DNA from: Pedobacter segetis
GTDB taxonomy: Bacteria; Bacteroidota; Bacteroidia; Sphingobacteriales; Sphingobacteriaceae
Reading direction: 5' to 3'
Assembly (NCBI RefSeq): GCF_016623585.1
Contig: NZ_JAEHFY010000012.1
Span: 62,001-126,000 of the forward strand
DNA length: 64,000 bases
Below, piece after piece: positions 1 through 64,000 of the stretch. The notes under the pieces are model-generated. The model saw only the letters and a list, made by a program, of their open reading frames with translations. It was not told where the DNA came from and searched no databases. The position numbers were made by a program, and so were the translations under genes. Within the stretch, counting starts at the first letter, position 1; every line of letters begins with the position of its first letter.

Positions 1-62
1 TGGATGGTCATATTAGTTAATTAGTTTATTAGCCATTAGTTTGTAAGGCTTGTATGTTTTTA

Positions 63-84
63 TGATTAGCTTTTTTAACTAATC
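63..84 (-). terminator. Weak hairpin after cdsA
   Basis: GATTAG and CTAATC form a short inverted repeat around an A/T loop just past the cdsA stop. There is no good U-tract on the minus strand, so termination is only possible. The rest of positions 1-105 shows nothing recognisable. Confidence 0.3.
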
Positions 85-105
85 GATGCTTTTTTTGCGA
101 AAATA

Positions 106-909
106 CTAATAAGTAATTAAATAAAGATAAACAAATATTATGGGTGCTGATAGTAATAAGCCATCAAAACGATCTAGTAAACCGCCATGCCCTGGTAAGA
201 TCTTTCCAGAATCTTTTATCTCTATGCTACGTTTAAACATAGATTCTACCAGATCACCCAGGGTGCCAAAACAAGAAATAATGAAGGCCATTATCATCCA
301 ATGATAAAAAGCGTAATCTGTGAAATAGATTGATAAAATATAACCTACCAGCATACTGGTAAACACGCCGCCTATGAAGCCTTCCCAAGATTTTTTAGGC
401 GAATGACGCTCAAATAACCGCGTTTTACCAAATTTAACGCCAAATAAGTATGCGCCCGTATCGTTTCCCCAAAGCATCAAAAAGAACCCTAATGCAATAT
501 GTAGATTGTAAATCCCAGAAATAAATGCCGACGAAACGTAAAAAACAAAAGGCACCACGGCATAAATTAACCCTAAAAAAGTATAGGCGATATTATTGAA
601 AGGTAGTTTAGATTTTCTGTAAAGCTCCTTAATAAAAATCCCAAAAAATAAAGGAATATTGATCAATAACCATTTGGTTTCAAACTGGAATAAAAATCTG
701 CCGGCGATAGAAAAAAATAGAATTATAGCAGCCACGTACCCTATTGTGCTGTGCGGCCTTAAACCTGTTGTTTTAACCAAGGTAAAAAACTCGATTAAAC
801 AAACAAGGCTTAAAAACATATAAAAACCTACAAAAACGTAAGTTCCTGTTAATAATGACGCAAGCATCACCAAAACAAAAATTGATCCTGTAACGGCCCT
901 GGTTTTCAA
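106..909 (-). CDS. cdsA: Phosphatidate cytidylyltransferase (CDP-diglyceride synthase)
   Basis: Integral membrane enzyme that makes CDP-diacylglycerol from phosphatidate and CTP, the branch point of phospholipid synthesis. The 267-residue protein has about seven to eight hydrophobic segments and the family signature at residues 223-249: S223, K226-R227, K232-D233, H241-G242-G243, then D246-R247-F-D249. The start is TTG placed directly after the TAA of the upstream DUF2007 gene (TAATTG), which implies translational coupling. It is the last gene of a three-gene minus-strand operon with the CPBP protease gene. Family assignment is firm. The TTG start is inferred from the tight junction. Confidence 0.95.
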   Translation of the reverse strand: MKTRAVTGSIFVLVMLASLLTGTYVFVGFYMFLSLVCLIEFFTLVKTTGLRPHSTIGYVAAIILFFSIAGRFLFQFETKWLLINIPLFFGIFIKELYRKSKLPFNNIAYTFLGLIYAVVPFVFYVSSAFISGIYNLHIALGFFLMLWGNDTGAYLFGVKFGKTRLFERHSPKKSWEGFIGGVFTSMLVGYILSIYFTDYAFYHWMIMAFIISCFGTLGDLVESMFKRSIEIKDSGKILPGHGGLLDRFDGLLLSAPIIFVYLYLITY

Positions 910-1113
910 TTATAGATCGTTTTCTAGGATAATTGCTAAAGCTTTATCAAAATTGGTTTGATTAATATGCACTTCAACTTCCCCAAATTTGTAAGAAGAA
1001 TCTTGTTTATTCATGATGATGGCATCTATATCATGATCTACCAAAACTTGTTTTACTATTTCTGATTGGAAGTATTGGTTTGATGAATATATTTTAACCC
1101 ATTTATTATCCAT
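910..1113 (-). CDS. DUF2007-type small protein
   Basis: A 67-residue soluble protein resembling the DUF2007 (putative signal-transducing) family: an N-terminal WVKIYSSNQYFQSEIVKQVL stretch, then a hydrophobic strand and an acidic end. Members of this family are small alpha/beta folds of unknown biochemical role. It starts with ATG 3 bases after the CPBP gene stops and ends exactly where cdsA begins, so the three genes are almost certainly cotranscribed. No catalytic residues are apparent. The family call rests on recognising the sequence pattern and size. Confidence 0.8.
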   Translation of the reverse strand: MDNKWVKIYSSNQYFQSEIVKQVLVDHDIDAIIMNKQDSSYKFGEVEVHINQTNFDKALAIILENDL

Positions 1114-1116
1114 AAG

Positions 1117-2040
1117 TTATTTTTTTGTTTTTTCTTTGGTTTGTTTAAAGAATATGATGAGCAAAACTAAAGTAATTATTGCACTAATTAGATAATTGAT
1201 GCTATTAAATGAAGCGGTATTATCCAAGCTATCTAAACTTTTACCTTGTTTCTGATAAATATATGCCATTATAACGGCACTTCCGTTGTTTAAAAAATGC
1301 CCTAATATAGCTAGCCAAATGCTTTTGCCATAAACCAATACATAACCAAACAATGCCCCTAAAAGCATCCGTGGCAAAAAGCCATAAAATTGCATGTGGA
1401 TGCTGCTGAAAATAATTGCCGTAACCCAAATTGCAACATGATGATTTTTAAACCATTGGCCAAAAACGTTTTGCATCCCACCTCTAAAAAAAAGCTCTTC
1501 CCCTATTGCCGGGATAATGGCAATCATCAAAATATTGATCGCTAAATCGCCATAATCTTTCATTATCAGCATCTTTTTTGTGATAAGGTCTGCTTGGTCT
1601 TCGCTTTGCTTCATCCAAATTTCTATGTTTTTTAAAGCGTCTGGCAAACTCATTTTTTGATTTATTAAAGTTATCCATTCAAACAAAGGGATAGAAAACA
1701 ACATTATGGCAAATACCAAAAGCAATAAAACGCCTCTTAAAGGATTATCGAAATAAAAATAGTGCGAGGGCTTAGTTTCTATCAGATAGGCAAAAGCGAT
1801 GGGGCCGGCAATAAACATCCCAAAAGAGCTGCTAATTTGTAAAGCCCTTATGAAGCCAATATCCATATTGTTCATGTCTCCTCCGGCCAAGCTTTTTAAA
1901 TCTATACCGTTTGTGCTTAAAAAGAAATAAAGGAGCAAGCCAATAACGGTAAACACTAATGCTCCAATAATTGCCATCATGATCAAAAATATCAATTGAA
2001 AAAAAGGATGATAAGCGTTTGATTTTTGCATGGGTATCAT
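1117..2040 (-). CDS. CPBP family intramembrane metalloprotease
   Basis: A 307-residue membrane protein of the CPBP (CAAX protease and bacteriocin-processing, Abi) family, which cleaves substrates within the membrane. Visible motifs are E181-E182xxxR186 (GEELFFRGG), H215 in the SSIHMQFYG segment, and H248 with N251/N252 in GHFLNN, matching the three conserved Abi motifs. About seven to eight hydrophobic segments surround them. It is the first gene of the operon with the DUF2007 gene and cdsA, and is divergent from dusB with about 50 bases between starts. The substrate is unknown. Confidence 0.9.
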   Translation of the reverse strand: MIPMQKSNAYHPFFQLIFLIMMAIIGALVFTVIGLLLYFFLSTNGIDLKSLAGGDMNNMDIGFIRALQISSSFGMFIAGPIAFAYLIETKPSHYFYFDNPLRGVLLLLVFAIMLFSIPLFEWITLINQKMSLPDALKNIEIWMKQSEDQADLITKKMLIMKDYGDLAINILMIAIIPAIGEELFFRGGMQNVFGQWFKNHHVAIWVTAIIFSSIHMQFYGFLPRMLLGALFGYVLVYGKSIWLAILGHFLNNGSAVIMAYIYQKQGKSLDSLDNTASFNSINYLISAIITLVLLIIFFKQTKEKTKK

Positions 2041-2056
2041 AATAAATTCTTTTTGG

Positions 2057-2064
2057 TAAATTTG
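2057..2064 (+). promoter_or_regulatory. Bacteroidota -7 box upstream of dusB
   Basis: TAAATTTG matches the Bacteroidota sigma-70 -7 consensus TAnnTTTG and lies 27 bases before the dusB ATG, giving a leader of roughly 20 bases. A clear -33 TTG was not seen. Confidence 0.6.
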
Positions 2065-2091
2065 CGGTTAAAATACAGAATAGATTTTTGA

Positions 2092-3084
2092 ATGTCGGTT
2101 AAAATTGGAAATATTGATTTAGGGAATTTCCCGCTTTTGCTTGCGCCGATGGAGGATGTAAGCGACCCACCTTTTCGTTTTGTTTGTAAACAGAGCGGTG
2201 TTGATATGATGTACACCGAATTTATTTCTTCTGAAGGATTGATTAGGGACGCGGCAAAAAGTCGCCAAAAGCTTGATATTTTTGAATATGAAAGGCCTAT
2301 TGGCATCCAGATATTTGGATCTGAGATTGATCACATGAGGCAAGCAACAGAAATATCTTCATTGGCAAACCCAGATTTGATAGATATTAATTATGGTTGC
2401 CCCGTAAAAAATGTGGCTTGTAAAGGTGCCGGGGCAAGTTTGTTGCAAGATATTGATAAAATGGTAGCCATGACAGCCGCCGTTGTAAAAGCTACCCATT
2501 TACCCGTTACTGTAAAAACCCGTTTAGGTTGGGATGATAACACCAAGAACGTTTATGAAGTTGCAGAACGTTTACAAGATGTTGGTATCCAAGCTTTAAC
2601 CATCCATGGGCGTACACGTTCTCAAATGTACAAAGGTGTTGCCGATTGGAGTTTGATCAGGGATATTAAAAGAAATCCTCGTATAAAAATCCCGATTTTT
2701 GGTAACGGCGACATAGACTCGCCAGAGAAAGCTGCCAATTGGAGGTTAGAGTACGAAGTGGATGGGATCATGATCGGGAGGGCCGCAATTGGTTATCCTT
2801 GGATATTTAGGGAGATCAAGCATTTTTTTGAAACCGGAGAACATTTAGCAGGGCCAACCTTAGAAGAAAGAATAGATACCTGTAATACCCATTTAATAAA
2901 ATCTATTGAGTGGAAAGGGCCAAAAACAGGTATATTTGAGATGAGGAGGCACTATGCTAATTATTTTAAAGGGATTCCAAATTTTAAAGAATATAGGATA
3001 AAACTGGTTTCTTTAGAGAGCATAGAGCAGATTCAAGAAGTTTTAGAAGAAATAGCTGATAAATTTGAAACAGAAATGGCTTAA
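2092..3084 (+). CDS. dusB: tRNA-dihydrouridine synthase, DusB type
   Basis: FMN-dependent enzyme that reduces uridines in the tRNA D-loop to dihydrouridine. The 330-residue protein has the family landmarks: LAPMEDVSD near residue 18, the catalytic-cysteine motif NYGCP with C103, TVKTRLGWDD for substrate binding, IHGRTRSQMYKG, and FGNGDI followed by GIMIGRAAIGYPW for FMN phosphate binding. A -7 box lies 27 bases upstream. apaG follows 50 bases later on the same strand. DusB is the common single Dus in this group, but assignment to the exact Dus subfamily is less certain than the family. Confidence 0.95.
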   Translation: MSVKIGNIDLGNFPLLLAPMEDVSDPPFRFVCKQSGVDMMYTEFISSEGLIRDAAKSRQKLDIFEYERPIGIQIFGSEIDHMRQATEISSLANPDLIDINYGCPVKNVACKGAGASLLQDIDKMVAMTAAVVKATHLPVTVKTRLGWDDNTKNVYEVAERLQDVGIQALTIHGRTRSQMYKGVADWSLIRDIKRNPRIKIPIFGNGDIDSPEKAANWRLEYEVDGIMIGRAAIGYPWIFREIKHFFETGEHLAGPTLEERIDTCNTHLIKSIEWKGPKTGIFEMRRHYANYFKGIPNFKEYRIKLVSLESIEQIQEVLEEIADKFETEMA

Positions 3085-3134
3085 ATTTTGTTATTTAAGA
3101 TATTTTCTGATACATTGAAAAAAATCTAAATAGT

Positions 3135-3521
3135 ATGGTTGCAAAAATTACCGAAGGAGTAAAGGTTTCTGTAGAAACAACTTACCAGCCAGAATATTCT
3201 AATCCGGCTAACGAGCATTTTATGTTCGCTTACAAGATCATGATTGAAAATTTAAGCGATTATAGCGTTCAGTTAATTAGCAGGCATTGGAATATATTTG
3301 ATTCTAACGGTACAAAGAGAGAAGTAGAAGGGGAGGGTGTTGTTGGTTTGCAACCGATTATAGAACCTGGGCAGTTTCATGAATATGTTTCTGGATGTAA
3401 CCTAAAGACAGATATGGGTACCATGCAAGGCACTTACCAAATGAAAAGGTTGGTAGATAATGATTTGTTTGATGTTAAAATCCCAGAATTTAATTTAGTA
3501 GCTCCTTTTAAGTTGAATTAG
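3135..3521 (+). CDS. apaG: ApaG-domain protein
   Basis: A 128-residue stand-alone ApaG domain, a fibronectin-III-like beta sandwich. Recognisable features are the IMIENLSDYSVQLISRHW core, EVEGEGVVGLQP and the MQGTYQM stretch typical of ApaG. ApaG is linked genetically to Co2+/Mg2+ resistance and diadenosine tetraphosphate metabolism in enterobacteria, but its molecular function is unresolved. It follows dusB after 50 bases and may be cotranscribed with it. The size matches the usual 120-130 residues. Confidence 0.92.
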   Translation: MVAKITEGVKVSVETTYQPEYSNPANEHFMFAYKIMIENLSDYSVQLISRHWNIFDSNGTKREVEGEGVVGLQPIIEPGQFHEYVSGCNLKTDMGTMQGTYQMKRLVDNDLFDVKIPEFNLVAPFKLN

Positions 3522-3785
3522 AAATATTCTTGATGTTAAAATATTAGACTTGCTTTTAACGATATTTGATTGATAATCAATAGTTATATCATATAATTGG
3601 CCTCATTCTGTTGCGAGTTTTAATAAAATTAACCCTCACTTTGTAATAAAGTTATAAAATGTTTGAAAGAGAGATGCGCAAGCGGTAAGAGATATAGATT
3701 GTTACACCTTCCCTATTATTTGGTTCTCCAAATTTATAATTGTTTAGAGTGGTTTGAAAACGAGGTTGAAAACAATATAAAAAAA
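3522..3785. other. Intergenic region between apaG and the efflux operon
   Basis: AT-rich convergent spacer. I see no open frame of useful length, no tRNA-like sequence and no repeat apart from the terminator annotated at its right end. Confidence 0.5.
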
Positions 3786-3840
3786 AGAGGTTTTTCAAAC
3801 ACATAACACTTTAAAATGTCAATCTATTTGGAAAACCTCT
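3786..3840 (-). terminator. Intrinsic terminator of the RND efflux operon
   Basis: A 14-base stem (AGAGGTTTTTCAAA at 3786-3799 with TTTGGAAAACCTCT at 3827-3840, one mismatch) closes a 27-base loop. On the minus strand it is followed by a run of U residues, as expected for termination after the outer-membrane gene that stops at 3870. Confidence 0.8.
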
Positions 3841-3869
3841 AGTTTAATAGAACATTTAATCACATAAAG

Positions 3870-5297
3870 TTATCGCCAACCACCACCTAATTGTTGGTAA
3901 ATAGCCGTGATGGCATTAAATTGTTGTTGCTTGGTTTCTATCAGCTCTAGTTTAGATGATAAAGCATCTCTTTGGGTTAAAAGAACTTCCAAATAATCTG
4001 CCCTAGCAGATTTGAACAAATCATTAGAGATAGTTATAGATTTGGTAAGCGCATCAACTTCTTTAGATTTTAGATCATAGCTTTTTTCTAAATTAGATAC
4101 GTTTGAAAGTTGGTTAGAAACTTCCATATAAGCATTTAATACCGTTTTTTGATAATTGTAAAGTGCTTCTAACTGCATTGCATTAGCTGTATTATAAGCT
4201 GCTTTTATCGTATTTCTGTTGATCAAAGGCCCTGCTAGATCACCAGCCAAAGAATATAGAACAGATTCTGGGAACTTAAATAAAAAGCTGGGTTTAAAAG
4301 CTTGAAACCCGGCAGTTGCAGAAATACCTAAAGAAGGATAAAATTCTGCCCTTGCTACTTTAACATCTAATTTTGCGGCAGTTAATTCTAGTTCGGCTTG
4401 TTTGATGTCTGGCCTGTTATTGAGCAACTGTGATGGGATACCACTCAAAATTTTTGAAGGTATAAGTGTTAAAAAATCTGTTTTATCCCTAGGTATTTCT
4501 TGCGGATACCTTGCTAATAAAAAATTGATCTTGTTTTCTGTCTCTTTTATTTTTTGGAGAATATCAAATTCTAAACTTTCAGAATTAAAAACCTCTGCCT
4601 TAAATTTTTGTACAGCAAGCTCTGTTTCCCTCGCAGCCTCTTTTTGAACTTTGATGATCTCTAGCGCATTTTTTTGAATGGCGATATTTTGTTTAACCAC
4701 TGCCAATTGATTGTCTAACGATAATAACTCGTAATAAGAATTGGCAACTTCTGCCACCAAATTGGTTACCACAAAGTTTTTGCCTTCAACAGATGCTAAA
4801 TATCTGCTGATTGCGGCTTTTTTGGCATTGTGTAATTTTTTCCAAACATCCACTTCCCAATTTGCAGAAGCCGCTAAAGTAATATCAGTAAGTGCATCTG
4901 GTACAGGTTTTCCCGGCGTAATTTCTGTGGAAGCATCGCCAGCTCCTTGGCTGGTATATCTTCCAACTTTTTCTACGCCCGCTCCAATTCCTGCAATTAC
5001 AGAAGGCAATAGCTCACCCTGCCTAAATTTAACATCATTTCTCGCAATTTCTATTTCTTGCAGGGTAATTTGTAATTCTTGGTTGTTTTTTAATGCTGTA
5101 TCAATCAGGTTTACTAGATTTTTATCGGTAAAAAAAGATTGATAAGGTATGGTTGCCACATTATTACTATCACTAGGTAGCCCATAAAATTTCGGGGAAA
5201 CTTTATTGTTTGCCAATTTTGTAATAGCCGGCACTTTACAGCTAATTACTGCCGAGGATAAGCCCAGCAGTAAAATATATTTATTTATCTTATACAT
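3870..5297 (-). CDS. Outer-membrane efflux lipoprotein (TolC/OprM/NodT type)
   Basis: Outer-membrane channel of a tripartite efflux pump. The 475-residue protein begins with a lipoprotein signal peptide ending in the lipobox AVISC (C20). The rest shows the two repeated long-helix halves of the OEP family, with NNRPDIKQAELELTAAKLDVKVARAEFYPSL as the characteristic second-half motif. Its start overlaps the end of the RND pump gene by 8 bases, so it is translated from the same message. It is the last gene before the terminator at 3786. Substrates of the pump cannot be told from sequence. Confidence 0.95.
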   Translation of the reverse strand: MYKINKYILLLGLSSAVISCKVPAITKLANNKVSPKFYGLPSDSNNVATIPYQSFFTDKNLVNLIDTALKNNQELQITLQEIEIARNDVKFRQGELLPSVIAGIGAGVEKVGRYTSQGAGDASTEITPGKPVPDALTDITLAASANWEVDVWKKLHNAKKAAISRYLASVEGKNFVVTNLVAEVANSYYELLSLDNQLAVVKQNIAIQKNALEIIKVQKEAARETELAVQKFKAEVFNSESLEFDILQKIKETENKINFLLARYPQEIPRDKTDFLTLIPSKILSGIPSQLLNNRPDIKQAELELTAAKLDVKVARAEFYPSLGISATAGFQAFKPSFLFKFPESVLYSLAGDLAGPLINRNTIKAAYNTANAMQLEALYNYQKTVLNAYMEVSNQLSNVSNLEKSYDLKSKEVDALTKSITISNDLFKSARADYLEVLLTQRDALSSKLELIETKQQQFNAITAIYQQLGGGWR

Positions 5298-8200
5298 TGT
5301 GGTCTATTTCTTCTGTTAACGGATTTTCTTCTTCATCTTTAACTAGGTTATTCCTTTCGGATATTTTACCGAATATGTAGTACAGGCCTGGTATAAGCAA
5401 TACACCAAAGCCGGTGCCTATCAACATTCCACCTGCAGCGGCAGATCCTATTGTTCTGTTACCTATCGCACCTGGGCCAGATGCTATTACTAAAGGGATC
5501 AAACCTGCAATAAAAGCAAATGAGGTCATTAATATGGGGCGAAATCTTACAACTGCACCTTCAATAGCTGCCGCTAATAATGGTTTGCCGGCCCTATGTT
5601 TTTGAACTGCAAATTCTATGATCAATACCGCATTTTTACCTAATAAGCCTATAAGCATTATCATAGAAACCTGTGCATAAATGTTGTTTTCTAAACCTAG
5701 TAATTTGAGTAATAAAAATGCTCCAAAAATACCTGTGGGTAAAGAAAGTATCACCGGAAAAGGCAGTAGAAAACTTTCATATTGGGCGGCCAAAAGCATA
5801 TAAACGAAAACCAAGCAGATCAAAAAGATGTAGATTGCTTGGTTGCCCGTTGCAACTTCATCGGCAGATATGCCTGCCCACTCTATACCAAAACCTCTTG
5901 GTAAACTAATTTTTGCTACTTCTTCAATCGTTTTTATGGCTTGCCCGCTACTATAACCAGGTGCAGAAGCACCACTTATTTCTGCAGAATTATAAAGATT
6001 GTGCCGTGTGATTTCTGATAGGCCGTAAACTTTATCCAGCTTCATAAAAGCAGAAAAAGGTACCATTTCATCCCTATTATTTTTTACATAAAGCTTTAAA
6101 ATATCTTCTGGCAAGGCTCTATATTGAGGTAAAGCCTGCACCATTACCTTATATTGCCGGCCAAATTTTATAAAACTGGTTTCATAATTACTACCAATTA
6201 AGGTAGAAAGTGTGTTCATGGCATTATCAATAGTAACCCCTTTTTGCTGTGCTAGATCATTATCTATCCTTAACATAAATTGAGGGAAACTGGCACTGTA
6301 AAAGGTAAATACTTGCGATAGTTCTGGCCTTTTATTTAGCTCTTTCACAAAATCTTTACTCGCTGTTTCCATTTTCTTATAATCGCCGCTACCTGCTTTA
6401 TCTAATAGGCGAAGCTCAAAACCTCCGCCTGCACCATAACCCGGAACCGCTGGCGGTTGAAAAAACTCTATGGTTGCACCAGAAATATTTTTAGATTTCT
6501 CTTCCAGTTCATCAATCACTTGTTGTACAGAATGATTTCTTTGATCCCAACTTTTTAAATTGATCAAACAAGTACCAGAGTTTGATCCCGTTCCTTCAGA
6601 TAAAATTTCATAACCCGCTAATGATGATACCGATTTTACATCTGGGATTTCTTGTGCGATTTTTTGTAATTGTCTAGAAATTTCATTGGTTCTTTCTAAG
6701 GTAGATCCCGGTGGCGTTTGGATAATGGCATAAAACATCCCTTGGTCTTCATTGGGGATAAACCCTGATGGGATAGAGGAGTTTAATGCCCAAATGCCTA
6801 TACAAAATGCGATCAATAGCCCAAAAGTAACAGTTCTTCTATTTACGATTTTTGTAAGCAGGTTTTGGTAGCTTCCGGTAATCTTGTTAAACTTATTGTT
6901 AAAACCTGCCAAAAAGCTATTTAACCATGTTTTCTTTTTAGGCTTGCCATGTTCATTCTTTAGCATCATTGCGCAAAGGGCAGGAGTTAAGGTTAATGCC
7001 ACCAATCCCGATAGGATAATTGATGTGGCCATGGTAATAGAAAACTGACGATAAAAAATCCCAACCGGGCCAGACATGAAAGCAACAGGGATAAAAACAG
7101 CGGCCATTACCAAAGTGATCGCGATAATTGCCCCACTAATTTCATGCATCGCCTCTTCAGTTGCCTTTAATGGCGATAGATTTTTCTCTTCCATTTTAGC
7201 ATGTACGGCTTCAATTACCACAATGGCATTATCTACCACAATCCCTATAGACAATACCAAAGCAAATAGCGTAATCAGATTGAGGGTAATACCAAAATAT
7301 TGCATGAAGATAAACGTACCGATCAATGATACGGGAACGGCGATCGCAGGGATAACGGTAGAGCGCCAATCGCCGAGGAAAATAAAAACAACCAAACCAA
7401 CCAAAATAAACGCCTCTATTAAAGTATGGATTACCTTTTCAATAGAGGCATCCAAAAATTTAGAAACATCATAACTTATTTCATAATCTACGCCTTTAGG
7501 GAAAGAGTTTGATTTAATCTCTGCCAATTTGGCCTTTACATCTTCAATTACCTGCGTTGCATTGCTACCATAAGATTGTTTAAGAACAATTGCAGCAGAT
7601 GATTTCCCGTTTAGATTAGAATAAAGGTCATAATATTCACTTCCAAACTCCACATCGGCAACATCTTTAAGCTTTAAAAGCTCGCCGTTTGCGCTTGATT
7701 TTATGATAATATTCTCATATTCTTCTTTTGTTGTAAACCTACCGGGATATTTTAGAACATACTCAAATGATTGGCTTCTTTTTCCAGAGCTTTCGCCTAT
7801 TTTACCAGGAGATGCTTCTAAACTTTGTTCGTTTAAAGCTTCTAAAACTTCATCTGCCGAAACTTTATGGGCAAGCATTTTATCAGGCCTAAGCCAAACC
7901 CTCATGGCATAATCTCGGTTTCCCAAAATATCGGCAAAACCAACGCCCTTTACCCTTTTTAACTCAGATAAGAGATTGATATCTGCAAAGTTGTAAAGAA
8001 ATTTTTGATCCATCTTAGGGTCCTTGCTATACAAGTTAATGTACATCAGCATATTAGATTCTTCTCTGGTAATCTTTACGCCCTCACGTACAACGGCAGG
8101 CGGAAGTTTATTTACTACCGATGCCACCAAATTTTGTACGTTTATAGAAGCTTGGTTAGGATCTGTACCTAAATTAAAAACCACCTGTATGTTTCCCTCG

Positions 8201-8457
8201 CCATCGTTGCCCGCATCAGACTCAATGTATTTCATCCCCGGAACACCATTTATAGCCCTTTCTAACGGGATGATTACAGATTTGATCATTAATTCTCCGT
8301 TTGCACCAGGGTATTCTGCCGTAACGTTTACCTTTGGAGGTGAGATGGATGGAAATTGGGTAACAGGGAGTTGTGTGATTGCCAAAGCTCCCAAAAAAGT
8401 AATGATAAGGGATATAACTATTGACAGGACAGGCCTGTGTATGAATTTATTAAACAT
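5290..8457 (-). CDS. RND efflux pump permease, HAE1/AcrB type
   Basis: Inner-membrane proton-driven exporter, 1055 residues, with the AcrB architecture: TM1 at residues 10-30, a large periplasmic loop, a TM2-6 block around 340-490, a second loop and a TM8-12 block around 870-1030. Relay residues are partly kept. K941 in GLLGKNAVLIIEF corresponds to AcrB K940, and D409 to AcrB D407, but the position of the essential AcrB D408 is N410 (IVVDNAIVV). The gene lies between the adaptor and the outer-membrane lipoprotein. Hydrophobic drugs are the usual HAE1 substrates, but the cargo here is not predictable. Confidence 0.96.
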   Translation of the reverse strand: MFNKFIHRPVLSIVISLIITFLGALAITQLPVTQFPSISPPKVNVTAEYPGANGELMIKSVIIPLERAINGVPGMKYIESDAGNDGEGNIQVVFNLGTDPNQASINVQNLVASVVNKLPPAVVREGVKITREESNMLMYINLYSKDPKMDQKFLYNFADINLLSELKRVKGVGFADILGNRDYAMRVWLRPDKMLAHKVSADEVLEALNEQSLEASPGKIGESSGKRSQSFEYVLKYPGRFTTKEEYENIIIKSSANGELLKLKDVADVEFGSEYYDLYSNLNGKSSAAIVLKQSYGSNATQVIEDVKAKLAEIKSNSFPKGVDYEISYDVSKFLDASIEKVIHTLIEAFILVGLVVFIFLGDWRSTVIPAIAVPVSLIGTFIFMQYFGITLNLITLFALVLSIGIVVDNAIVVIEAVHAKMEEKNLSPLKATEEAMHEISGAIIAITLVMAAVFIPVAFMSGPVGIFYRQFSITMATSIILSGLVALTLTPALCAMMLKNEHGKPKKKTWLNSFLAGFNNKFNKITGSYQNLLTKIVNRRTVTFGLLIAFCIGIWALNSSIPSGFIPNEDQGMFYAIIQTPPGSTLERTNEISRQLQKIAQEIPDVKSVSSLAGYEILSEGTGSNSGTCLINLKSWDQRNHSVQQVIDELEEKSKNISGATIEFFQPPAVPGYGAGGGFELRLLDKAGSGDYKKMETASKDFVKELNKRPELSQVFTFYSASFPQFMLRIDNDLAQQKGVTIDNAMNTLSTLIGSNYETSFIKFGRQYKVMVQALPQYRALPEDILKLYVKNNRDEMVPFSAFMKLDKVYGLSEITRHNLYNSAEISGASAPGYSSGQAIKTIEEVAKISLPRGFGIEWAGISADEVATGNQAIYIFLICLVFVYMLLAAQYESFLLPFPVILSLPTGIFGAFLLLKLLGLENNIYAQVSMIMLIGLLGKNAVLIIEFAVQKHRAGKPLLAAAIEGAVVRFRPILMTSFAFIAGLIPLVIASGPGAIGNRTIGSAAAGGMLIGTGFGVLLIPGLYYIFGKISERNNLVKDEEENPLTEEIDHNV

Positions 8458-8484
8458 AGAATTATTTTTTAAGCTATTGCAACA

Positions 8485-9567
8485 CTATTCTGCCTGTAAT
8501 TGAAGATTATTTATCACTTTTTTTGGAGCAACAAATTTGACCTTGATCTGGTCATCGTCTTTTACTTTTTGTACACCTTCTAATAAGATTTTATCGTTTT
8601 CTGATAGTCCACTTGCTACAACGTATAAATCTGATAGTTCACTAGCAATGGTGATTTGTTTAGATTTAACCGTTCCTTTGCTATCAACCAAAAACACGTA
8701 AGTTTTATCCTGTATTTCATAAGTGGCTTTTTGTGGGATAACCAAAGCATTCTTGAGCGGGATGGTCATCTGCACCTTGCCGCTTTCCCCGTTCCTTAAT
8801 AGTTTATCGGGGTTTGGGAATTTTGCCCTAAAGGCGATATTGCCGGTCTCATTATCAAACTGCCCTTCTATGGTCTCTACATCGCCTTTGTATTTTAAAG
8901 GCTGATTGTTAGCTAATATCAAGCTTACTTTTTTACTGCCGCGATCGGCAACATCTTGTTGGTAATTCAAATATTCTGGTTCAGAAACATTAAAATAGGC
9001 ATATACCTGGCTGTTGTCCGATAGGCTTGTCAGTAAGTCGCCTTCATCTACTAGGCTTCCTAATTTTAAAGGAATACGATCAACGGTGCCATTAAACGGT
9101 GCTTTTATATCTGTAAAAGATAAGTGAAGCTTTGCCGATGAAACCTCAGCTTTGGCTTGATCTAATTTAGCTTGCATCATTACCTGCTCATTTCTTGAAA
9201 CTATATTTTTATCTGCCAAGGTTTTGGTGTTCTGCAAATCTACTTCTGCAGATTTTTCCTCTGCCTCTGCTTTTAAAAGATCGTTCTGATACATATTGGG
9301 CATGATCTTAAATAATAATTGACCTGCTTTAACAGATTGGCCTTCATCAACATAGATTTTTTGTAAGTAGCCTTTTTCTTGTGCCCTTAATTCTATATTT
9401 CTAACAGATTTGATTTGTGATACATATTCTTTTGTAAAAGAAGTATCGATTTTTAACGGACTGGTTACTTCATATTCGGTAGATTCTTCTTTGGCCTGGG
9501 TTTTAGGTTTACAGCCTATTTGAATCAATATTGCACAAGCAAGTGCAAGCATTAAGACTTTTTTCAT
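8485..9567 (-). CDS. RND efflux periplasmic adaptor (membrane fusion lipoprotein)
   Basis: A 360-residue membrane fusion protein that bridges the inner-membrane pump and the outer-membrane channel. It starts with a lipoprotein signal ending in the lipobox IQIGC (C19). The lipoyl half-motifs follow (IYVDEGQSVKAGQLLFKI and FTDIKAPFNGTVDRIPLKLGSLVDEGDLL), flanking an alpha-helical hairpin around residues 95-145, and then the beta-barrel and membrane-proximal domains. First gene of the adaptor-pump-channel operon, with a 27-base gap to the pump gene. A 52-base imperfect palindrome lies just upstream. Confidence 0.95.
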   Translation of the reverse strand: MKKVLMLALACAILIQIGCKPKTQAKEESTEYEVTSPLKIDTSFTKEYVSQIKSVRNIELRAQEKGYLQKIYVDEGQSVKAGQLLFKIMPNMYQNDLLKAEAEEKSAEVDLQNTKTLADKNIVSRNEQVMMQAKLDQAKAEVSSAKLHLSFTDIKAPFNGTVDRIPLKLGSLVDEGDLLTSLSDNSQVYAYFNVSEPEYLNYQQDVADRGSKKVSLILANNQPLKYKGDVETIEGQFDNETGNIAFRAKFPNPDKLLRNGESGKVQMTIPLKNALVIPQKATYEIQDKTYVFLVDSKGTVKSKQITIASELSDLYVVASGLSENDKILLEGVQKVKDDDQIKVKFVAPKKVINNLQLQAE

Positions 9568-9615
9568 TTGTTTTATGAAATTTTAAAGGATAAAATATGT
9601 GAATGGAATAATAAA

Positions 9616-9667
9616 GTTTGAAACAACAGAAATGAATAAGTGAAATGGACTTATTTCTATTTCAAAC
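9616..9667. promoter_or_regulatory. Nested palindrome upstream of the efflux operon
   Basis: Outer arms GTTTGAAA (9616-9623) and TTTCAAAC (9660-9667) enclose a second inverted repeat with AATAAGT and ACTTATT arms. It sits between the small membrane-protein gene and the adaptor start. It could be an operator, an attenuator or a terminator of the upstream gene. There is no strong U-tract. Confidence 0.4.
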
Positions 9668-9682
9668 TAAATGATGGGTTTA

Positions 9683-10084
9683 TCAAATCCTCAATACCTT
9701 TTGCCACAAATATTTAGGGGTGGTGGTATAAGAAAAATCGGTGTTTGGGGTAGATTTATCTGATAAACATGCAGAACAGAAAATTAAAAGCGCCGAGAAT
9801 AAATAAGTGATTAAATAACGAATTGGCACAATGTGCTTTCTAAAAAACAATAGATCATCATCATCATTATCTGAGCTTAATAAATCATTTTTATCAACAA
9901 GAGCATCCGTGTTTTTTAAAACCGGATTATCTTGGTTTTCTGCCTGTAATAAGATATTAGAAAGTGGGTTTTGCTTGATTTCTGCAGATAAATGGTTTTT
10001 GAAAACATTTCCTGAAAAGGTGGATAAATACCCAACCAACATCAGAAATAAAAATATCGAAAAGGATAATATTTTAGTCTTCAT
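9683..10084 (-). CDS. Small membrane protein of unknown function
   Basis: I do not recognise this 133-residue protein. It has a hydrophobic N-terminal segment (about residues 5-25, possible signal anchor), an acidic middle with DNDDDD near residue 75, a second hydrophobic segment (about 90-107), and a short polar tail. It lies upstream of the efflux operon on the same strand, 115 bases away, with a palindrome between, so it could be an upstream member or a regulator of membrane origin. Codon use looks like its neighbours. It could also be a poorly conserved lineage-specific gene. Confidence 0.55.
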   Translation of the reverse strand: MKTKILSFSIFLFLMLVGYLSTFSGNVFKNHLSAEIKQNPLSNILLQAENQDNPVLKNTDALVDKNDLLSSDNDDDDLLFFRKHIVPIRYLITYLFSALLIFCSACLSDKSTPNTDFSYTTTPKYLWQKVLRI

Positions 10085-10217
10085 TTTTTTTGTAAAAGTA
10101 TCACAAGGATCAGTAAAGTGTTTCTTATGGAATAAATTTGTTTGTCATTATTTTGTAAACATATAATTTGCTTTATTTATTATCGTGGTTAGGGATAATT
10201 TCACAAACTTTAACATT

Positions 10218-10249
10218 AAAGTCTTTCTATTAATCAGAAAGACTTTTTT
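10218..10249 (+). terminator. Orphan intrinsic terminator or attenuator before the DUF3467 gene
   Basis: A perfect 11-base stem (AAAGTCTTTCT with AGAAAGACTTT) around a 7-base loop runs into six T residues on the plus strand. It ends 13 bases before the DUF3467 ATG. No plus-strand gene lies upstream, so it should end a leader or a small RNA. Confidence 0.7.
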
Positions 10250-10262
10250 AATTTAGTGCCTT

Positions 10263-10577
10263 ATGGAAGAACAGAACGATAATCAACTAAATATAGAGCT
10301 TTCTGAAGAGATGGCTGAAGGAATTTATGCCAACTTAGCAATTATCACACATTCAAATAGCGAGTTTGTATTGGATTTTATTAGGGTAATGCCCGGTGTA
10401 CCAAAAGCTAAAGTGAAGAGCAGAATTGTATTGACCCCTGATCATGCGAAGCGTTTATTAAATGCTCTGGCAGATAATATAGAAAAGTTTGAAATGAATA
10501 ACGGGACTATAAAAGTTGGCGGTAACGATCAAGGTGGGATGCCGTTTAATTTTGGCGGCCCAACTGCGCAGGCTTAG
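10263..10577 (+). CDS. DUF3467 protein
   Basis: A 104-residue protein with the DUF3467 pattern: an N-terminal acidic strand, EGIYANLAIITHSNSEFVLDF, and a VKSRIVLTPDHAKRLLNAL segment followed by a Gly-rich tail. The family is widespread in Bacteroidota and of unknown function. It reads convergently with miaA and their stop codons overlap by 3 bases (10574-10577 region). An intrinsic hairpin with a T-run stands between any upstream promoter and its ATG, which suggests attenuation or an internal start. Confidence 0.85.
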   Translation: MEEQNDNQLNIELSEEMAEGIYANLAIITHSNSEFVLDFIRVMPGVPKAKVKSRIVLTPDHAKRLLNALADNIEKFEMNNGTIKVGGNDQGGMPFNFGGPTAQA

Positions 10578-11497
10578 GTTTTATAGATTTTCTCTTTTAT
10601 AAAAGAAAGGATCTTTTCTTCTTCATCGGGTTTAAACCAAACTACGTCTTTATTTCTTCTGAACCACGTAAGCTGCCTTTTGGCAAAGTTGCGGGTGTTT
10701 TGTTTGATTTTATCGATGGCTTGCGCTAATGTCCATTCTCCGTTTAAATAGTTAAATATTTCTGAATAGCCTACGGTTTTAAGGGCGTTTAAATGTTGGT
10801 ATTCTTTTAAGCTTTCAACTTCTCTTAACAAACCTTTGTTTATCATCAAATCAACCCGATGATTGATTCTTTGATAAAGTGTTTCTCTATGGCTATCTAG
10901 CCCGATAATTATGGTATTGAAATTTCTTTGTTTGATTGGTGCGTTGCGGAAAGAAGAAAATGGTTTCCCGGTACTTAAGCAAACTTCTAAAGCTCTGATT
11001 ACCCTTTGTGGGTTATTGGTATCAACTTGATGGTAATAATCTGGGTCTAATTCTTTTAGTTGGTGTTGAAGTGGCTTAATCCCTGCCTGCTTAAATTGCT
11101 GATTTAGGTTTTCTCTGATGTTTTCATCTGCTTTGGGTATCTCATCAAAACCGTATAAAACAGCATTAACGTATAAACCAGAACCACCGGCCATGATCAA
11201 AACATCATGTTTAAGAAATAACTGGTCTATTTTGTTTATGGCTTCTTTTTCAAAAGAGCCAACGCTTACTTCTTGGGTTATGGATTGCGAATTGATAAAA
11301 TGATGTGGAGCGGCGGCGAGTTCTTGCTGATCGGGCTTTGCGGTGCCAATACTCATTTCCCTAAAAAACTGGCGAGAATCGGCAGATATGATTTCTGTTT
11401 TGTAATGGTTTGCGAGCGCAATGGCCAACGCCGTTTTACCTATGGCCGTTGGGCCAACAATTGTAATGAGGGTTTTATTGGTTTTTAGATCGATCAC
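10574..11497 (-). CDS. miaA: tRNA dimethylallyltransferase
   Basis: Transfers a dimethylallyl group to N6 of A37 in tRNAs reading UNN codons. The 307-residue protein has the P-loop GPTAIGKT (15-22), the substrate motif SADSRQ (38-43) followed by GTAKP, AGGSGLYV, and the C-terminal TRNFAKRQLTWFR anticodon-loop motif. It starts with GTG. It joins three other tRNA-maturation genes within 10 kb (CCA-adding enzyme, tsaC/Sua5, RNase Z). The length is normal for the family. Confidence 0.97.
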   Translation of the reverse strand: MIDLKTNKTLITIVGPTAIGKTALAIALANHYKTEIISADSRQFFREMSIGTAKPDQQELAAAPHHFINSQSITQEVSVGSFEKEAINKIDQLFLKHDVLIMAGGSGLYVNAVLYGFDEIPKADENIRENLNQQFKQAGIKPLQHQLKELDPDYYHQVDTNNPQRVIRALEVCLSTGKPFSSFRNAPIKQRNFNTIIIGLDSHRETLYQRINHRVDLMINKGLLREVESLKEYQHLNALKTVGYSEIFNYLNGEWTLAQAIDKIKQNTRNFAKRQLTWFRRNKDVVWFKPDEEEKILSFIKEKIYKT

Positions 11498-11533
11498 CTG
11501 CTGGGTTTTTGCATTAGGGATAGTAGCGGCAGC

Positions 11534-11561
11534 TTTTTGTTGGCTTTTTGGCCAACAAAAA
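11534..11561. repeat. 11-bp perfect inverted repeat
   Basis: TTTTTGTTGGC and GCCAACAAAAA flank a 6-base loop between the miaA start and the end of the pRiA4b-like gene. There is no U-tract beyond the stem on either strand, so it may be a bidirectional hairpin or a dispersed palindrome. Confidence 0.5.
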
Positions 11562-11613
11562 CTAAAGCGGATAGCCCGTTAAAATGCCCAAATAAATTAT
11601 TAAACTCAATCTC

Positions 11614-12225
11614 CTAGTCCCTTTCTAATTCCTCATCATCGTAACTTTCGTTATCAGAAAATTCATCGGCAAATTCATCGTCCTCGTCTTCTGTGTTTTC
11701 TCCTTCGGTGTCTGTATTTAAGCCTTCCAATTCGTCTTCATCGGCAATTTCTACTTCGCTATCATCGATCATATCTTCCTCGTCGCCGATTATATTTTCT
11801 GGGGTAAAGTTAGGAAGTACAATTTTTGGTGCCTCGCCAATGGTTTTAAACAAACTTGGCAAAGTTAACTCTGGGTTGTTGTCTAATATTTTGATCAGTT
11901 CTACATGAAACTCATAAGGTTTTTCAAAATTATAGATATAGTAAAATTTTTGGTGGGGATCATCTATAAATTTAGAAAATTTCGAGTTTTCCATCAGTGC
12001 AACGCTGTTATTGGTCTTTCTCTCGTTAGGAAGATAAGCCAATTCTTCATTTTTGATCCATTGATCGTTGCTCACATAAAATGAAGAGCTTTTTTCTGGA
12101 TCATAGCCTATGTTTTTCAAAAAGAAATCGTGTAAATCTTTGAAGGTTTGGGTGGATTTGATGTCGATCTCTCTCACTACCTCATCGTAGTCTTCAAAGC
12201 TTATCCTAAATCTATAAATTGCCAT
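11614..12225 (-). CDS. pRiA4b ORF-3-like domain protein with acidic tail
   Basis: A 203-residue protein whose first 130 residues resemble the plasmid pRiA4b ORF-3-like (IS1096 TnpR-like) family: YRFRISFEDYDEVVREIDI, then TFKDLHDFFLKNIGYD, a Phe-rich strand pair and EFHVELIKI. The last 55 residues are mostly Asp and Glu, a low-complexity tail usual in Bacteroidota homologues. Despite the family name it is not a transposase and no mobile-element ends are nearby. Function unknown. The gene is separated from miaA by a palindrome and from the CCA gene by 34 bases. Confidence 0.75.
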   Translation of the reverse strand: MAIYRFRISFEDYDEVVREIDIKSTQTFKDLHDFFLKNIGYDPEKSSSFYVSNDQWIKNEELAYLPNERKTNNSVALMENSKFSKFIDDPHQKFYYIYNFEKPYEFHVELIKILDNNPELTLPSLFKTIGEAPKIVLPNFTPENIIGDEEDMIDDSEVEIADEDELEGLNTDTEGENTEDEDDEFADEFSDNESYDDEELERD

Positions 12226-12258
12226 GCTGCAAAAGTAATTTTTGTTTTTATTTTATCA

Positions 12259-13671
12259 TCAACTAATCTTGTTTACCATCACTAAATTTAGGTTTTTTCC
12301 TAAATTTCGCATCAAATTAATTGCTTCTTCCCTGTTGTTTTTTATTTCTCCTTCTAAAATAGCTTCTCTTATCTGATTTTTTATCACCCCAACTTCTCTG
12401 CCAGCTTTTAGGTTGAAAGCTTTCATAATATCTTCGCCAGAAATTGGTGGTTGCCAGTTTCTTAGCTTATCACGTTCTTCAACATCTTTGATCTTTTGCT
12501 TAACCAGCTCAAAATTAGATCGATATTTCTTTTTCTTGTATTCGTTTTTGGTGGTTACATCGGCATGGCAAAGCTGCATTAGGGCTTCAATGTCTTCTCC
12601 GGCCTCAAATAACAAACGTCTCACGGCAGAATCCGTAACTATTTCTTTTGCCAAAACAATTGGGCGCAAATGTAGCAAAACCATCTTTTGCACAAATTTC
12701 ATTTTGTCGTTTAACGGAAGCTTTAAATCGGCAAAAATTTTGGGTACCATCCTAGCTCCTTTGTCTTCATGGCCGTGAAACGTCCATCCGTGGTTTTTCT
12801 CGAACCTTTTTGTGGCTGGCTTTGCAATATCATGTAAAATAGCTGCCCAACGTAACCAAAGATCATCCGTTGTTTGGCAAATGTTATCTAGTACTTCTAA
12901 AGTGTGGTAAAAATTATCTTTATGCCCTTTTCCATTGATATACTTTACGCCATATAGATCAGACATGAGCGGAAAAATCTCTTTCAGCAAACCGGTATCA
13001 AACAAATAATTAAACCCGATAGAGGGAATAGGGGATAGGATGATTTTATTTAACTCATCCGTTATTCGCTCTTTAGAAACTATCTGTATGCGATTTTTAT
13101 TTTTTTTGATGGCTTCAACGGCATCATCAGAGATCTTGAAGTTAAGTTGGGTAGCAAACCTTACTGCCCGCATCATTCTCAATGGGTCATCAGAAAAAGT
13201 TTCTCCCGGGTTTAAAGGTGTGATTAAAATTCTTTCTCGCAAATGTTGCATACCATTAAAGGGATCAAGCAATTCGCCAAAATTATCTTTAGAGAGATTA
13301 ATTGCCATGGCGTTAATGGTAAAATCGCGACGTTTTTGGTCATCTTCTAAAGTGCCATCTTCTACAATAGGTTTGCGAGAATCTATGCGATAGGATTCTT
13401 TTCTTGCGCCCACAAATTCTACCTCTAGATCTTGGTGTTTAAGCATTGCCGTACCAAAACTTTTAAAAATATTTAGAGGCACATTTAGTTCTTTGGCTAC
13501 CGCCGATGCAAAATCGGGACCGTTACCTAAAACTACGATATCAACATCTTTAGAGGGTCTGTTTAAAAAAATATCCCTCACAAAACCGCCAATCACAAAA
13601 CTTTCTACATCTAATTGTGCAGCTACTTTTGATATGATCTTGAATACAGGGTGTGTAAGGTGGTTTTTCAA
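12259..13671 (-). CDS. cca: CCA tRNA nucleotidyltransferase with HD domain
   Basis: Adds or repairs the 3' CCA of tRNAs. The N-terminal nucleotidyltransferase domain shows FVIGGFVRDIFLNRPSKDVDIVV (metal-binding DVD), followed by RRDFTINAMA and the ERI...EL flexible region. A C-terminal HD domain follows (LHDIAKPATKRF). I place the start at TTG 13671, giving NLKNHL-type N-terminus. The frame is open up to a TTG at 13722, but those codons would be encoded by the tsaC-side palindrome and by the promoter box at 13701-13708. No ATG occurs near the beginning. Family confident, start inferred. Confidence 0.93.
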   Translation of the reverse strand: MKNHLTHPVFKIISKVAAQLDVESFVIGGFVRDIFLNRPSKDVDIVVLGNGPDFASAVAKELNVPLNIFKSFGTAMLKHQDLEVEFVGARKESYRIDSRKPIVEDGTLEDDQKRRDFTINAMAINLSKDNFGELLDPFNGMQHLRERILITPLNPGETFSDDPLRMMRAVRFATQLNFKISDDAVEAIKKNKNRIQIVSKERITDELNKIILSPIPSIGFNYLFDTGLLKEIFPLMSDLYGVKYINGKGHKDNFYHTLEVLDNICQTTDDLWLRWAAILHDIAKPATKRFEKNHGWTFHGHEDKGARMVPKIFADLKLPLNDKMKFVQKMVLLHLRPIVLAKEIVTDSAVRRLLFEAGEDIEALMQLCHADVTTKNEYKKKKYRSNFELVKQKIKDVEERDKLRNWQPPISGEDIMKAFNLKAGREVGVIKNQIREAILEGEIKNNREEAINLMRNLGKNLNLVMVNKIS

Positions 13672-13700
13672 ATTAAGAATTAAGGATATTTTCTTTTTTG

Positions 13701-13708
13701 CAAATATA
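13701..13708 (-). promoter_or_regulatory. Bacteroidota -7 box of the CCA gene
   Basis: On the minus strand TATATTTG matches TAnnTTTG. It lies 30 bases before the TTG at 13671 and downstream of the TTG at 13722, which supports the shorter start. Confidence 0.55.
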
Positions 13709-13711
13709 ATA

Positions 13712-13743
13712 ATATAGCCCAAGGTTTTAACCTTGGGCTATAT
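13712..13743. repeat. 15-bp perfect palindrome between cca and tsaC
   Basis: Arms ATATAGCCCAAGGTT (13712-13726) and AACCTTGGGCTATAT (13729-13743) with a 2-base centre. It follows the tsaC stop on the minus strand and may act as its terminator, although no U-tract follows. Confidence 0.6.
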
Positions 13744-13750
13744 AGTTTGG

Positions 13751-14317
13751 TTATTTCTTTATAAAAGCAAACTGCCCAGCAGCACCCAATTTAATAATGG
13801 TAGATGATTGTTTTTCTTCTGTACTTTCTTGCTCCAGATCAACCACGTAGTCAACACCGTTTAAAATCTCATCAGAAATTTGAAAAAAATTGAAGGGTGT
13901 AGGTTCCCCGCTAATATTAGGCGAAGTAGAAACTATGGGTTTCCGAAAACGCTGGATCAGTTGCTCGCAAAAATCATGTTTTGGAATGCGTATGGCAACG
14001 CTGCCGTCTTCATTGATCAAGTTCTTGGCCAAATTTTTTGCGCCATCGTAAATGATGGTCAAAGGTTTTTCTGTGTATTCTATTAAATCATAAGCAACAT
14101 CGGGGATCTCTGAAACATAACTTTGCAACTTGTTTTCCGTATCGATAAGAAAGATCAAACTTTTGCTATCTACCCGCTTTTTTAGAGCAAATATTTTAGC
14201 CACCGCTTCTTCATTTGTTGCATCGCAACCCAAACCCCAAGCGGTATCTGTTGGGAAAACGATAATTCCCCCAGCTTTTAATACCTCTAGTGCTTTGTTG
14301 ATTTCTTCTTTTAGCAT
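13751..14317 (-). CDS. tsaC: L-threonylcarbamoyladenylate synthase (TsaC/Sua5, YrdC domain)
   Basis: Makes threonylcarbamoyl-AMP from threonine, bicarbonate and ATP, the first step of t6A37 tRNA modification. The 188-residue YrdC-fold protein carries GGIIVFPTDTAWGLGCDA near residues 16-33, then KKRVDSKSLIFLI, KPLTIIYDGA and SVAIRIPKHDF, and ends with the STSPNISGEPTPF segment and TIIKLG. It lacks the extra Sua5 C-terminal domain and so is TsaC-length. It starts 2 bases after the ABC exporter gene ends, indicating cotranscription. Confidence 0.93.
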   Translation of the reverse strand: MLKEEINKALEVLKAGGIIVFPTDTAWGLGCDATNEEAVAKIFALKKRVDSKSLIFLIDTENKLQSYVSEIPDVAYDLIEYTEKPLTIIYDGAKNLAKNLINEDGSVAIRIPKHDFCEQLIQRFRKPIVSTSPNISGEPTPFNFFQISDEILNGVDYVVDLEQESTEEKQSSTIIKLGAAGQFAFIKK

Positions 14318-14319
14318 TA

Positions 14320-16143
14320 TTAAACCTCAAACTGTAAAGCACTCAAATGTTTATACAAACCATCTTGGTTTTGCAAAAGTTGCTGATGGTTTCCGCTTTC
14401 CACAATTTGGCCTTTATCCAAAACTATAATTTGATCGGCCTCTCTAATAGTAGATAAACGGTGCGCAATAATGATAGAGGTTCTTCCTTTCATCAAAATC
14501 TCTAAGGCTTCTTGTACCAATCTTTCAGATTCTGAATCTAAGGAAGAAGTTGCTTCATCTAAAATTAATATAGCAGGATTTTTTAATAAAGCCCTTGCAA
14601 TGGCAATTCTTTGCCTTTGCCCACCTGAAAGCTTTACACCTCTTTCGCCAACTACGGTTTCATAACCTTCCGGGAAACCGGTTATAAATAAATGTGCATT
14701 TGCTTTTTTAGCAGCATCTGCAATTTCCTCATCTGTTGCGGTTAATTTGCCATAGGCGATATTCTCTTTGATCGTTCCGCCAAATAAAATCACATCTTGC
14801 GGCACAATGGCTACTTGATTTCTAATATCCGTTAATGCAAAACTGCTGAATGGTTTCCCATCAAAAAGGATTTCTCCGTTTTGGGCATGGTAAAAACCCA
14901 AAATTAAGCTGGCAATGGTAGATTTTCCGGCACCTGATGGGCCAACAACGGCAATTTTTTCTCCGGCTTTTGCAGTAAATGAAACACCATCTAAAACTAT
15001 AATGTCTTTCCTTGAGGGATAACTGAAATGGACATTGTTGAAATTCAAATCTCCATAAATAACATCTTTTATTTTATGGTCTGTTTGATGGATGGATATA
15101 GGTTCATTTTCTTCTTTTAATATTTCTAAAACTCTTTCAGAGGCACCTAATGCTTTTTGAACGTTTGCATAAAGCTCTGGGAAACTCCCCATCGCCGCAC
15201 CTACAAAAACAGAATAAAGCATATAAGCCAATAAATCGCCGACTGATAAACCACCCTGTTGCACCAAAATAGAACCGTACCAAATTACGCCCATAATAGC
15301 CCCGAAGAGGCAAAATATAATGAAAGATGCAAAACCACCGCGATAATTAGAACCTCTTACGGCAATTTTCACTACTTCTCTTAAGCTTTTATCATATCTT
15401 TTGGCTTCATAAGGTTCATTCACAAAAGCTTTCACGTTAGAAATCCCTTGCAGGGTTTCTTCCACAATGGTGTTAGATTCTGCCAATTTATCTTGTGCTT
15501 GTCGCGATATTTTTCTGATGGCCTTACCGAAGAAAACCCCGGCGACCACAATAACGGGAAGTATAGATAAATTGAATAAAGTAAGTTTACCAGAAACCAC
15601 TATCAATATAGAAATACCGCCAATTAATAAAATGATCTGCCGGATCATTTCTGCCAAGGTAGTAGTTAAAGTATCTTGTATTTGCGATAAATCGGCCGAT
15701 ATTCTGCTATTTAACTCTCCAACCCTTCTGTTTGCAAAGAAATTCATGGGCAGGGTAATCATTTTGAAATAAGTATCCCTTCTAATATCTGCCAAAGCTT
15801 TTTCTGCAACTTCTACAAATAGCCTTATCCTAAAAAAAGAAACAAAGGCCTGTACAAATAAAATTGCGAAGGCAATATAACCGATGGTGTTTACAGAATT
15901 TGGCATTCCATAATCTGCTTTGATACCTTGGGCAACATCAACCATCACTTTGATCAATGCAGGAAATGCCAAGCCGGTTAAACTTGATAAAAGCAAAAAA
16001 ACCATACCCAACGCAAACTTCGTTCGGTATGGCTTAAGGTATTTTAAAAGTTCTGATATTTTTTGGAGATTCTCTTTGTTGATCTTTGATTTTGTAAATT
16101 CTTGCCCAGGGGTTGAGCTGCTGTTTAATCCGTTTCTCGCCAT
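14320..16143 (-). CDS. ABC exporter, fused permease and ATPase (MsbA-like)
   Basis: A 607-residue half-transporter that forms a homodimer. Residues 40-340 hold six transmembrane helices of the exporter fold, and the C-terminal domain has Walker A GPSGAGKST, the Q-loop, signature LSGGQRQRIAIARALL, Walker B ILILDEATSSLD and the H-loop IIIAHRLSTI. MsbA-type members move lipid A-core or other lipids and drugs. The substrate here is not shown. The gene is followed at 2 bases by tsaC, probably only as a transcription partner. Confidence 0.93.
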   Translation of the reverse strand: MARNGLNSSSTPGQEFTKSKINKENLQKISELLKYLKPYRTKFALGMVFLLLSSLTGLAFPALIKVMVDVAQGIKADYGMPNSVNTIGYIAFAILFVQAFVSFFRIRLFVEVAEKALADIRRDTYFKMITLPMNFFANRRVGELNSRISADLSQIQDTLTTTLAEMIRQIILLIGGISILIVVSGKLTLFNLSILPVIVVAGVFFGKAIRKISRQAQDKLAESNTIVEETLQGISNVKAFVNEPYEAKRYDKSLREVVKIAVRGSNYRGGFASFIIFCLFGAIMGVIWYGSILVQQGGLSVGDLLAYMLYSVFVGAAMGSFPELYANVQKALGASERVLEILKEENEPISIHQTDHKIKDVIYGDLNFNNVHFSYPSRKDIIVLDGVSFTAKAGEKIAVVGPSGAGKSTIASLILGFYHAQNGEILFDGKPFSSFALTDIRNQVAIVPQDVILFGGTIKENIAYGKLTATDEEIADAAKKANAHLFITGFPEGYETVVGERGVKLSGGQRQRIAIARALLKNPAILILDEATSSLDSESERLVQEALEILMKGRTSIIIAHRLSTIREADQIIVLDKGQIVESGNHQQLLQNQDGLYKHLSALQFEV

Positions 16144-16208
16144 TCTAAATTTTATTTTTCAGCATTAAAAATGCTTTAGGCTTGCAAAATAGGCATATAA
16201 AAAACAAG

Positions 16209-16724
16209 CTATGATCTTTTTGGAGAAATTTTACGGAATACAAACAGAGCAAAGCTGATGATAGCCAATCCTAGCGCATAAGAAACAATTTGGAAAAACT
16301 TTTTGCTCTTTTTATTGCTTTCTGATTCTTTAACCAATTTTTCGTTTTCTGTTTGTAACTTATTGATGGTGTGCATATAAGCCAAGTTCTTAGATTCGTA
16401 ATCTTTACCTTGGTTGGCAACCTGCTCTTGCTGAAATGTTTTGAAGTCTAGCAGGGTTTTGGTTTCCCTCAAAATATCGTTATCGGTTTTGATGATATCC
16501 GTTAAGATATCCATACTCTTTTGCATATCTTTTTTGGTTTTAAAACCAAAAATACCGGTATGCTGGCTTAGGCTATTATCAAACTGGCCAAATTTGGCAC
16601 TTCTTGCATCCAGCATCCCATTAATTTTATTCCTTTGCAAGTTATAGGTTAAACTATCCACATTTTGAAATGCGTTTGCAAAAAAGCTGCTCAATATTAA
16701 AACACATAATATAAAATATCTCAT
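16209..16724 (-). CDS. Exported coiled-coil protein with C-terminal membrane helix, unknown function
   Basis: A 171-residue protein that I do not recognise. It has an N-terminal signal peptide (about residues 1-19, ending near NAFQ), a Lys/Glu/Gln-rich helical middle likely to form a coiled coil (about 65-140), one transmembrane segment (about 145-163) and a short basic tail. The order suggests a periplasmic coiled coil anchored in the inner membrane with its basic end inside. It follows the ABM-domain gene at 10 bases and may belong to the SAM-hydrolase operon. Confidence 0.65.
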   Translation of the reverse strand: MRYFILCVLILSSFFANAFQNVDSLTYNLQRNKINGMLDARSAKFGQFDNSLSQHTGIFGFKTKKDMQKSMDILTDIIKTDNDILRETKTLLDFKTFQQEQVANQGKDYESKNLAYMHTINKLQTENEKLVKESESNKKSKKFFQIVSYALGLAIISFALFVFRKISPKRS

Positions 16725-16734
16725 CTCTTGTTTT

Positions 16735-17016
16735 TTATGATAAACTCCACGCTTCGGCTTTTTCCTTAAATAAAGGTTTTACCTGCTTCCAAGTAGTTAT
16801 AAATAAATCAGAATTTCTGTAGTTTTCTAAAGCAGCTTCATTTGCCCAATGGCTGATCGTAAAAAATATCTCTGGATTTTTGATGTCTTGATGGAGATCA
16901 ACCTGCAAACAACCTTGCATAGATATAATTTTAGGTTTTGCCATTTCAAAAACCGATTTAAAACTATCTATTTTATCTTTTTTGAGATTCATTTTCACTA
17001 AACGCACCATCATCAA
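16735..17016 (-). CDS. ABM-domain (antibiotic biosynthesis monooxygenase-like) protein
   Basis: A 93-residue dimeric alpha/beta barrel-type protein. The pattern VRLVKMNLKKDKIDSFKSVF, GCLQVDLHQDIKNPEIFFTISHWANEAALENY and a final W-containing helix is typical of the ABM/YgiN superfamily, whose members include quinol monooxygenases and haem oxygenases. No haem-specific residues can be assigned. Its ATG overlaps the TGA of the SAM hydrolase gene by 3 bases (ATGA), so the two are translationally coupled. Confidence 0.85.
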   Translation of the reverse strand: MMMVRLVKMNLKKDKIDSFKSVFEMAKPKIISMQGCLQVDLHQDIKNPEIFFTISHWANEAALENYRNSDLFITTWKQVKPLFKEKAEAWSLS

Positions 17017-17789
17017 TGAAATTCTATCCTAATCATGTCATTGGCTTTTAAACCTAATAACCCGCTTGCTTTACCTTTGTTAATGGCAATTTCTAAATGA
17101 TCAGAGATGCCAAACAAGCATAATTTCTCTCCTTCTTGTACCTCGTCGTAATGCCAACTTAACTGATTGATGGTTTCGTTTCGCCTAAAAAAAAGCGTAA
17201 AATTTCTACCGTTTTGCACCTTGGTAAATAAATCTTTGGTAACGTTGGTTACTACGTTCTCAAAAGAATCTATAAAAATTACGCAACCTTTTATCTGGTT
17301 TTTTTCTACCACGGGGTTAAAATTCATCCTATGCTCAATCTCGAAAGTTGGATCACCAATTTCTTTTAACTCGCCACCAGATGCTAAATGACAGGCCGCT
17401 TTCACAAAAATATCCGCTAAAGGGAAATGTAAAAATTTTAAGCTTTGCAAAATATTTAACTCTACAACTTCTTGTGGCGTTTCTTCAAATATCAATGAAA
17501 ATATGCCATTATCAGATCCTACAAAGTAATGGTCGCGATATTTAACGGCCAAATATTTGTTAGAGGCACTGTAAACTGTATCTATACCAATTAAATGTAC
17601 GGTATATTTTGGAAAATAATAAAAGCTGTTTTTTAATAAAAATGCAGCCTTAGAAATATTAAAAGCTTCAATTTCATGTGTAATGTCGATAATATTCACG
17701 TTAGGCAAAGTATTTAGGATACTTCCCTTTAATGCCGCCTGATAAAAATCTTTATAACCTAAGTCGGTTGTTAAAGTAATAATTGCCAT
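17013..17789 (-). CDS. SAM hydrolase / SAM hydroxide adenosyltransferase (DUF62)
   Basis: A 258-residue member of the family that splits S-adenosylmethionine with water to adenosine and methionine. It is related to fluorinase and chlorinase. Seen here are the N-terminal TLTTDLGYKDFYQAALKG motif with the conserved Asp, the IDITHEIEAFNI strand, and the VGSDNGIFSLI motif. The family name 'chlorinase/fluorinase' often appears in annotation, but halogenase activity would need a special halide site and is not expected. It heads the ABM gene and stands divergent from phoH with a 9-bp inverted repeat between. Confidence 0.9.
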   Translation of the reverse strand: MAIITLTTDLGYKDFYQAALKGSILNTLPNVNIIDITHEIEAFNISKAAFLLKNSFYYFPKYTVHLIGIDTVYSASNKYLAVKYRDHYFVGSDNGIFSLIFEETPQEVVELNILQSLKFLHFPLADIFVKAACHLASGGELKEIGDPTFEIEHRMNFNPVVEKNQIKGCVIFIDSFENVVTNVTKDLFTKVQNGRNFTLFFRRNETINQLSWHYDEVQEGEKLCLFGISDHLEIAINKGKASGLLGLKANDMIRIEFH

Positions 17790-17810
17790 TAATATTGTGA
17801 ATATTTATTC

Positions 17811-17833
17811 TTAATCTTGTATCTCAAGATTAA
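17811..17833. promoter_or_regulatory. 9-bp inverted repeat in the SAM hydrolase/phoH divergent region
   Basis: TTAATCTTG (17811-17819) and CAAGATTAA (17825-17833) flank a 5-base centre, midway between two divergent starts. The symmetry and place fit an operator, but no regulator is identified. Confidence 0.35.
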
Positions 17834-17890
17834 TGCTACAAATATTAAATTTTTAATTTACTTTCATATCAGAAACATAAAATCTCTAGC

Positions 17891-18853
17891 TTGAACGAAC
17901 TTAAAATCATTTTAGAATCTGTAAACCCAGTTGTATTATGGGGGCCAAACAACGAGTATTACGATATTATAAAACGCTCATTTCCAAAGCTTAAAATAGT
18001 TACCAGGGGCAACGAGGTAAAAGCCTTGGGCGATGAAAGCGAACTTGTTAATTTTAATGAAAAACTAAATGCCATAATTTCACATCTCGATAAGTATCAA
18101 AACTTATCTACTGGTGATATAGATTCAATTTTAGGTACAGACAGTTCTGCCAGGTTAGCGCAAGTAAAAGAGGGAGAAGCACCGGCCTCAGCTTCTGAGG
18201 TTATTGTTTTTGGGCCCAATGGGATAATGGTAAAAGCGAGAACTGCCAACCAGCGTAAAATGGTTAGCAGTATAGTAAAAAACGATGTTTTATTTGCCAT
18301 TGGCCCTGCCGGAACGGGAAAAACCTACACGGCAGTTGCTTTGGCAGTAAGGGCTTTAAAAAACAAAGAAATTAAAAGAATCATCTTAACTCGCCCGGCG
18401 GTTGAGGCCGGAGAGAATCTAGGTTTTTTACCGGGCGATCTAAAAGAAAAAATAGACCCTTATTTGCGCCCTTTGTACGATGCCTTGGACGATATGATAC
18501 CTGCGGATAAACTAAAAACTTATTTAGAAAACAGAACTATTGAGATTGCACCTTTAGCTTTTATGCGTGGTAGAACCTTGGATAATTGCTTCGTGATTTT
18601 AGATGAAGCCCAAAACGCCACAGATATGCAATTGAAAATGTTTTTAACCCGGATGGGGCCAACGGCAAAATTCATAGTTACCGGAGATGTTACCCAAATT
18701 GATTTACCCAAAAAGCAACAATCGGGCTTGTTTAACGCCCTCAGGATTTTAGAAGGTATTAAAGGAATTGATATAATTTACTTGAGCGGTAAAGATGTGG
18801 TGCGCCATAAGCTGGTGATTAAAATATTAGAGGCCTACGGGGATATTCAGTAA
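17891..18853 (+). CDS. phoH: PhoH family ATPase
   Basis: A 320-residue cytoplasmic ATPase of the PhoH/YbeZ family, linked to RNA metabolism and ribosome maturation. Walker A is GPAGTGKT (138-145) and Walker B is CFVILDEAQNA near residue 237, followed by TGDVTQIDLP. An N-terminal KH-like region of about 110 residues precedes the ATPase core. The start is TTG (17891), since no ATG lies suitably upstream and the predicted N-terminus MNELKI fits homologues. ybeY, the usual partner, is not adjacent here. Confidence 0.94.
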   Translation: MNELKIILESVNPVVLWGPNNEYYDIIKRSFPKLKIVTRGNEVKALGDESELVNFNEKLNAIISHLDKYQNLSTGDIDSILGTDSSARLAQVKEGEAPASASEVIVFGPNGIMVKARTANQRKMVSSIVKNDVLFAIGPAGTGKTYTAVALAVRALKNKEIKRIILTRPAVEAGENLGFLPGDLKEKIDPYLRPLYDALDDMIPADKLKTYLENRTIEIAPLAFMRGRTLDNCFVILDEAQNATDMQLKMFLTRMGPTAKFIVTGDVTQIDLPKKQQSGLFNALRILEGIKGIDIIYLSGKDVVRHKLVIKILEAYGDIQ

Positions 18854-18931
18854 GGTAAAAGGCTTAAGGCACCTTATGATTGGCATATAATAGTTCGTTT
18901 TTTTAATATCAACAAATCTAAAAAGAAAAAA

Positions 18932-18939
18932 TAATTTTG
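18932..18939 (+). promoter_or_regulatory. Bacteroidota -7 box of purC
   Basis: TAATTTTG fits TAnnTTTG and lies 43 bases before the purC ATG. Confidence 0.55.
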
Positions 18940-18982
18940 AAAGTTTTTTGGCTTTTAGCCTTAAGCTTTCAGCATAAAAGGA

Positions 18983-19936
18983 ATGCAAGCAATAAAAGAA
19001 ACAAATTATAAATTCCCACAACAAACCAATTTTTACAAGGGTAAAGTGCGGGATGTGTACACCATCAATGATCAATATCTAGTAATGGTAGTGAGCGATC
19101 GCATATCTGCATTTGATGTGGTTTTGCCAGAGGCGATTCCTTTTAAGGGGCAAGTGCTTAATCAAATAGCTGCGATTTTTTTAGAGGCCACAAAAGACAT
19201 TGTGCCAAATTGGGTAATCAATGTTCCAGATCCTAGCGTTACCATAGGCAGAATTTGCTCGCCTTTTAAGGTAGAAATGGTTATTAGAGGATATTTGGCA
19301 GGCCATGCAGCAAGGGAATATGCTTTAGGTAAGAGAGAGGTTTGTGGTGTAAAATTACCCGAAGGCTTAAAAGAAAACGATAAACTGCCAGAGCCGATCA
19401 TAACACCTACAACAAAGGCAGCCTTTGGCCACGATGAAGATATATCTAGAGAAGACATTCTCAAAAAAGGGATAGTAAGCGAGCAAGATTATACTCAATT
19501 AGAAAAATATACCAGGGCTTTATACCAAAGAGGAACAGAAATTGCCGCAGAAAGAGGGTTGATATTAGTTGATACTAAATATGAATTTGGCAAAGCCGAT
19601 GGTATAATTTATTTGATAGATGAAATTCACACACCAGATTCATCACGATATTTCTATAAAGACGGGTATAGCGAACTGCAAAAAAACGGCGGAGCGCAAA
19701 AGCAGTTATCAAAAGAATTTGTAAGGAAATGGTTGATAGAAAATGGTTTCCAAGGTAAAGAAGGGCAACAAGTACCACCGATGGACGAAGAAAAAGTAAA
19801 ATCGATATCTGATAGATACATAGAACTTTTTGAAAAAATTACTGGTAAACCTTTTAAAAAAGAAGCCCATCAGAATATCTACGAAAGGGTAGAAAACAAT
19901 ATAAACCAAGCGTTAATTGCTATTCAAAATAATTGA
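18983..19936 (+). CDS. purC: Phosphoribosylaminoimidazole-succinocarboxamide synthase
   Basis: SAICAR synthase: ligates aspartate to CAIR with ATP in purine synthesis. The 317-residue protein is the longer form common in Bacteroidota and eukaryote-like enzymes. Landmarks are YKGKVRDVY (ATP-binding loop), [12 protein letters not shown], the substrate motif [16 protein letters not shown], and [11 protein letters not shown] followed by [11 protein letters not shown]. It stands alone among purine genes here, with its own promoter box, as is usual for scattered pur genes in this phylum. Confidence 0.97.
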
Positions 19937-19982
19937 TTTTATTTTAAAAGAAAATAATTAACTTAGACACCACGCTAAGATT

Positions 19983-20360
19983 ATGAAATTTACAATAGAT
20001 AAACACGAAAAATACATTCTCATTAAACTTAATGAGGATAAGCTGAACTCGTTGGTTTCCCCACAGCTTAAATCAGAATTGATTTTAACAAACACAGAAG
20101 GGCAAAGGAATATTATTTTAGATATGTCTAACATTAAATATGCTGATTCTAGTGGTTTGAGCAGTTTATTGGTAGGGCATAGATTATGTAAAAATTCTGA
20201 TGGTGTTTTTATCCTTACCGGGATTAACGATGCCGTTACCAGATTGATAAATATCTCCCAATTGGATAATGTGATAACAATTGTACCTAAAGTGGAAGAA
20301 GCTATTGATCTGATTTTTATGGAAGAAGTTGAAAAACAATTGAAAAAGGAGATAAAATAA
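19983..20360 (+). CDS. STAS-domain protein (anti-sigma factor antagonist-like)
   Basis: A 125-residue single STAS domain. The MSNIKYADSSGLSSLLVGHRL segment contains the DSSG motif where anti-anti-sigma factors carry the serine phosphorylated by their kinase, and the rest shows the alternating strands and helices of the SpoIIAA fold. No anti-sigma kinase or sigma factor gene lies next to it. It sits 46 bases after purC and 33 before RNase Z, so it may be cotranscribed. Its partner is unknown. Confidence 0.88.
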   Translation: MKFTIDKHEKYILIKLNEDKLNSLVSPQLKSELILTNTEGQRNIILDMSNIKYADSSGLSSLLVGHRLCKNSDGVFILTGINDAVTRLINISQLDNVITIVPKVEEAIDLIFMEEVEKQLKKEIK

Positions 20361-20393
20361 AGCTATCTCCAAAACATAAATCCCAACCCGAAC

Positions 20394-21305
20394 ATGAAAT
20401 TTGAGGTCACGATTTTGGGCAGCAGTTCGGCAACACCAATATTTCACAGAAACCCTACTTCCCAAATACTTAATGTAAACGAAAAGCTATTGATGATTGA
20501 CTGTGGTGAGGGCACCCAGCAACAAATGCTTCGTTTTGGGATCAAGTACCATAAAATAGATTATATTTTCATCAGCCACCTACATGGCGATCATTACTTT
20601 GGGCTAGTTGGTTTAATATCTTCAATGCACTTAAATGGGCGCAAAAAACCACTTTATCTATTTGCCCCCAAAGAAATAAAAGAAATCTTAGAAGTTCAAT
20701 TTAAGCACTCTGCAACAGTTATCAAATTCCCTATTGAATATTACGCAACGCAAAACAATACCTCAGAAGTTATTCTAGAAACTAATGATGTTGTTGTAGA
20801 AACCATTTTACTTAACCATCGCATACCAACAACGGGCTTCTTATTTAAAGAAAAACAGCGTTTAAGAAAGGTCAATAAAGAGTTGGTAGAGGGTTTAAAT
20901 ATCCCACAAGAGTATTACCAGCTGTTAAAGAAGGGCATAGATTTTAAAGACGAAAAGGGTAAACTACATAAGGCAATAGATTTAACTATTGAGGCCGATA
21001 TACCCAAAAGTTATGCTTACTGTTCTGATACGCTAGCAGACGGAACTTATTTACCTCAAATACAAGGAGTTGATTTGCTTTATCATGAATCTACATTTAT
21101 GCATGATATGGTTGATAGGGCAAAGGAAACTTACCATACCACAGCGTTAGAGGCTGCAACAATTGCCAAAGAATGCGTAGTAAAAAAACTGTTGATCGGG
21201 CATTTTTCTGCTCGTTACCGCGATCTTTCTCCACTATTAATGGAAGCCAAGGAAGTTTTTCCAGAATCTTACTTAGCAATTGAAGGAGAAACGGTTTTGA
21301 TTTGA
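20394..21305 (+). CDS. rnz: Ribonuclease Z
   Basis: Zinc-dependent endonuclease that removes tRNA 3' trailers. The 303-residue metallo-beta-lactamase-fold protein has the metal motif HLHGDH (62-67), FISH upstream of it, the downstream LLNHRIPTTGF, the YCSDT motif and the C-terminal LLIGHFSARY histidine motif. Length and motif order are those of the short-form RNase Z. It complements the CCA-adding enzyme gene in this window, since a matured 3' end is its substrate. Confidence 0.96.
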   Translation: MKFEVTILGSSSATPIFHRNPTSQILNVNEKLLMIDCGEGTQQQMLRFGIKYHKIDYIFISHLHGDHYFGLVGLISSMHLNGRKKPLYLFAPKEIKEILEVQFKHSATVIKFPIEYYATQNNTSEVILETNDVVVETILLNHRIPTTGFLFKEKQRLRKVNKELVEGLNIPQEYYQLLKKGIDFKDEKGKLHKAIDLTIEADIPKSYAYCSDTLADGTYLPQIQGVDLLYHESTFMHDMVDRAKETYHTTALEAATIAKECVVKKLLIGHFSARYRDLSPLLMEAKEVFPESYLAIEGETVLI

Positions 21306-21323
21306 TTTAGATCAAAATTTAGT

Positions 21324-21524
21324 TCAATCTTCTTCTAAAATCTCTTGTACCCTACCTACTTGTCCATCATCAAGCATAACTTTAATCCCTCTATGATGTT
21401 TTGGTGCGCTGGTTAATAAGCGTTTAACAATACCTTCTGTTAATACGCCAGAACGTTGGTCTTTTTTTAAAACTATGTTTACCAGCATCCCTGGTTTTAT
21501 GTTTGCTCTTACTGTACCGTCCAT
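21324..21524 (-). CDS. YwbE-like protein (DUF2196)
   Basis: A 66-residue protein matching the YwbE family: a KPGMLVNIVLKKDQRSG stretch followed by LTEGIVKRLLTSAPKHHRGIKVML and VGRVQEIL. It looks like a small beta-rich, KOW/SH3-like fold with conserved His-His-Arg-Gly. Function is not known. It is the last gene of a tight minus-strand group (MscS channel, APC permease, YwbE) with 3 bases between it and the permease. Confidence 0.88.
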   Translation of the reverse strand: MDGTVRANIKPGMLVNIVLKKDQRSGVLTEGIVKRLLTSAPKHHRGIKVMLDDGQVGRVQEILEED

Positions 21525-21527
21525 TTA

Positions 21528-23324
21528 TCAAATAATTAATCTTACGCCCCCTAATTCTTCTACCCTGTAAGGAAAGCGATCACCGGGCGAACCCACAAAC
21601 ATAAAATTAGCAGGAATATTCCACTCTGCAGATAACCTATCAATTAATTCTGGCCCAAACTTATCCACCATCTTAATAAATTCGATGTCAATTTCTGGGT
21701 ACATCCTATCCAAAACATCAATGTCTGTTTCTAAGTTTTCGGCAACTTTTTCTTTATCTTTCAAAACAGTTACTATTTTAATTTTTTTAGTATGCTCGTT
21801 ATTTCTAATATAAGTCATCACATGGTTAAGGTTAGCCACATTATCTCCTTTAGTAAAAAAAACAAATTCTTGCTGGTTTATTCTGTTGATGTTGCTTTGT
21901 AAGCCCCTGTTGATATATATGATAGCCCTTCTTAATGGGATTTCTAATTTGCTATTATCAATAGCTTTCCTAATGGGTTTAAAAAGATATTGCACAAAGT
22001 TGATCAAAAACTCTAGCAAGGTTGTTCTATTGAGCATTATTACCAAAAACAATATGGTTGGTATAAAATACTCTAAAAAAACCACAATATTTCTTGGTTC
22101 TGATGGGTCTTCGGGCACAATCAAGATATTTCCAACTATGGCACATATAACTGCTGCCAAAGCAAAAAGAAGTGCACTCCATTTTGCTTTTTCTGGCCTA
22201 GGCAACCTTTTCCGCTTAACCTTCAATAACATATTGCCTATTACAAACAATGCCATTACAGATAAAAAAGAAAGTGTATAAACACCAGCCAACAATTCTA
22301 CCTCTCCTTTGGTAATGATCAATACAGAAACACTCAATAAAAAGAATAATATAATGATACGGTAAGAACTTCCTTTTTTATTTTTCTTTAAGAAGAAATT
22401 GGGCATAATACGATCTAAGGTCATCCTTTCTAATAGACCAGATACGCCAACAAAAGAAGTTAATACGGCGCCGCTCAATACCAAAACGGCATCAATAGAA
22501 ATGATAAACGCTAGCCATTCTCCGGTACTCACTAATCCAATTTGGCTTAGTAAAGCATTGCTATATAATTTTATTTCAGGAATTGGTAAAACACAAATAG
22601 CCAAAAATGCAATAAGTGGGTTAAGTACGCTAACCACAATCCACATATTTCTTAAGGTTTTTGGGAAAACACCTTTCTTTTGCTCTTCTACAAAATTGGC
22701 CGAGCTTTCGAAGCCAGATATACCCAACATGGAAGCTGCAAAGCCAAAGAAAATGGCCATTCCAATACTCCCAAAAGTTAAAGGGCTGTGCCAATTGGCT
22801 AAAAGTTTATCAAATCCTATGTTAAAAATATAAAACACGATAGAACCTATAAGCACTACCATGGTGGTTAAATGGAATAAAAATATACCTATCGCCACTT
22901 TTGCCGACTCGGTAATTCCGGATATGGTAAGGAATGCAAAAATCCCTAAAATTACAACTGTGGCAATTATAATTGGCAAAGATGGGATAAGATGCGCCAA
23001 ATAGTGCATAGCCTCGTTTGCAGAAATAACTGCGGTAGCCATATATGATAGGATGGTTAAACAAGCGGCCAAAGAAGCTAATGATTTGCTTGTAGTATTT
23101 AATAAGGCATTGTAAGCACCACCGTTCAAGGGCAAAGCACCAACTACTTCGCCGTAGATTTTTCTAAAGGTAAAAAGTACCACGGCAACGATCAATAATG
23201 TTACCCAGGCGTATTGGCCAGCAAAGCTGATAGCCAATGCAGATACATAAAGTACAGAAGAACTAATATCATTCCCGCAGATAGCTGTTGAGGCTAGTTC
23301 GCCTAATTTTTTTTCTTCTTTCAT
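21528..23324 (-). CDS. APC superfamily amino acid permease
   Basis: A 598-residue transporter with about twelve hydrophobic segments in residues 10-430 in APC order, including the LPLNGGAYNALLN loop of TM2 and ISGFESSANFVEEQKKG of TM6, both typical of amino-acid/cationic permeases. The last 150 residues are soluble and resemble a small alpha/beta (universal-stress-like) domain. Ion coupling and substrate are not determinable. It starts one base before the MscS gene ends on the same strand, indicating an operon with an osmotic channel. Confidence 0.9.
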   Translation of the reverse strand: MKEEKKLGELASTAICGNDISSSVLYVSALAISFAGQYAWVTLLIVAVVLFTFRKIYGEVVGALPLNGGAYNALLNTTSKSLASLAACLTILSYMATAVISANEAMHYLAHLIPSLPIIIATVVILGIFAFLTISGITESAKVAIGIFLFHLTTMVVLIGSIVFYIFNIGFDKLLANWHSPLTFGSIGMAIFFGFAASMLGISGFESSANFVEEQKKGVFPKTLRNMWIVVSVLNPLIAFLAICVLPIPEIKLYSNALLSQIGLVSTGEWLAFIISIDAVLVLSGAVLTSFVGVSGLLERMTLDRIMPNFFLKKNKKGSSYRIIILFFLLSVSVLIITKGEVELLAGVYTLSFLSVMALFVIGNMLLKVKRKRLPRPEKAKWSALLFALAAVICAIVGNILIVPEDPSEPRNIVVFLEYFIPTILFLVIMLNRTTLLEFLINFVQYLFKPIRKAIDNSKLEIPLRRAIIYINRGLQSNINRINQQEFVFFTKGDNVANLNHVMTYIRNNEHTKKIKIVTVLKDKEKVAENLETDIDVLDRMYPEIDIEFIKMVDKFGPELIDRLSAEWNIPANFMFVGSPGDRFPYRVEELGGVRLII

Positions 23325-24242
23325 CTAATTTTTTGATTTATTAACCCTCCCAATGGTAGCTTCGTCTTTTAAAATAATTGGGATACCGGCTTGGCCACCA
23401 TATATTTTTAATTCTTGGATATCGGCTGGTAAGCCATAACCTTTTTCTGTTAAATCTTTTTTAACCTGATTTATTACCAGCCCTTTAGTTACCATGGCCG
23501 CCTTTCTAAAATCTTTGGTATCTGCCCAAAACAGTACTTTTAAGTTTACTGTACTTGTTGCCAATTGATCTTCAATAACAAAATTTTCATGCTCGCTATC
23601 AGAAATTAAATCGGGGTGGTTGTTTAGCACTTCCATAATTTCTCTTTTCGCACCATCAATATCATCTTCATAGGCAATGCCCACCACAAATTCTAGCCTA
23701 TAAAAACCATCTTCGGTGTAATTGTAAACCGGTAGCGTTAAAACATCGGCATTTGGGATGTAAACATCTTTTCCATCAAAGGTCTTAATTTTGGTATAAC
23801 GAAGTTCTAGTGCTTTAACCTTACCAAAAATATCGTTTATCTTAATGGTATCATCTACATTGAAGGGCCTGTTAAAAGCCAATATAAACCCAGCTATAAA
23901 ATTTTCGCCAATATCTTTAAAGGCAAATCCCAAAACTACTGCCCCTGCGCCGGCAGCGGCCAATATACCAGCAGCAATGCCACCAAAACCACCAGCGTAA
24001 AGGGCCATCATAATTATAAAAATGATAAAAATCATCTTTAAGGCTTTTGTTAAAAACTTGGCGGTTAAGGGGTCTTTTGAGGTTTTTAGTAAACGTTTTT
24101 GGATTAAGCCCGAAATGAGGTTACTCATTAGGATGCCAATTACTATTATCGCAACTGCGGTAATCAGTTTGGGCAATGATAAAATAAAAGAGTTCCAATA
24201 ATGATTGATGGCATTTGTAAACTCGTTTGTAAAAGTATTCAT
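23325..24242 (-). CDS. MscS-family mechanosensitive ion channel
   Basis: A 305-residue small-conductance channel that releases solutes under membrane tension. Three hydrophobic segments precede the pore helix, which contains the Gly/Ala-rich GGIAAGILAAAGAGAVVLGFAFK segment (around residues 88-112). The beta domain with FNRPFNVDDTIKI and the alpha/beta C-terminal domain follow. First gene of the MscS-permease-YwbE group. The length fits the basic MscS class. Confidence 0.94.
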   Translation of the reverse strand: MNTFTNEFTNAINHYWNSFILSLPKLITAVAIIVIGILMSNLISGLIQKRLLKTSKDPLTAKFLTKALKMIFIIFIIMMALYAGGFGGIAAGILAAAGAGAVVLGFAFKDIGENFIAGFILAFNRPFNVDDTIKINDIFGKVKALELRYTKIKTFDGKDVYIPNADVLTLPVYNYTEDGFYRLEFVVGIAYEDDIDGAKREIMEVLNNHPDLISDSEHENFVIEDQLATSTVNLKVLFWADTKDFRKAAMVTKGLVINQVKKDLTEKGYGLPADIQELKIYGGQAGIPIILKDEATIGRVNKSKN

Positions 24243-24437
24243 AGATACAATTTATATCAGGTTTTTAATATAAGAAAAAAGCCCAAATAATTATTATTTA
24301 AGCTTTCAAATATTCGTCCAAAATCAAAATCGACTAAATTTAGTCTGTAACGATGGTTAAAAAGTGCTTAATAAAGCTGCTTTTCTAAATCAGAATATTA
24401 AAATGGTTATAATAAAGATAAAATTTAACAATTCTTT

Positions 24438-24445
24438 TATCTTTG
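24438..24445 (+). promoter_or_regulatory. Bacteroidota -7 box of icd
   Basis: TATCTTTG matches TAnnTTTG and is 61 bases before the isocitrate dehydrogenase ATG. Confidence 0.6.
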
Positions 24446-24446
24446 A

Positions 24447-26726
<2,280 letters not shown>

Positions 26727-26746
26727 GTATTATCATAAGCTGATTT

Positions 26747-26780
26747 AAAACGGTTTGAGCGAGAACTCAAACCGTTTTTT
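26747..26780 (+). terminator. Intrinsic terminator of icd
   Basis: A 13-base stem (AAAACGGTTTGAG with CTCAAACCGTTTT) around a 6-base loop, ending in six T residues, 20 bases after the icd stop. Confidence 0.85.
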
Positions 26781-26893
26781 GGTTTGTAGGATTCTGTTTT
26801 GATACAAGCTATCCAAATATCGCTTGTTTTTTAACTGGGTTCTCACTGTACTGCTTTTCCTTCTTAGCAGAGTTGACGGTGATGTGTAGTGGT

Positions 26894-27069
26894 TTTTCCT
26901 GCAGGGCAAATTCGATTTTCCTGCAGAGCGGATTCGATTTTTCTGGCGAACGAAAGTGTTTGTTCTGAAGAGCGAAGGTGTTTGTTCTAAAGAGCGAAGT
27001 CGATTGTCATGCAGAGCGAGGGTGTTTGTTCTGAAGAGCGAAGTCGATTGTCATGCAGAGCGAAGTCGA
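26894..27069. repeat. Eight tandem 22-bp repeat units
   Basis: Eight contiguous imperfect units of exactly 22 bases begin at 26894, 26916, 26938, 26960, 26982, 27004, 27026 and 27048. The last units read TTGTTCTGAAGAGCGAAGTC plus GA and TTGTCATGCAGAGCGAAGTC plus GA. The leftmost three have drifted most. There are no spacers, so this is not a CRISPR array. The GCAGAGCGAAGTCGAAGCA motif is like dispersed intergenic repeats common in Bacteroidota genomes. The intergenic region 26727-27264 otherwise holds only the icd terminator. Confidence 0.85.
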
Positions 27070-27264
27070 AGCATAAAACCCAACGCACTCCCCCTTTTTA
27101 ATCCGCTCAAGGTAACATTCCCATTTTTACTTTATTGGTATGAGGTTTTCTTTTTATTTTACCCATGATCACACCTCGTCTTAAAAAAGAACGCCAAAAA
27201 TCTCATAAAACTTTCAATTGGCATATTTATGGTATCACTTAAACAAAATCAATAAGAAAACATC

Positions 27265-27663
27265 ATGGAAAATAAAAAAGAAACTACCGATAATGAAAGC
27301 TTTGAAAGAAACGGAGAATCTAATTTAAACGATAACGAAGCTAGAAATTTAAAGTACAACGAGGAAGAAAACAGTTACGAGCTAGACGTGGAGCCTGAAG
27401 ATGAAGATTACCAACATGCCGATCCTTACGATACTGCTGCAGATAATGGAGATGATATGGATTCTGATTATGATGAGGCAAATCCTTATGTTGGGGATGA
27501 ATACGAAAGAAAGCACAGTTTAAAAGACGATATCAATAAACTAGGGATGCACAAAACTGATGCTGATCATCTTAAAATGAGCAAAAGAGATGAGAAAAAC
27601 AGCCATGTACCAGAGGACGACCGTAGTGACTTGGATCAAGAAGGGTATCCTAAGAACTCATAA
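27265..27663 (+). CDS. Acidic hydrophilic protein of unknown function
   Basis: A 132-residue protein without hydrophobic segments, very rich in Asp, Glu, Asn and Tyr, with repeated EDEDYQHADPY, NGDDMDSDYDEANPY-like stretches between residues 45 and 80. It looks intrinsically disordered. I recognise no domain. It lies between the 22-bp tandem repeat and the ABC-2 operon, on the opposite strand to the latter. Codon use and the ATG with an upstream A-rich stretch support a real gene, perhaps stress-related, but no function can be assigned. Confidence 0.6.
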   Translation: MENKKETTDNESFERNGESNLNDNEARNLKYNEEENSYELDVEPEDEDYQHADPYDTAADNGDDMDSDYDEANPYVGDEYERKHSLKDDINKLGMHKTDADHLKMSKRDEKNSHVPEDDRSDLDQEGYPKNS

Positions 27664-27716
27664 TCAATTTACAAAAGCCTTTGAAGATAACAGTTGAATT
27701 TTAATTGAAATTATAT

Positions 27717-28745
27717 TCAACTTCTAATTTCACGGCGCATAAAAAAATAATAAGAAATTGCAAAACAACTTATAGTTGATGCGATTAGCCCGCTAACTTG
27801 TGGCCAAACAATTAAAAGACTTTCCCTAAAAGGTAAAGGAGATGGAATGGCACCAGCCATTTGCTCCGTAGTTAAGGGGCCAAGGCTTCTTATAGATGGT
27901 ATCAAAAGAGTTGTAGAGGCATCGGTATAAAGCCGGTTTGGCGATATTCTAAGTATATCTAAGATTAAATCATTATAGCTCAACACCTCTTGAGATGAAA
28001 GATAGGAAGGATCGGGAAGAAAAGTCTTTATCAATAGGGTAACCAAGATTTGATAAAACACCGTAAAAAATATCCAAATGCCTATTGCAGTAAGTGCCGA
28101 GGTTGCCGCTTGTTTAAACGCTATAGAAAGTAAAACAGAAAGACTTAACCAAAAAGCTACGTAAACGATGGTAATAACCATAAAAGTGAGTATCCTTAGC
28201 AGCTCCTGTGGTTCTATCCTCACACCTGTCCAAACTAATCCGCCACCAAGCATCAACAAAACCAGCACTAAAAAAAGCGAACCTATCATGATAAATGAAG
28301 AAGTAAACTTAGCCAGCAACAAATTATCACGATAAACAGGTTGTGCCATCAGCCTACCGAGTGTCCCATTATTTTGTTCGGCGTTAATGGCATCAAAACC
28401 TAAACCAATACCCAAAAGAGGAGCTAGAAAACTTAGCAGGATATGAAAAGGAGGTAATGAGTTATCTGTGGCAGTTAATAGCTTGAGGTACAGGAAACCA
28501 TGATTCGGGTCGTTCGTATTCTCTACCGCTGTGCGGATATTACCCATAGATGCATATATAGAGGCAATAAAAGTAAGCAGTATCAATGTGATAAGCACTA
28601 TAAAACGCCAACTTCGTATATGATCGGCAATTTCTTTGTTAACCATTACCATAAACAAACTTTGGTATTTAGACTTCTTCAATTTATCTTTATTTGCTAA
28701 ACCGTGAAAAAAAGGATTTCTTAAAGACGCTACTAGACTTTTCAT
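27717..28745 (-). CDS. ABC-2 type transporter permease
   Basis: A 342-residue ABC-2 membrane subunit with six hydrophobic segments: one near residue 50-70, then a block from 100 to 270 and a last at about 310-330. The motif DAINAEQNNGTLGRLMAQPVYRDNLLLAK is typical of the cytosolic loop of this class (NosY-like). The first ATG makes a 56-base overlap with the ATPase gene. ATGs at 28652 or 28646 (MVMVNKEIADHIRSW) would remove the overlap and fit the family N-terminus equally well. Third gene of the NEW3-ATPase-permease operon. Confidence 0.9.
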   Translation of the reverse strand: MKSLVASLRNPFFHGLANKDKLKKSKYQSLFMVMVNKEIADHIRSWRFIVLITLILLTFIASIYASMGNIRTAVENTNDPNHGFLYLKLLTATDNSLPPFHILLSFLAPLLGIGLGFDAINAEQNNGTLGRLMAQPVYRDNLLLAKFTSSFIMIGSLFLVLVLLMLGGGLVWTGVRIEPQELLRILTFMVITIVYVAFWLSLSVLLSIAFKQAATSALTAIGIWIFFTVFYQILVTLLIKTFLPDPSYLSSQEVLSYNDLILDILRISPNRLYTDASTTLLIPSIRSLGPLTTEQMAGAIPSPLPFRESLLIVWPQVSGLIASTISCFAISYYFFMRREIRS

Positions 28746-29709
28746 TAACCGTGTTTTCTGTTAAACTATTTTCAAAATATTTTTGATAAATCTCCTCGAG
28801 ACCATAATTTCTTTGCCGAACGCCTAGGATGTTGTATCCTCTTTCTGCTAGGGTACGTACAATTAATGGGGTCATGTTTCTCCTATTGCAGGTAAATTCT
28901 ATTGATTGCCCTTCTACTTTTATAGCCTTAATACCTTCTAGTGCCAAAAGTTCGTTTTCATGCGGTAAAATTCCGGTGATTTTTTCTTCTAGATCAACCC
29001 AAGTAACATGATCTTGCCCAGCAAAAAGCTTTTCGGAAAGCGATGCTATATTACCTTTTACCAATAGTTTTCCTTTTACAAATATCCCTACTTGATCACA
29101 AACCTGTTGCACATGATGTAAATGGTGAGAAGAAAGCAGTACCGTGAGCCCATTTTCTCTACTAAGCTGCTTGATTAACAAAAGAAAATCGCGTACACCG
29201 CTAGGATCTATACCCAAAGTAGGTTCGTCAAGAATAATCACTTCTGGTCTTTTGATCAACACATCCGCAAGACCCAACCTTTGTTTCATCCCTCGTGAGT
29301 AAGCCCCTGTTTTTAGGTGCATATCTTGGCCAAGCCCAACTATCTCCATTACCTCAACTGCTCTATAACTTAGTTCTTTTTCATCTATTCCGTTAAGCCT
29401 ACCAATATACTCTAGGTTTTCGAGCGCAGTTAGGTTATCATAAAAACCAACACTGTCTGGCATATAGCCTACTCGTTTTTTTACATTAATGGGATTGCTT
29501 GTGGCATCAAAGCCACAAACCATCGCATTCCCAGAGCTAGGTTCCGTAAGTCCTAGCATCATCAGTATGGTTGTGGTTTTTCCCGCTCCGTTAGGCCCCA
29601 GTAAACCAAAGATCTCTCCTTTACTTATATCAAGGTTAAGGTTATCTACCGCTACCTTGGTGCCATAATTTTTACTAAGGTTTTTTAATTGTATAATAGA
29701 ACTCATCAC
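28690..29709 (-). CDS. ABC transporter ATP-binding protein
   Basis: A 339-residue ATPase that energises the adjacent ABC-2 permease. Walker A is GPNGAGKT (38-45), the signature is YSRGMKQRLGLADVL, Walker B is PEVIILDEPTLGIDPSG, and the H-loop is LLSSHHLHH. About 110 C-terminal residues after the ATPase core form an accessory domain usual for CcmA/NosF-like subunits. It follows the NEW3 protein gene by 23 bases, so the three genes form one transport operon. The substrate is unknown. Confidence 0.94.
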   Translation of the reverse strand: MMSSIIQLKNLSKNYGTKVAVDNLNLDISKGEIFGLLGPNGAGKTTTILMMLGLTEPSSGNAMVCGFDATSNPINVKKRVGYMPDSVGFYDNLTALENLEYIGRLNGIDEKELSYRAVEVMEIVGLGQDMHLKTGAYSRGMKQRLGLADVLIKRPEVIILDEPTLGIDPSGVRDFLLLIKQLSRENGLTVLLSSHHLHHVQQVCDQVGIFVKGKLLVKGNIASLSEKLFAGQDHVTWVDLEEKITGILPHENELLALEGIKAIKVEGQSIEFTCNRRNMTPLIVRTLAERGYNILGVRQRNYGLEEIYQKYFENSLTENTVNEKSSSVFKKSFFSRFSK

Positions 29710-29732
29710 AAATAAAGGCTTTACGCTGAAAC

Positions 29733-30590
29733 TTATCTTCTACCGTATTTTCTGATTAAATAGTACACAATACCAATAGCTAGCAAAATAACCAATACGC
29801 CAGCCCAACCTGTTAACAATGAAGTCTTTATCTCCAGCCTAAAATCTGTTTTAGCATTAGAATTGCTATTTGTTGCAGTAAAAGTAGCCGCATAATCGCC
29901 TGCAATTGTTTTATCTGGCACTTTCAGGTTGGCATTTATCGTGATGGATTTCCCGGGCGCTAACTTATCTAACCTCGATGGTTCAAAGCTGCACTCCCAT
30001 CCGGTAGGTAATTGTGAGGTAAAGTCTATTGCGGTAAACGGAAGCGTACCCAAATTGCTAACTACCAATTGGATTTGTTTTGTGCTGCCAGAGGTTAGCT
30101 CTTCATTCAATTTCCCGGTAGGAGTGCTTAAAGAAAGCGAATATGAGCCTTTTACTACTGCTTCTAAACTTAAAGATAGCGTGTCTGTACCGCTTATTGC
30201 TTTTACTGGGATGATGTATTTTTTTGGAGACGCATTAGGAGATGCCCCAATTTCAATGGAAATATCCTGCGATTTGCCAGACTCCATATTTATGGAGGTC
30301 ACTTGGCTTCCATTTACCGTGTAAGTGATGGTCCAACCGGGCGATAGTTTGGCTTCCAAATCATAAACCAATGCTTTGTTCGATGAGTTTTGAAGCGTGG
30401 TGTTAAAACGAAAAGGTTCGTTTGTTGGTTCCTCTAAATTTATCAGTTTGGCCTTAAAAGTTGATCCTTTAGATGAAATGTTGGTGGGTTTTTGGGCAAG
30501 TAGCAACTGTGCGGAAAGCACAAAGTTTATTATTAGAAATGCAATTTTTTGCCATTTGTGAGAAGAGATGAATGATAATTCTGTTAACAT
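29733..30590 (-). CDS. Exported NEW3-domain protein with C-terminal anchor
   Basis: A 285-residue protein with an N-terminal signal peptide (about residues 15-32), two Ig-like beta-sandwich halves and a C-terminal transmembrane helix (about 260-278) ending in RKYGRR. The second half contains LVVSNLGTLPFTAIDFTSQLPTGWECSF and LAPGKSITINANLKVPDKTIAGDYAATFTA, the pattern of the NPCBM-associated NEW3 domain. The first half repeats a similar PGWTITY...SGKSQDISIEI motif. It heads the ABC operon, which suggests that it presents or senses the substrate outside the membrane. Confidence 0.85.
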   Translation of the reverse strand: MLTELSFISSHKWQKIAFLIINFVLSAQLLLAQKPTNISSKGSTFKAKLINLEEPTNEPFRFNTTLQNSSNKALVYDLEAKLSPGWTITYTVNGSQVTSINMESGKSQDISIEIGASPNASPKKYIIPVKAISGTDTLSLSLEAVVKGSYSLSLSTPTGKLNEELTSGSTKQIQLVVSNLGTLPFTAIDFTSQLPTGWECSFEPSRLDKLAPGKSITINANLKVPDKTIAGDYAATFTATNSNSNAKTDFRLEIKTSLLTGWAGVLVILLAIGIVYYLIRKYGRR

Positions 30591-30960
30591 GATTCTACAA
30601 CTAAAATTTATTATTAATAGCTTTAAAAATGTGCTTTCAATAGGTCGATTTGGAGATTGTGTTTCAAATTAAGAAAGGAAAAATTGTTTTTCAAACCTGT
30701 TTAACACTTTTTAACATAGGATGTGTTTCTGGTTTTGCCTGCTTTAAGCTTAAGCCAAGCTTTGTTGGTATTGATAAATGTTTGGTTAAAACCTTAAAAA
30801 TTTAATCTGGCAATTGTAATTACCACTTGTTTATTTAACAGAAAAACAATTGTAATGCAGGCATCGTGATAAAAACTTTCCAATTGGCTAAGTCAACCAA
30901 AGTGGGCCTAAAAAAAAACAATATCGAATATCATTTAATTTGCGATAAATTAAGTTTGCG
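30591..30960. other. Intergenic region between the NEW3 gene and dnaX
   Basis: About 370 AT-rich bases upstream of the ABC operon and downstream of dnaX. A 10-base direct repeat CAATTGTAAT occurs at 30811 and 30847. I see no convincing -7 box, hairpin terminator or open frame. Confidence 0.4.
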
Positions 30961-32751
30961 TTAATCTAGATCCAAATTAAAAACCCTTCTAAAATCATCT
31001 AATTTGGGGTTCTTTTCTAAAAGATGTTGGTATTTGTCTTTAGATGTATAAAGCTTTTTTTCTTGGGGTTTATCAACTATGATGGGTTCTAAAGTAATTT
31101 GGAAGTTTTTAAGGTTGGTTCTCAAATAATTCATTAGATCAACTTTTTCAAATAAAAGCTCATCAACTAATATTTTGCTTTCCACTTGTAGCTCAACATG
31201 AAAATCATCTTTTAGAATAGGAGTGTAATTATCCATCAAAGCAGATAGTTTCATCTTATTCTGGTTTTTCATCTGGCTAGAATATTTAGACCATAGTTCT
31301 AAAAACGCCTCTTTTGTGAAAGGATTTTTTTCGCTACCGGTTAATTCAACTTTTTCTTCCTCTTTTTCTTGTTCAGATTTTATCCCGTGAGGGTCTTTAA
31401 GATTTGGAATTAACGTATTCCCTGTTTTAGGAATAAACGACTTTGAAATATTAGGCTTTACTTCTTCTGTTTTCTCTACTTTTAAATCAGGGTTATCATT
31501 TGCTTTGTATAATTCTTCCTTTTCATTAAAAGCAGTTGTTGTTGGCTCAAATTCTGTCTTCTCAGATAGATTGTTTCCTTTCCCTACTAAATTTTCAGGT
31601 TTTTTTTTTTGTTGCTCAGTAATTTGCTGAACTTGATCTGATTGGCCCAATTGTAAAGCATTTGCCAAATGACTTATTTTTATCAGCGTAAGCTCTACCT
31701 GTAACCTTTGGTTCTTACTTATCCGATAGTTTAAATCGCATTGGTTGGCAATATTTAAACCACTGATCAAAAACGAGGCAGGAGATTTTTTTGCCTGTTC
31801 TAAATATTTTTGTTTGATATTATCGCTAACTTCTAACAACCTTGTGGTAGCTGCATCTTTACAGATCAAAACATTTCTTAGGTGTGAAGCCAACCCTGTG
31901 ATAAAATGGTTTCCATCAAAACCATTGTTTAGTATCTCATCAAATAGCAATAATGAGCCAGCGGTATTCTGGGATAATAATTGATCGGTTAGCTTAAAAT
32001 AATAATCGTAATCTAAGATATTCAGATTATCTATTACCGCTTGGTAACTTAACTCTCTGTTAGAAAAACTTACAATTTGATCAAACATAGATAAAGCATC
32101 CCGCAAACCACCATCTGCTTTTTGCGCAATTAAATGAAGACCATCAATATCAAACTTTACGTTTTCTTTTGCAGCGATGCTTGCCAGGTGGTTGGCCATA
32201 TCTTCAACCCTTATCCTATTGAAATCAAAAATTTGGCATCTCGATAAGATAGTAGGTAAAATTTTGTGCTTCTCTGTTGTTGCCAAAATAAAAATCGCAT
32301 AAGATGGTGGTTCTTCTAGCGTTTTCAAAAAAGCATTAAAAGCACTCTGGGAGAGCATATGAACCTCATCTATAATATATACTTTGTATTTGCCTGCTTG
32401 CGGTGGTATTCTAACTTGATCTATCAAGTTTCTTATATCATCTACAGAATTGTTAGACGCAGCATCTAGTTCATGTACATTAAAAGAATTGCCGTTTTGA
32501 AAAGATTTGCAACTATCACAAACTCCACAAGCCTCGTTGCCATCGGTTAAATTGGTACAATTGATGGTTTTTGCCAAAATACGGGCGCAAGTAGTTTTCC
32601 CAACCCCTCTTGGTCCGCAAAAGAGGAAAGCTTGTGCTAGTTGGTTGTTTTTAATAGCATTTTTTAGTGTATTAGTAATATGCTGTTGCCCAACAACGCT
32701 ATCAAATAAAACAGGTCTGTATTTTCTTGCAGAAACAATAAAGTTTTCCAT
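30961..32751 (-). CDS. dnaX: DNA polymerase III subunit gamma/tau
   Basis: Clamp-loader ATPase, 596 residues. Domain I has Walker A GPRGVGKT (46-53), zinc-binding cysteines C65, C75, C78 and C81, DEVHMLS and the SRC motif (170-172). Domains II-III end near residue 368, and the C-terminal part is a charged linker plus a tau-like end. Codons Q381-K384 contain a run of 11 A residues (plus-strand T at 31600-31610). One shifted frame meets TGA after one codon and the other TAG after four, so slippage there would make a gamma of about 385 residues. See findings. Confidence 0.96.
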   Translation of the reverse strand: MENFIVSARKYRPVLFDSVVGQQHITNTLKNAIKNNQLAQAFLFCGPRGVGKTTCARILAKTINCTNLTDGNEACGVCDSCKSFQNGNSFNVHELDAASNNSVDDIRNLIDQVRIPPQAGKYKVYIIDEVHMLSQSAFNAFLKTLEEPPSYAIFILATTEKHKILPTILSRCQIFDFNRIRVEDMANHLASIAAKENVKFDIDGLHLIAQKADGGLRDALSMFDQIVSFSNRELSYQAVIDNLNILDYDYYFKLTDQLLSQNTAGSLLLFDEILNNGFDGNHFITGLASHLRNVLICKDAATTRLLEVSDNIKQKYLEQAKKSPASFLISGLNIANQCDLNYRISKNQRLQVELTLIKISHLANALQLGQSDQVQQITEQQKKKPENLVGKGNNLSEKTEFEPTTTAFNEKEELYKANDNPDLKVEKTEEVKPNISKSFIPKTGNTLIPNLKDPHGIKSEQEKEEEKVELTGSEKNPFTKEAFLELWSKYSSQMKNQNKMKLSALMDNYTPILKDDFHVELQVESKILVDELLFEKVDLMNYLRTNLKNFQITLEPIIVDKPQEKKLYTSKDKYQHLLEKNPKLDDFRRVFNLDLD

Positions 32752-33040
32752 TGCGGCTAAATTATAAAGATGGCGGCATTAAAGCAATTTTTTGCGACTT
32801 ATGTGGATAATTGGCCTTAACTGTTTCTTGGTATTTTTAAAAATACCTAATAATTGGTATTAGTTAATGGTTTAAATTTATGATTTTTAAAACTGCAATC
32901 AAACATTCAAAGTTTTAAAGATGCTATATCAACCATTTAAGCAGTTTGTTCTTTATAAAACCAGGATGTTGGTTAATAAGATTAATGGCTTACCATTCTC
33001 AAACGCTTAACTGCCCTTAGATTTTTAAATAGAGCCGCTA

Positions 33041-33077
33041 AAAGCGGTAAGTTTCCCAAACCTTAACCGCTTTTTTT
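33041..33077 (+). terminator. Orphan intrinsic terminator in the dnaX-rplC spacer
   Basis: AAAGCGGTAAG (33041-33051) pairs with CTTAACCGCTTT (33062-33073) with one bulge. The stem ends in seven T residues (33071-33077). No plus-strand gene precedes it. The rest of 32752-33390 shows no open frame or tRNA. Confidence 0.6.
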
Positions 33078-33393
33078 GTAGATTTTTGTTAGGATAAGAA
33101 TTTTTGTGATCTAGAATTATATAAAACCCTGAATAAGAATTTTTCATGTTTAAAACTCAAATATATTTAATTTCATTCTAGTGTGCCAGAGGTTAAATGA
33201 TTGTTTAAAGCAATGATTTACATTTAATTAACAAGAAAGGCGTTTTAATGCGGTATAAATTAAAGCGGGCCAAAACAACAACAGTTCTTATTTTTAATAC
33301 CTCCGTTATAAGCCCATAAAACTAGTTAAAACCTTCGTTTTTTTAAGCCAAAGCCTATCCTCAAAAAAAAATAGAAAAATAAGTGCGTAAGTA

Positions 33394-33424
33394 TTTGATA
33401 ATTAATAAGTGTTTCCTATCTTTG
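33394..33424 (+). promoter_or_regulatory. Promoter of the ribosomal protein operon
   Basis: TTTG at 33394-33397 and TATCTTTG at 33417-33424, 19 bases apart, match the Bacteroidota -33 and -7 elements. Transcription should begin near 33430. Confidence 0.8.
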
Positions 33425-33427
33425 CCG

Positions 33428-33502
33428 TCCGCTAATGAGCGGATATTATATCCACCTTGAACGAAGCCCTACTGCTTCGATGGGTGTTAATTAAATTAAG
33501 AA
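33428..33502 (+). promoter_or_regulatory. Structured leader of rplC
   Basis: The predicted 5' end folds into TCCGCT/AGCGGA (33428-33443). A second hairpin pairs CGAAGC with GCTTCG, extended by CACC with GGGTG across an internal loop. It could be a binding site for an r-protein such as L4, but no such site is known to me for this phylum. Confidence 0.45.
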
Positions 33503-34120
33503 ATGTCAGGAATTATTGGAAAAAAAGTAGGAATGACCAGCATATTCGACGCAGACGGTAAAAACATACCATGTACTGTTATAGAGGCTGGACCTTGTGT
33601 AGTGACACAAGTAAAAACCATCGAGAATGATGGCTACGCATCAGTGCAATTAGCTTACGATGAGAAAAAAGAAAAAAACACTACTGCTCCCCTAAAAGGT
33701 CATTTTGAAAAAGCTGGTACAACTCCAAAGCGTAAAGTAGTGGAGTTTAAGTATTTTACAGAAGAAAAAACCTTAGGAGAAACAGTTGATGTCAATCTTT
33801 TTGTAGAAGGCGATTACGTAGATGTAGTGGGTACTTCTAAAGGAAAAGGTTTTCAAGGTGTTGTTAAACGCCATGGTTTTAGCGGTGTGGGTATGCAAAC
33901 TCACGGTCAGCATAACCGTTTAAGAGCCCCAGGTTCTTTGGGTGCTTCTTCTTATCCATCAAGGGTTTTTAAAGGAATGAGAATGGCTGGCAGAACCGGA
34001 GGTGATAGGGTAAAAATTCAAAATCTCCAAGTCGTTAAGATTTTTGCAGAGCAAAATTTATTAGTAGTAAGCGGTTCAATCCCGGGAGCTAAAGGTTCTT
34101 ATGTTTTAATAGAAAAGTAA
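33503..34120 (+). CDS. rplC: 50S ribosomal protein L3
   Basis: Large-subunit assembly-initiating protein that binds 23S rRNA near the peptidyl-transferase centre. The 205 residues show the [14 protein letters not shown] start, [15 protein letters not shown] and the central [27 protein letters not shown] loop. It is the first gene of the block. rpsJ, which normally precedes it in the S10 operon, is absent here. Confidence 0.98.
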
Positions 34121-34121
34121 G

Positions 34122-34751
34122 ATGGAAGTTAAAGTTTTAAACATATCAGGTAAAGAAACAGGTGCCAAGGTGCAGCTTTCTAAAGATATCTTCGGTATCG
34201 AACCAAATGACCATGCTATCTATTTAGATGTTAAGCAATTTTTGGCTAACCAACGCCAAGGTACGCACAAGTCTAAGCAACGTAATGAGATTGCTGGATC
34301 TACCCGTAAGCTTTATAAGCAAAAAGGAACAGGTGGCGCAAGAGCGGGAAGTATTAAATCTCCATTATTTAATGGTGGTGGTAGAATCTTCGGCCCTCAA
34401 CCACGTGATTACAGTTTCAAGCTAAATAAAAAACTGAAAGCTTTGGCCCGTAAATCTGCATTAGCTTACAAGGCAAAAGACAATAACGTTGTAATTTTAG
34501 AAGATTTCAATTTCGATACAGCTAAGACTAAAAACTTTACCAGTTTATTAGGAGCATTAAATTTCACAGGTCAAAAAACCTTATTGGTTTTATCCGATGC
34601 AAATAAAAATGTTTACCTAGCTAGTAGGAATATACAAGGTGCTAAAGTGGTGGTTGCAAGTGATTTAAACACTTATGATGTCTTGAACGCAAGAAAATTA
34701 GTATTCACAACCGGTTCGGTTAAAACATTGGAGGAGGCATTAGCCAAGTAA
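34122..34751 (+). CDS. rplD: 50S ribosomal protein L4
   Basis: Binds 23S rRNA domain I and lines the exit tunnel. It is the autogenous regulator of the S10 operon in Escherichia coli. The 209-residue protein shows the tunnel loop with [20 protein letters not shown] and [13 protein letters not shown]. It starts one base after the L3 stop, so translation is coupled. Confidence 0.98.
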
Positions 34752-34752
34752 T

Positions 34753-35043
34753 ATGGAAATTTTAAGAAAACCTGTATTGACAGAAAAAGCTACTATGTTA
34801 ACTGAAAAGTTGAACCGTTATACTTTTCAATGTGATCAAAGAGCAAACAAATTGCAAATCAAATCTGCAATAGAAGCCATGTATGGCGTAAATATCGATT
34901 CAGTAAATACAATGGTTGTTGTTGGTAAATTAAAAACCAGATCAACCAAAGCTGGTATGGTATCAGGTAGGGCTGCTAAATACAAAAAAGCAGTGGTTAC
35001 CTTAAAAGAAGGTGAAGTTATTGACTTTTACAGCAATATTTAA
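34753..35043 (+). CDS. rplW: 50S ribosomal protein L23
   Basis: Tunnel-exit protein that docks SRP and trigger factor. 96 residues with ILRKPVLTEKAT at the start, the KLQIKSAIEAMYGVNIDSVNTM strand-helix pattern and a basic loop. It sits one base after rplD in the normal L4-L23-L2 order. Confidence 0.98.
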   Translation: MEILRKPVLTEKATMLTEKLNRYTFQCDQRANKLQIKSAIEAMYGVNIDSVNTMVVVGKLKTRSTKAGMVSGRAAKYKKAVVTLKEGEVIDFYSNI

Positions 35044-35050
35044 TTAAATT

Positions 35051-35875
35051 ATGGGCTTAAGAAAATTTAAACCAGTAACCCCCGGAACTCGTTTCAGAGT
35101 TGGTAACGATTTTAGTGAAATCACTACCAACGTACCTGAAAAATCGCTTGTTGTGAAACAAAGCAAGTCTGGTGGTAGAAACAATACTGGTAAAATGACT
35201 ATGCGTTATGTCGGTGGGGGTCACAAGCAATTGTACCGACTAATAGATTTTAAACGCGATAAAAAAGATATCCCCGCAACAGTAGCAACTATAGAATACG
35301 ATCCAAATCGTACTGCCCACATTGCACTGTTACATTATGCAGACGGAGAAAAGAGATACATGATCGCTCCGGAAGGAATCAAAGTTGGCGATAAAGTTGT
35401 TGCCGGTGATGCCGTTGCCCCTGAATTGGGTAACAACATTAAACTGGCTAATATCCCACTGGGTTCTATTATTCATGCTATTGAATTAAACCCTGGCAGA
35501 GGAGCACAAATTGCAAGAAGTGCTGGTTCTTATGCTCAATTAGCAGCAAGAGACGGAAAATATGCAACCATTAAAATGCCTTCTGGCGAAACTCGTTTGA
35601 TCTTAGTTACTTGCACAGCAACTATCGGAACGGTATCTAACTCAGAACATTCAAATGAAGTGTTAGGTAAAGCGGGTAGAAAACGTTGGTTAGGTCGCAG
35701 GCCAAGAGTAAGAGGTGTTGCCATGAACCCGGTAGATCACCCAATGGGTGGTGGTGAAGGTAGGTCATCAGGTGGGCATCCACGCTCAAGAAAAGGCTTA
35801 TTATCTAAAGGTTACAAAACCCGTGATAAGAAAAAGAACTCAAATCGTTTAATCATAGCTAGGAGGAAGAAATAA
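35051..35875 (+). CDS. rplB: 50S ribosomal protein L2
   Basis: Largest core protein of the 50S, needed for subunit joining and peptidyl transfer. 274 residues. The C-terminal [24 protein letters not shown] segment holds the conserved histidine of the catalytic-site region. Its TAA overlaps the rpsS ATG by one base (TAATG). Confidence 0.98.
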
Positions 35876-36141
35876 TGGCTCGTTCGATTAAAAAAGGACC
35901 TTATATAGATCATAACGTAGATAAGAAAGTTTCTACAATGAATGATGCAGGTAAAAAGACCGTAATTAAAACATGGTCTAGAAGATCAATGATATCTCCG
36001 GATTTCGTAGGTCATACATTTGCGGTGCACAACGGGAATAAATTTATCCCTGTGTACGTAACAGAAAACATGGTTGGCCATAAATTAGGAGAATTTGCAC
36101 CAACCAGAACATTTAGAGGGCATTCTGATAAGAAAAGATAA
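35875..36141 (+). CDS. rpsS: 30S ribosomal protein S19
   Basis: Head protein of the 30S that pairs with S13. 88 residues with [37 protein letters not shown] and [16 protein letters not shown], all standard. It overlaps the L2 stop by one base. Confidence 0.98.
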
Positions 36142-36146
36142 AAGCA

Positions 36147-36509
36147 ATGGAAGCAATAGCAAAATTAAATAATTGCCCCACTTCACCTCGTAAAATGAGA
36201 CTGGTTGTAGATTTGATCAGAGGTGAGCGTGTAGAAAAGGCACTTTACATATTAAAATTTACCAACAAAGAAGCAGCTATAAGAGTTGAGAAACTTTTAT
36301 TGTCGGCCATTAAAAATTGGGAATCAAAAAATGAGGGGCAACGCCCAGAAGAAGCGGAGTTATTCGTTAAAACCGTAATGGTGGATGGCGGCCGTCAACT
36401 AAAGCGCTTGAGACCAGCTCCACAAGGTCGTGGATACAGAATACGCAAGCGTTCTAACCATGTAACTTTGGTAGTAGATAGTAAGAATGTAGAACCTCAA
36501 ACTAATTAA
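36147..36509 (+). CDS. rplV: 50S ribosomal protein L22
   Basis: Exit-tunnel protein. 120 residues with the [21 protein letters not shown] start and the long beta-hairpin whose tip [19 protein letters not shown] lines the tunnel constriction, the site where macrolide-resistance changes occur in other species. Normal position between S19 and S3. Confidence 0.98.
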
Positions 36510-36515
36510 GTAGAA

Positions 36516-37307
36516 ATGGGACAAAAAGCTAATCCAATAGGACTAAGGTTAGGCATCGTAAGAGGATGGGATTCTAACTGGTACGGCGGTAACAACTACG
36601 CTGATAAATTAGTTGAGGACGAAAAAATCAGGAAATATCTATCTGCTCGTATAGCAAAAGGTGGTGTTTCTAAAGTGGTTATCGAAAGAACTTTAAAGCG
36701 TATAACCGTAACTATTCACACAGCTCGTCCGGGTATTGTGATAGGAAAAGGTGGTTCAGAGGTTGATAAAATCAAAGAAGAGTTAAAGAAATTAACTAAG
36801 AAAGATGTTCAAATCAACATATTTGAAATCAAACGCCCAGAGCTTGATGCTCAATTAGTTGCAGACGGGGTTGCCAAACAATTAGAGGCAAGAATATCTT
36901 TCAGAAGAGCCATGAAAACTTCTATCGCAGCAACCATGAGAATGGGGGCAGAGGGGATTAAGATTATGTGTTCTGGTAGATTAGGTGGAGCAGAGATGGC
37001 TCGTAGCGAACAATATAAAGATGGAAGAACTCCATTACATACTTTGAGAGCTGACATTGACTATGCTTTAGGCGAAGCTTTAACCACTTATGGTAAAATA
37101 GGGGTTAAGGTTTGGATTTGTAAAGGCGAAGTTTATGGTAAGAGAGATCTTTCTCCTAACATAGGTGCAAACACTGGTAAAGGCGATAAGCCAGGTGCTA
37201 ACTTTTCTCCACGCGGTGATCGTAACGACCGTGGTGGCGATAGAAAAGGCGGCAACCGTGGTGGAAACAACAGAGGTGGTGCAGGTGCTCCAAGAGGAAA
37301 AAGATAA
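36516..37307 (+). CDS. rpsC: 30S ribosomal protein S3 with Gly/Arg-rich tail
   Basis: Head protein at the mRNA entry channel. The KH domain motif [18 protein letters not shown] and the C-terminal [13 protein letters not shown] are standard. After about residue 215 the 263-residue protein carries a tail rich in Gly, Arg, Asn and Asp with RGG-like repeats, longer than the 233 residues of the Escherichia coli protein. Such tails are known in Bacteroidota S3. Confidence 0.97.
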
Positions 37308-37344
37308 TTAAAAAACCATCGTTTAACGATTTAAAGATTAAGTA

Positions 37345-37767
37345 ATGTTACAGCCAAAAAGAACGAAGTTCAGAAAGATGCAAAAAGGCAGGATGAAGGG
37401 TTTAGCTACCCGTGGTGCTGAGTTATCATTCGGTTCATTCGGAATAAAATCATTAGAAGAAAGCTGGATTACCAGCCGCCAGATAGAAGCTGCTCGTATT
37501 GCCGTAACTCGTTTCATGAAACGTGAGGGTCAGGTTTGGATCCGCATATTTCCTGATAAACCAGTTACTAAAAAGCCAGCTGAAGTGCGTATGGGTAAAG
37601 GTAAAGGTGCCCCAGAATATTGGGTAGCCGTTGTGAGACCAGGTAGGATCCTTTTCGAGGCCGAAGGTGTGCCTTTTGAAGTAGCCAAAGAAGCAATGCG
37701 TTTAGCTGCCCAGAAATTACCAGTTCAAACGAAATTTGTAGTACGTAGAGATTACGTAGAAGCATAA
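37345..37767 (+). CDS. rplP: 50S ribosomal protein L16
   Basis: Protein contacting tRNA in the A site and the 5S region. 140 residues with [19 protein letters not shown], the loop arginine region [18 protein letters not shown]-like stretch, and [23 protein letters not shown] 37-base gap separates it from S3. Confidence 0.98.
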
Positions 37768-37778
37768 TTATAATAACG

Positions 37779-37991
37779 ATGAAATACTCAGAAATTAAAG
37801 AGCTGTCTAACGAAGAGATCGTTGCCAGAATTCAGGACGAGAAAGCAACCTTGACAAAATTAAAGTTTGCCCATACAGTTTCTGCTATAGAAAATCCTAC
37901 AAGAATTAAAAATGCGAGAAAAGTAGTGGCTCGCCTAAATACTGAATTAACTCAGCGTAAAGCTAAGGCAACCTCTGAAAGTAATTCATAA
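37779..37991 (+). CDS. rpmC: 50S ribosomal protein L29
   Basis: Small two-helix protein at the tunnel exit. 70 residues: [14 protein letters not shown], then [25 protein letters not shown], with a short Ser/Thr-rich end. Standard position after L16. Confidence 0.97.
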
Positions 37992-38005
37992 TTTTTACAG
38001 TTGAA

Positions 38006-38260
38006 ATGGAAAGAAAATTAAGAAAAACAAGAACAGGGTTGGTAATGAGCAACAAGATGGATAAATCTATCGTTGTGGCAGTTGAGAGAAAAGTGAAACA
38101 CCCTATTTATGGTAAGTTTGTTAAGACAACTACCAAATTTATGGCTCATGACGAGAAGAATGATTGCGGTATCGGTGATACTGTATTGATCATGGAGACA
38201 CGTCCGCTGAGTAAGAACAAAAACTGGAGATTAGTTGAAATTTTAGAAAGGGCTAAGTAA
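38006..38260 (+). CDS. rpsQ: 30S ribosomal protein S17
   Basis: OB-fold primary 16S rRNA-binding protein. 84 residues with [22 protein letters not shown] and [15 protein letters not shown], ending with MAHDE...[25 protein letters not shown]. Standard. Confidence 0.98.
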
Positions 38261-38263
38261 AAA

Positions 38264-38632
38264 ATGGTACAACAGGAATCAAGATTGAATGTTGCCGACA
38301 ATTCGGGTGCTAAACAGGTTTTAGTAATTAGAGTGTTGGGCGGTACCGGTAAAAGATATGCCTCAATTGGAGACAAAGTGGTTGTAACCGTAAAAAGTGC
38401 ATTACCATCAGGAAACATCAAAAAAGGTACAGTGTCTAAGGCCGTAGTTGTAAGAACTAAAAAAGAAATTAGAAGAAAAGACGGTTCTTATATCCGTTTT
38501 GATGATAATGCAGCCGTTTTGTTGAATGCACAAGACGAGCCAAGAGGAACCCGTATTTTCGGCCCTGTTGCAAGAGAGCTGCGTGAGAAACAATTCATGA
38601 AAATTGTGTCATTAGCACCGGAGGTATTGTAA
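38264..38632 (+). CDS. rplN: 50S ribosomal protein L14
   Basis: Forms an intersubunit bridge and is the docking site for RsfS. 122 residues beginning [18 protein letters not shown] with the conserved [15 protein letters not shown]. First gene of the spc-type part. Confidence 0.98.
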
Positions 38633-38633
38633 T

Positions 38634-38969
38634 ATGGAAAAGACAAAAAAAGTAAAGCTAAACATTCGTAAAGGAGATTTAGTAAAAGTAATAGCCGGAG
38701 ATTCAAAAGGTCAGAAAGGTAAAGTAGTTGAAGTGATTACCAAAACTAATCGCGTGATAGTAGAAGGTGCTAATATGGTATCTAAACATACTAAACCAAA
38801 CGCTGCTAACCCAAACGGTGGTATAAACAAAATGGAAGCCCCAATACATATTTCTAACGTAATGTTAGTAGATCCTAAATCAGGTAATGCTACTCGTATC
38901 GCTAGAAAAAGAAATGAGGATGGGAAAATAACTAGAATAGCTAAAAAATCTGGGGAGGAAATTAAGTAA
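38634..38969 (+). CDS. rplX: 50S ribosomal protein L24
   Basis: Assembly initiator that binds the 5' end of 23S rRNA. 111 residues with a KOW motif ([23 protein letters not shown]). Its stop overlaps the rplE start by one base. Confidence 0.98.
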
Positions 38970-39538
38970 TGGCTTACGCACCAAGATTAAAGAATAAATA
39001 TAAAGAGGAAGTTGTATCTGCTCTTAAGGAAAAATTCCAATATAAGAGCATAATGCAAGTACCTAAGTTACAAAAGATAGCTATCAACCAAGGTGTTGGT
39101 GCTGGTGTAACTGATAAAAAAGTTGTAGAATCGGCAATTACCGAATTGACTACTATTACGGGTCAACAAGCAATTTCTGCCAAATCTAAGAAGGATATTT
39201 CGAACTTCAAGTTGCGTAAAGGTATGCCGGTTGGTGTGCGTGTTACGCTACGTGATAATAATATGTTCGAGTTTTTAGATCGTTTGATCTCAGTTGCATT
39301 GCCTCGTATCCGTGATTTTAAAGGTATCAATGATAAAGGTTTTGATGGTAAAGGAAATTATACCTTAGGTATATCAGAGCAAATCATATTCCCAGAAATT
39401 AATATTGATAAAATAAACAAAATACAAGGAATGGATATTACTTTTGTGACTTCTGCAAATACAGATGTTGAGGCACTTGAGTTATTAAAGGCATTCGGTT
39501 TACCTTTCAAAAATCATAATATAGTTCATAATGGCTAA
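38969..39538 (+). CDS. rplE: 50S ribosomal protein L5
   Basis: 5S rRNA-binding protein that contacts P-site tRNA. 189 residues with [55 protein letters not shown] and a final HNIVHNG. It overlaps the rpsN start by 8 bases. Confidence 0.98.
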
Positions 39539-39800
39539 AGAAGGAATAAAAGCTCGCGAATTAAAGCGTCAGAAAATGGTAGCTAAATACGCTGATAAAA
39601 GAGAAGCGTTAAAAGCCGCCGGAGATTACGAAGGATTAGATAAATTACCAAAAAACTCTTCTGCTGTTCGTTTACATAATAGATGTAAATTAACCGGTCG
39701 TCCAAGAGGGTATATGCGTCAATTCGGTATTTCAAGGGTTACTTTCCGCGAGATGGCATTGGCAGGAAAAATCCCAGGGATTACCAAAGCCAGTTGGTAA
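39531..39800 (+). CDS. rpsN: 30S ribosomal protein S14 (zinc-free long form)
   Basis: Head protein next to S3 and S10. The 89-residue length is that of the long form. Only one cysteine (C52 region, [20 protein letters not shown]) remains instead of the four of the zinc form. Overlaps rplE by 8 bases, so translation is coupled. Confidence 0.97.
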
Positions 39801-39940
39801 CACTAAGGTTTAAAATGTAAATTTGAAACTCAAGAATCTATTGTTCTGGGGCTCAAATTTATTTTCTAATATAAAGAATTTAACAGATGGAAGGTCTTTG
39901 CCACAAGCGGTCATAGAAACCACCATCATAAACAATAATA
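39801..39940 (+). promoter_or_regulatory. Largest intra-operon gap, with -7 box and inverted repeat
   Basis: The 140-base rpsN-rpsH gap contains TAAATTTG (39818-39825), matching TAnnTTTG. Overlapping it, AAATTTGA (39819-39826) pairs with TCAAATTT (39853-39860). It may hold a secondary promoter, an attenuator or an r-protein site. Confidence 0.4.
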
Positions 39941-40339
39941 ATGTACACAGATCCAATCGCAGATTATCTTACAAGAGTAAGGAATGCCATTAAGGCCAAC
40001 CATAGGGTTGTAGAAATTCCTGCATCAAACCTTAAAAAAGAGATTACGAAAGTTCTTTTTGAGAAAGGTTACATCACAAACTACAAATTTGAGGATAATG
40101 ATGTTCAGGGAACAATAAAAGTTGCTTTAAAGTATCACCCAATTACTAAAATCCCAGCAATACGCAACATTGATAGGATCAGTAAGCCGGGTTTGAGAAA
40201 ATATGCAGGAATGGGCAATATGCCTAGGGTATTAAATGGTTTAGGTATTGCCATCATGTCAACTTCAAAAGGTGTTATGACCGATAAAGAAGCTAAACAG
40301 TTAAATGTAGGTGGTGAGGTTTTATGTTACGTTTACTAA
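39941..40339 (+). CDS. rpsH: 30S ribosomal protein S8
   Basis: Central-domain protein that regulates the spc operon in Escherichia coli. 132 residues with DPIADYLTRVRNAI and the C-terminal GLGIAIMSTSKGVMTDKEAKQLNVGGEVLCYVY. It follows the 140-base gap. Confidence 0.98.
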   Translation: MYTDPIADYLTRVRNAIKANHRVVEIPASNLKKEITKVLFEKGYITNYKFEDNDVQGTIKVALKYHPITKIPAIRNIDRISKPGLRKYAGMGNMPRVLNGLGIAIMSTSKGVMTDKEAKQLNVGGEVLCYVY

Positions 40340-40354
40340 TAGGAGGAGAAAGCA

Positions 40355-40912
40355 ATGTCAAGAATAGGTAAAGCGCCCATATTAATCCCCAACGGTGTTA
40401 CATTAAAAATTTCGGCGGATAACGAAGTGACTGTTAAAGGTCCAAAAGGAGAATTATCTCAAAAAGTAGATTCGGATATAAAAGTTTCTGAAGAAGATGG
40501 AAACATCATTGTATCACGTCCTACTGAGCAAAAAAGGCACAAAGCCCTACATGGTTTGTATCGTTCATTAATCAATAACATGGTGGTTGGCGTTACAGAA
40601 GGTTATAAAATACAACAAGAGCTTGTTGGTGTTGGTTATAGAGCAACAAATCAGGGCAACACCTTGGATTTGGTTTTAGGATTTTCACACCATATCATTT
40701 TCTCACTTCCACCAGAAATTAAGGTAGAAACAACAGCAGAAAAAGGTAAAAACCCAACTATTATTTTAGAATCAATCGATAAACAATTATTGGGACAAGT
40801 TGCTGCAAAAATTCGCTCATTAAGAGCACCAGAGCCTTATAAAGGTAAGGGTATCAAGTTTGTTGGCGAGCAGTTGAGAAGAAAAGCTGGTAAGTCAGCA
40901 TCTAAAAAATAA
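40355..40912 (+). CDS. rplF: 50S ribosomal protein L6
   Basis: Two-domain protein near the GTPase-associated centre. 185 residues: SRIGKAPI at the start, [20 protein letters not shown] between the halves, and the C-terminal signature [24 protein letters not shown] purine-rich AGGAGGA lies 12 bases before the ATG, one of the few Shine-Dalgarno-like sites in the block. Confidence 0.98.
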
Positions 40913-40917
40913 CGATC

Positions 40918-41274
40918 ATGGCAGGAAAAATTAAATTATCCCGTAGGGAAAGAATAAAAAAAGGAATCAGAAAAAGAATTACTGGTTCTAACGAACGTCC
41001 ACGTTTATCCGTATTTAGAAGTAACAAAGGTATATATGCTCAAATCATCAATGATGTTGACGGTAGAACATTAGTTGCTGCTTCATCTGCTGAAAAGGAT
41101 TTTAGTACAACTGGTACCAAGATAGATCAATCCAAAGAAGTGGGTAAAAAGGTTGCAGAAAAGGCCATTGCTGCTGGGATTACAGAAGTAGTTTTTGATA
41201 GAAATGGTTACCTGTATCATGGTCGTATAAAATCATTGGCCGATGGTGCTCGTGAAGGTGGTTTAATCTTTTAA
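40918..41274 (+). CDS. rplR: 50S ribosomal protein L18
   Basis: 5S rRNA-binding protein. 118 residues with [38 protein letters not shown] and the end [28 protein letters not shown]. Standard position between L6 and S5. Confidence 0.98.
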
Positions 41275-41286
41275 TTAAAGTAGAAA

Positions 41287-41805
41287 ATGTCAACTATAAA
41301 TATAAAGAGAGTAAAAGCAAACGAGATAGAATTAAAAGATCGTTTGGTAAGCATCCAACGTGTTGCAAAGGTTACCAAGGGAGGTCGTACATTCAGTTTC
41401 TCGGCAATAGTAGTGGTAGGTGATGAAAACGGCGTAGTGGGTTACGGTTTAGGAAAGGCTAAAGAGGTAACTGAGGCTATTTCTAAAGGTATAGATGATG
41501 CCAAAAAGAACTTGGTTAAAGTCCCTATCATAAACAGTACTATCCCGCATGAGCAGATTGGTAAGTTTTCTGGAGGGTTTGTGTTTTTAAAACCAGCTGC
41601 AAATGGTACCGGAGTTATTGCTGGTGGTGCGATGAGGGCTGTTTTAGAATCTGCAGGTGTACATAATGTATTAGCTAAGTCTAAAGGGTCTTCTAATCCT
41701 CATAACGTGGTTAAAGCAACAATTTCTGCTTTATCTAAATTAAGAGATGCGCAAACCGTAGCTCAACATAGAGGTGTTTCATTAAATAAAGTTTTTAACG
41801 GTTAA
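41287..41805 (+). CDS. rpsE: 30S ribosomal protein S5
   Basis: Body protein important for decoding accuracy. 172 residues with [42 protein letters not shown] and the [19 protein letters not shown] helix. Standard. Confidence 0.98.
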
Positions 41806-41809
41806 AAAA

Positions 41810-41989
41810 ATGGCAAAAATCAAAATTACCCAGATTAAGAGCGTTATTGATAGAAGCGAGCGCCAAAAAAGAACTATGCAAGCCTTAGGGTTAAGAAAAA
41901 TGAACGCTAGCGTAGAAGTAGAAGCTAATCCGGCTATTATCGGAATGGTTAAAAAAGTAAACCATTTGGTAGCCATAGAAAAAGTATAA
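41810..41989 (+). CDS. rpmD: 50S ribosomal protein L30
   Basis: A 59-residue gene between rpsE and rplO, starting ATG five bases after the S5 stop. It begins MAKIKITQIKSVIDRS and contains RTMQALGLRKMNASVEVE, the L30 fold signature. The frame is complete with TAA at 41987. Confidence 0.97.
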   Translation: MAKIKITQIKSVIDRSERQKRTMQALGLRKMNASVEVEANPAIIGMVKKVNHLVAIEKV

Positions 41990-41994
41990 TTACC

Positions 41995-42441
41995 ATGAAT
42001 TTAAGTAATTTAAAACCTGCAGAAGGTTCAATAAAAAATAGAAAAAGAATTGGTCGTGGTACCGGTTCTGGCCGTGGTGGAACATCAACAAAAGGGCATA
42101 AGGGAGCGCAATCCCGTTCTGGCTATTCTTCAAAGGTCGGTTTTGAAGGCGGTCAGATGCCATTACAACGTCGTGTACCAAAAGTAGGTTTCAAAAACCC
42201 TAACAGGGTAGAGTACGTGGGTGTTAACCTTGATGTTTTACAGAAATTGGTAGAGAAGTTTGATTTAAAAACCATAGATTTTGCCGCATTAAAAGAACAT
42301 GGCCTGGTTTCAAAAAATGATGTTGTGAAAATCATGGGTAGGGGCGAAGTTAAAGTTAAATTAGACGTTAAAGCACACGCATTTACAGTAGCAGCCCAAA
42401 AAGCAATTGAGGCATTAGGCGGTTCTGTAGAAAAAATATAA
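41995..42441 (+). CDS. rplO: 50S ribosomal protein L15
   Basis: Late-assembly 50S protein. 148 residues with a Gly/Arg-rich N-terminal arm (KRIGRGTGSGRGGTSTKGHKG) and the C-terminal AFTVAAQKAIEALGGSVE. Directly before secY as usual. Confidence 0.98.
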   Translation: MNLSNLKPAEGSIKNRKRIGRGTGSGRGGTSTKGHKGAQSRSGYSSKVGFEGGQMPLQRRVPKVGFKNPNRVEYVGVNLDVLQKLVEKFDLKTIDFAALKEHGLVSKNDVVKIMGRGEVKVKLDVKAHAFTVAAQKAIEALGGSVEKI

Positions 42442-42444
42442 TTA

Positions 42445-43779
42445 ATGAAGAAGCTTTTCACAACTTTATCCAATATTTGGAAAATTGAGGAATTAAGAGT
42501 GCGTATTTTATACACACTCTTAATTCTTTTGGTGTACAGGATAGGATCTTTCATCGTATTGCCAGGTGTAGATCACAATTCCCTATCTAATCAATCTGCA
42601 AAAGAGGGCTTGCTTGGCTTGTTAAATATGTTTGCAGGAGGTTCATTCTCTAGGGCATCCATTTTTGCACTTGGAGTAATGCCTTACATTTCTGCATCTA
42701 TCGTAGTTCAGTTATTGGGTATCGCGGTACCTTATTTTCAAAAAATGCAAAAAGAAGGTGAGAGCGGAAGGAAAAAAATTGACCAAATTACCCGTTATTT
42801 AACAATCGGAATTACAGCGTTGCAAGCAATTGGGTATGTTAAATCTCAAATAGCACCAGAAGCTAGGTTGTTCAGCGATCCTTTGTTTACCATTTCATCG
42901 GTTTTCATCCTAACGGCTGGAACTATGTTTGTGATGTGGATGGGAGAAAAAATTACAGATAAAGGTATTGGAAATGGTATTTCAATATTGATCATGGTTG
43001 GCATCATCGCACAATTGCCTTACGGTATTGGAGCCGAGTTTATGAGCAGACAAAATGGACAAGGAGGTTTAATAGCATTCTTTATTGAGTTTGTAGCGTT
43101 ATTTGGCGTAGTGATATTTACGGTTTTAGTAATCCAAGGAACCAGAAAAGTTCCCGTACAATATGCCAAAAAAATCGTTGGTAATAAACAATATGGTGGA
43201 GTTAGGCAATATATTCCTTTGAAGCTTAACGCTGCTGGGGTAATGCCGATCATTTTTGCACAAGCAATTATGTTTATTCCTTCTACTATTGGTCAGTTTT
43301 TCCCAAATGCGCAATCATCTTGGCTGGCTTCTTTTAGTGATTATACATCTTTTACCTATAATTTTACTTTTGCTATTTTAATTATTCTATTTACCTTTTT
43401 CTATACTGCCATTACAATTAATCCTAATCAAATGGCAGATGATATGAAAAAGAACGGAGGTTTTGTGCCAGGTGTTAAGCCAGGTAAAACAACAGCCGAT
43501 TTTATAGATGCAATCATATCGAGGATCACTTTTCCAGGTTCGATATTTTTAGCGGTTATAGCAATCTTGCCTGCTTTTGCAATAATTGCAGGTGTTAATT
43601 CTCAGTTCGCCCATTTCTTTGGAGGAACATCTTTATTGATCTTGGTAGCAGTTGTTTTGGATACATTGCAACAAGTTGAAAGTCATTTATTGATGCGCCA
43701 TTATGATGGTTTGATGAAAACGGGAAGAATTAAAGGACGTACTCCCTCTGCCGTAGCAGGTACCGGAACCGTAATTTAG
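42445..43779 (+). CDS. secY: Protein translocase subunit SecY
   Basis: Channel subunit of the Sec translocon. 444 residues with ten hydrophobic segments, the GLLGLLNMFAGGSFSRASIFALGVMPYISASIVVQLL plug/TM2 region and the C-terminal RHYDGLMKTG loop that contacts the ribosome. Starts 3 bases after rplO, ensuring matched supply with ribosomes. Confidence 0.98.
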   Translation: MKKLFTTLSNIWKIEELRVRILYTLLILLVYRIGSFIVLPGVDHNSLSNQSAKEGLLGLLNMFAGGSFSRASIFALGVMPYISASIVVQLLGIAVPYFQKMQKEGESGRKKIDQITRYLTIGITALQAIGYVKSQIAPEARLFSDPLFTISSVFILTAGTMFVMWMGEKITDKGIGNGISILIMVGIIAQLPYGIGAEFMSRQNGQGGLIAFFIEFVALFGVVIFTVLVIQGTRKVPVQYAKKIVGNKQYGGVRQYIPLKLNAAGVMPIIFAQAIMFIPSTIGQFFPNAQSSWLASFSDYTSFTYNFTFAILIILFTFFYTAITINPNQMADDMKKNGGFVPGVKPGKTTADFIDAIISRITFPGSIFLAVIAILPAFAIIAGVNSQFAHFFGGTSLLILVAVVLDTLQQVESHLLMRHYDGLMKTGRIKGRTPSAVAGTGTVI

Positions 43780-43786
43780 TTCTACA

Positions 43787-44572
43787 ATGTCGAGCAAAAT
43801 CATCTATAAAACAGCCGAACAGATTGAATTAATAAGACATAGCTCTTTATTAGTTGGTAAAAGCCACGCAGAGGTTGCCAAGTTGATCGCACCCGGTGTT
43901 ACAACAAAAGCCCTAGACAAAGTAGCAGAAGAATTTATAAGGGATAATGGCGGTAAACCTGCATTTTTGAACTATAATGGCTTTCCAGCCTCTCTATGTA
44001 TTAGCTTGAATGATCAAGTTGTTCACGGTTTTCCAAGTAATTATCAACTTAAAGAAGGAGATGTGCTTTCTGTAGATTGTGGTGTGGTAAAGAATGGTTA
44101 TTATGGAGACTCTGCCTATACCTATGCCATTGGTGAGATTAGCCAAGAAGATGAGCTTTTATTAAAAGTAACTAAAGAATGCCTTTATTTAGGAATAGAA
44201 AAAGCTGTTGTGGGAAATAGATTAGGAGATATAGGTTATGCCATACAACATCACGCAGAGAGTTTTGGTTTTGGGGTGGTAAAAGAATTGGTAGGACATG
44301 GTGTTGGCGTTAAATTACATGAAAAACCGGATGTTGCAAATTACGGCAGAAGGGGTAACGGCATCAAGTTGGAAGAGGGGATGGTTATCGCCATAGAACC
44401 AATGATCAACGCGGGTAAAGCAGGGGTAAAATTTTGGGATGATGGATGGACAGTTTCTACTATTGATAAAAAATCGTCTGCACATTACGAGCATACAGTT
44501 GCAATAAAGAAGGGCAAAGCCGATGTTCTTTCGTCTTTTGAAGAGATAGAACAAGTTTTAAATAAAAAATAG
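43787..44572 (+). CDS. map: Methionine aminopeptidase, type I
   Basis: Removes the initiator methionine from nascent chains using two metal ions. 261 residues. The metal ligands are visible in VDCGVVKNGYYGDSAYT (two Asp), ELVGHGVGVKLHE (His), MVIAIEPMI (Glu) and the YEHTVAI end. Lies between secY and infA, a common arrangement. Confidence 0.97.
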   Translation: MSSKIIYKTAEQIELIRHSSLLVGKSHAEVAKLIAPGVTTKALDKVAEEFIRDNGGKPAFLNYNGFPASLCISLNDQVVHGFPSNYQLKEGDVLSVDCGVVKNGYYGDSAYTYAIGEISQEDELLLKVTKECLYLGIEKAVVGNRLGDIGYAIQHHAESFGFGVVKELVGHGVGVKLHEKPDVANYGRRGNGIKLEEGMVIAIEPMINAGKAGVKFWDDGWTVSTIDKKSSAHYEHTVAIKKGKADVLSSFEEIEQVLNKK

Positions 44573-44591
44573 GATTTTAAAAATATTTGCT

Positions 44592-44616
44592 TAATTTTGC
44601 GTCCCGCTTTAGGCGG
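44592..44616 (+). promoter_or_regulatory. Internal promoter and 5' hairpin before infA
   Basis: TAATTTTG (44592-44599) matches TAnnTTTG and is followed at once by CCGC/GCGG (44604-44616), the same layout as at rplC. It should start a transcript for infA and the alpha-type genes. Confidence 0.65.
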
Positions 44617-44643
44617 TGCTAATTAAGTAAAAATCAAAGAAAT

Positions 44644-44862
44644 ATGGCAAAACAATCCTCTATTGAACAAGACGGTATCATAAAAGAAGCATTATCAAAT
44701 GCAATGTTCCGTGTTGAGTTAGAGAATGGTCATGAGATTATTGCCCATATATCAGGCAAAATGAGGATGCACTACATCAAAATTTTGCCAGGAGATAGGG
44801 TTAAATTAGAAATGTCTCCTTATGATCTTACAAAAGGTAGAATAACTTATAGGTATAAATAA
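44644..44862 (+). CDS. infA: Translation initiation factor IF-1
   Basis: OB-fold factor that occupies the 30S A site during initiation. 72 residues with [40 protein letters not shown], the standard sequence. It has its own likely promoter and precedes rpmJ by 1 base. Confidence 0.98.
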
Positions 44863-44863
44863 A

Positions 44864-44980
44864 ATGAAAGTTAGAGCATCCATTAAAAAACGCAGCGCTG
44901 ATTGCAAGGTGATCCGTAGAAAAGGAAAATTGTACGTGATCAATAAAAAGAACCCGAAGTTTAAGCAGCGTCAAGGTTAA
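44864..44980 (+). CDS. rpmJ: 50S ribosomal protein L36 (zinc-free form)
   Basis: A 38-residue gene: [21 protein letters not shown], then [16 protein letters not shown]. Only C14 of the usual Cys-Cys-Cys-His zinc site remains. TAA at 44978. Such paralogues need no zinc, and this one is the operon copy. Confidence 0.97.
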
Positions 44981-45004
44981 TTTTAAAAAATCAATAAATA
45001 TTAA

Positions 45005-45382
45005 ATGGCAAGGATAGCAGGTATTGATTTACCAAAAAACAAAAGAGGAGAAATCGGCCTTACTTATATCTTCGGAATTGGAAGAAGCACTGCTCAATCT
45101 ATATTGAAGCAAGCTGAAATCAGCGTTGATAAAAAAGTTCAAGATTGGACCGATGAAGAATTAACAGCAATCCGTAACATCATCAATGAATCTATCAAAG
45201 TGGAAGGGCAACTTCGCTCTGAAGTTCAATTAAACATCAAACGTTTAATGGATATTGGATGTTACAGAGGACTACGTCACAGGAAAGGTTTACCACTACG
45301 TGGGCAAAGGACCAAAAATAATTCTCGTACCCGTAAAGGAAAGAGAAAAACTGTTGCTAATAAGAAAAAAGCTACTAAATAA
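45005..45382 (+). CDS. rpsM: 30S ribosomal protein S13
   Basis: Head protein bridging to the 50S. 125 residues with [26 protein letters not shown] and the C-terminal [22 protein letters not shown]. First gene of the alpha-type part. Confidence 0.98.
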
Positions 45383-45398
45383 TTAATTGATTTAAAAG

Positions 45399-45788
45399 AT
45401 GGCTAAGTCAAAGAAAGTTACTAAAAAGCGTTTAGTTATTGTTGAGCCTGTTGGGCAAGCACATATCAACGCTACCTTTAATAACATTATCATTACCCTT
45501 ACAAACAATCAAGGCCAAACAATTTCTTGGTCTTCGGCAGGTAAACAAGGGTTTAAAGGTTCTAAAAAGAACACTCCGTATGCAGCTTCACAAGCAGCAA
45601 TAGATTGCGGTAAGGCAGCTCATGATTTGGGTTTACGTAAAGTGGAAGTTTTTGTTAAAGGGCCAGGTTCTGGTCGTGAATCAGCGATCCGTACTTTACA
45701 AAACTCAGGTTTAGAAGTTACTACAATCAAGGACATTACTCCACTTCCGCACAACGGATGTCGTCCTCCAAAAAGAAGAAGAGTTTAA
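45399..45788 (+). CDS. rpsK: 30S ribosomal protein S11
   Basis: Platform protein at the E site. 129 residues with [30 protein letters not shown] and [18 protein letters not shown] at the end. Standard. Confidence 0.98.
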
Positions 45789-45797
45789 TTAATCAAT

Positions 45798-45842
45798 TTT
45801 AAAGATAAGATTCTCCCGATTGAGTTGGGAAGATACTTTAAA
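45798..45842 (+). promoter_or_regulatory. Structured leader of rpsD
   Basis: TTTAAAG (45798-45804) pairs with CTTTAAA (45836-45842), and an inner TCCC/GGGA stem lies between, 9 bases before the rpsD ATG. S4 regulates its own operon in other bacteria, so an S4 site is possible. Confidence 0.4.
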
Positions 45843-45851
45843 GACAAAACA

Positions 45852-46460
45852 ATGGCAAGATATACAGGACCAAAATCCAAGATCGCCCGTAAATTCAGAG
45901 AACCAATTTTTGGTCCTGATAAGGCACTAGATAGAAAAAACTATCCCCCAGGACAGCATGGTGCTTCTAAAAGAAGAGGAAAGCAGTCTGAATACGCAAC
46001 CCAGTTACAAGAGAAGCAAAAAGTAAAATACACTTATGGTGTATTAGAAAAACAATTCTCTAATCTTTTCAAAAAAGCCTCAGCAAGAGAAGGTATTACG
46101 GGAACAAACTTACTGCAATTGCTAGAAGCTAGGTTAGATAATGCGGTTTACCGTTTAGGTATTTCCCCAACAAGGTCTGGTGCTCGCCAATTAGTATCTC
46201 ATAGGCATATTTTAGTAAACGGTGAATTGGTGAATATACCATCTTATACTTTAAAGGCTGGCGATGTTGTAGAAGTAAGAGAGAAATCTAAAGCATTAGA
46301 AATTATCACAAACTCTGTTGCCGCTCGTACAATAAACAAGTATAACTGGTTAGAATGGGATGCAAAATCTTTATCTGGTAAATTTTTACAATATCCAGAG
46401 CGTGAAAGTATTCCTGAAAACATCAAGGAAAACTTAATCGTCGAGTTGTACTCTAAATAA
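45852..46460 (+). CDS. rpsD: 30S ribosomal protein S4
   Basis: Primary 16S rRNA-binding protein. I use ATG 45852, giving 202 residues beginning [21 protein letters not shown]. An in-frame TTG at 45825 would add nine residues encoded within the leader hairpin and is unlikely. The S4 RNA-binding domain shows [31 protein letters not shown]. Confidence 0.97.
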
Positions 46461-46470
46461 TGATATTATT

Positions 46471-46495
46471 GAATTGCCGATTAATTCGGCAATTC
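46471..46495 (+). terminator. Hairpin between rpsD and rpoA
   Basis: GAATTGCCG and CGGCAATTC form a perfect 9-base stem around ATTAATT, followed by a weak T-rich stretch. It may partly terminate or stabilise the upstream message, so lowering rpoA relative to r-proteins. Confidence 0.5.
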
Positions 46496-46533
46496 TTATT
46501 TATCCAAAATTAACATTAACAAAAGGCAAATAA

Positions 46534-47526
46534 ATGACAATTTTAGCATTTCAGAGACCCGATAAAGTTATTATGCAAAAATCTACGGATTTTGATGGTA
46601 CGTTTGAATTTAGACCATTGGAACCTGGTTTTGGCGTTACCATAGGTAACTCACTAAGAAGAATCTTACTTTCTTCATTAGAGGGTTTTGCAATTACTTC
46701 AGTTCGTTTTTCAGGTGTTTCTCACGAATTTTCTACTATCAAAGGTGTGGCAGAAGATGTTGTTGATATCATTTTGAATCTTAAACAGGTACGCTTTAAG
46801 AAAACCGGCGATTCTGGCGATAACGAAAAAATATTTGTGATCATCAGCAATCAAGAATCTTTTAAGGCTGGAGATATTACCAAATTCTCTAACAACTTTG
46901 AGGTGTTAAATCCTGATTTTGTTGTTTGTAACATGGAAAGCTCTGTTACTTTAGAAATAGAATTGACCATTAACAAAGGTAGGGGTTACGTAGCTGCAGA
47001 AGAAAACAAGAATATGGATGCACCGGTTGGTGTGATTGCCATAGACTCTATTTATACGCCTATCAAAAATGTAAAATATACCATTGAGAACTTTAGGGTA
47101 GAGCAAAAAACCGATTACGAAAAATTGGTTTTAGATATCACTACTGATGGTTCTATACATCCAGAAGAAGCACTAAAAGAAGCCGCTAAGATATTAATAC
47201 AACACTTTATGCTGTTCTCTGATGAGAACTTAGTATTGGAATCTCAAGCTAAAGAAGAAACTAAAGAGGTTGACGAAGAAGTTTTACACATGCGTAAAAT
47301 CTTGAAAACAGAATTAGTGGATCTTGATCTTTCTGTTAGAGCATTAAATTGCTTAAAAGCTGCAGATATTAGATCATTGGCCGAGTTGGTTTCTTATGAT
47401 GTTGCTGATATGTTAAAATTCAGGAACTTTGGTAAAAAATCATTAACAGAGATTCAAGAATTAGTAAAGTCTAAAGGTTTATCTTTTGGAATGAACTTGT
47501 CTAAATTTAAGTTAGACGAAGAATAA
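46534..47526 (+). CDS. rpoA: RNA polymerase subunit alpha
   Basis: Scaffold subunit on which polymerase assembles. 330 residues: N-terminal domain with [24 protein letters not shown], then [11 protein letters not shown], a linker, and the C-terminal domain with [23 protein letters not shown] and [14 protein letters not shown]. Standard position between S4 and L17. Confidence 0.98.
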
Positions 47527-47539
47527 ATAGTGAAAATTA

Positions 47540-47585
47540 CGCATAATTCCCGGTTCGCCATATTGGCTAGAGCTGACGGTATGCG
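47540..47585 (+). promoter_or_regulatory. Three-tier stem in the rpoA-rplQ gap
   Basis: CGCATA (47540-47545) pairs with TATGCG (47580-47585), CCG (47550-47552) with CGG (47577-47579), and GCCA/TGGC (47557-47567) forms an inner hairpin. It ends 14 bases before the rplQ ATG. Confidence 0.4.
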
Positions 47586-47599
47586 CAAATATTAGAATA

Positions 47600-48190
47600 A
47601 TGAGACACGGAAAGAAATTTAATCACTTAGGTCGTAAAACCGCCCACAGAAAAGCAATGTTGGCAAATATGGCCTCTTCGCTTATCGAACACAAACGTAT
47701 CACTACCACTTTGGCTAAAGCTAAAGCATTACGTGTTTATGTTGAACCAATCATCACAAAATCAAAAAACGATACTACTCATTCACGTCGTACTGTATTT
47801 GCTTATTTGCAAAACAAAGAAGTTGTAACTACTCTGTTTCGTGAGGTTGCGGAGAAAGTGGCTAACCGCCCCGGTGGTTACACTCGTATTGTAAAGTTAC
47901 CTAATCGTTTAGGAGATAATGCCGAAATGGCATTAATTGAATTGGTTGACTTTAATGATGTTTACAACAAGGATACCAAGGTAGAGAAAAAATCTACTCG
48001 TAGAAGAGGTTCTGGATCAAAAGCTAAAGCAACAGATGTTAAAGCTGATACTAAGAAAGACGAAGTTGTAGCTGAAGAAACTACTGACACAGAAGTTAAA
48101 GAAGAAGCACCAAAAACAGAAGCTAAAGTTGAAGAAGCTCCTGAAACCGAAGAAGGTTCTGATTCTAAAGATGAAAAATCTGCTGAGTAA
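47600..48190 (+). CDS. rplQ: 50S ribosomal protein L17 with long charged tail
   Basis: Tunnel-exit region protein. The first 125 residues are the normal L17 fold ([52 protein letters not shown]). The last 70 are a Lys/Glu/Thr/Ala-rich low-complexity tail, which makes 196 residues against about 127 in Escherichia coli. Bacteroidota L17 proteins often have such tails. Last gene of the block. Confidence 0.97.
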
Positions 48191-48214
48191 TTAGTTTCAT
48201 AAATATTTTAAAAG

Positions 48215-48246
48215 CCTTTAACATTTAGTTGTTAGAGGTTTTTTTT
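48215..48246 (+). terminator. Intrinsic terminator of the ribosomal block
   Basis: CCTTTAACA pairs with TGTTAGAGG (one G-U pair) around a short loop and is followed by eight T residues, 24 bases after the rplQ stop. Confidence 0.8.
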
Positions 48247-48304
48247 ATTTTATATAATCAGAAACTTAATTTATTGTTGATTTTTTAACAGATATTTTAA
48301 TAAA

Positions 48305-48341
48305 AAAATCCCATTTCTAAAATTATAAGAAATGGGATTTT
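48305..48341 (-). terminator. Intrinsic terminator of the M1 aminopeptidase gene
   Basis: AAAATCCCATTTCT pairs with AGAAATGGGATTTT, a perfect 14-base stem. On the minus strand a T-run follows, 22 bases after the gene's stop. It may also back up termination from the ribosomal side. Confidence 0.8.
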
Positions 48342-48362
48342 ATATAAATTGGGACATCTACT

Positions 48363-50873
48363 TTATAATTTGCTTATCTCATCAATGGTTTTTTGAGTCT
48401 CTTTTATTTGAGCATCAATATTTTGCTTATCACTCTCTTTAGCTTTTTCTAAATCATTTTGCTTGCTCTTAACCACATTATTGAGCATTACGTTTACATA
48501 TCTATCCACACCATAGGTTTTGTATTGTTTAGCCATAGATTTTAATTCTGCCAATCCTTTCTTGAGGTTATCTAAATTGTCGACATTCATTAATATACTC
48601 GCAAAACCTGGTATCAATTGAAATTTTGTTTGCACACCCGCTTCGGTAAAAGATTTATAAACGTACGGAAACTCTTCATCTCCACCTTCTACGCTGTAAA
48701 CATTAACAATTGCTGTGGCTAAAGGCCCTTTACTATCTTTTTCTAAAGTTTTGGCTAATATTTTAGCTTGCGACATATCTAATGCGGCAATTGAGTTTAG
48801 TGCAGCACCATCAATTGCATAAGATGGATTTTTTAATGCGTCAGTAAATAATGCCATGTAATTTTTATCCTGAAGGTTCCCCAAAGACTCTATAGCCGCA
48901 GCCCTAACCAAAGTTTTAGGATCTGTTTTGGCAATGTTTATAATAGTTGAAAGAATCTGCTTTTTAACATCTTCGTTATCTAGCTTCAAATTGTTGATGG
49001 CATCAATACGCAATCCATAGTAAGGGTCTTTTAAGGCGGCAATTAAAATATCTAGTCCTTCTTTAGTTTTAATATTTTTGATGGCCGCTTGTATAGCTTC
49101 TAATCTATCTACATATAAAGGTGCATTTTTGTACTGGAATGCAAATTCTTGGATGGTTTTATTGTCCTTTTTGCTCATCAACAAAATTTTATCGGCATCT
49201 ACGTTTACCAGATCTGGTTTGTTATTTAAAGGGAAACAGATAGAATCTGTTTTGCTTTTCATCCAATAATTCTGGGTAAATTTTTTACCGTTGGCATAAA
49301 CATCAATTTTCATGGGCAAGATAAACGCATCTGCTTTTTGTTTCTGGGTTAGGTAAACAGTTTCGGTTTTGGCCGTTTCATTCCATTTATAATCTATCGT
49401 TAGATCGGGATTGCCCGCACCGTAATACCATTGGTTAAAGAACCAGTTTAAATCTTTACCACTAACTTGTTCTAAGGCTAAACGTAGTTGTTGGGCTTCT
49501 CCGCTACCAAAAGCATTGGTTTTTAGGTAAAGGCTTAATCCTTTAAAAAAAGCATCCTCACCTAAATAATTCCTCAACATATTTAATATCCTACCTCCTT
49601 TTTGATAAGTTACCACATCAAACATATCTTCTTTATCGTTATAATGGAAACGAATTAAGTCTTTTGTTTTAGCATCCGGAGTGCCTAGATAAGCTTGCAT
49701 AGATTCATAGTTATGCGCATCGCCCGCATCTCTGCCTTCAGAATGTTCTGCCCATAAAGTCTCGCTAAAATCAGCAAAAGATTCGTTTACCGATAAATTG
49801 CTCCAACTCTCGGTAGTTACATAATCTCCAAACCATTGATGAAAAAGTTCGTGGGCAATGGTTTCTTCGCCGTTACTGCCATCCAATAATTCTCTTTTGG
49901 TTTGTTGCACATATTCGCCGTGTAAAGTTGCGGTGGTATTTTCCATGGCACCACTAACATAATCCCTTACCACAATTTGGGCATATTTATTCCATGGGTA
50001 TTCTACGCCTAATTTTTTAGAGTAGAAAGCGATCATCTCTGGCGTTTTACCAAAAATATCTTTTGCATAAGGCGCATAAGCTGGTTCTAAATAATAATCT
50101 ACCGGGATATTTTTATATTTATCATGATAGATTTTAAAATCGCCAACAGCCATCATAAACAAATATGGCGAGTGAGGTTTATCCATTTTCCAAGTGTCTG
50201 TTCTGGTACCATCGTTATTTTTCTTTTGGGATATTAAAGCCCCGTTAGAGAGCGTAACATATTTGGCAGGAACCGTCATGATGATTTCTTCAGTAGTTTT
50301 TTGGTTTGGATGATCTATTGTAGGGAACCAAACCGAAGAGCCTTCTGTTTCTCCTTGTGTCCAAATCTGAACAGGTTTACCTTTTACGGTACTATCCGGA
50401 TTGATAAAATACAGGCCTTTGGCATCAGTAATGGCCTGGCTACCTTTGGTCTTAAATTCATTAGGTTTAGAGGTATAGGCAATATAAATGGTGTAATTTT
50501 CTGATGAGGTATAAGTTTTGCCCAAATTAATTTTGAGCTGCAAACTATCATAGGTAAACTTCAACGGGCTATTGATACTTCCGTTCAATATAGAAACGTT
50601 TTTAATGTCCATCCCTTTGGCATCTAACGTGAGCGAATTTGTAGGATAAAAATGAGGTTTTAAGGTTATCCAGGCCTTACCATACAGATAGGCTTTTTTA
50701 TAATCAAACTTTACATCTAGTTTGGTATTTACTAAATCGTTTATTTTATCTGGAGTTGCCCTGTAAATTTTTTCGGCCGTATTTAAACTATCTTTTTCTT
50801 GCGCTTTGAGCAAAGAAAAAGATGAAACCAAAAATACTGTTAGTAAGATTCTTTGAGAATTTGATTTTAACAT
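48363..50873 (-). CDS. M1 family metallo-aminopeptidase
   Basis: Secreted or periplasmic zinc aminopeptidase of 836 residues. A signal peptide (about 1-24, LLKAQ) precedes the M1 fold. Key motifs are the exopeptidase GAMEN (308-312) and zinc-binding HELFH (341-345) with E364 in NESF. The C-terminal 300 residues show HEAT-like repeats (DPYYGLRIDAINNL, DPKTLVRAAAIESLGNL), common in Bacteroidota M1 enzymes. It probably trims peptides outside the inner membrane. A -7 box lies upstream. Confidence 0.94.
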   Translation of the reverse strand: MLKSNSQRILLTVFLVSSFSLLKAQEKDSLNTAEKIYRATPDKINDLVNTKLDVKFDYKKAYLYGKAWITLKPHFYPTNSLTLDAKGMDIKNVSILNGSINSPLKFTYDSLQLKINLGKTYTSSENYTIYIAYTSKPNEFKTKGSQAITDAKGLYFINPDSTVKGKPVQIWTQGETEGSSVWFPTIDHPNQKTTEEIIMTVPAKYVTLSNGALISQKKNNDGTRTDTWKMDKPHSPYLFMMAVGDFKIYHDKYKNIPVDYYLEPAYAPYAKDIFGKTPEMIAFYSKKLGVEYPWNKYAQIVVRDYVSGAMENTTATLHGEYVQQTKRELLDGSNGEETIAHELFHQWFGDYVTTESWSNLSVNESFADFSETLWAEHSEGRDAGDAHNYESMQAYLGTPDAKTKDLIRFHYNDKEDMFDVVTYQKGGRILNMLRNYLGEDAFFKGLSLYLKTNAFGSGEAQQLRLALEQVSGKDLNWFFNQWYYGAGNPDLTIDYKWNETAKTETVYLTQKQKADAFILPMKIDVYANGKKFTQNYWMKSKTDSICFPLNNKPDLVNVDADKILLMSKKDNKTIQEFAFQYKNAPLYVDRLEAIQAAIKNIKTKEGLDILIAALKDPYYGLRIDAINNLKLDNEDVKKQILSTIINIAKTDPKTLVRAAAIESLGNLQDKNYMALFTDALKNPSYAIDGAALNSIAALDMSQAKILAKTLEKDSKGPLATAIVNVYSVEGGDEEFPYVYKSFTEAGVQTKFQLIPGFASILMNVDNLDNLKKGLAELKSMAKQYKTYGVDRYVNVMLNNVVKSKQNDLEKAKESDKQNIDAQIKETQKTIDEISKL

Positions 50874-50916
50874 TTTATATTTTTTATACTATAGAAAATT
50901 TATTTAATGAGGATAA

Positions 50917-50924
50917 CAAATATA
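50917..50924 (-). promoter_or_regulatory. Bacteroidota -7 box of the M1 gene
   Basis: On the minus strand TATATTTG fits TAnnTTTG, 44 bases before the ATG. Confidence 0.5.
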
Positions 50925-51154
50925 ATTAAACTAGCCAGTTTGAAATTAGTTTTACCATTTAAAATTAATTTGCCAATCGTTTATTTTTGTAAAAAGCATT
51001 TAAAATTTAATATATTTAAGTTTACTTAGCAGGTTTAAGGTTTATTAGTTGTTTCTTAATAAACTCAATCATCACTACTTTTATTTAGAAAAAAATATTG
51101 ATGATAAATTCATCTTCGATAATATTATAAGCTTAAATTAATGTTTCACATACA

Positions 51155-53134
51155 ATGCTTATGAATTTTAAATCGCAAAAATTCTTTTTTTTCTTTTTAA
51201 CCATTGCTCTTTTTTTCTCTTTACAAACCATATTCTGTTTTGCGGATCCAAAAACAACTGATCAAGATTCTGTTAAACTAGGAAAGTACCTATCGATTTT
51301 AAAAAAAATTGACCCCAAGAATGTTGATAGCATAATTGCCATATCAGATAAAGCTATCTTAGATTTTAAACATCAAAATAGCGAGTACGATCTTTGTAAG
51401 ATTAATCAGGGTACGGGTTTTATCCTTTCTAAATATGGATACTTAGGCTTGTCTGAAAAATATTATACCGATGCTTTAGCGTTATCCAAAAAGATAAAAA
51501 ATACCTCTTTAGAGGTAGATATTACCAACTCTTTAGGGGTTTTGTGGGGAAAAAGAGGAGATTTTCTAAAAGCAGAATCTTATTTTTTAAAAGCTTTATT
51601 ATCTGCCAAGAAGACAAATTACCAAGAGGGCGTTGCAGCTGCCTATTTTAAATTAGGAGTTGTGCGCACCAAACAAAATAAACCAAACGAGGCGTTAGAA
51701 TTTTACCTAAAAGTTGATTCTGTTAACCAAAAAAACGGCACCCATTTTCTTAAAAACGATTTGATTGCTAATAAAGCCATTATTTATGCGATAAGAGGAG
51801 ACTTGGATAATGCTTTAAAACAATTTGAGTTGAGTTATAAAATTGCTGCTGAAGAGAGAAACCTTATTAACCAGGTTTTGGCACTTCAAAATATAGGCCT
51901 AGTGTATAAAGAAAAAAAGCAGTACCAAAAAGCCCTATCAATTTTAGAAAAGGGAATAAACACCGCAAAAAAAAGCAACCTAAAAGAAGAAGAATTGAGA
52001 ATCACTATCAACGTTCCTTTGGTTGTTTTTGAGCAAAAGAAATACCACTTGGCCCAAACTCAATTGCTAGATTTACTAAAGAAAGCGAAAAAGTTGGGGT
52101 TGGAGGATTTACAGGTTGAGATCTATAACGTTTTGGTAGAAACTTCCGAAGCACAAAATAACTTCAAATCTGCATTTGATTATTATAAAAGTGGTTCAAA
52201 TATAAAAGATAAGCAAATTAACGAGCAAAAACAGAGAGCTTTGGCAGAGGCCAATGCAAGCTTAGGTTTGTACAAGGCAAATGCTAAGATTTTAGAAGGC
52301 AACCAACTTTTATTCCAAACAAGAAAAGAGAGAAATATCATTCTAGTCGTTTTAATAGCTATCGCAATCTTATCTTTTGTTTTAATTTTTGTTTTGATTA
52401 GGTTAAAAAATACTAATGATGAGCTAAGTATTAGTAAAATAGAACTGACCGAAAGTAACAGTATCAAAAACAAATTATTTTCTATCATTGGGCATGATTT
52501 AAGGGGCGGGCATGGTTCAACTTTAGGGATTTTAGGTTTAATTAAAAATGGTGATCTAGATGCTGAGGAGCAAGCAAAATATTTAGATTTGATCATCAAA
52601 CAATCTACCTCTTCTTTAGAAACATTAGATGATCTGTTGCTTTGGGGAAAAGCACAAATAAAGGGAAACAATCTACAAAAAGTTAACATTCAGATTTTAC
52701 CGGTTATCCAAAAAGTAATTGATCTTAATATTAAGGCAATCAATGAAAAAAAACTGGTTTTGAACACCATAGATTTAGAGGGTAAAAGTATTTTTATGGA
52801 TGCTAACCATTTTGCATTCATTATTAGAAACTTGATGGCTAATGCGATAAAATTTACCCCTAGCAATGGGCAAATCAATATTTATGCAGAAAATCATCAA
52901 AATAATTTAATCAAGATCTGTGTTGCCGATAACGGCATCGGTATCCCAGAAGAAGATTTGAAAAATATATTTTTACCAGATAGCAAAAGCAGGAGAGGCA
53001 CTAACAATGAAAAAGGAACTGGCTTAGGCTTAACGCTTTGCAATGAATTTGTGATGGCAAACGGAGGTAAAATTTGGGCAGAGCAAAATAACAACCAAGG
53101 AACTGTTTTATGTTTTACCTGCGAGAAAGGCTAA
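51155..53134 (+). CDS. TPR-containing sensor histidine kinase
   Basis: A 659-residue orphan kinase. Order: signal peptide (about 8-30), TPR-like helical repeats outside the membrane (about 75-350), a coiled segment, one transmembrane helix (394-416), HisKA with H447 in SIIGHDLR, and an ATPase domain with N-box NLMANAIKF, G1 DNGIGIPEED and G2 KGTGLGLTLC. The residues after H447 are GGHGS instead of the usual P-containing stretch. No response regulator is adjacent. The ligand, perhaps a peptide or protein, is unknown. Confidence 0.9.
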   Translation: MLMNFKSQKFFFFFLTIALFFSLQTIFCFADPKTTDQDSVKLGKYLSILKKIDPKNVDSIIAISDKAILDFKHQNSEYDLCKINQGTGFILSKYGYLGLSEKYYTDALALSKKIKNTSLEVDITNSLGVLWGKRGDFLKAESYFLKALLSAKKTNYQEGVAAAYFKLGVVRTKQNKPNEALEFYLKVDSVNQKNGTHFLKNDLIANKAIIYAIRGDLDNALKQFELSYKIAAEERNLINQVLALQNIGLVYKEKKQYQKALSILEKGINTAKKSNLKEEELRITINVPLVVFEQKKYHLAQTQLLDLLKKAKKLGLEDLQVEIYNVLVETSEAQNNFKSAFDYYKSGSNIKDKQINEQKQRALAEANASLGLYKANAKILEGNQLLFQTRKERNIILVVLIAIAILSFVLIFVLIRLKNTNDELSISKIELTESNSIKNKLFSIIGHDLRGGHGSTLGILGLIKNGDLDAEEQAKYLDLIIKQSTSSLETLDDLLLWGKAQIKGNNLQKVNIQILPVIQKVIDLNIKAINEKKLVLNTIDLEGKSIFMDANHFAFIIRNLMANAIKFTPSNGQINIYAENHQNNLIKICVADNGIGIPEEDLKNIFLPDSKSRRGTNNEKGTGLGLTLCNEFVMANGGKIWAEQNNNQGTVLCFTCEKG

Positions 53135-53203
53135 AAAGGCCTGTCTCGGTTTAAAAGCAAGACTTTAAACTTTTTACTTTAAACCTTCTACTCTAAACAT
53201 CCC

Positions 53204-56089
53204 TTAAACCAAAACATCAAACTCATACTCTTCAATAGGTGGGCAAGTACAGATCAAAGTCCTATCCCCAAAAGTATCATTAACCCTACCAACCGAAGGC
53301 CAAAATTTATTTAAAGTTACATAAGGTAATGGAAACGCCGCTTTTTGGCGAGTATAAGGTTTATCCCACTGGTTGCCGGTAATTACGGCTACGGTATGTG
53401 GTGCGTTTTTTAAAGGATTATTAACTTTGTCCAATAAACCAGTTTCAACATCAGCAATTTCATTTCTGATAGCAATCATCGCATCACAGAAACGGTCCAA
53501 TTCATGCTTCGGCTCCGATTCTGTTGGTTCTACCATTACCGTACCTGCAACAGGGAAAGAAACCGTTGGGGCGTGGAAACCATAATCCATCAAACGCTTA
53601 GCAATATCTGTTACCTCTATGCCTAAATTCTTAAAACTTCGGCAATCCAAGATCATTTCATGCGCACAACGTCCATTAGCCCCGGCGTATAAAACCGGGT
53701 AATGTTTTTCTAATCTTGCTTTGATATAATTGGCATTTAGGATGGCATATTTTGTGGCATTCGTTAATCCTTTTTCGCCCATCATGGCAATATAAGCGTG
53801 AGAAATCAATAAAATAGAAGCCGAACCCCAAGGAGCAGCAGAAACAGCAGAAATAGATTTCTCATTACCCATATCCACAACAGAATGGCCGGGTAAAAAC
53901 CGAACTAAGTGAGCTGCTACCCCAATTGGGCCCATTCCGGGGCCGCCGCCACCGTGTGGGATGCAGAAGGTTTTATGCAAATTCAAATGGCAAACATCGG
54001 CACCAATATTTGCCGGCGAAGTTAAGCCAACCTGAGCGTTCATATTTGCGCCATCCATATAAACTTGCCCCCCGTGTTTATGGATAATTTCACAAATCTC
54101 GATAATGGATTCTTCAAAAACACCATGGGTAGAAGGGTAAGTTACCATCAAACAACTTAAATTTGCAGAATGTTCCTCGGCTTTTGCCCTTAAATCCTCC
54201 ACGTCTATATTTCCTTTTTCGTCACATTTTGTTACCACAATCTTCATCCCTGCCATTGCAGCCGAAGCTGGATTTGTACCATGTGCTGAAGAAGGAATTA
54301 GCGCAATATTTCTGTTAAAATCTCCTCTATCCTGATGATAAGCCCTAATAACCATTAAGCCAGCATACTCGCCCTGTGCGCCCGCATTGGGCTGTAAACT
54401 CATAGCTGCAAAACCTGTAATCTCGCTCAGCCAATCGTTCAGTTCTGCCATAATTTGCATATAGCCACCGGTTTGGTGAGCTGGCGCAAAGGGGTGCATG
54501 GCACCAAATTCTGGCCAGGTTACTGGTATCATTTCTGTGGTTGCGTTCAATTTCATGGTACAAGAACCCAATGCAATCATTGAATGGCATAGCGATAAAT
54601 CTTTCGCTTCTAATGATTTGATGTAACGCAACATCTCATGTTCTGAGTGGTGCTTGTTAAAAACCGGGTGTTTTAAAAATGCCGACTTTCTCTGTAATTC
54701 TTCGGGAATGGTGGTCTCTAAATCCGCTTTAAGCGAATTCAAATCTATATCGTTAACATTAACGCCCTTAACCTTGGCAAAAACCTTAACTATGATCTCT
54801 ATATCGTATAAACGAGTGGTTTCATCTAAAGAAATAGTGATGGTTTCCCCTTCGTAATTGAAGTTCATTTCGTTGTTTAATGCCTCTGAATGGATGGGGT
54901 TTACCAGATCGCCCACATTAAATTTCACGGTATCGAAATAAGAAGCATTTAATTGCACAAAACCTAACTCTGCTAAAGCTTTGCCCAATAGAACTGCAAA
55001 ACCGTGGATCCTATCCGCAATAGACTTGATCCCTTTTGGGCCATGGTAAACTGCATACATACCAGCCATAATGGCCAATAATGCTTGTGCGGTACAAATA
55101 TTTGAAGTCGCTTTATCTCTACGGATGTGTTGCTCGCGAGTTTGCAAAGCCATACGCAAAGCATAATTTTCATGCGCATCAATGGTTACGCCGATGATCC
55201 TGCCCGGCATACTGCGTTTATATTCTTCTTTTGTGGCAAAAAAAGCGGCGTGTGGCCCGCCAAAACCCATCGGGATGCCGAAACGTTGCGTTGTCCCAAC
55301 CACAATATCAGCCCCCCATTCTCCGGGAGGGCTTAGTAAAGCCAAGCTCATTAAATCGGCAGCAACGGTTAATTTGATGTTTTTCTCGTGTGCAGCATCG
55401 GCGAAAGCCTTATAATCATAAACCTCGCCAAGCCCGGCAGGATATTGCACCAAAGCACCAAATAAATCATCTGTCAATTTTACAGTTTTATGGTTGCCGA
55501 TAAGCAGTTTAATCCCATAAGGTTGCGCCCTGGTTTTCAAAATATCTATGGTTTGCGGAAAAACCTCTTCAGAAACAAAATAAGATTTAGCCTCTGTTTT
55601 TTTGCGCAAGCTGTATTGCATAAACATGGCTTCGGCGGCCGCGGTTCCTTCATCTAAAAGTGAAGCATTTGCAATTTGCATCCCAGTTAAATCCAATACC
55701 ATGGTTTGGAAATTTAGCAATGCCTGCAAACGTCCTTGGGCAATCTCTGCCTGATAGGGCGTATATTGCGTGTACCAGCCCGGGTTTTCTAGAATATTGC
55801 GCTGTATAACGGCAGGTAAAACCACATCGTTGTATCCTTTGCCAATGTAAGATTTAAAGACTTTATTTTTAGATGCTGTTATGCGTAGATCGTGTAAATA
55901 TTCAAATTCGCTTTTTGCCGCCGGCAAATTCATTGGCTTTTTAAGCCTGATGTTTTTTGGGACCGTCTGATCAATCAATTCTTCAATAGAACCTGCACCA
56001 ACTGCTTTTAACATGGCCAGCTTATCTTGCTCATTAGGAGCGATATGCCTATTCTCAAATTGTTCTTTGTAATCTACGTTCAACTTCAT
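53204..56089 (-). CDS. gcvP: Glycine dehydrogenase (aminomethyl-transferring), P protein
   Basis: PLP enzyme of the glycine cleavage system that decarboxylates glycine and loads the aminomethyl group on GcvH. It is the fused form of 961 residues. The PLP lysine is K706 in [20 protein letters not shown], and the N-terminal half has [14 protein letters not shown] and the GGPHAAFF stretch. gcvT and gcvH are not nearby. A TACTTTTG -7 box is present at about 56155-56162 on the minus strand. Confidence 0.97.
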
Positions 56090-56596
56090 TGGGGCAATTA
56101 TTTAATCTTTTAAACAGAACCTAAATTTCATTAATACCAAGCATAATGAAACGGCAAAAGTATAAAAATTTATGATTTTGTTTAAGAGTATAACAAGCCG
56201 AAAATTGTAAAGTTTTTAACAGTTGATAGGTAATGTTAAGAAGATCTAATTTGTGGCCTAAAACAAAAAAAATAGGGTTTAAGATAATTTAAAGATTTGG
56301 ATGTTCCCACCTAAAAGGCGTTAAAGCTTTCATTACCGTCTTTTTCTGAAAAAGAAAAAAACCTGCCCGAATTACAGGTATCGATTTTTATTTCAATCCT
56401 TAACAAAAAAGCGATAAACCTAAATATTCAGCTATGAAAATTTCTGCAGGGATCCCTAAAACTTGATGCGGTTTTTTAATCATATTTAAGTTTAATATTT
56501 CAGATTGCCTACTTCTGGCACCTCATATCTAAGAAAGTTCTGATGCGGATTTGCCTAATTGCTCTAACCCGAATTTGATAGCCGCAAAACGCCATC
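56090..56596. other. Spacer between gcvP and the glycosyltransferase gene
   Basis: About 507 bases. It contains the likely gcvP -7 box (minus strand, 56155-56162) and a small hairpin ACCTG/CAGGT (56361-56379). I see no open frame of useful length, no tRNA and no repeat. Confidence 0.4.
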
Positions 56597-57472
56597 CTAC
56601 AAATCCTTTTTTCTGATCTGCGAAAGCTGTTCTGCCATAGCGCCAAAAAAGAAAGTGAATACACCAAATAATATGGATAGGGAAGCACCCGTTGAAACCC
56701 CTTTATCCCTTAATAAAATTGGTATCCCCCAAACTACGCCTGCAATTATGCTCACAAGTGCAATGGGCATAAAAATGCGGATAGGGTTAAAGAGGACAAC
56801 AATATTGAAGATTTCATAAACCGTATGAAAAGCCGTTTTTACGGTAATGGTACTTTCTCCATCGTTCCTGCTCCTGATTTCTATAGGCTCTTCTATTACC
56901 TTGTGAAACTGGTTAATGAAAGCGAGGCATATCACATCGCTAAAAGCCATGCTGTTTGGGCATATCTTACAGTATTTTTTCCCTAGATCTGTTTTATATA
57001 GTTTCATGCCAGAATTGATGTCATAAATAGGGATCGGCATTAATCTTTTGATGATCAAACGAATAATCCTTTTACCAATGTCTCTCAATAAACTTTCGGA
57101 TTTTAGGCCTTTTCTGCTACCAACAACCATTTCCGCATCTTTTTCAATCAGCTTGGCCATCAAAACCGGGATGTTTTCTACCACGTGTTGTCCATCAGCA
57201 TCAATGGTAATCAGGTATTCTGTTTCACAGTTTAGAACACCTGTTTTTAAGGCGCCGCCATAACCCCTATTAATTTTATGAGAGATTAATTTAAAACATT
57301 CATGCTTTTCATAAACGCTCAATAATTCTTTGCTATCATCTTTGCTGCCATCATTAACCACGATCAGTTTATAGTTTTGTTGCTCGCAAAAGCTAATGAT
57401 GTGCGGCATTACCAAAGGGATGTTTTTTCCCTCGTTGTATGCGGGGATGATAACGGTAAGTTTTTGGTCCAT
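56597..57472 (-). CDS. Family 2 glycosyltransferase, DPM1-like with two C-terminal membrane helices
   Basis: A 291-residue enzyme likely to move a sugar from a nucleotide donor to a polyprenyl phosphate. The GT-A fold shows VIIPAYNEGKNIPLV, the VVNDGSKDDS motif, the metal-binding DADGQH, and the helical RSRNDGESTITVKTAFHTVYEIF region of DPM1-like enzymes. Two hydrophobic helices (about 222-250 and 258-280) anchor it. It is 32 bases after the TMTC-like gene on the same strand, so the two likely act together, the first making the lipid-linked sugar for the second. The sugar itself is not predictable. Confidence 0.88.
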   Translation of the reverse strand: MDQKLTVIIPAYNEGKNIPLVMPHIISFCEQQNYKLIVVNDGSKDDSKELLSVYEKHECFKLISHKINRGYGGALKTGVLNCETEYLITIDADGQHVVENIPVLMAKLIEKDAEMVVGSRKGLKSESLLRDIGKRIIRLIIKRLMPIPIYDINSGMKLYKTDLGKKYCKICPNSMAFSDVICLAFINQFHKVIEEPIEIRSRNDGESTITVKTAFHTVYEIFNIVVLFNPIRIFMPIALVSIIAGVVWGIPILLRDKGVSTGASLSILFGVFTFFFGAMAEQLSQIRKKDL

Positions 57473-57504
57473 AGATTTAATGGCGTTAAAATAAATTCTT
57501 TATC

Positions 57505-59553
57505 TTATTTATCCTTTTTCTTTAATTCGCTTTTTGCCCAATTCAAATTGCCAATGGCTAATTTATCATTAGGGTTAATTGCCAAGGCCTTGTTTAGGTA
57601 TTTTATGCCTTCTTCCCAATTCTTTAACATATTGTTTGCCGCCCCAATATTAATGTAAGCTTCAATTTTATTAGAGTCGAGTTTTAAAACCTTTTGGCAT
57701 AAATTTATACATTCTTGATATTTGCCGGCATTATACATGGCTAAGCTTTGGTTAATGTAATTAGTGATTTTTGTTTTATTGTCATTGTTTTCTGCCTCGG
57801 TATAATAAGGTGTTTTGTTTAAACCTGCAGCAAGGTATTTTTTTGCAAGCTCATTGTTTGGTAAAATTTCTAGGTAATCCTTAGCCGTTGTTGTAAGCTT
57901 TTCCCAGTCTTGCAATTGGTTATAAGTTTTCAATAATAATTCATAAACATCTGAAGAAGTGGGGTTAATTGCCAATGCTTTTTCCCCAACTTCTTTTGCA
58001 TCTTCATATCGGTTATTTTGTATTAAATATTTAGTATAAAACTGGTATGGTTTGTAAGACTCGGGGTTAAGCGATATTGCCTTTTTAAAATTTTCCTCAG
58101 CTTCTTGTGGTAAGCCTATGGCATTTTTTGCAACGCCTAAATTGATATAAACAGCACCATATTTTGGTGTCAATAATTTTGCTTTTTCAAAATTTGATAT
58201 GGCATCTTTATAATTGCCAACTTCCATTTGGGTAAGCCCATAATTCATAAAACCCCTTCCATTTTCGGGGCTTTTTTGTGTAACATCTAGCCAAAGCGAA
58301 GATTCTGATTTCCAAACTTTATTTCTTTGGGTAACCCCATAAGTATTTAAACCCAATATGCAGATAGCAACTGCAATTAAACTGATTTTAGCGAGCTGAT
58401 TATTTTTTAATTTATTTTCATGATTGATCAAATACAGGGCAATGCTATAAGTTGCGCTAAAGGCTAAACCTATAAAAGGGAAAAACATACGGTGATCATT
58501 GGTTACCTCTGCCAAAGGAGCTAAAGATGTGGGTAAAAGTGCTGCACCAAACCAGATCAAGCCGAAAGCTATTGGCCTGGTTTGTGGTTTTTTTGAGGTT
58601 TTGAAAATAACGGTGGCATAGAGGATAATAAAGATAAACCCCATAATAATCCGCTCATCCAATAAATTTTTTATAATGGTAAAATCTGTATCGGCACTTA
58701 AACTTGTTGGCAAAAAGAAACTGATGAAGTAATGTATCCAAACATAGGTTTGTGTAAGCACATAAGGTACAAAAGGATTGGTTGTGCCTTGTATGGCGGT
58801 ATTTGCCGACATTAAATAATATTGTGTAACCAAATTTATAATGGTTAAAGGCAATAAAGTAACCACTGTTTTTATCAGATATTTAAAGTTGGTGGTTTTA
58901 AAAAGGTCAGAAATGCTTAAATTTCTTTCGAATAAAAGGATGTAAAAGAATAAAAGTATGATAAGCACCGGCATGATCTCTTTAAAGAAAATACCAATAA
59001 ATGCGGGGATAATGTATAAGTAATATTTCCTTTTATTGGGATAGGCGATATATATCAGAAATGCCGCTACTACGCAAAAGGTTGATAGCACATCGGACCT
59101 TGAAATGATATAGTTTACCGTTTCTGCATTTGCGGTATTTAACATATACCAAGATGTTGCAAATAGGGCAATGTATGGGATCCATGTACTGGCACTAACC
59201 TTTTGGAGTAGGTTTTTGTACATAAAAAAGATCATCACACCTAAAATTACGTACCATACAAAAGTTGATAATTGGAAATAGAATGGGTTTAACCCGTTTG
59301 CTAACCAATAATCTATTGCCAATGTGGTAGTTACCATGGGCCTTAAACCCCAATGCTCTGGATCTACACTAAACATCCTTGGATCATGAAAAAAAGCAGG
59401 GATATTGCTTAAATTTCTGATATATAAGTTGTTAACTATGGTATGAAAATCATCAAAATGGAAACCGTTATGAAAATGATTTGCATAAGCGGCTATTAAA
59501 ATTATAAATGCCAAGATGGAGAGAAGAGCTACATTCTTATCTGTTTTATTCAT
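57505..59553 (-). CDS. TMTC-like multi-membrane TPR protein, candidate GT-C glycosyltransferase
   Basis: A 682-residue protein with about ten hydrophobic segments in residues 1-405 and at least five tetratricopeptide repeats in 420-680 (for example PKYGAVYINLGVAKNAIG, NKIEAYINIGAANNMLKNW). The first loop holds FHFDDFHTIVNN with D34-D35, and LRPMVTTTLAIDYWLANGLNP follows. Both resemble the first-loop motifs of eukaryotic TMTC O-mannosyltransferases. It is followed by a DPM1-like gene. Function as a protein glycosyltransferase is inference from motif and neighbour. Confidence 0.7.
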   Translation of the reverse strand: MNKTDKNVALLSILAFIILIAAYANHFHNGFHFDDFHTIVNNLYIRNLSNIPAFFHDPRMFSVDPEHWGLRPMVTTTLAIDYWLANGLNPFYFQLSTFVWYVILGVMIFFMYKNLLQKVSASTWIPYIALFATSWYMLNTANAETVNYIISRSDVLSTFCVVAAFLIYIAYPNKRKYYLYIIPAFIGIFFKEIMPVLIILLFFYILLFERNLSISDLFKTTNFKYLIKTVVTLLPLTIINLVTQYYLMSANTAIQGTTNPFVPYVLTQTYVWIHYFISFFLPTSLSADTDFTIIKNLLDERIIMGFIFIILYATVIFKTSKKPQTRPIAFGLIWFGAALLPTSLAPLAEVTNDHRMFFPFIGLAFSATYSIALYLINHENKLKNNQLAKISLIAVAICILGLNTYGVTQRNKVWKSESSLWLDVTQKSPENGRGFMNYGLTQMEVGNYKDAISNFEKAKLLTPKYGAVYINLGVAKNAIGLPQEAEENFKKAISLNPESYKPYQFYTKYLIQNNRYEDAKEVGEKALAINPTSSDVYELLLKTYNQLQDWEKLTTTAKDYLEILPNNELAKKYLAAGLNKTPYYTEAENNDNKTKITNYINQSLAMYNAGKYQECINLCQKVLKLDSNKIEAYINIGAANNMLKNWEEGIKYLNKALAINPNDKLAIGNLNWAKSELKKKDK

Positions 59554-59725
59554 TATCGCAAATAAAGTAAAAGTTTACTTGCAATTTTAGTAAGTTGCTG
59601 GTTAAAAACCAAAGAAAGAGGTTAAATAAACCTGATAGTAGTGAAAAGCCCGCAGGACGATGCGAGCGGACTTGTAACGGAAAGGTACTGTCTTAAAAAG
59701 CAAATCATTTTTTTATATATTTTCT

Positions 59726-60889
59726 TTAATTTTGCAACAATGGAAAGAGGACTTTAAGCGATTCGTTGTACTGAAGTTCATCTTGTGTAGTGCTGCTTAA
59801 TTGCGGCACTATTTTTTTACTTTCTCTTTCAGAGAAAAACGGAAAGAGGTCCTTTTGCTCATCATTACCCGAAATCATCTTTTCCTCATGTTCTCCGCTA
59901 TAAGGTAAATCATTCTTCCATAGAGTATACATCACTATCAAAAGCTTTTTCTGAACCGCCACATATCCCTTCATCTTTATTTTACTCCTATCATAAACTC
60001 TTTGGTATAGTCTCTTAAAAGGGGTTTCATCAAATCTTACAACGTTTAAAGCCGGCATGTGCAGTATTCTTCGAATTCGTCCATTCCCCTTCTTTGAAAT
60101 CTTCGTTCTGCCCACTCTGTTCCCTGATTGGTTCTCTACCACATCATAGCCAGCATAACTCACCAGTTGCGACTGATTGGTGAACAACTCAAAACCGTTC
60201 GTCTCTGCTATGATGGTGGCTACACTCAATACATCAACTCCTTTGATCAAACAGATATGCTCTACCTTTCGCTTAACCTCTTTATTGCTATCTATATGCC
60301 TAACAATCTCTTTCTTTAGACTCTTTACTTGTTTATCAAACAGGTCAATACTTTTCTTCAGTTGTTTACCCACTTCTTTAGAGGTATAGCCGCTGTGGCT
60401 CAATGCGTGTAACTGGTTCTGAAATACCGTCTTGATTTCCTGGGTACTTTGGTAATGCCTGGTCAATAACCTCAGCTCATAGTTATATCTACCGATAGGT
60501 TTCCATTGTTCAAAACGATGTCCGATACACATCATCGCCAGTCCCCTGGCATCTACACCATCATTCTTTGTCTTTAACCCCAGGGCCTGCATGTACTTGC
60601 TGGACTTATTGGGCAGTACCACAAATATCTGCTGTCCTTGTTCCGTTAGCCATATGGCCAATCTTTCGTGGTAAACGCCCGTGGCTTCCATCAGTATCTC
60701 TACTGCCGTGTCTGTTTTGCTGTGCTTTGTTAACCACAGTAAAAACTCTTTGAAGCCGGACAGCGTGTTGCCAAACTTTCTTGTTCCCTTGATCTTTGAT
60801 CGTAGCTTCACATCTATGCTCAGCATACATACATCAAACTTGTCCTTGGAAATGTCTACACCGATGGTGTATTTGATTAAATGGTCCAT
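59726..60889 (-). CDS. IS110-family transposase (DEDD recombinase)
   Basis: A 387-residue recombinase of the IS110 family. The N-terminal RuvC-like domain has D12 in IGVDISKDKF, E68 (or E65) in ILMEATGVY, and D110 and D113 in NDGVDARGLA. The C-terminal Tnp domain shows IKGVDVLSVATIIAE and the serine motif ENQSGNRVGRTKISKKGN with S255. All landmarks are kept, so it is probably active. Members of this family use an RNA from the element's noncoding end to choose donor and target. It lies in the divergent region between the TMTC-like and SDR genes. Confidence 0.96.
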   Translation of the reverse strand: MDHLIKYTIGVDISKDKFDVCMLSIDVKLRSKIKGTRKFGNTLSGFKEFLLWLTKHSKTDTAVEILMEATGVYHERLAIWLTEQGQQIFVVLPNKSSKYMQALGLKTKNDGVDARGLAMMCIGHRFEQWKPIGRYNYELRLLTRHYQSTQEIKTVFQNQLHALSHSGYTSKEVGKQLKKSIDLFDKQVKSLKKEIVRHIDSNKEVKRKVEHICLIKGVDVLSVATIIAETNGFELFTNQSQLVSYAGYDVVENQSGNRVGRTKISKKGNGRIRRILHMPALNVVRFDETPFKRLYQRVYDRSKIKMKGYVAVQKKLLIVMYTLWKNDLPYSGEHEEKMISGNDEQKDLFPFFSERESKKIVPQLSSTTQDELQYNESLKVLFPLLQN

Positions 60890-60899
60890 AGTCTTTATC

Positions 60900-61096
60900 G
60901 ATTAAAATCAAAAAAACCAAGCTTTTCTTCTACAGTCTTTGCTCATCTTCATTCAAGATAGTTTTTATGAAAACCTCTTTGGGTACTGTTCAGACTCTCG
61001 AAGAAAAAACCGTAAGGGGTGTGCCTTTCACGTCAACATCGATAATAAAATCGTGTCTTGCCGGACTAATGAATTCCCTATCGGTTTTTAGTCTCT
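60900..61096 (-). ncRNA. Candidate bridge RNA of the IS110 element
   Basis: The noncoding left end, read toward the transposase, starts with a -7 box (TACATTTG, 61110-61103). Next comes CCGATAG (61084-61078), identical to the left flank, then TCCGGCAAGA (61065-61056), 7 of 10 matches to the complement of the right flank. Farther on is ATGAGCA (60946-60940), the exact complement of the element's own end TGCTCAT. The order target-left, target-right, donor-right is that of the IS621 bridge RNA. A left-donor segment (TATCTT, 60960-60955) is weak. RNA limits are guesses. Confidence 0.5.
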
Positions 61097-61102
61097 TTTA
61101 TT

Positions 61103-61110
61103 CAAATGTA
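61103..61110 (-). promoter_or_regulatory. -7 box at the IS110 left end
   Basis: Minus-strand TACATTTG fits TAnnTTTG and lies 10 bases inside the element, in place to transcribe the candidate bridge RNA and the transposase. Confidence 0.5.
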
Positions 61111-61207
61111 AAGATATGAGCAGGACTATCGGGAATGAGTTGCAATACAGCACCTTTTCTGATTTTTATGCAGATATTTATGGAATAACAATTGTATCTG
61201 TTGTTGT

Positions 61208-62122
61208 ATGAAAGCTTTCGATATTGAGAAAATTCCCGCTCAAAAAGGGAAAATAGCCATTGTTACCGGCGCAAACTCTGGTTTAGGGTTAGAAACCGCA
61301 AAAGGTTTGGCCAAAACGGGGTTTTTGGTTGTTATGGCTTGTAGAAATTTAAAGAAAGCAAACCAAGCTTTAAATAAAATAAAGCAAGAAGTTACAGATG
61401 CCAATTTAGAGGTGATCAAAATTGATACCTCATCTTTAAGTTCTGTTAGGGCTTTCGCCGAAGATTTTCTTGAGCGCCATCAAAAACTGGATTTATTGAT
61501 TAATAACGCTGGGATCATGGTGCCTCCATTCTCTTTAACGGAGGATGGTTTTGAAAGCCAATTAGGTACAAATTATCTAGGGCATTTTTTATTGACTGGC
61601 TTATTATTACCGACTTTAGAAAACACAAAAGATAGCCGTGTTGTTAGTTTGAGCAGTATTGCACATAAAAACGGCAAGATTAATTTTGATGATCTGCAGT
61701 TTAAAAAACGAAAATACAGTAAGTGGGATGCTTACGGGCAAAGTAAATTAGCTTGTTTAATGTTTGCTTTTGAAATGGATAGAAGGTTGAAGGCCAAAGG
61801 TTCTAAAACAATTTCTTTGGCGGCGCACCCGGGTATTTCTACCACTAATCTGTTTGATCACATGCCGTTTTTTTATAAGTTAATTAGCCCGGTATTTAAT
61901 TTATTGATCAGCCAAAGTGCAGAGGATGGCGCTAAACCAAGTTTAATGGCTGCTTTATCTGATGAGGTTAGCGGTGGCGATTTTTTTGGACCGCAGGGTT
62001 TTAAAGAAATGAAAGGCAAGCCGGGGAAAGCCACTAGCACCTCGCTTTCTAAAAATAAAGAGGTTGCTAAAAAATTATGGTCGGTTTCTGAAGAATTAAC
62101 CGGAATTAATTATTTGGATTAA
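61208..62122 (+). CDS. Short-chain dehydrogenase/reductase
   Basis: A 304-residue NAD(P)-dependent oxidoreductase of the classical SDR type, similar to retinol dehydrogenase/WW-domain oxidoreductase-like members. The cofactor motif is TGANSGLG (20-27), then LLINNAGIM, the catalytic serine in VVSLSSIAH, and Y176xxxK180 in AYGQSK. The segment after the Tyr-Lys pair is long and ends with QSAEDGAKPSLMAALSD. Substrate unknown. It is 9 bases ahead of the vsr-like gene, suggesting cotranscription. Confidence 0.92.
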   Translation: MKAFDIEKIPAQKGKIAIVTGANSGLGLETAKGLAKTGFLVVMACRNLKKANQALNKIKQEVTDANLEVIKIDTSSLSSVRAFAEDFLERHQKLDLLINNAGIMVPPFSLTEDGFESQLGTNYLGHFLLTGLLLPTLENTKDSRVVSLSSIAHKNGKINFDDLQFKKRKYSKWDAYGQSKLACLMFAFEMDRRLKAKGSKTISLAAHPGISTTNLFDHMPFFYKLISPVFNLLISQSAEDGAKPSLMAALSDEVSGGDFFGPQGFKEMKGKPGKATSTSLSKNKEVAKKLWSVSEELTGINYLD

Positions 62123-62130
62123 TTTAAAAA

Positions 62131-62634
62131 ATGGTAGAAAAACCCTATTTGGTTTCGGAAGATAGAATAAAAGTTCCTCGCTTTAGCGAGGAGGCCGGCT
62201 TTTATACTACAAAAAAACGAAGCAAAATAATGGGTAAAATTAAGGCTAAAAATACCAAACCCGAGGTTTTGCTACGTAAGGCCTTATGGAAATTGAATGT
62301 GAGGTATAGAATCCATCAAAAAAATATATTTGGCACTCCAGATTTGGTTATCAAAAAATACCGCTTAGCCATTTTTGTTGATGGCAGCTTTTGGCATGGT
62401 TACGATTGGGGCAAAAGAAAAGAGCAATGGAAAAAAAACAAAGCATTTTGGGTGCCCAAAATAGAGAGGAATATACAAAGGGACCTAGAAGTAAATAAAA
62501 AACTAGAAGATGCGGGTTTTACGGTTATGCGTTTTTGGGATTTTGAGATAGAGAAAAATTTAAACCATTGCATCAATCAGATCATGCTTTATATTGAAGC
62601 GGCAAAAGAGCACAATATACCTGCATTAGAATAA
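62131..62634 (+). CDS. vsr: Very short patch repair (Vsr)-type endonuclease
   Basis: A 167-residue nuclease related to Vsr, which nicks 5' of T in T-G mismatches made when 5-methylcytosine deaminates. The DNA-recognition start RSKIMGKIKAKNTKPEVLLRKAL, catalytic D71 in FGTPDLVI, and the FVDGSFWHG core (F87-W88-H89) are visible. The Vsr zinc cysteines are not present, as in many Bacteroidota copies. No cytosine methyltransferase is next to it. A palindrome CCTCGCTTTAGCGAGG lies in its N-terminal coding part (62176-62191). Confidence 0.88.
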   Translation: MVEKPYLVSEDRIKVPRFSEEAGFYTTKKRSKIMGKIKAKNTKPEVLLRKALWKLNVRYRIHQKNIFGTPDLVIKKYRLAIFVDGSFWHGYDWGKRKEQWKKNKAFWVPKIERNIQRDLEVNKKLEDAGFTVMRFWDFEIEKNLNHCINQIMLYIEAAKEHNIPALE

Positions 62635-62743
62635 ATTAAGAATTAAAGTAGTAGAATGAAGGCCTTTCTGATGGGAGGGTTTTTGGGAAATTGTGGTTAT
62701 CACAAATTTTAAGGGAGTAATAAAATTTTGTTGTTCAAAATCT

Positions 62744-62953
62744 TTATTTCTCGCTTAAATGGTCTAAGCCTATTTCATCTTGAAAACTTCTTTTACTAAT
62801 GATATCGTCTTCATCGTCCCAAATGCGACTAAAAAAAGTCCGTTCGTTTTGAATCCTTTTAACTAAAGAACTGATAAATGAAATATCAAACTCGTTTTTG
62901 TTCAACTTTAGGGTATATTCTTGGTCTGTAATTTCTAAAACTGAATTTTTCAT
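62744..62953 (-). CDS. Small protein of unknown function
   Basis: I do not recognise this 69-residue protein. It begins MKNSVLEITDQEYTLKLNKNEF, has a helix ISSLVKRIQNER and an acidic end with WDDEDDIISKRSF. An in-frame ATG at 62995 would add 14 residues. I prefer the ATG at 62953 because the extra residues look noncoding. It stands alone between the vsr-like gene and lysS. Confidence 0.45.
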   Translation of the reverse strand: MKNSVLEITDQEYTLKLNKNEFDISFISSLVKRIQNERTFFSRIWDDEDDIISKRSFQDEIGLDHLSEK

Positions 62954-62995
62954 GATTAAAAATGCTGGTGTTAGATTTTTGAAAACATAAACCAT

Positions 62996-63533
62996 ACCAA
63001 TTAGCTAATGAATTGAGTATAATTTTATGTTAACTAATATCGGTTGTTTAATATTAAGAAGGTTTTAAGATTGTGTTAAGCTTTGAAGAAAGTTATGGGC
63101 TATAACGTTAAAACATTTTTATTGATGCGGTAATTTTTAGACCATAAGAGAGCAATATTGGAATAAAAAAGAAATCATTACCAATAATTGAAAGGTTAAG
63201 CCTAATAAAATAAAGATTGCCAATTCCTCGTCTTCCACAAAATTTTTTTAAGGACAGGTATTTTAACCTTGTCCTAATAGATGTGAAAGAGGGTTATCAC
63301 AAACCTATCCCAAATTTGGGAATTTGCTATTATGGTTGATATGAACTACAAAGAAAGCGTTTTGTGCTAAATAAGCTTAATGCCTGTTTAAATTTGGCTT
63401 GTTTTGATAAAAAAGACAATAAGTATTCTTGAATAACTTGAAACAACAATAAACAGAAGATGAAAAATAAGTTAGGCAATTTCACAACATAAACTTAAAC
63501 AGGATGTAAACGCCAAAATTTATTGCATAAAAA
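62996..63533. other. Spacer before the lysS terminator
   Basis: About 540 AT-rich bases. The only structure noticed is a hairpin with AGGACAGGT and ACCTTGTCCT arms (about 63252-63277). No open frame of use, no tRNA and no promoter match was seen. Confidence 0.4.
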
Positions 63534-63534
63534 A

Positions 63535-63581
63535 GAGGCTGTCTCCTACGTTTGCTTGAAACAAACATAGGAGACAGCCTC
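63535..63581 (-). terminator. Strong intrinsic terminator of lysS
   Basis: A 20-base stem (63535-63554 with 63562-63581) around a 7-base loop. In the minus-strand RNA the one irregular position is a U-G pair, while on the plus strand it would be a C-A mismatch, and a U-run follows only on the minus strand. It sits 20 bases past the lysS stop. Confidence 0.9.
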
Positions 63582-63601
63582 CTTAAAACAGTTTTATATA
63601 T

Positions 63602-64000
<399 letters not shown>

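What the first reader, a model, noticed from the sequence alone, without database searches (positions are those of the whole stretch)
60890..61126. Noncoding end of an IS110 element looks like a bridge RNA with recognisable guides
Seen: reading toward the transposase there is a TAnnTTTG box just inside the end, then CCGATAG (equals the left flank), TCCGGCAAGA (7 of 10 to the complement of the right flank), and ATGAGCA (exact complement of the element's terminal TGCTCAT). Known: IS110-family elements such as IS621 are guided by an RNA from the left end with target loop then donor loop. Inference: this is the guide RNA of this element. The left-donor segment (TATCTT versus CATCGT) is weak, so the fit is incomplete.
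Basis: partly seen in the sequence, partly recalled or inferred. Interest (0 to 1): 0.8.

Follow-up and report, generated by a model that had tools for sequence, protein, structure and literature searches.

The report
Bridge RNA aiming at Flavo-1 repeats

Summary
A second 99% identical copy and about 40 Bacteroidota homologs fix the ends: the element is 59685-61120 (minus strand), between CT cores. The guides, each tested across homologs, are LTG TTAGTCCGGCA (61059-61069), RTG GTGAAAG (61025-61031), LDG GAACAGTACCC (60981-60991) and RDG ATGAGCA (60940-60946). LTG and RTG vary with the flanks in 34 distinct elements (0 of 10,000 permutations reach the observed match). LDG varies with the element end, RDG with the core. 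Excision would join a TTG in the right end to a TATCTTTR box in the left end, giving a Bacteroidota-type promoter (39 of 41 elements). Both own-genome copies sit in repeats of Rfam family Flavo-1 (31 copies over cut-off), at the same internal position; the 70% identical relative does too, with an LTG matching its Flavo-1 subtype. Known kind (IS621-type bridge RNA); the Flavo-1 link was not found in the literature searched. All evidence is sequence-based.

The parts
59685..61120 (-). IS110-group element, 1436 bp from the left-end core to the right end
   Evidence: Shared with a second copy G000:C72 (99%), flanks differ beyond the ends; ends conserved in homologs
59726..60889 (-). IS110 recombinase, 387 aa, DEDD (D12, E68, D110, D113) and Tnp serine S255-G256
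   Evidence: PF01548 and PF02371 above cut-off; phmmer to ISCro4 9t56 (117 bits) and IS621 8wt6 (103 bits); residue numbers, serine placed by reading the alignment
61119..61120 (-). left core CT
59683..59684 (-). right core CT
61109..61116 (-). -7 promoter half TATCTTTA inside the left end
   Evidence: TATCTTTG or TATCTTTA in 33 of 41 distinct elements
59701..59704 (-). -33 promoter half TTTG in the right end; lies 20 bases before the -7 box only after the ends are joined
   Evidence: TTG at this exact place in 39 of 41 elements
60925..61102 (-). predicted bridge RNA, about 178 nt (5' end inferred from the -7 box)
   Evidence: CM R1 123 bits over 60930-61098; MFE -38.1 kcal/mol, z -1.68
61076..61087 (-).
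61007..61019 (-). 3' arm of the target-loop outer stem
   Evidence: own arms pair better than swapped arms, mean -18.1 against -11.0 kcal/mol
61059..61069 (-). left target guide TTAGTCCGGCA
   Evidence: covaries with the left flank over 34 elements, 0 of 10000 permutations
61032..61058 (-). inner hairpin of the target loop
   Evidence: covarying pairs
61025..61031 (-). right target guide GTGAAAG
   Evidence: covaries with the right flank over 34 elements, 0 of 10000 permutations
60981..60991 (-). left donor guide GAACAGTACCC
   Evidence: contains the element end ACAGTAC; C or T variants match in 37 of 38 elements
60955..60979 (-). apical hairpin of the donor loop
   Evidence: all 9 pairs show changes on both sides
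60940..60946 (-). right donor guide ATGAGCA
   Evidence: complement of CTCAT; follows the core: CT with GAG 31/31, CA with GTG 7/7
61121..61132 (-). left half of the interrupted target repeat (CCGATAGTCCTG)
   Evidence: joined site aligns over the junction to an intact Flavo-1 copy, 85% over 80 bases
59621..59684 (-). right half of the interrupted Flavo-1-type repeat

Best explanation
The left end of this IS110-group element encodes a bridge RNA. After excision the two ends meet across the CT core. This should create a Bacteroidota-type promoter (TTTG from the right end, TATCTTTA from the left end) that transcribes about 178 nt. The RNA has two stem-loops. The first pairs with the target by LTG TTAGTCCGGCA (with the bottom strand of ..TAGTCCTG-CT) and RTG GTGAAAG (with the top strand CT-TTCCG). 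The second pairs with the element's own joined ends by LDG ACAGTACC and RDG ATGAG. The DEDD/serine recombinase would then exchange strands at the CT core. The target is the outer-stem base of a Flavo-1-type repeat, so the element uses a dispersed Bacteroidota repeat as its landing site. Shown by sequence: ends, core, guides, fold, promoter halves, target repeat. Inferred: transcription, protein binding, the recombination steps.
For: Two copies, 99% identical, with intact ORFs and different flanks. Guide to flank covariation over 34 distinct elements: LTG 4.7 of 9 against 2.4 permuted (6.3 against 3.5 with one base of register freedom); RTG 4.15 of 5 against 1.4; no permutation reached either. 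LDG and RDG vary with end and core. Conserved fold: 91.6% of cells paired against 28-50% when slid, 16 pairs with changes on both sides; own stem arms pair better than swapped. CM R1 finds the RNA upstream of the transposase in most held-out loci, 21-126 bits; 28 control loci without the element give 15.7 bits at most. Split promoter in 39 of 41. Joined site matched by an intact Flavo-1 copy; joined sites of copy 2 and of the 70% relative hit a Flavo-1 HMM across the junction, 17.6 and 42.2 bits, with no hit in 107 background stretches. The occupied sites match the guides at 12 and 13 of 16 positions; 26 unoccupied Flavo-1 copies give 7 to 10.
Against: No RNA or protein data. This element's own match is imperfect: LTG has G against T next to the core and A in the core, and RTG matches 5 of 7. 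Single-sequence fold stability is modest (z -1.68). The window's own joined site gets almost no Flavo-1 HMM score by itself (2 bits); its link to Flavo-1 runs through the near-identical intact copy at C20:34288-34367 (45 bits by the Rfam model). Guide columns were located partly by eye on the same elements; the permutations control for composition but not for shared ancestry.
Confidence: 0.9

Rival explanations
1. One reading: LTG is CCGATAG and RTG is TCCGGCAAGA, with ends further out.
For: CCGATAG matches the left flank exactly in the window copy.
Against: Copy 2 reads CGTTAG there; those columns do not covary with flanks in 34 elements (206/2000 and 1689/2000); CCGATAG is stem-paired; a 7-mer match arises in 20% of shuffles. 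The flank carries CCGATAG because the repeat does.
Confidence: 0.02
2. The non-coding end is a structured leader or regulatory sRNA that controls transposase expression, as described for ISPpu9, and does not guide insertion.
For: It lies directly upstream of the start codon; sRNAs regulating an IS110-family transposase are known (PMC8450116).
Against: A leader would not have loop segments that vary with external flanks and with the element's own ends. Regulation could be an added role.
Confidence: 0.04
3. The two copies share flank letters only because Flavo-1 repeats are alike, not because a guide selects them.
For: Both sites are in the same repeat family, and n is 2 in this genome.
Against: Flavo-1 copies differ at the insertion point; both occupied sites carry AGTCCTG-CTTTCCG, which fits the guide better than 26 unoccupied copies. 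The closest relative sits in a GGGCGGG subtype and has the LTG CTGGGCGGGCA. Elements of other clades target unrelated sequences with matching guides.
Confidence: 0.05
4. The element is a dead relic whose bridge RNA no longer works.
For: LTG mismatches at the core (CA against CT) and next to it; the LDG ends in CC where the core is CT.
Against: Two nearly identical full-length copies with intact ORFs and conserved catalytic residues.
Confidence: 0.15

Closest known systems
IS621 bridge RNA system (IS110 group; PMC11208160, PMC11208158)
   Same: RNA from the left end upstream of the recombinase, two loops, LTG/RTG/LDG/RDG with the same strand logic, CT core, length near 177 nt, promoter made at the circle junction, repeat as target (REP for IS621)
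   Different: Bacteroidota-type promoter halves instead of sigma70; target is Flavo-1, not the enterobacterial REP; distant recombinase (phmmer 103 bits)
ISCro4 (structure 9t56)
   Same: Closest solved recombinase by sequence, 117 bits
   Different: Its bridge RNA and target were not compared here
seekRNA of IS1111/IS110 elements such as ISEc21 (PMC11187229)
   Same: Upstream non-coding RNA needed for circle formation and targeting; circle-junction promoter
   Different: IS1111 members carry the RNA downstream; ISEc21 targets an IS3-family transposase gene
ISPpu9 and other REP-targeting IS elements (PMC1525189, PMC8450116; abstracts only)
   Same: Insert into dispersed palindromic repeats
   Different: Other phylum and other repeat family
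Flavo-1 (RF01705; PMC2864571)
   Same: The repeat into which the element is inserted
   Different: Reported as a candidate structured RNA of unknown function; a transcriptome study found it in either orientation relative to transcripts (PMC9723704)

Membership tests
IS110 group of the IS110 family | Recombinase with DEDD RuvC-like domain and Tnp domain with conserved serine | tested here: met
   PF01548 and PF02371 above gathering scores; D12, E68, D110, D113 and S255-G256
IS110 group of the IS110 family | Long left non-coding end and short right end (IS1111 is the reverse) | tested here: met
   231 bases before the start codon, about 41 after the stop
IS110 group of the IS110 family | Insertion at a short shared core without target loss or gain beyond it | tested here: met
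   CT at both junctions; joined site equals an intact repeat with one CT
IS110 group of the IS110 family | Lack of the long sub-terminal inverted repeats of IS1111 | not tested
   no repeat search of the ends was run
Bridge RNA | Conserved two-stem-loop RNA with internal loops | tested here: met
Bridge RNA | Target loop: LTG and RTG covary with target flanks | tested here: met
Bridge RNA | Donor loop: LDG and RDG match the element's own joined ends | tested here: met
Bridge RNA | Promoter reconstituted at the circle junction | tested here: met
   sequence only: TTG in 39 of 41, spacing fixed
Bridge RNA | RNA is expressed, binds the recombinase and directs recombination | not testable with these tools
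   needs RNA-seq and biochemistry
Flavo-1 (RF01705) as target | Target scores as Flavo-1 | tested here: inconclusive
   Copy 2 joined site 17.6 bits by a home-made HMM across the junction; the window site scores 2 bits by HMM but is 85% identical to a copy with 45 bits by the Rfam model
Rfam families | Match of the RNA to a described Rfam family | tested here: not met
   no match near a gathering score at 60890-61126

The most novel reading that the evidence does not exclude
Flavo-1, filed as a candidate structured RNA, serves at least partly as a REP-like DNA landing site of Bacteroidota IS110 elements, and the LTG of related elements follows Flavo-1 subtypes (TAGTCC-G here, GGGCGGG in the 70% relative).
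Probability: 0.6. Interest if true: 0.5.

Novelty: new member of a known kind. Interest (0 to 1): 0.42.

Why it matters
It adds a Bacteroidota clade of bridge RNAs with readable guides, a phylum-typical split promoter and a natural CT-to-CA core change followed by the guide. It also gives Flavo-1, an orphan Rfam motif, a concrete partner: it is where such elements land. That makes a DNA-level role for Flavo-1 testable by counting insertions in other genomes.

Tried and rejected
My first reading put the core at the CCT three bases further out (note 1); the homolog ends showed it to be the CT of CTCATATC. No close relative of the element (E <= 1e-80) in the other 17 genomes of the genus. No empty orthologous site: the nearest homologous neighbour gene (L127, 73%) has unrelated DNA upstream. 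Rfam has no family for this RNA. RNAalifold on the MAFFT alignment misses the target-loop outer stem because the arms are out of register; it was tested by arm swapping instead. A literature search for Flavo-1 together with insertion sequence gave one review (only its listing was seen).

Full report
The finding. The gene at 59726-60889 (minus strand) encodes a 387 aa protein with DEDD_Tnp_IS110 and Transposase_20 domains. Its nearest solved relatives are ISCro4 (9t56, 117 bits) and IS621 (8wt6, 103 bits). The DEDD residues are at D12, E68, D110 and D113, and the Tnp serine at S255-G256 (roles after PMC11208158). The RNA lies between the element's left end and this gene.

Ends. A second copy in the same genome (contig C72) is 99% identical over the element and has different flanks. 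Homologs from a family-wide search (400 genomes) and from GTDB contigs have nearly invariant ends: CTCATATCTTTR on the left and AAGACAGTAC on the right. In multi-copy elements the flanks differ right up to the CT, so CT is the core. The window element is therefore 59685-61120. The joined site reads CCGATAGTCCTG-CT-TTCCGTTACAAG. An intact, unoccupied repeat at C20:34288-34367 reads CCGATAGTCCTG-CT-ATCCGTTACAAG across the junction.

Guides. With these ends, LTG was read as the 11 bases before the conserved AGACAC and RTG as the bases ending at the AG after the inner hairpin. In 34 distinct elements the LTG matches its own left flank at 4.68 of 9 non-core positions against 2.38 after permutation. 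The RTG matches the right flank at 4.15 of 5 against 1.41. None of 10,000 permutations reached either value. With one base of register freedom the LTG score is 6.3 against 3.5. The LTG match peaks at the predicted register and falls when slid. The LDG carries ACAGTAC or ATAGTAC as the right end does, in 37 of 38 elements. The RDG reads ATGTG in all 7 elements with a CA core and ATGAG or GTGAG in all 31 with CT. So all four guides have support of their own. Shared ancestry of the elements is not removed by these permutations.

CCGATAG is the 5' arm of the target-loop outer stem (AAACCGATAGGG with CCCCTTACGGTTT). Across the 34 elements it does not follow the left flank (206 of 2000 permutations as good), nor does TCCGGCAAGA follow the right flank (1689 of 2000). 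The flank contains CCGATAG because the target repeat does, and copy 2 has CGTTAG instead. The LDG looked weak because the right end had been placed near CATCGT.

Fold. The single sequence folds into two stem-loops with modest excess stability (z -1.68). On 21 aligned relatives, 21 pairs are 91.6% formed against 28-50% when slid, and 16 pairs have changes on both sides. The outer stem of the target loop was tested by swapping arms between elements: own arms average -18.1 kcal/mol, swapped -11.0, with a permutation sd of 0.5. A covariance model from the 21 finds the RNA just upstream of the transposase in most held-out loci. In 28 control loci of the same genome without the element the best score is 15.7 bits, while L095, which contains the window element, gives 123.

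Expression. In 39 of 41 distinct elements a TTG stands at one fixed place in the right end. It lies 20 bases before the TATCTTTR box of the left end once the ends are joined. This fits the Bacteroidota primary promoter, TTTG near -33 and TAnnTTTG at -7 (PMC7366714; the same paper notes that the -33 motif was not found in Flavobacterium johnsoniae). A circle-junction promoter is known for IS110 elements (PMC11208160, PMC11187229). Transcription was not measured here.

Target. The genome holds 31 matches to Flavo-1 (RF01705) above Rfam's cut-off and 63 up to E 10. Partial matches abut both IS copies. Joined sites of copy 2 and of the 70% identical relative (L009/L031) hit an HMM built from 20 own-genome Flavo-1 copies across the junction (17.6 and 42.2 bits); two more from related elements do so weakly, and none of 107 background stretches does. 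The window site itself scores poorly with this HMM and is tied to the family by its near-identical intact copy, which scores 45 bits with the Rfam model. Insertion is at the base of the outer stem of the repeat (read from the sequences). Both occupied sites carry AGTCCTG-CTTTCCG and match the guides at 12 and 13 of 16 positions; 26 unoccupied Flavo-1 copies whose site could be located give 7-10. The near-identical unoccupied copy at C20 was not among those 26; by hand it would score 11. The relative L009 sits at GGGCGGG-CT and its LTG is CTGGGCGGGCA. Flavo-1 was described as a probable RNA of no known function (PMC2864571) and occurs in either orientation relative to transcripts (PMC9723704), which suits a DNA repeat. 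No paper linking it to IS110 was found (open-access library only).

Verdict. A bridge RNA of the IS110 group, a new member of a known kind, with a corrected guide map and a target repeat not linked to such elements before as far as the searches here show. Sequence evidence is strong for RNA, guides and ends, good for the target family, and absent for activity.

Noticed in passing
L044:2140-3717, L058:2145-2468, L064:1-70, L067:1-70 (Pontibacter pamirensis): One IS110 type (LTG GTGACAGTACT, RTG GCCATTAAG in L044) sits at ..CAGTA-CTTA.. inside the donor loop of other IS110 bridge-RNA genes, apparently in four cases. IS110 aimed at another IS is known (ISEc21), but here the target is the left donor guide of another bridge RNA.
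   Followed up: partly
L036-L039, L042, L068, L082 (Spirosoma, Runella and relatives): Elements with a CA instead of CT core at the right end; the RDG has changed to match (ATGTG). Three of them (L042, L068, L082) have CT at the left junction and CA at the right, as if a CA donor entered a CT target.
   Followed up: partly
G000:C6:43529-43603 and 43856-44725 (L005, L008): A third, distant IS110/IS1111-type transposase (25-28% identity) lies about 250 bases from a Flavo-1 match over cut-off.
   Followed up: no
whole genome G000: Flavo-1 copies fall into subtypes by the letters at the stem base (..AACACG..GTCGGG..GGGCGGG..AGTCCTG).
   Followed up: partly
window 62131-62634 (+): ORF that looks like a very short patch repair (Vsr-type) endonuclease; judged by eye only, no methylase looked for.
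   Followed up: no
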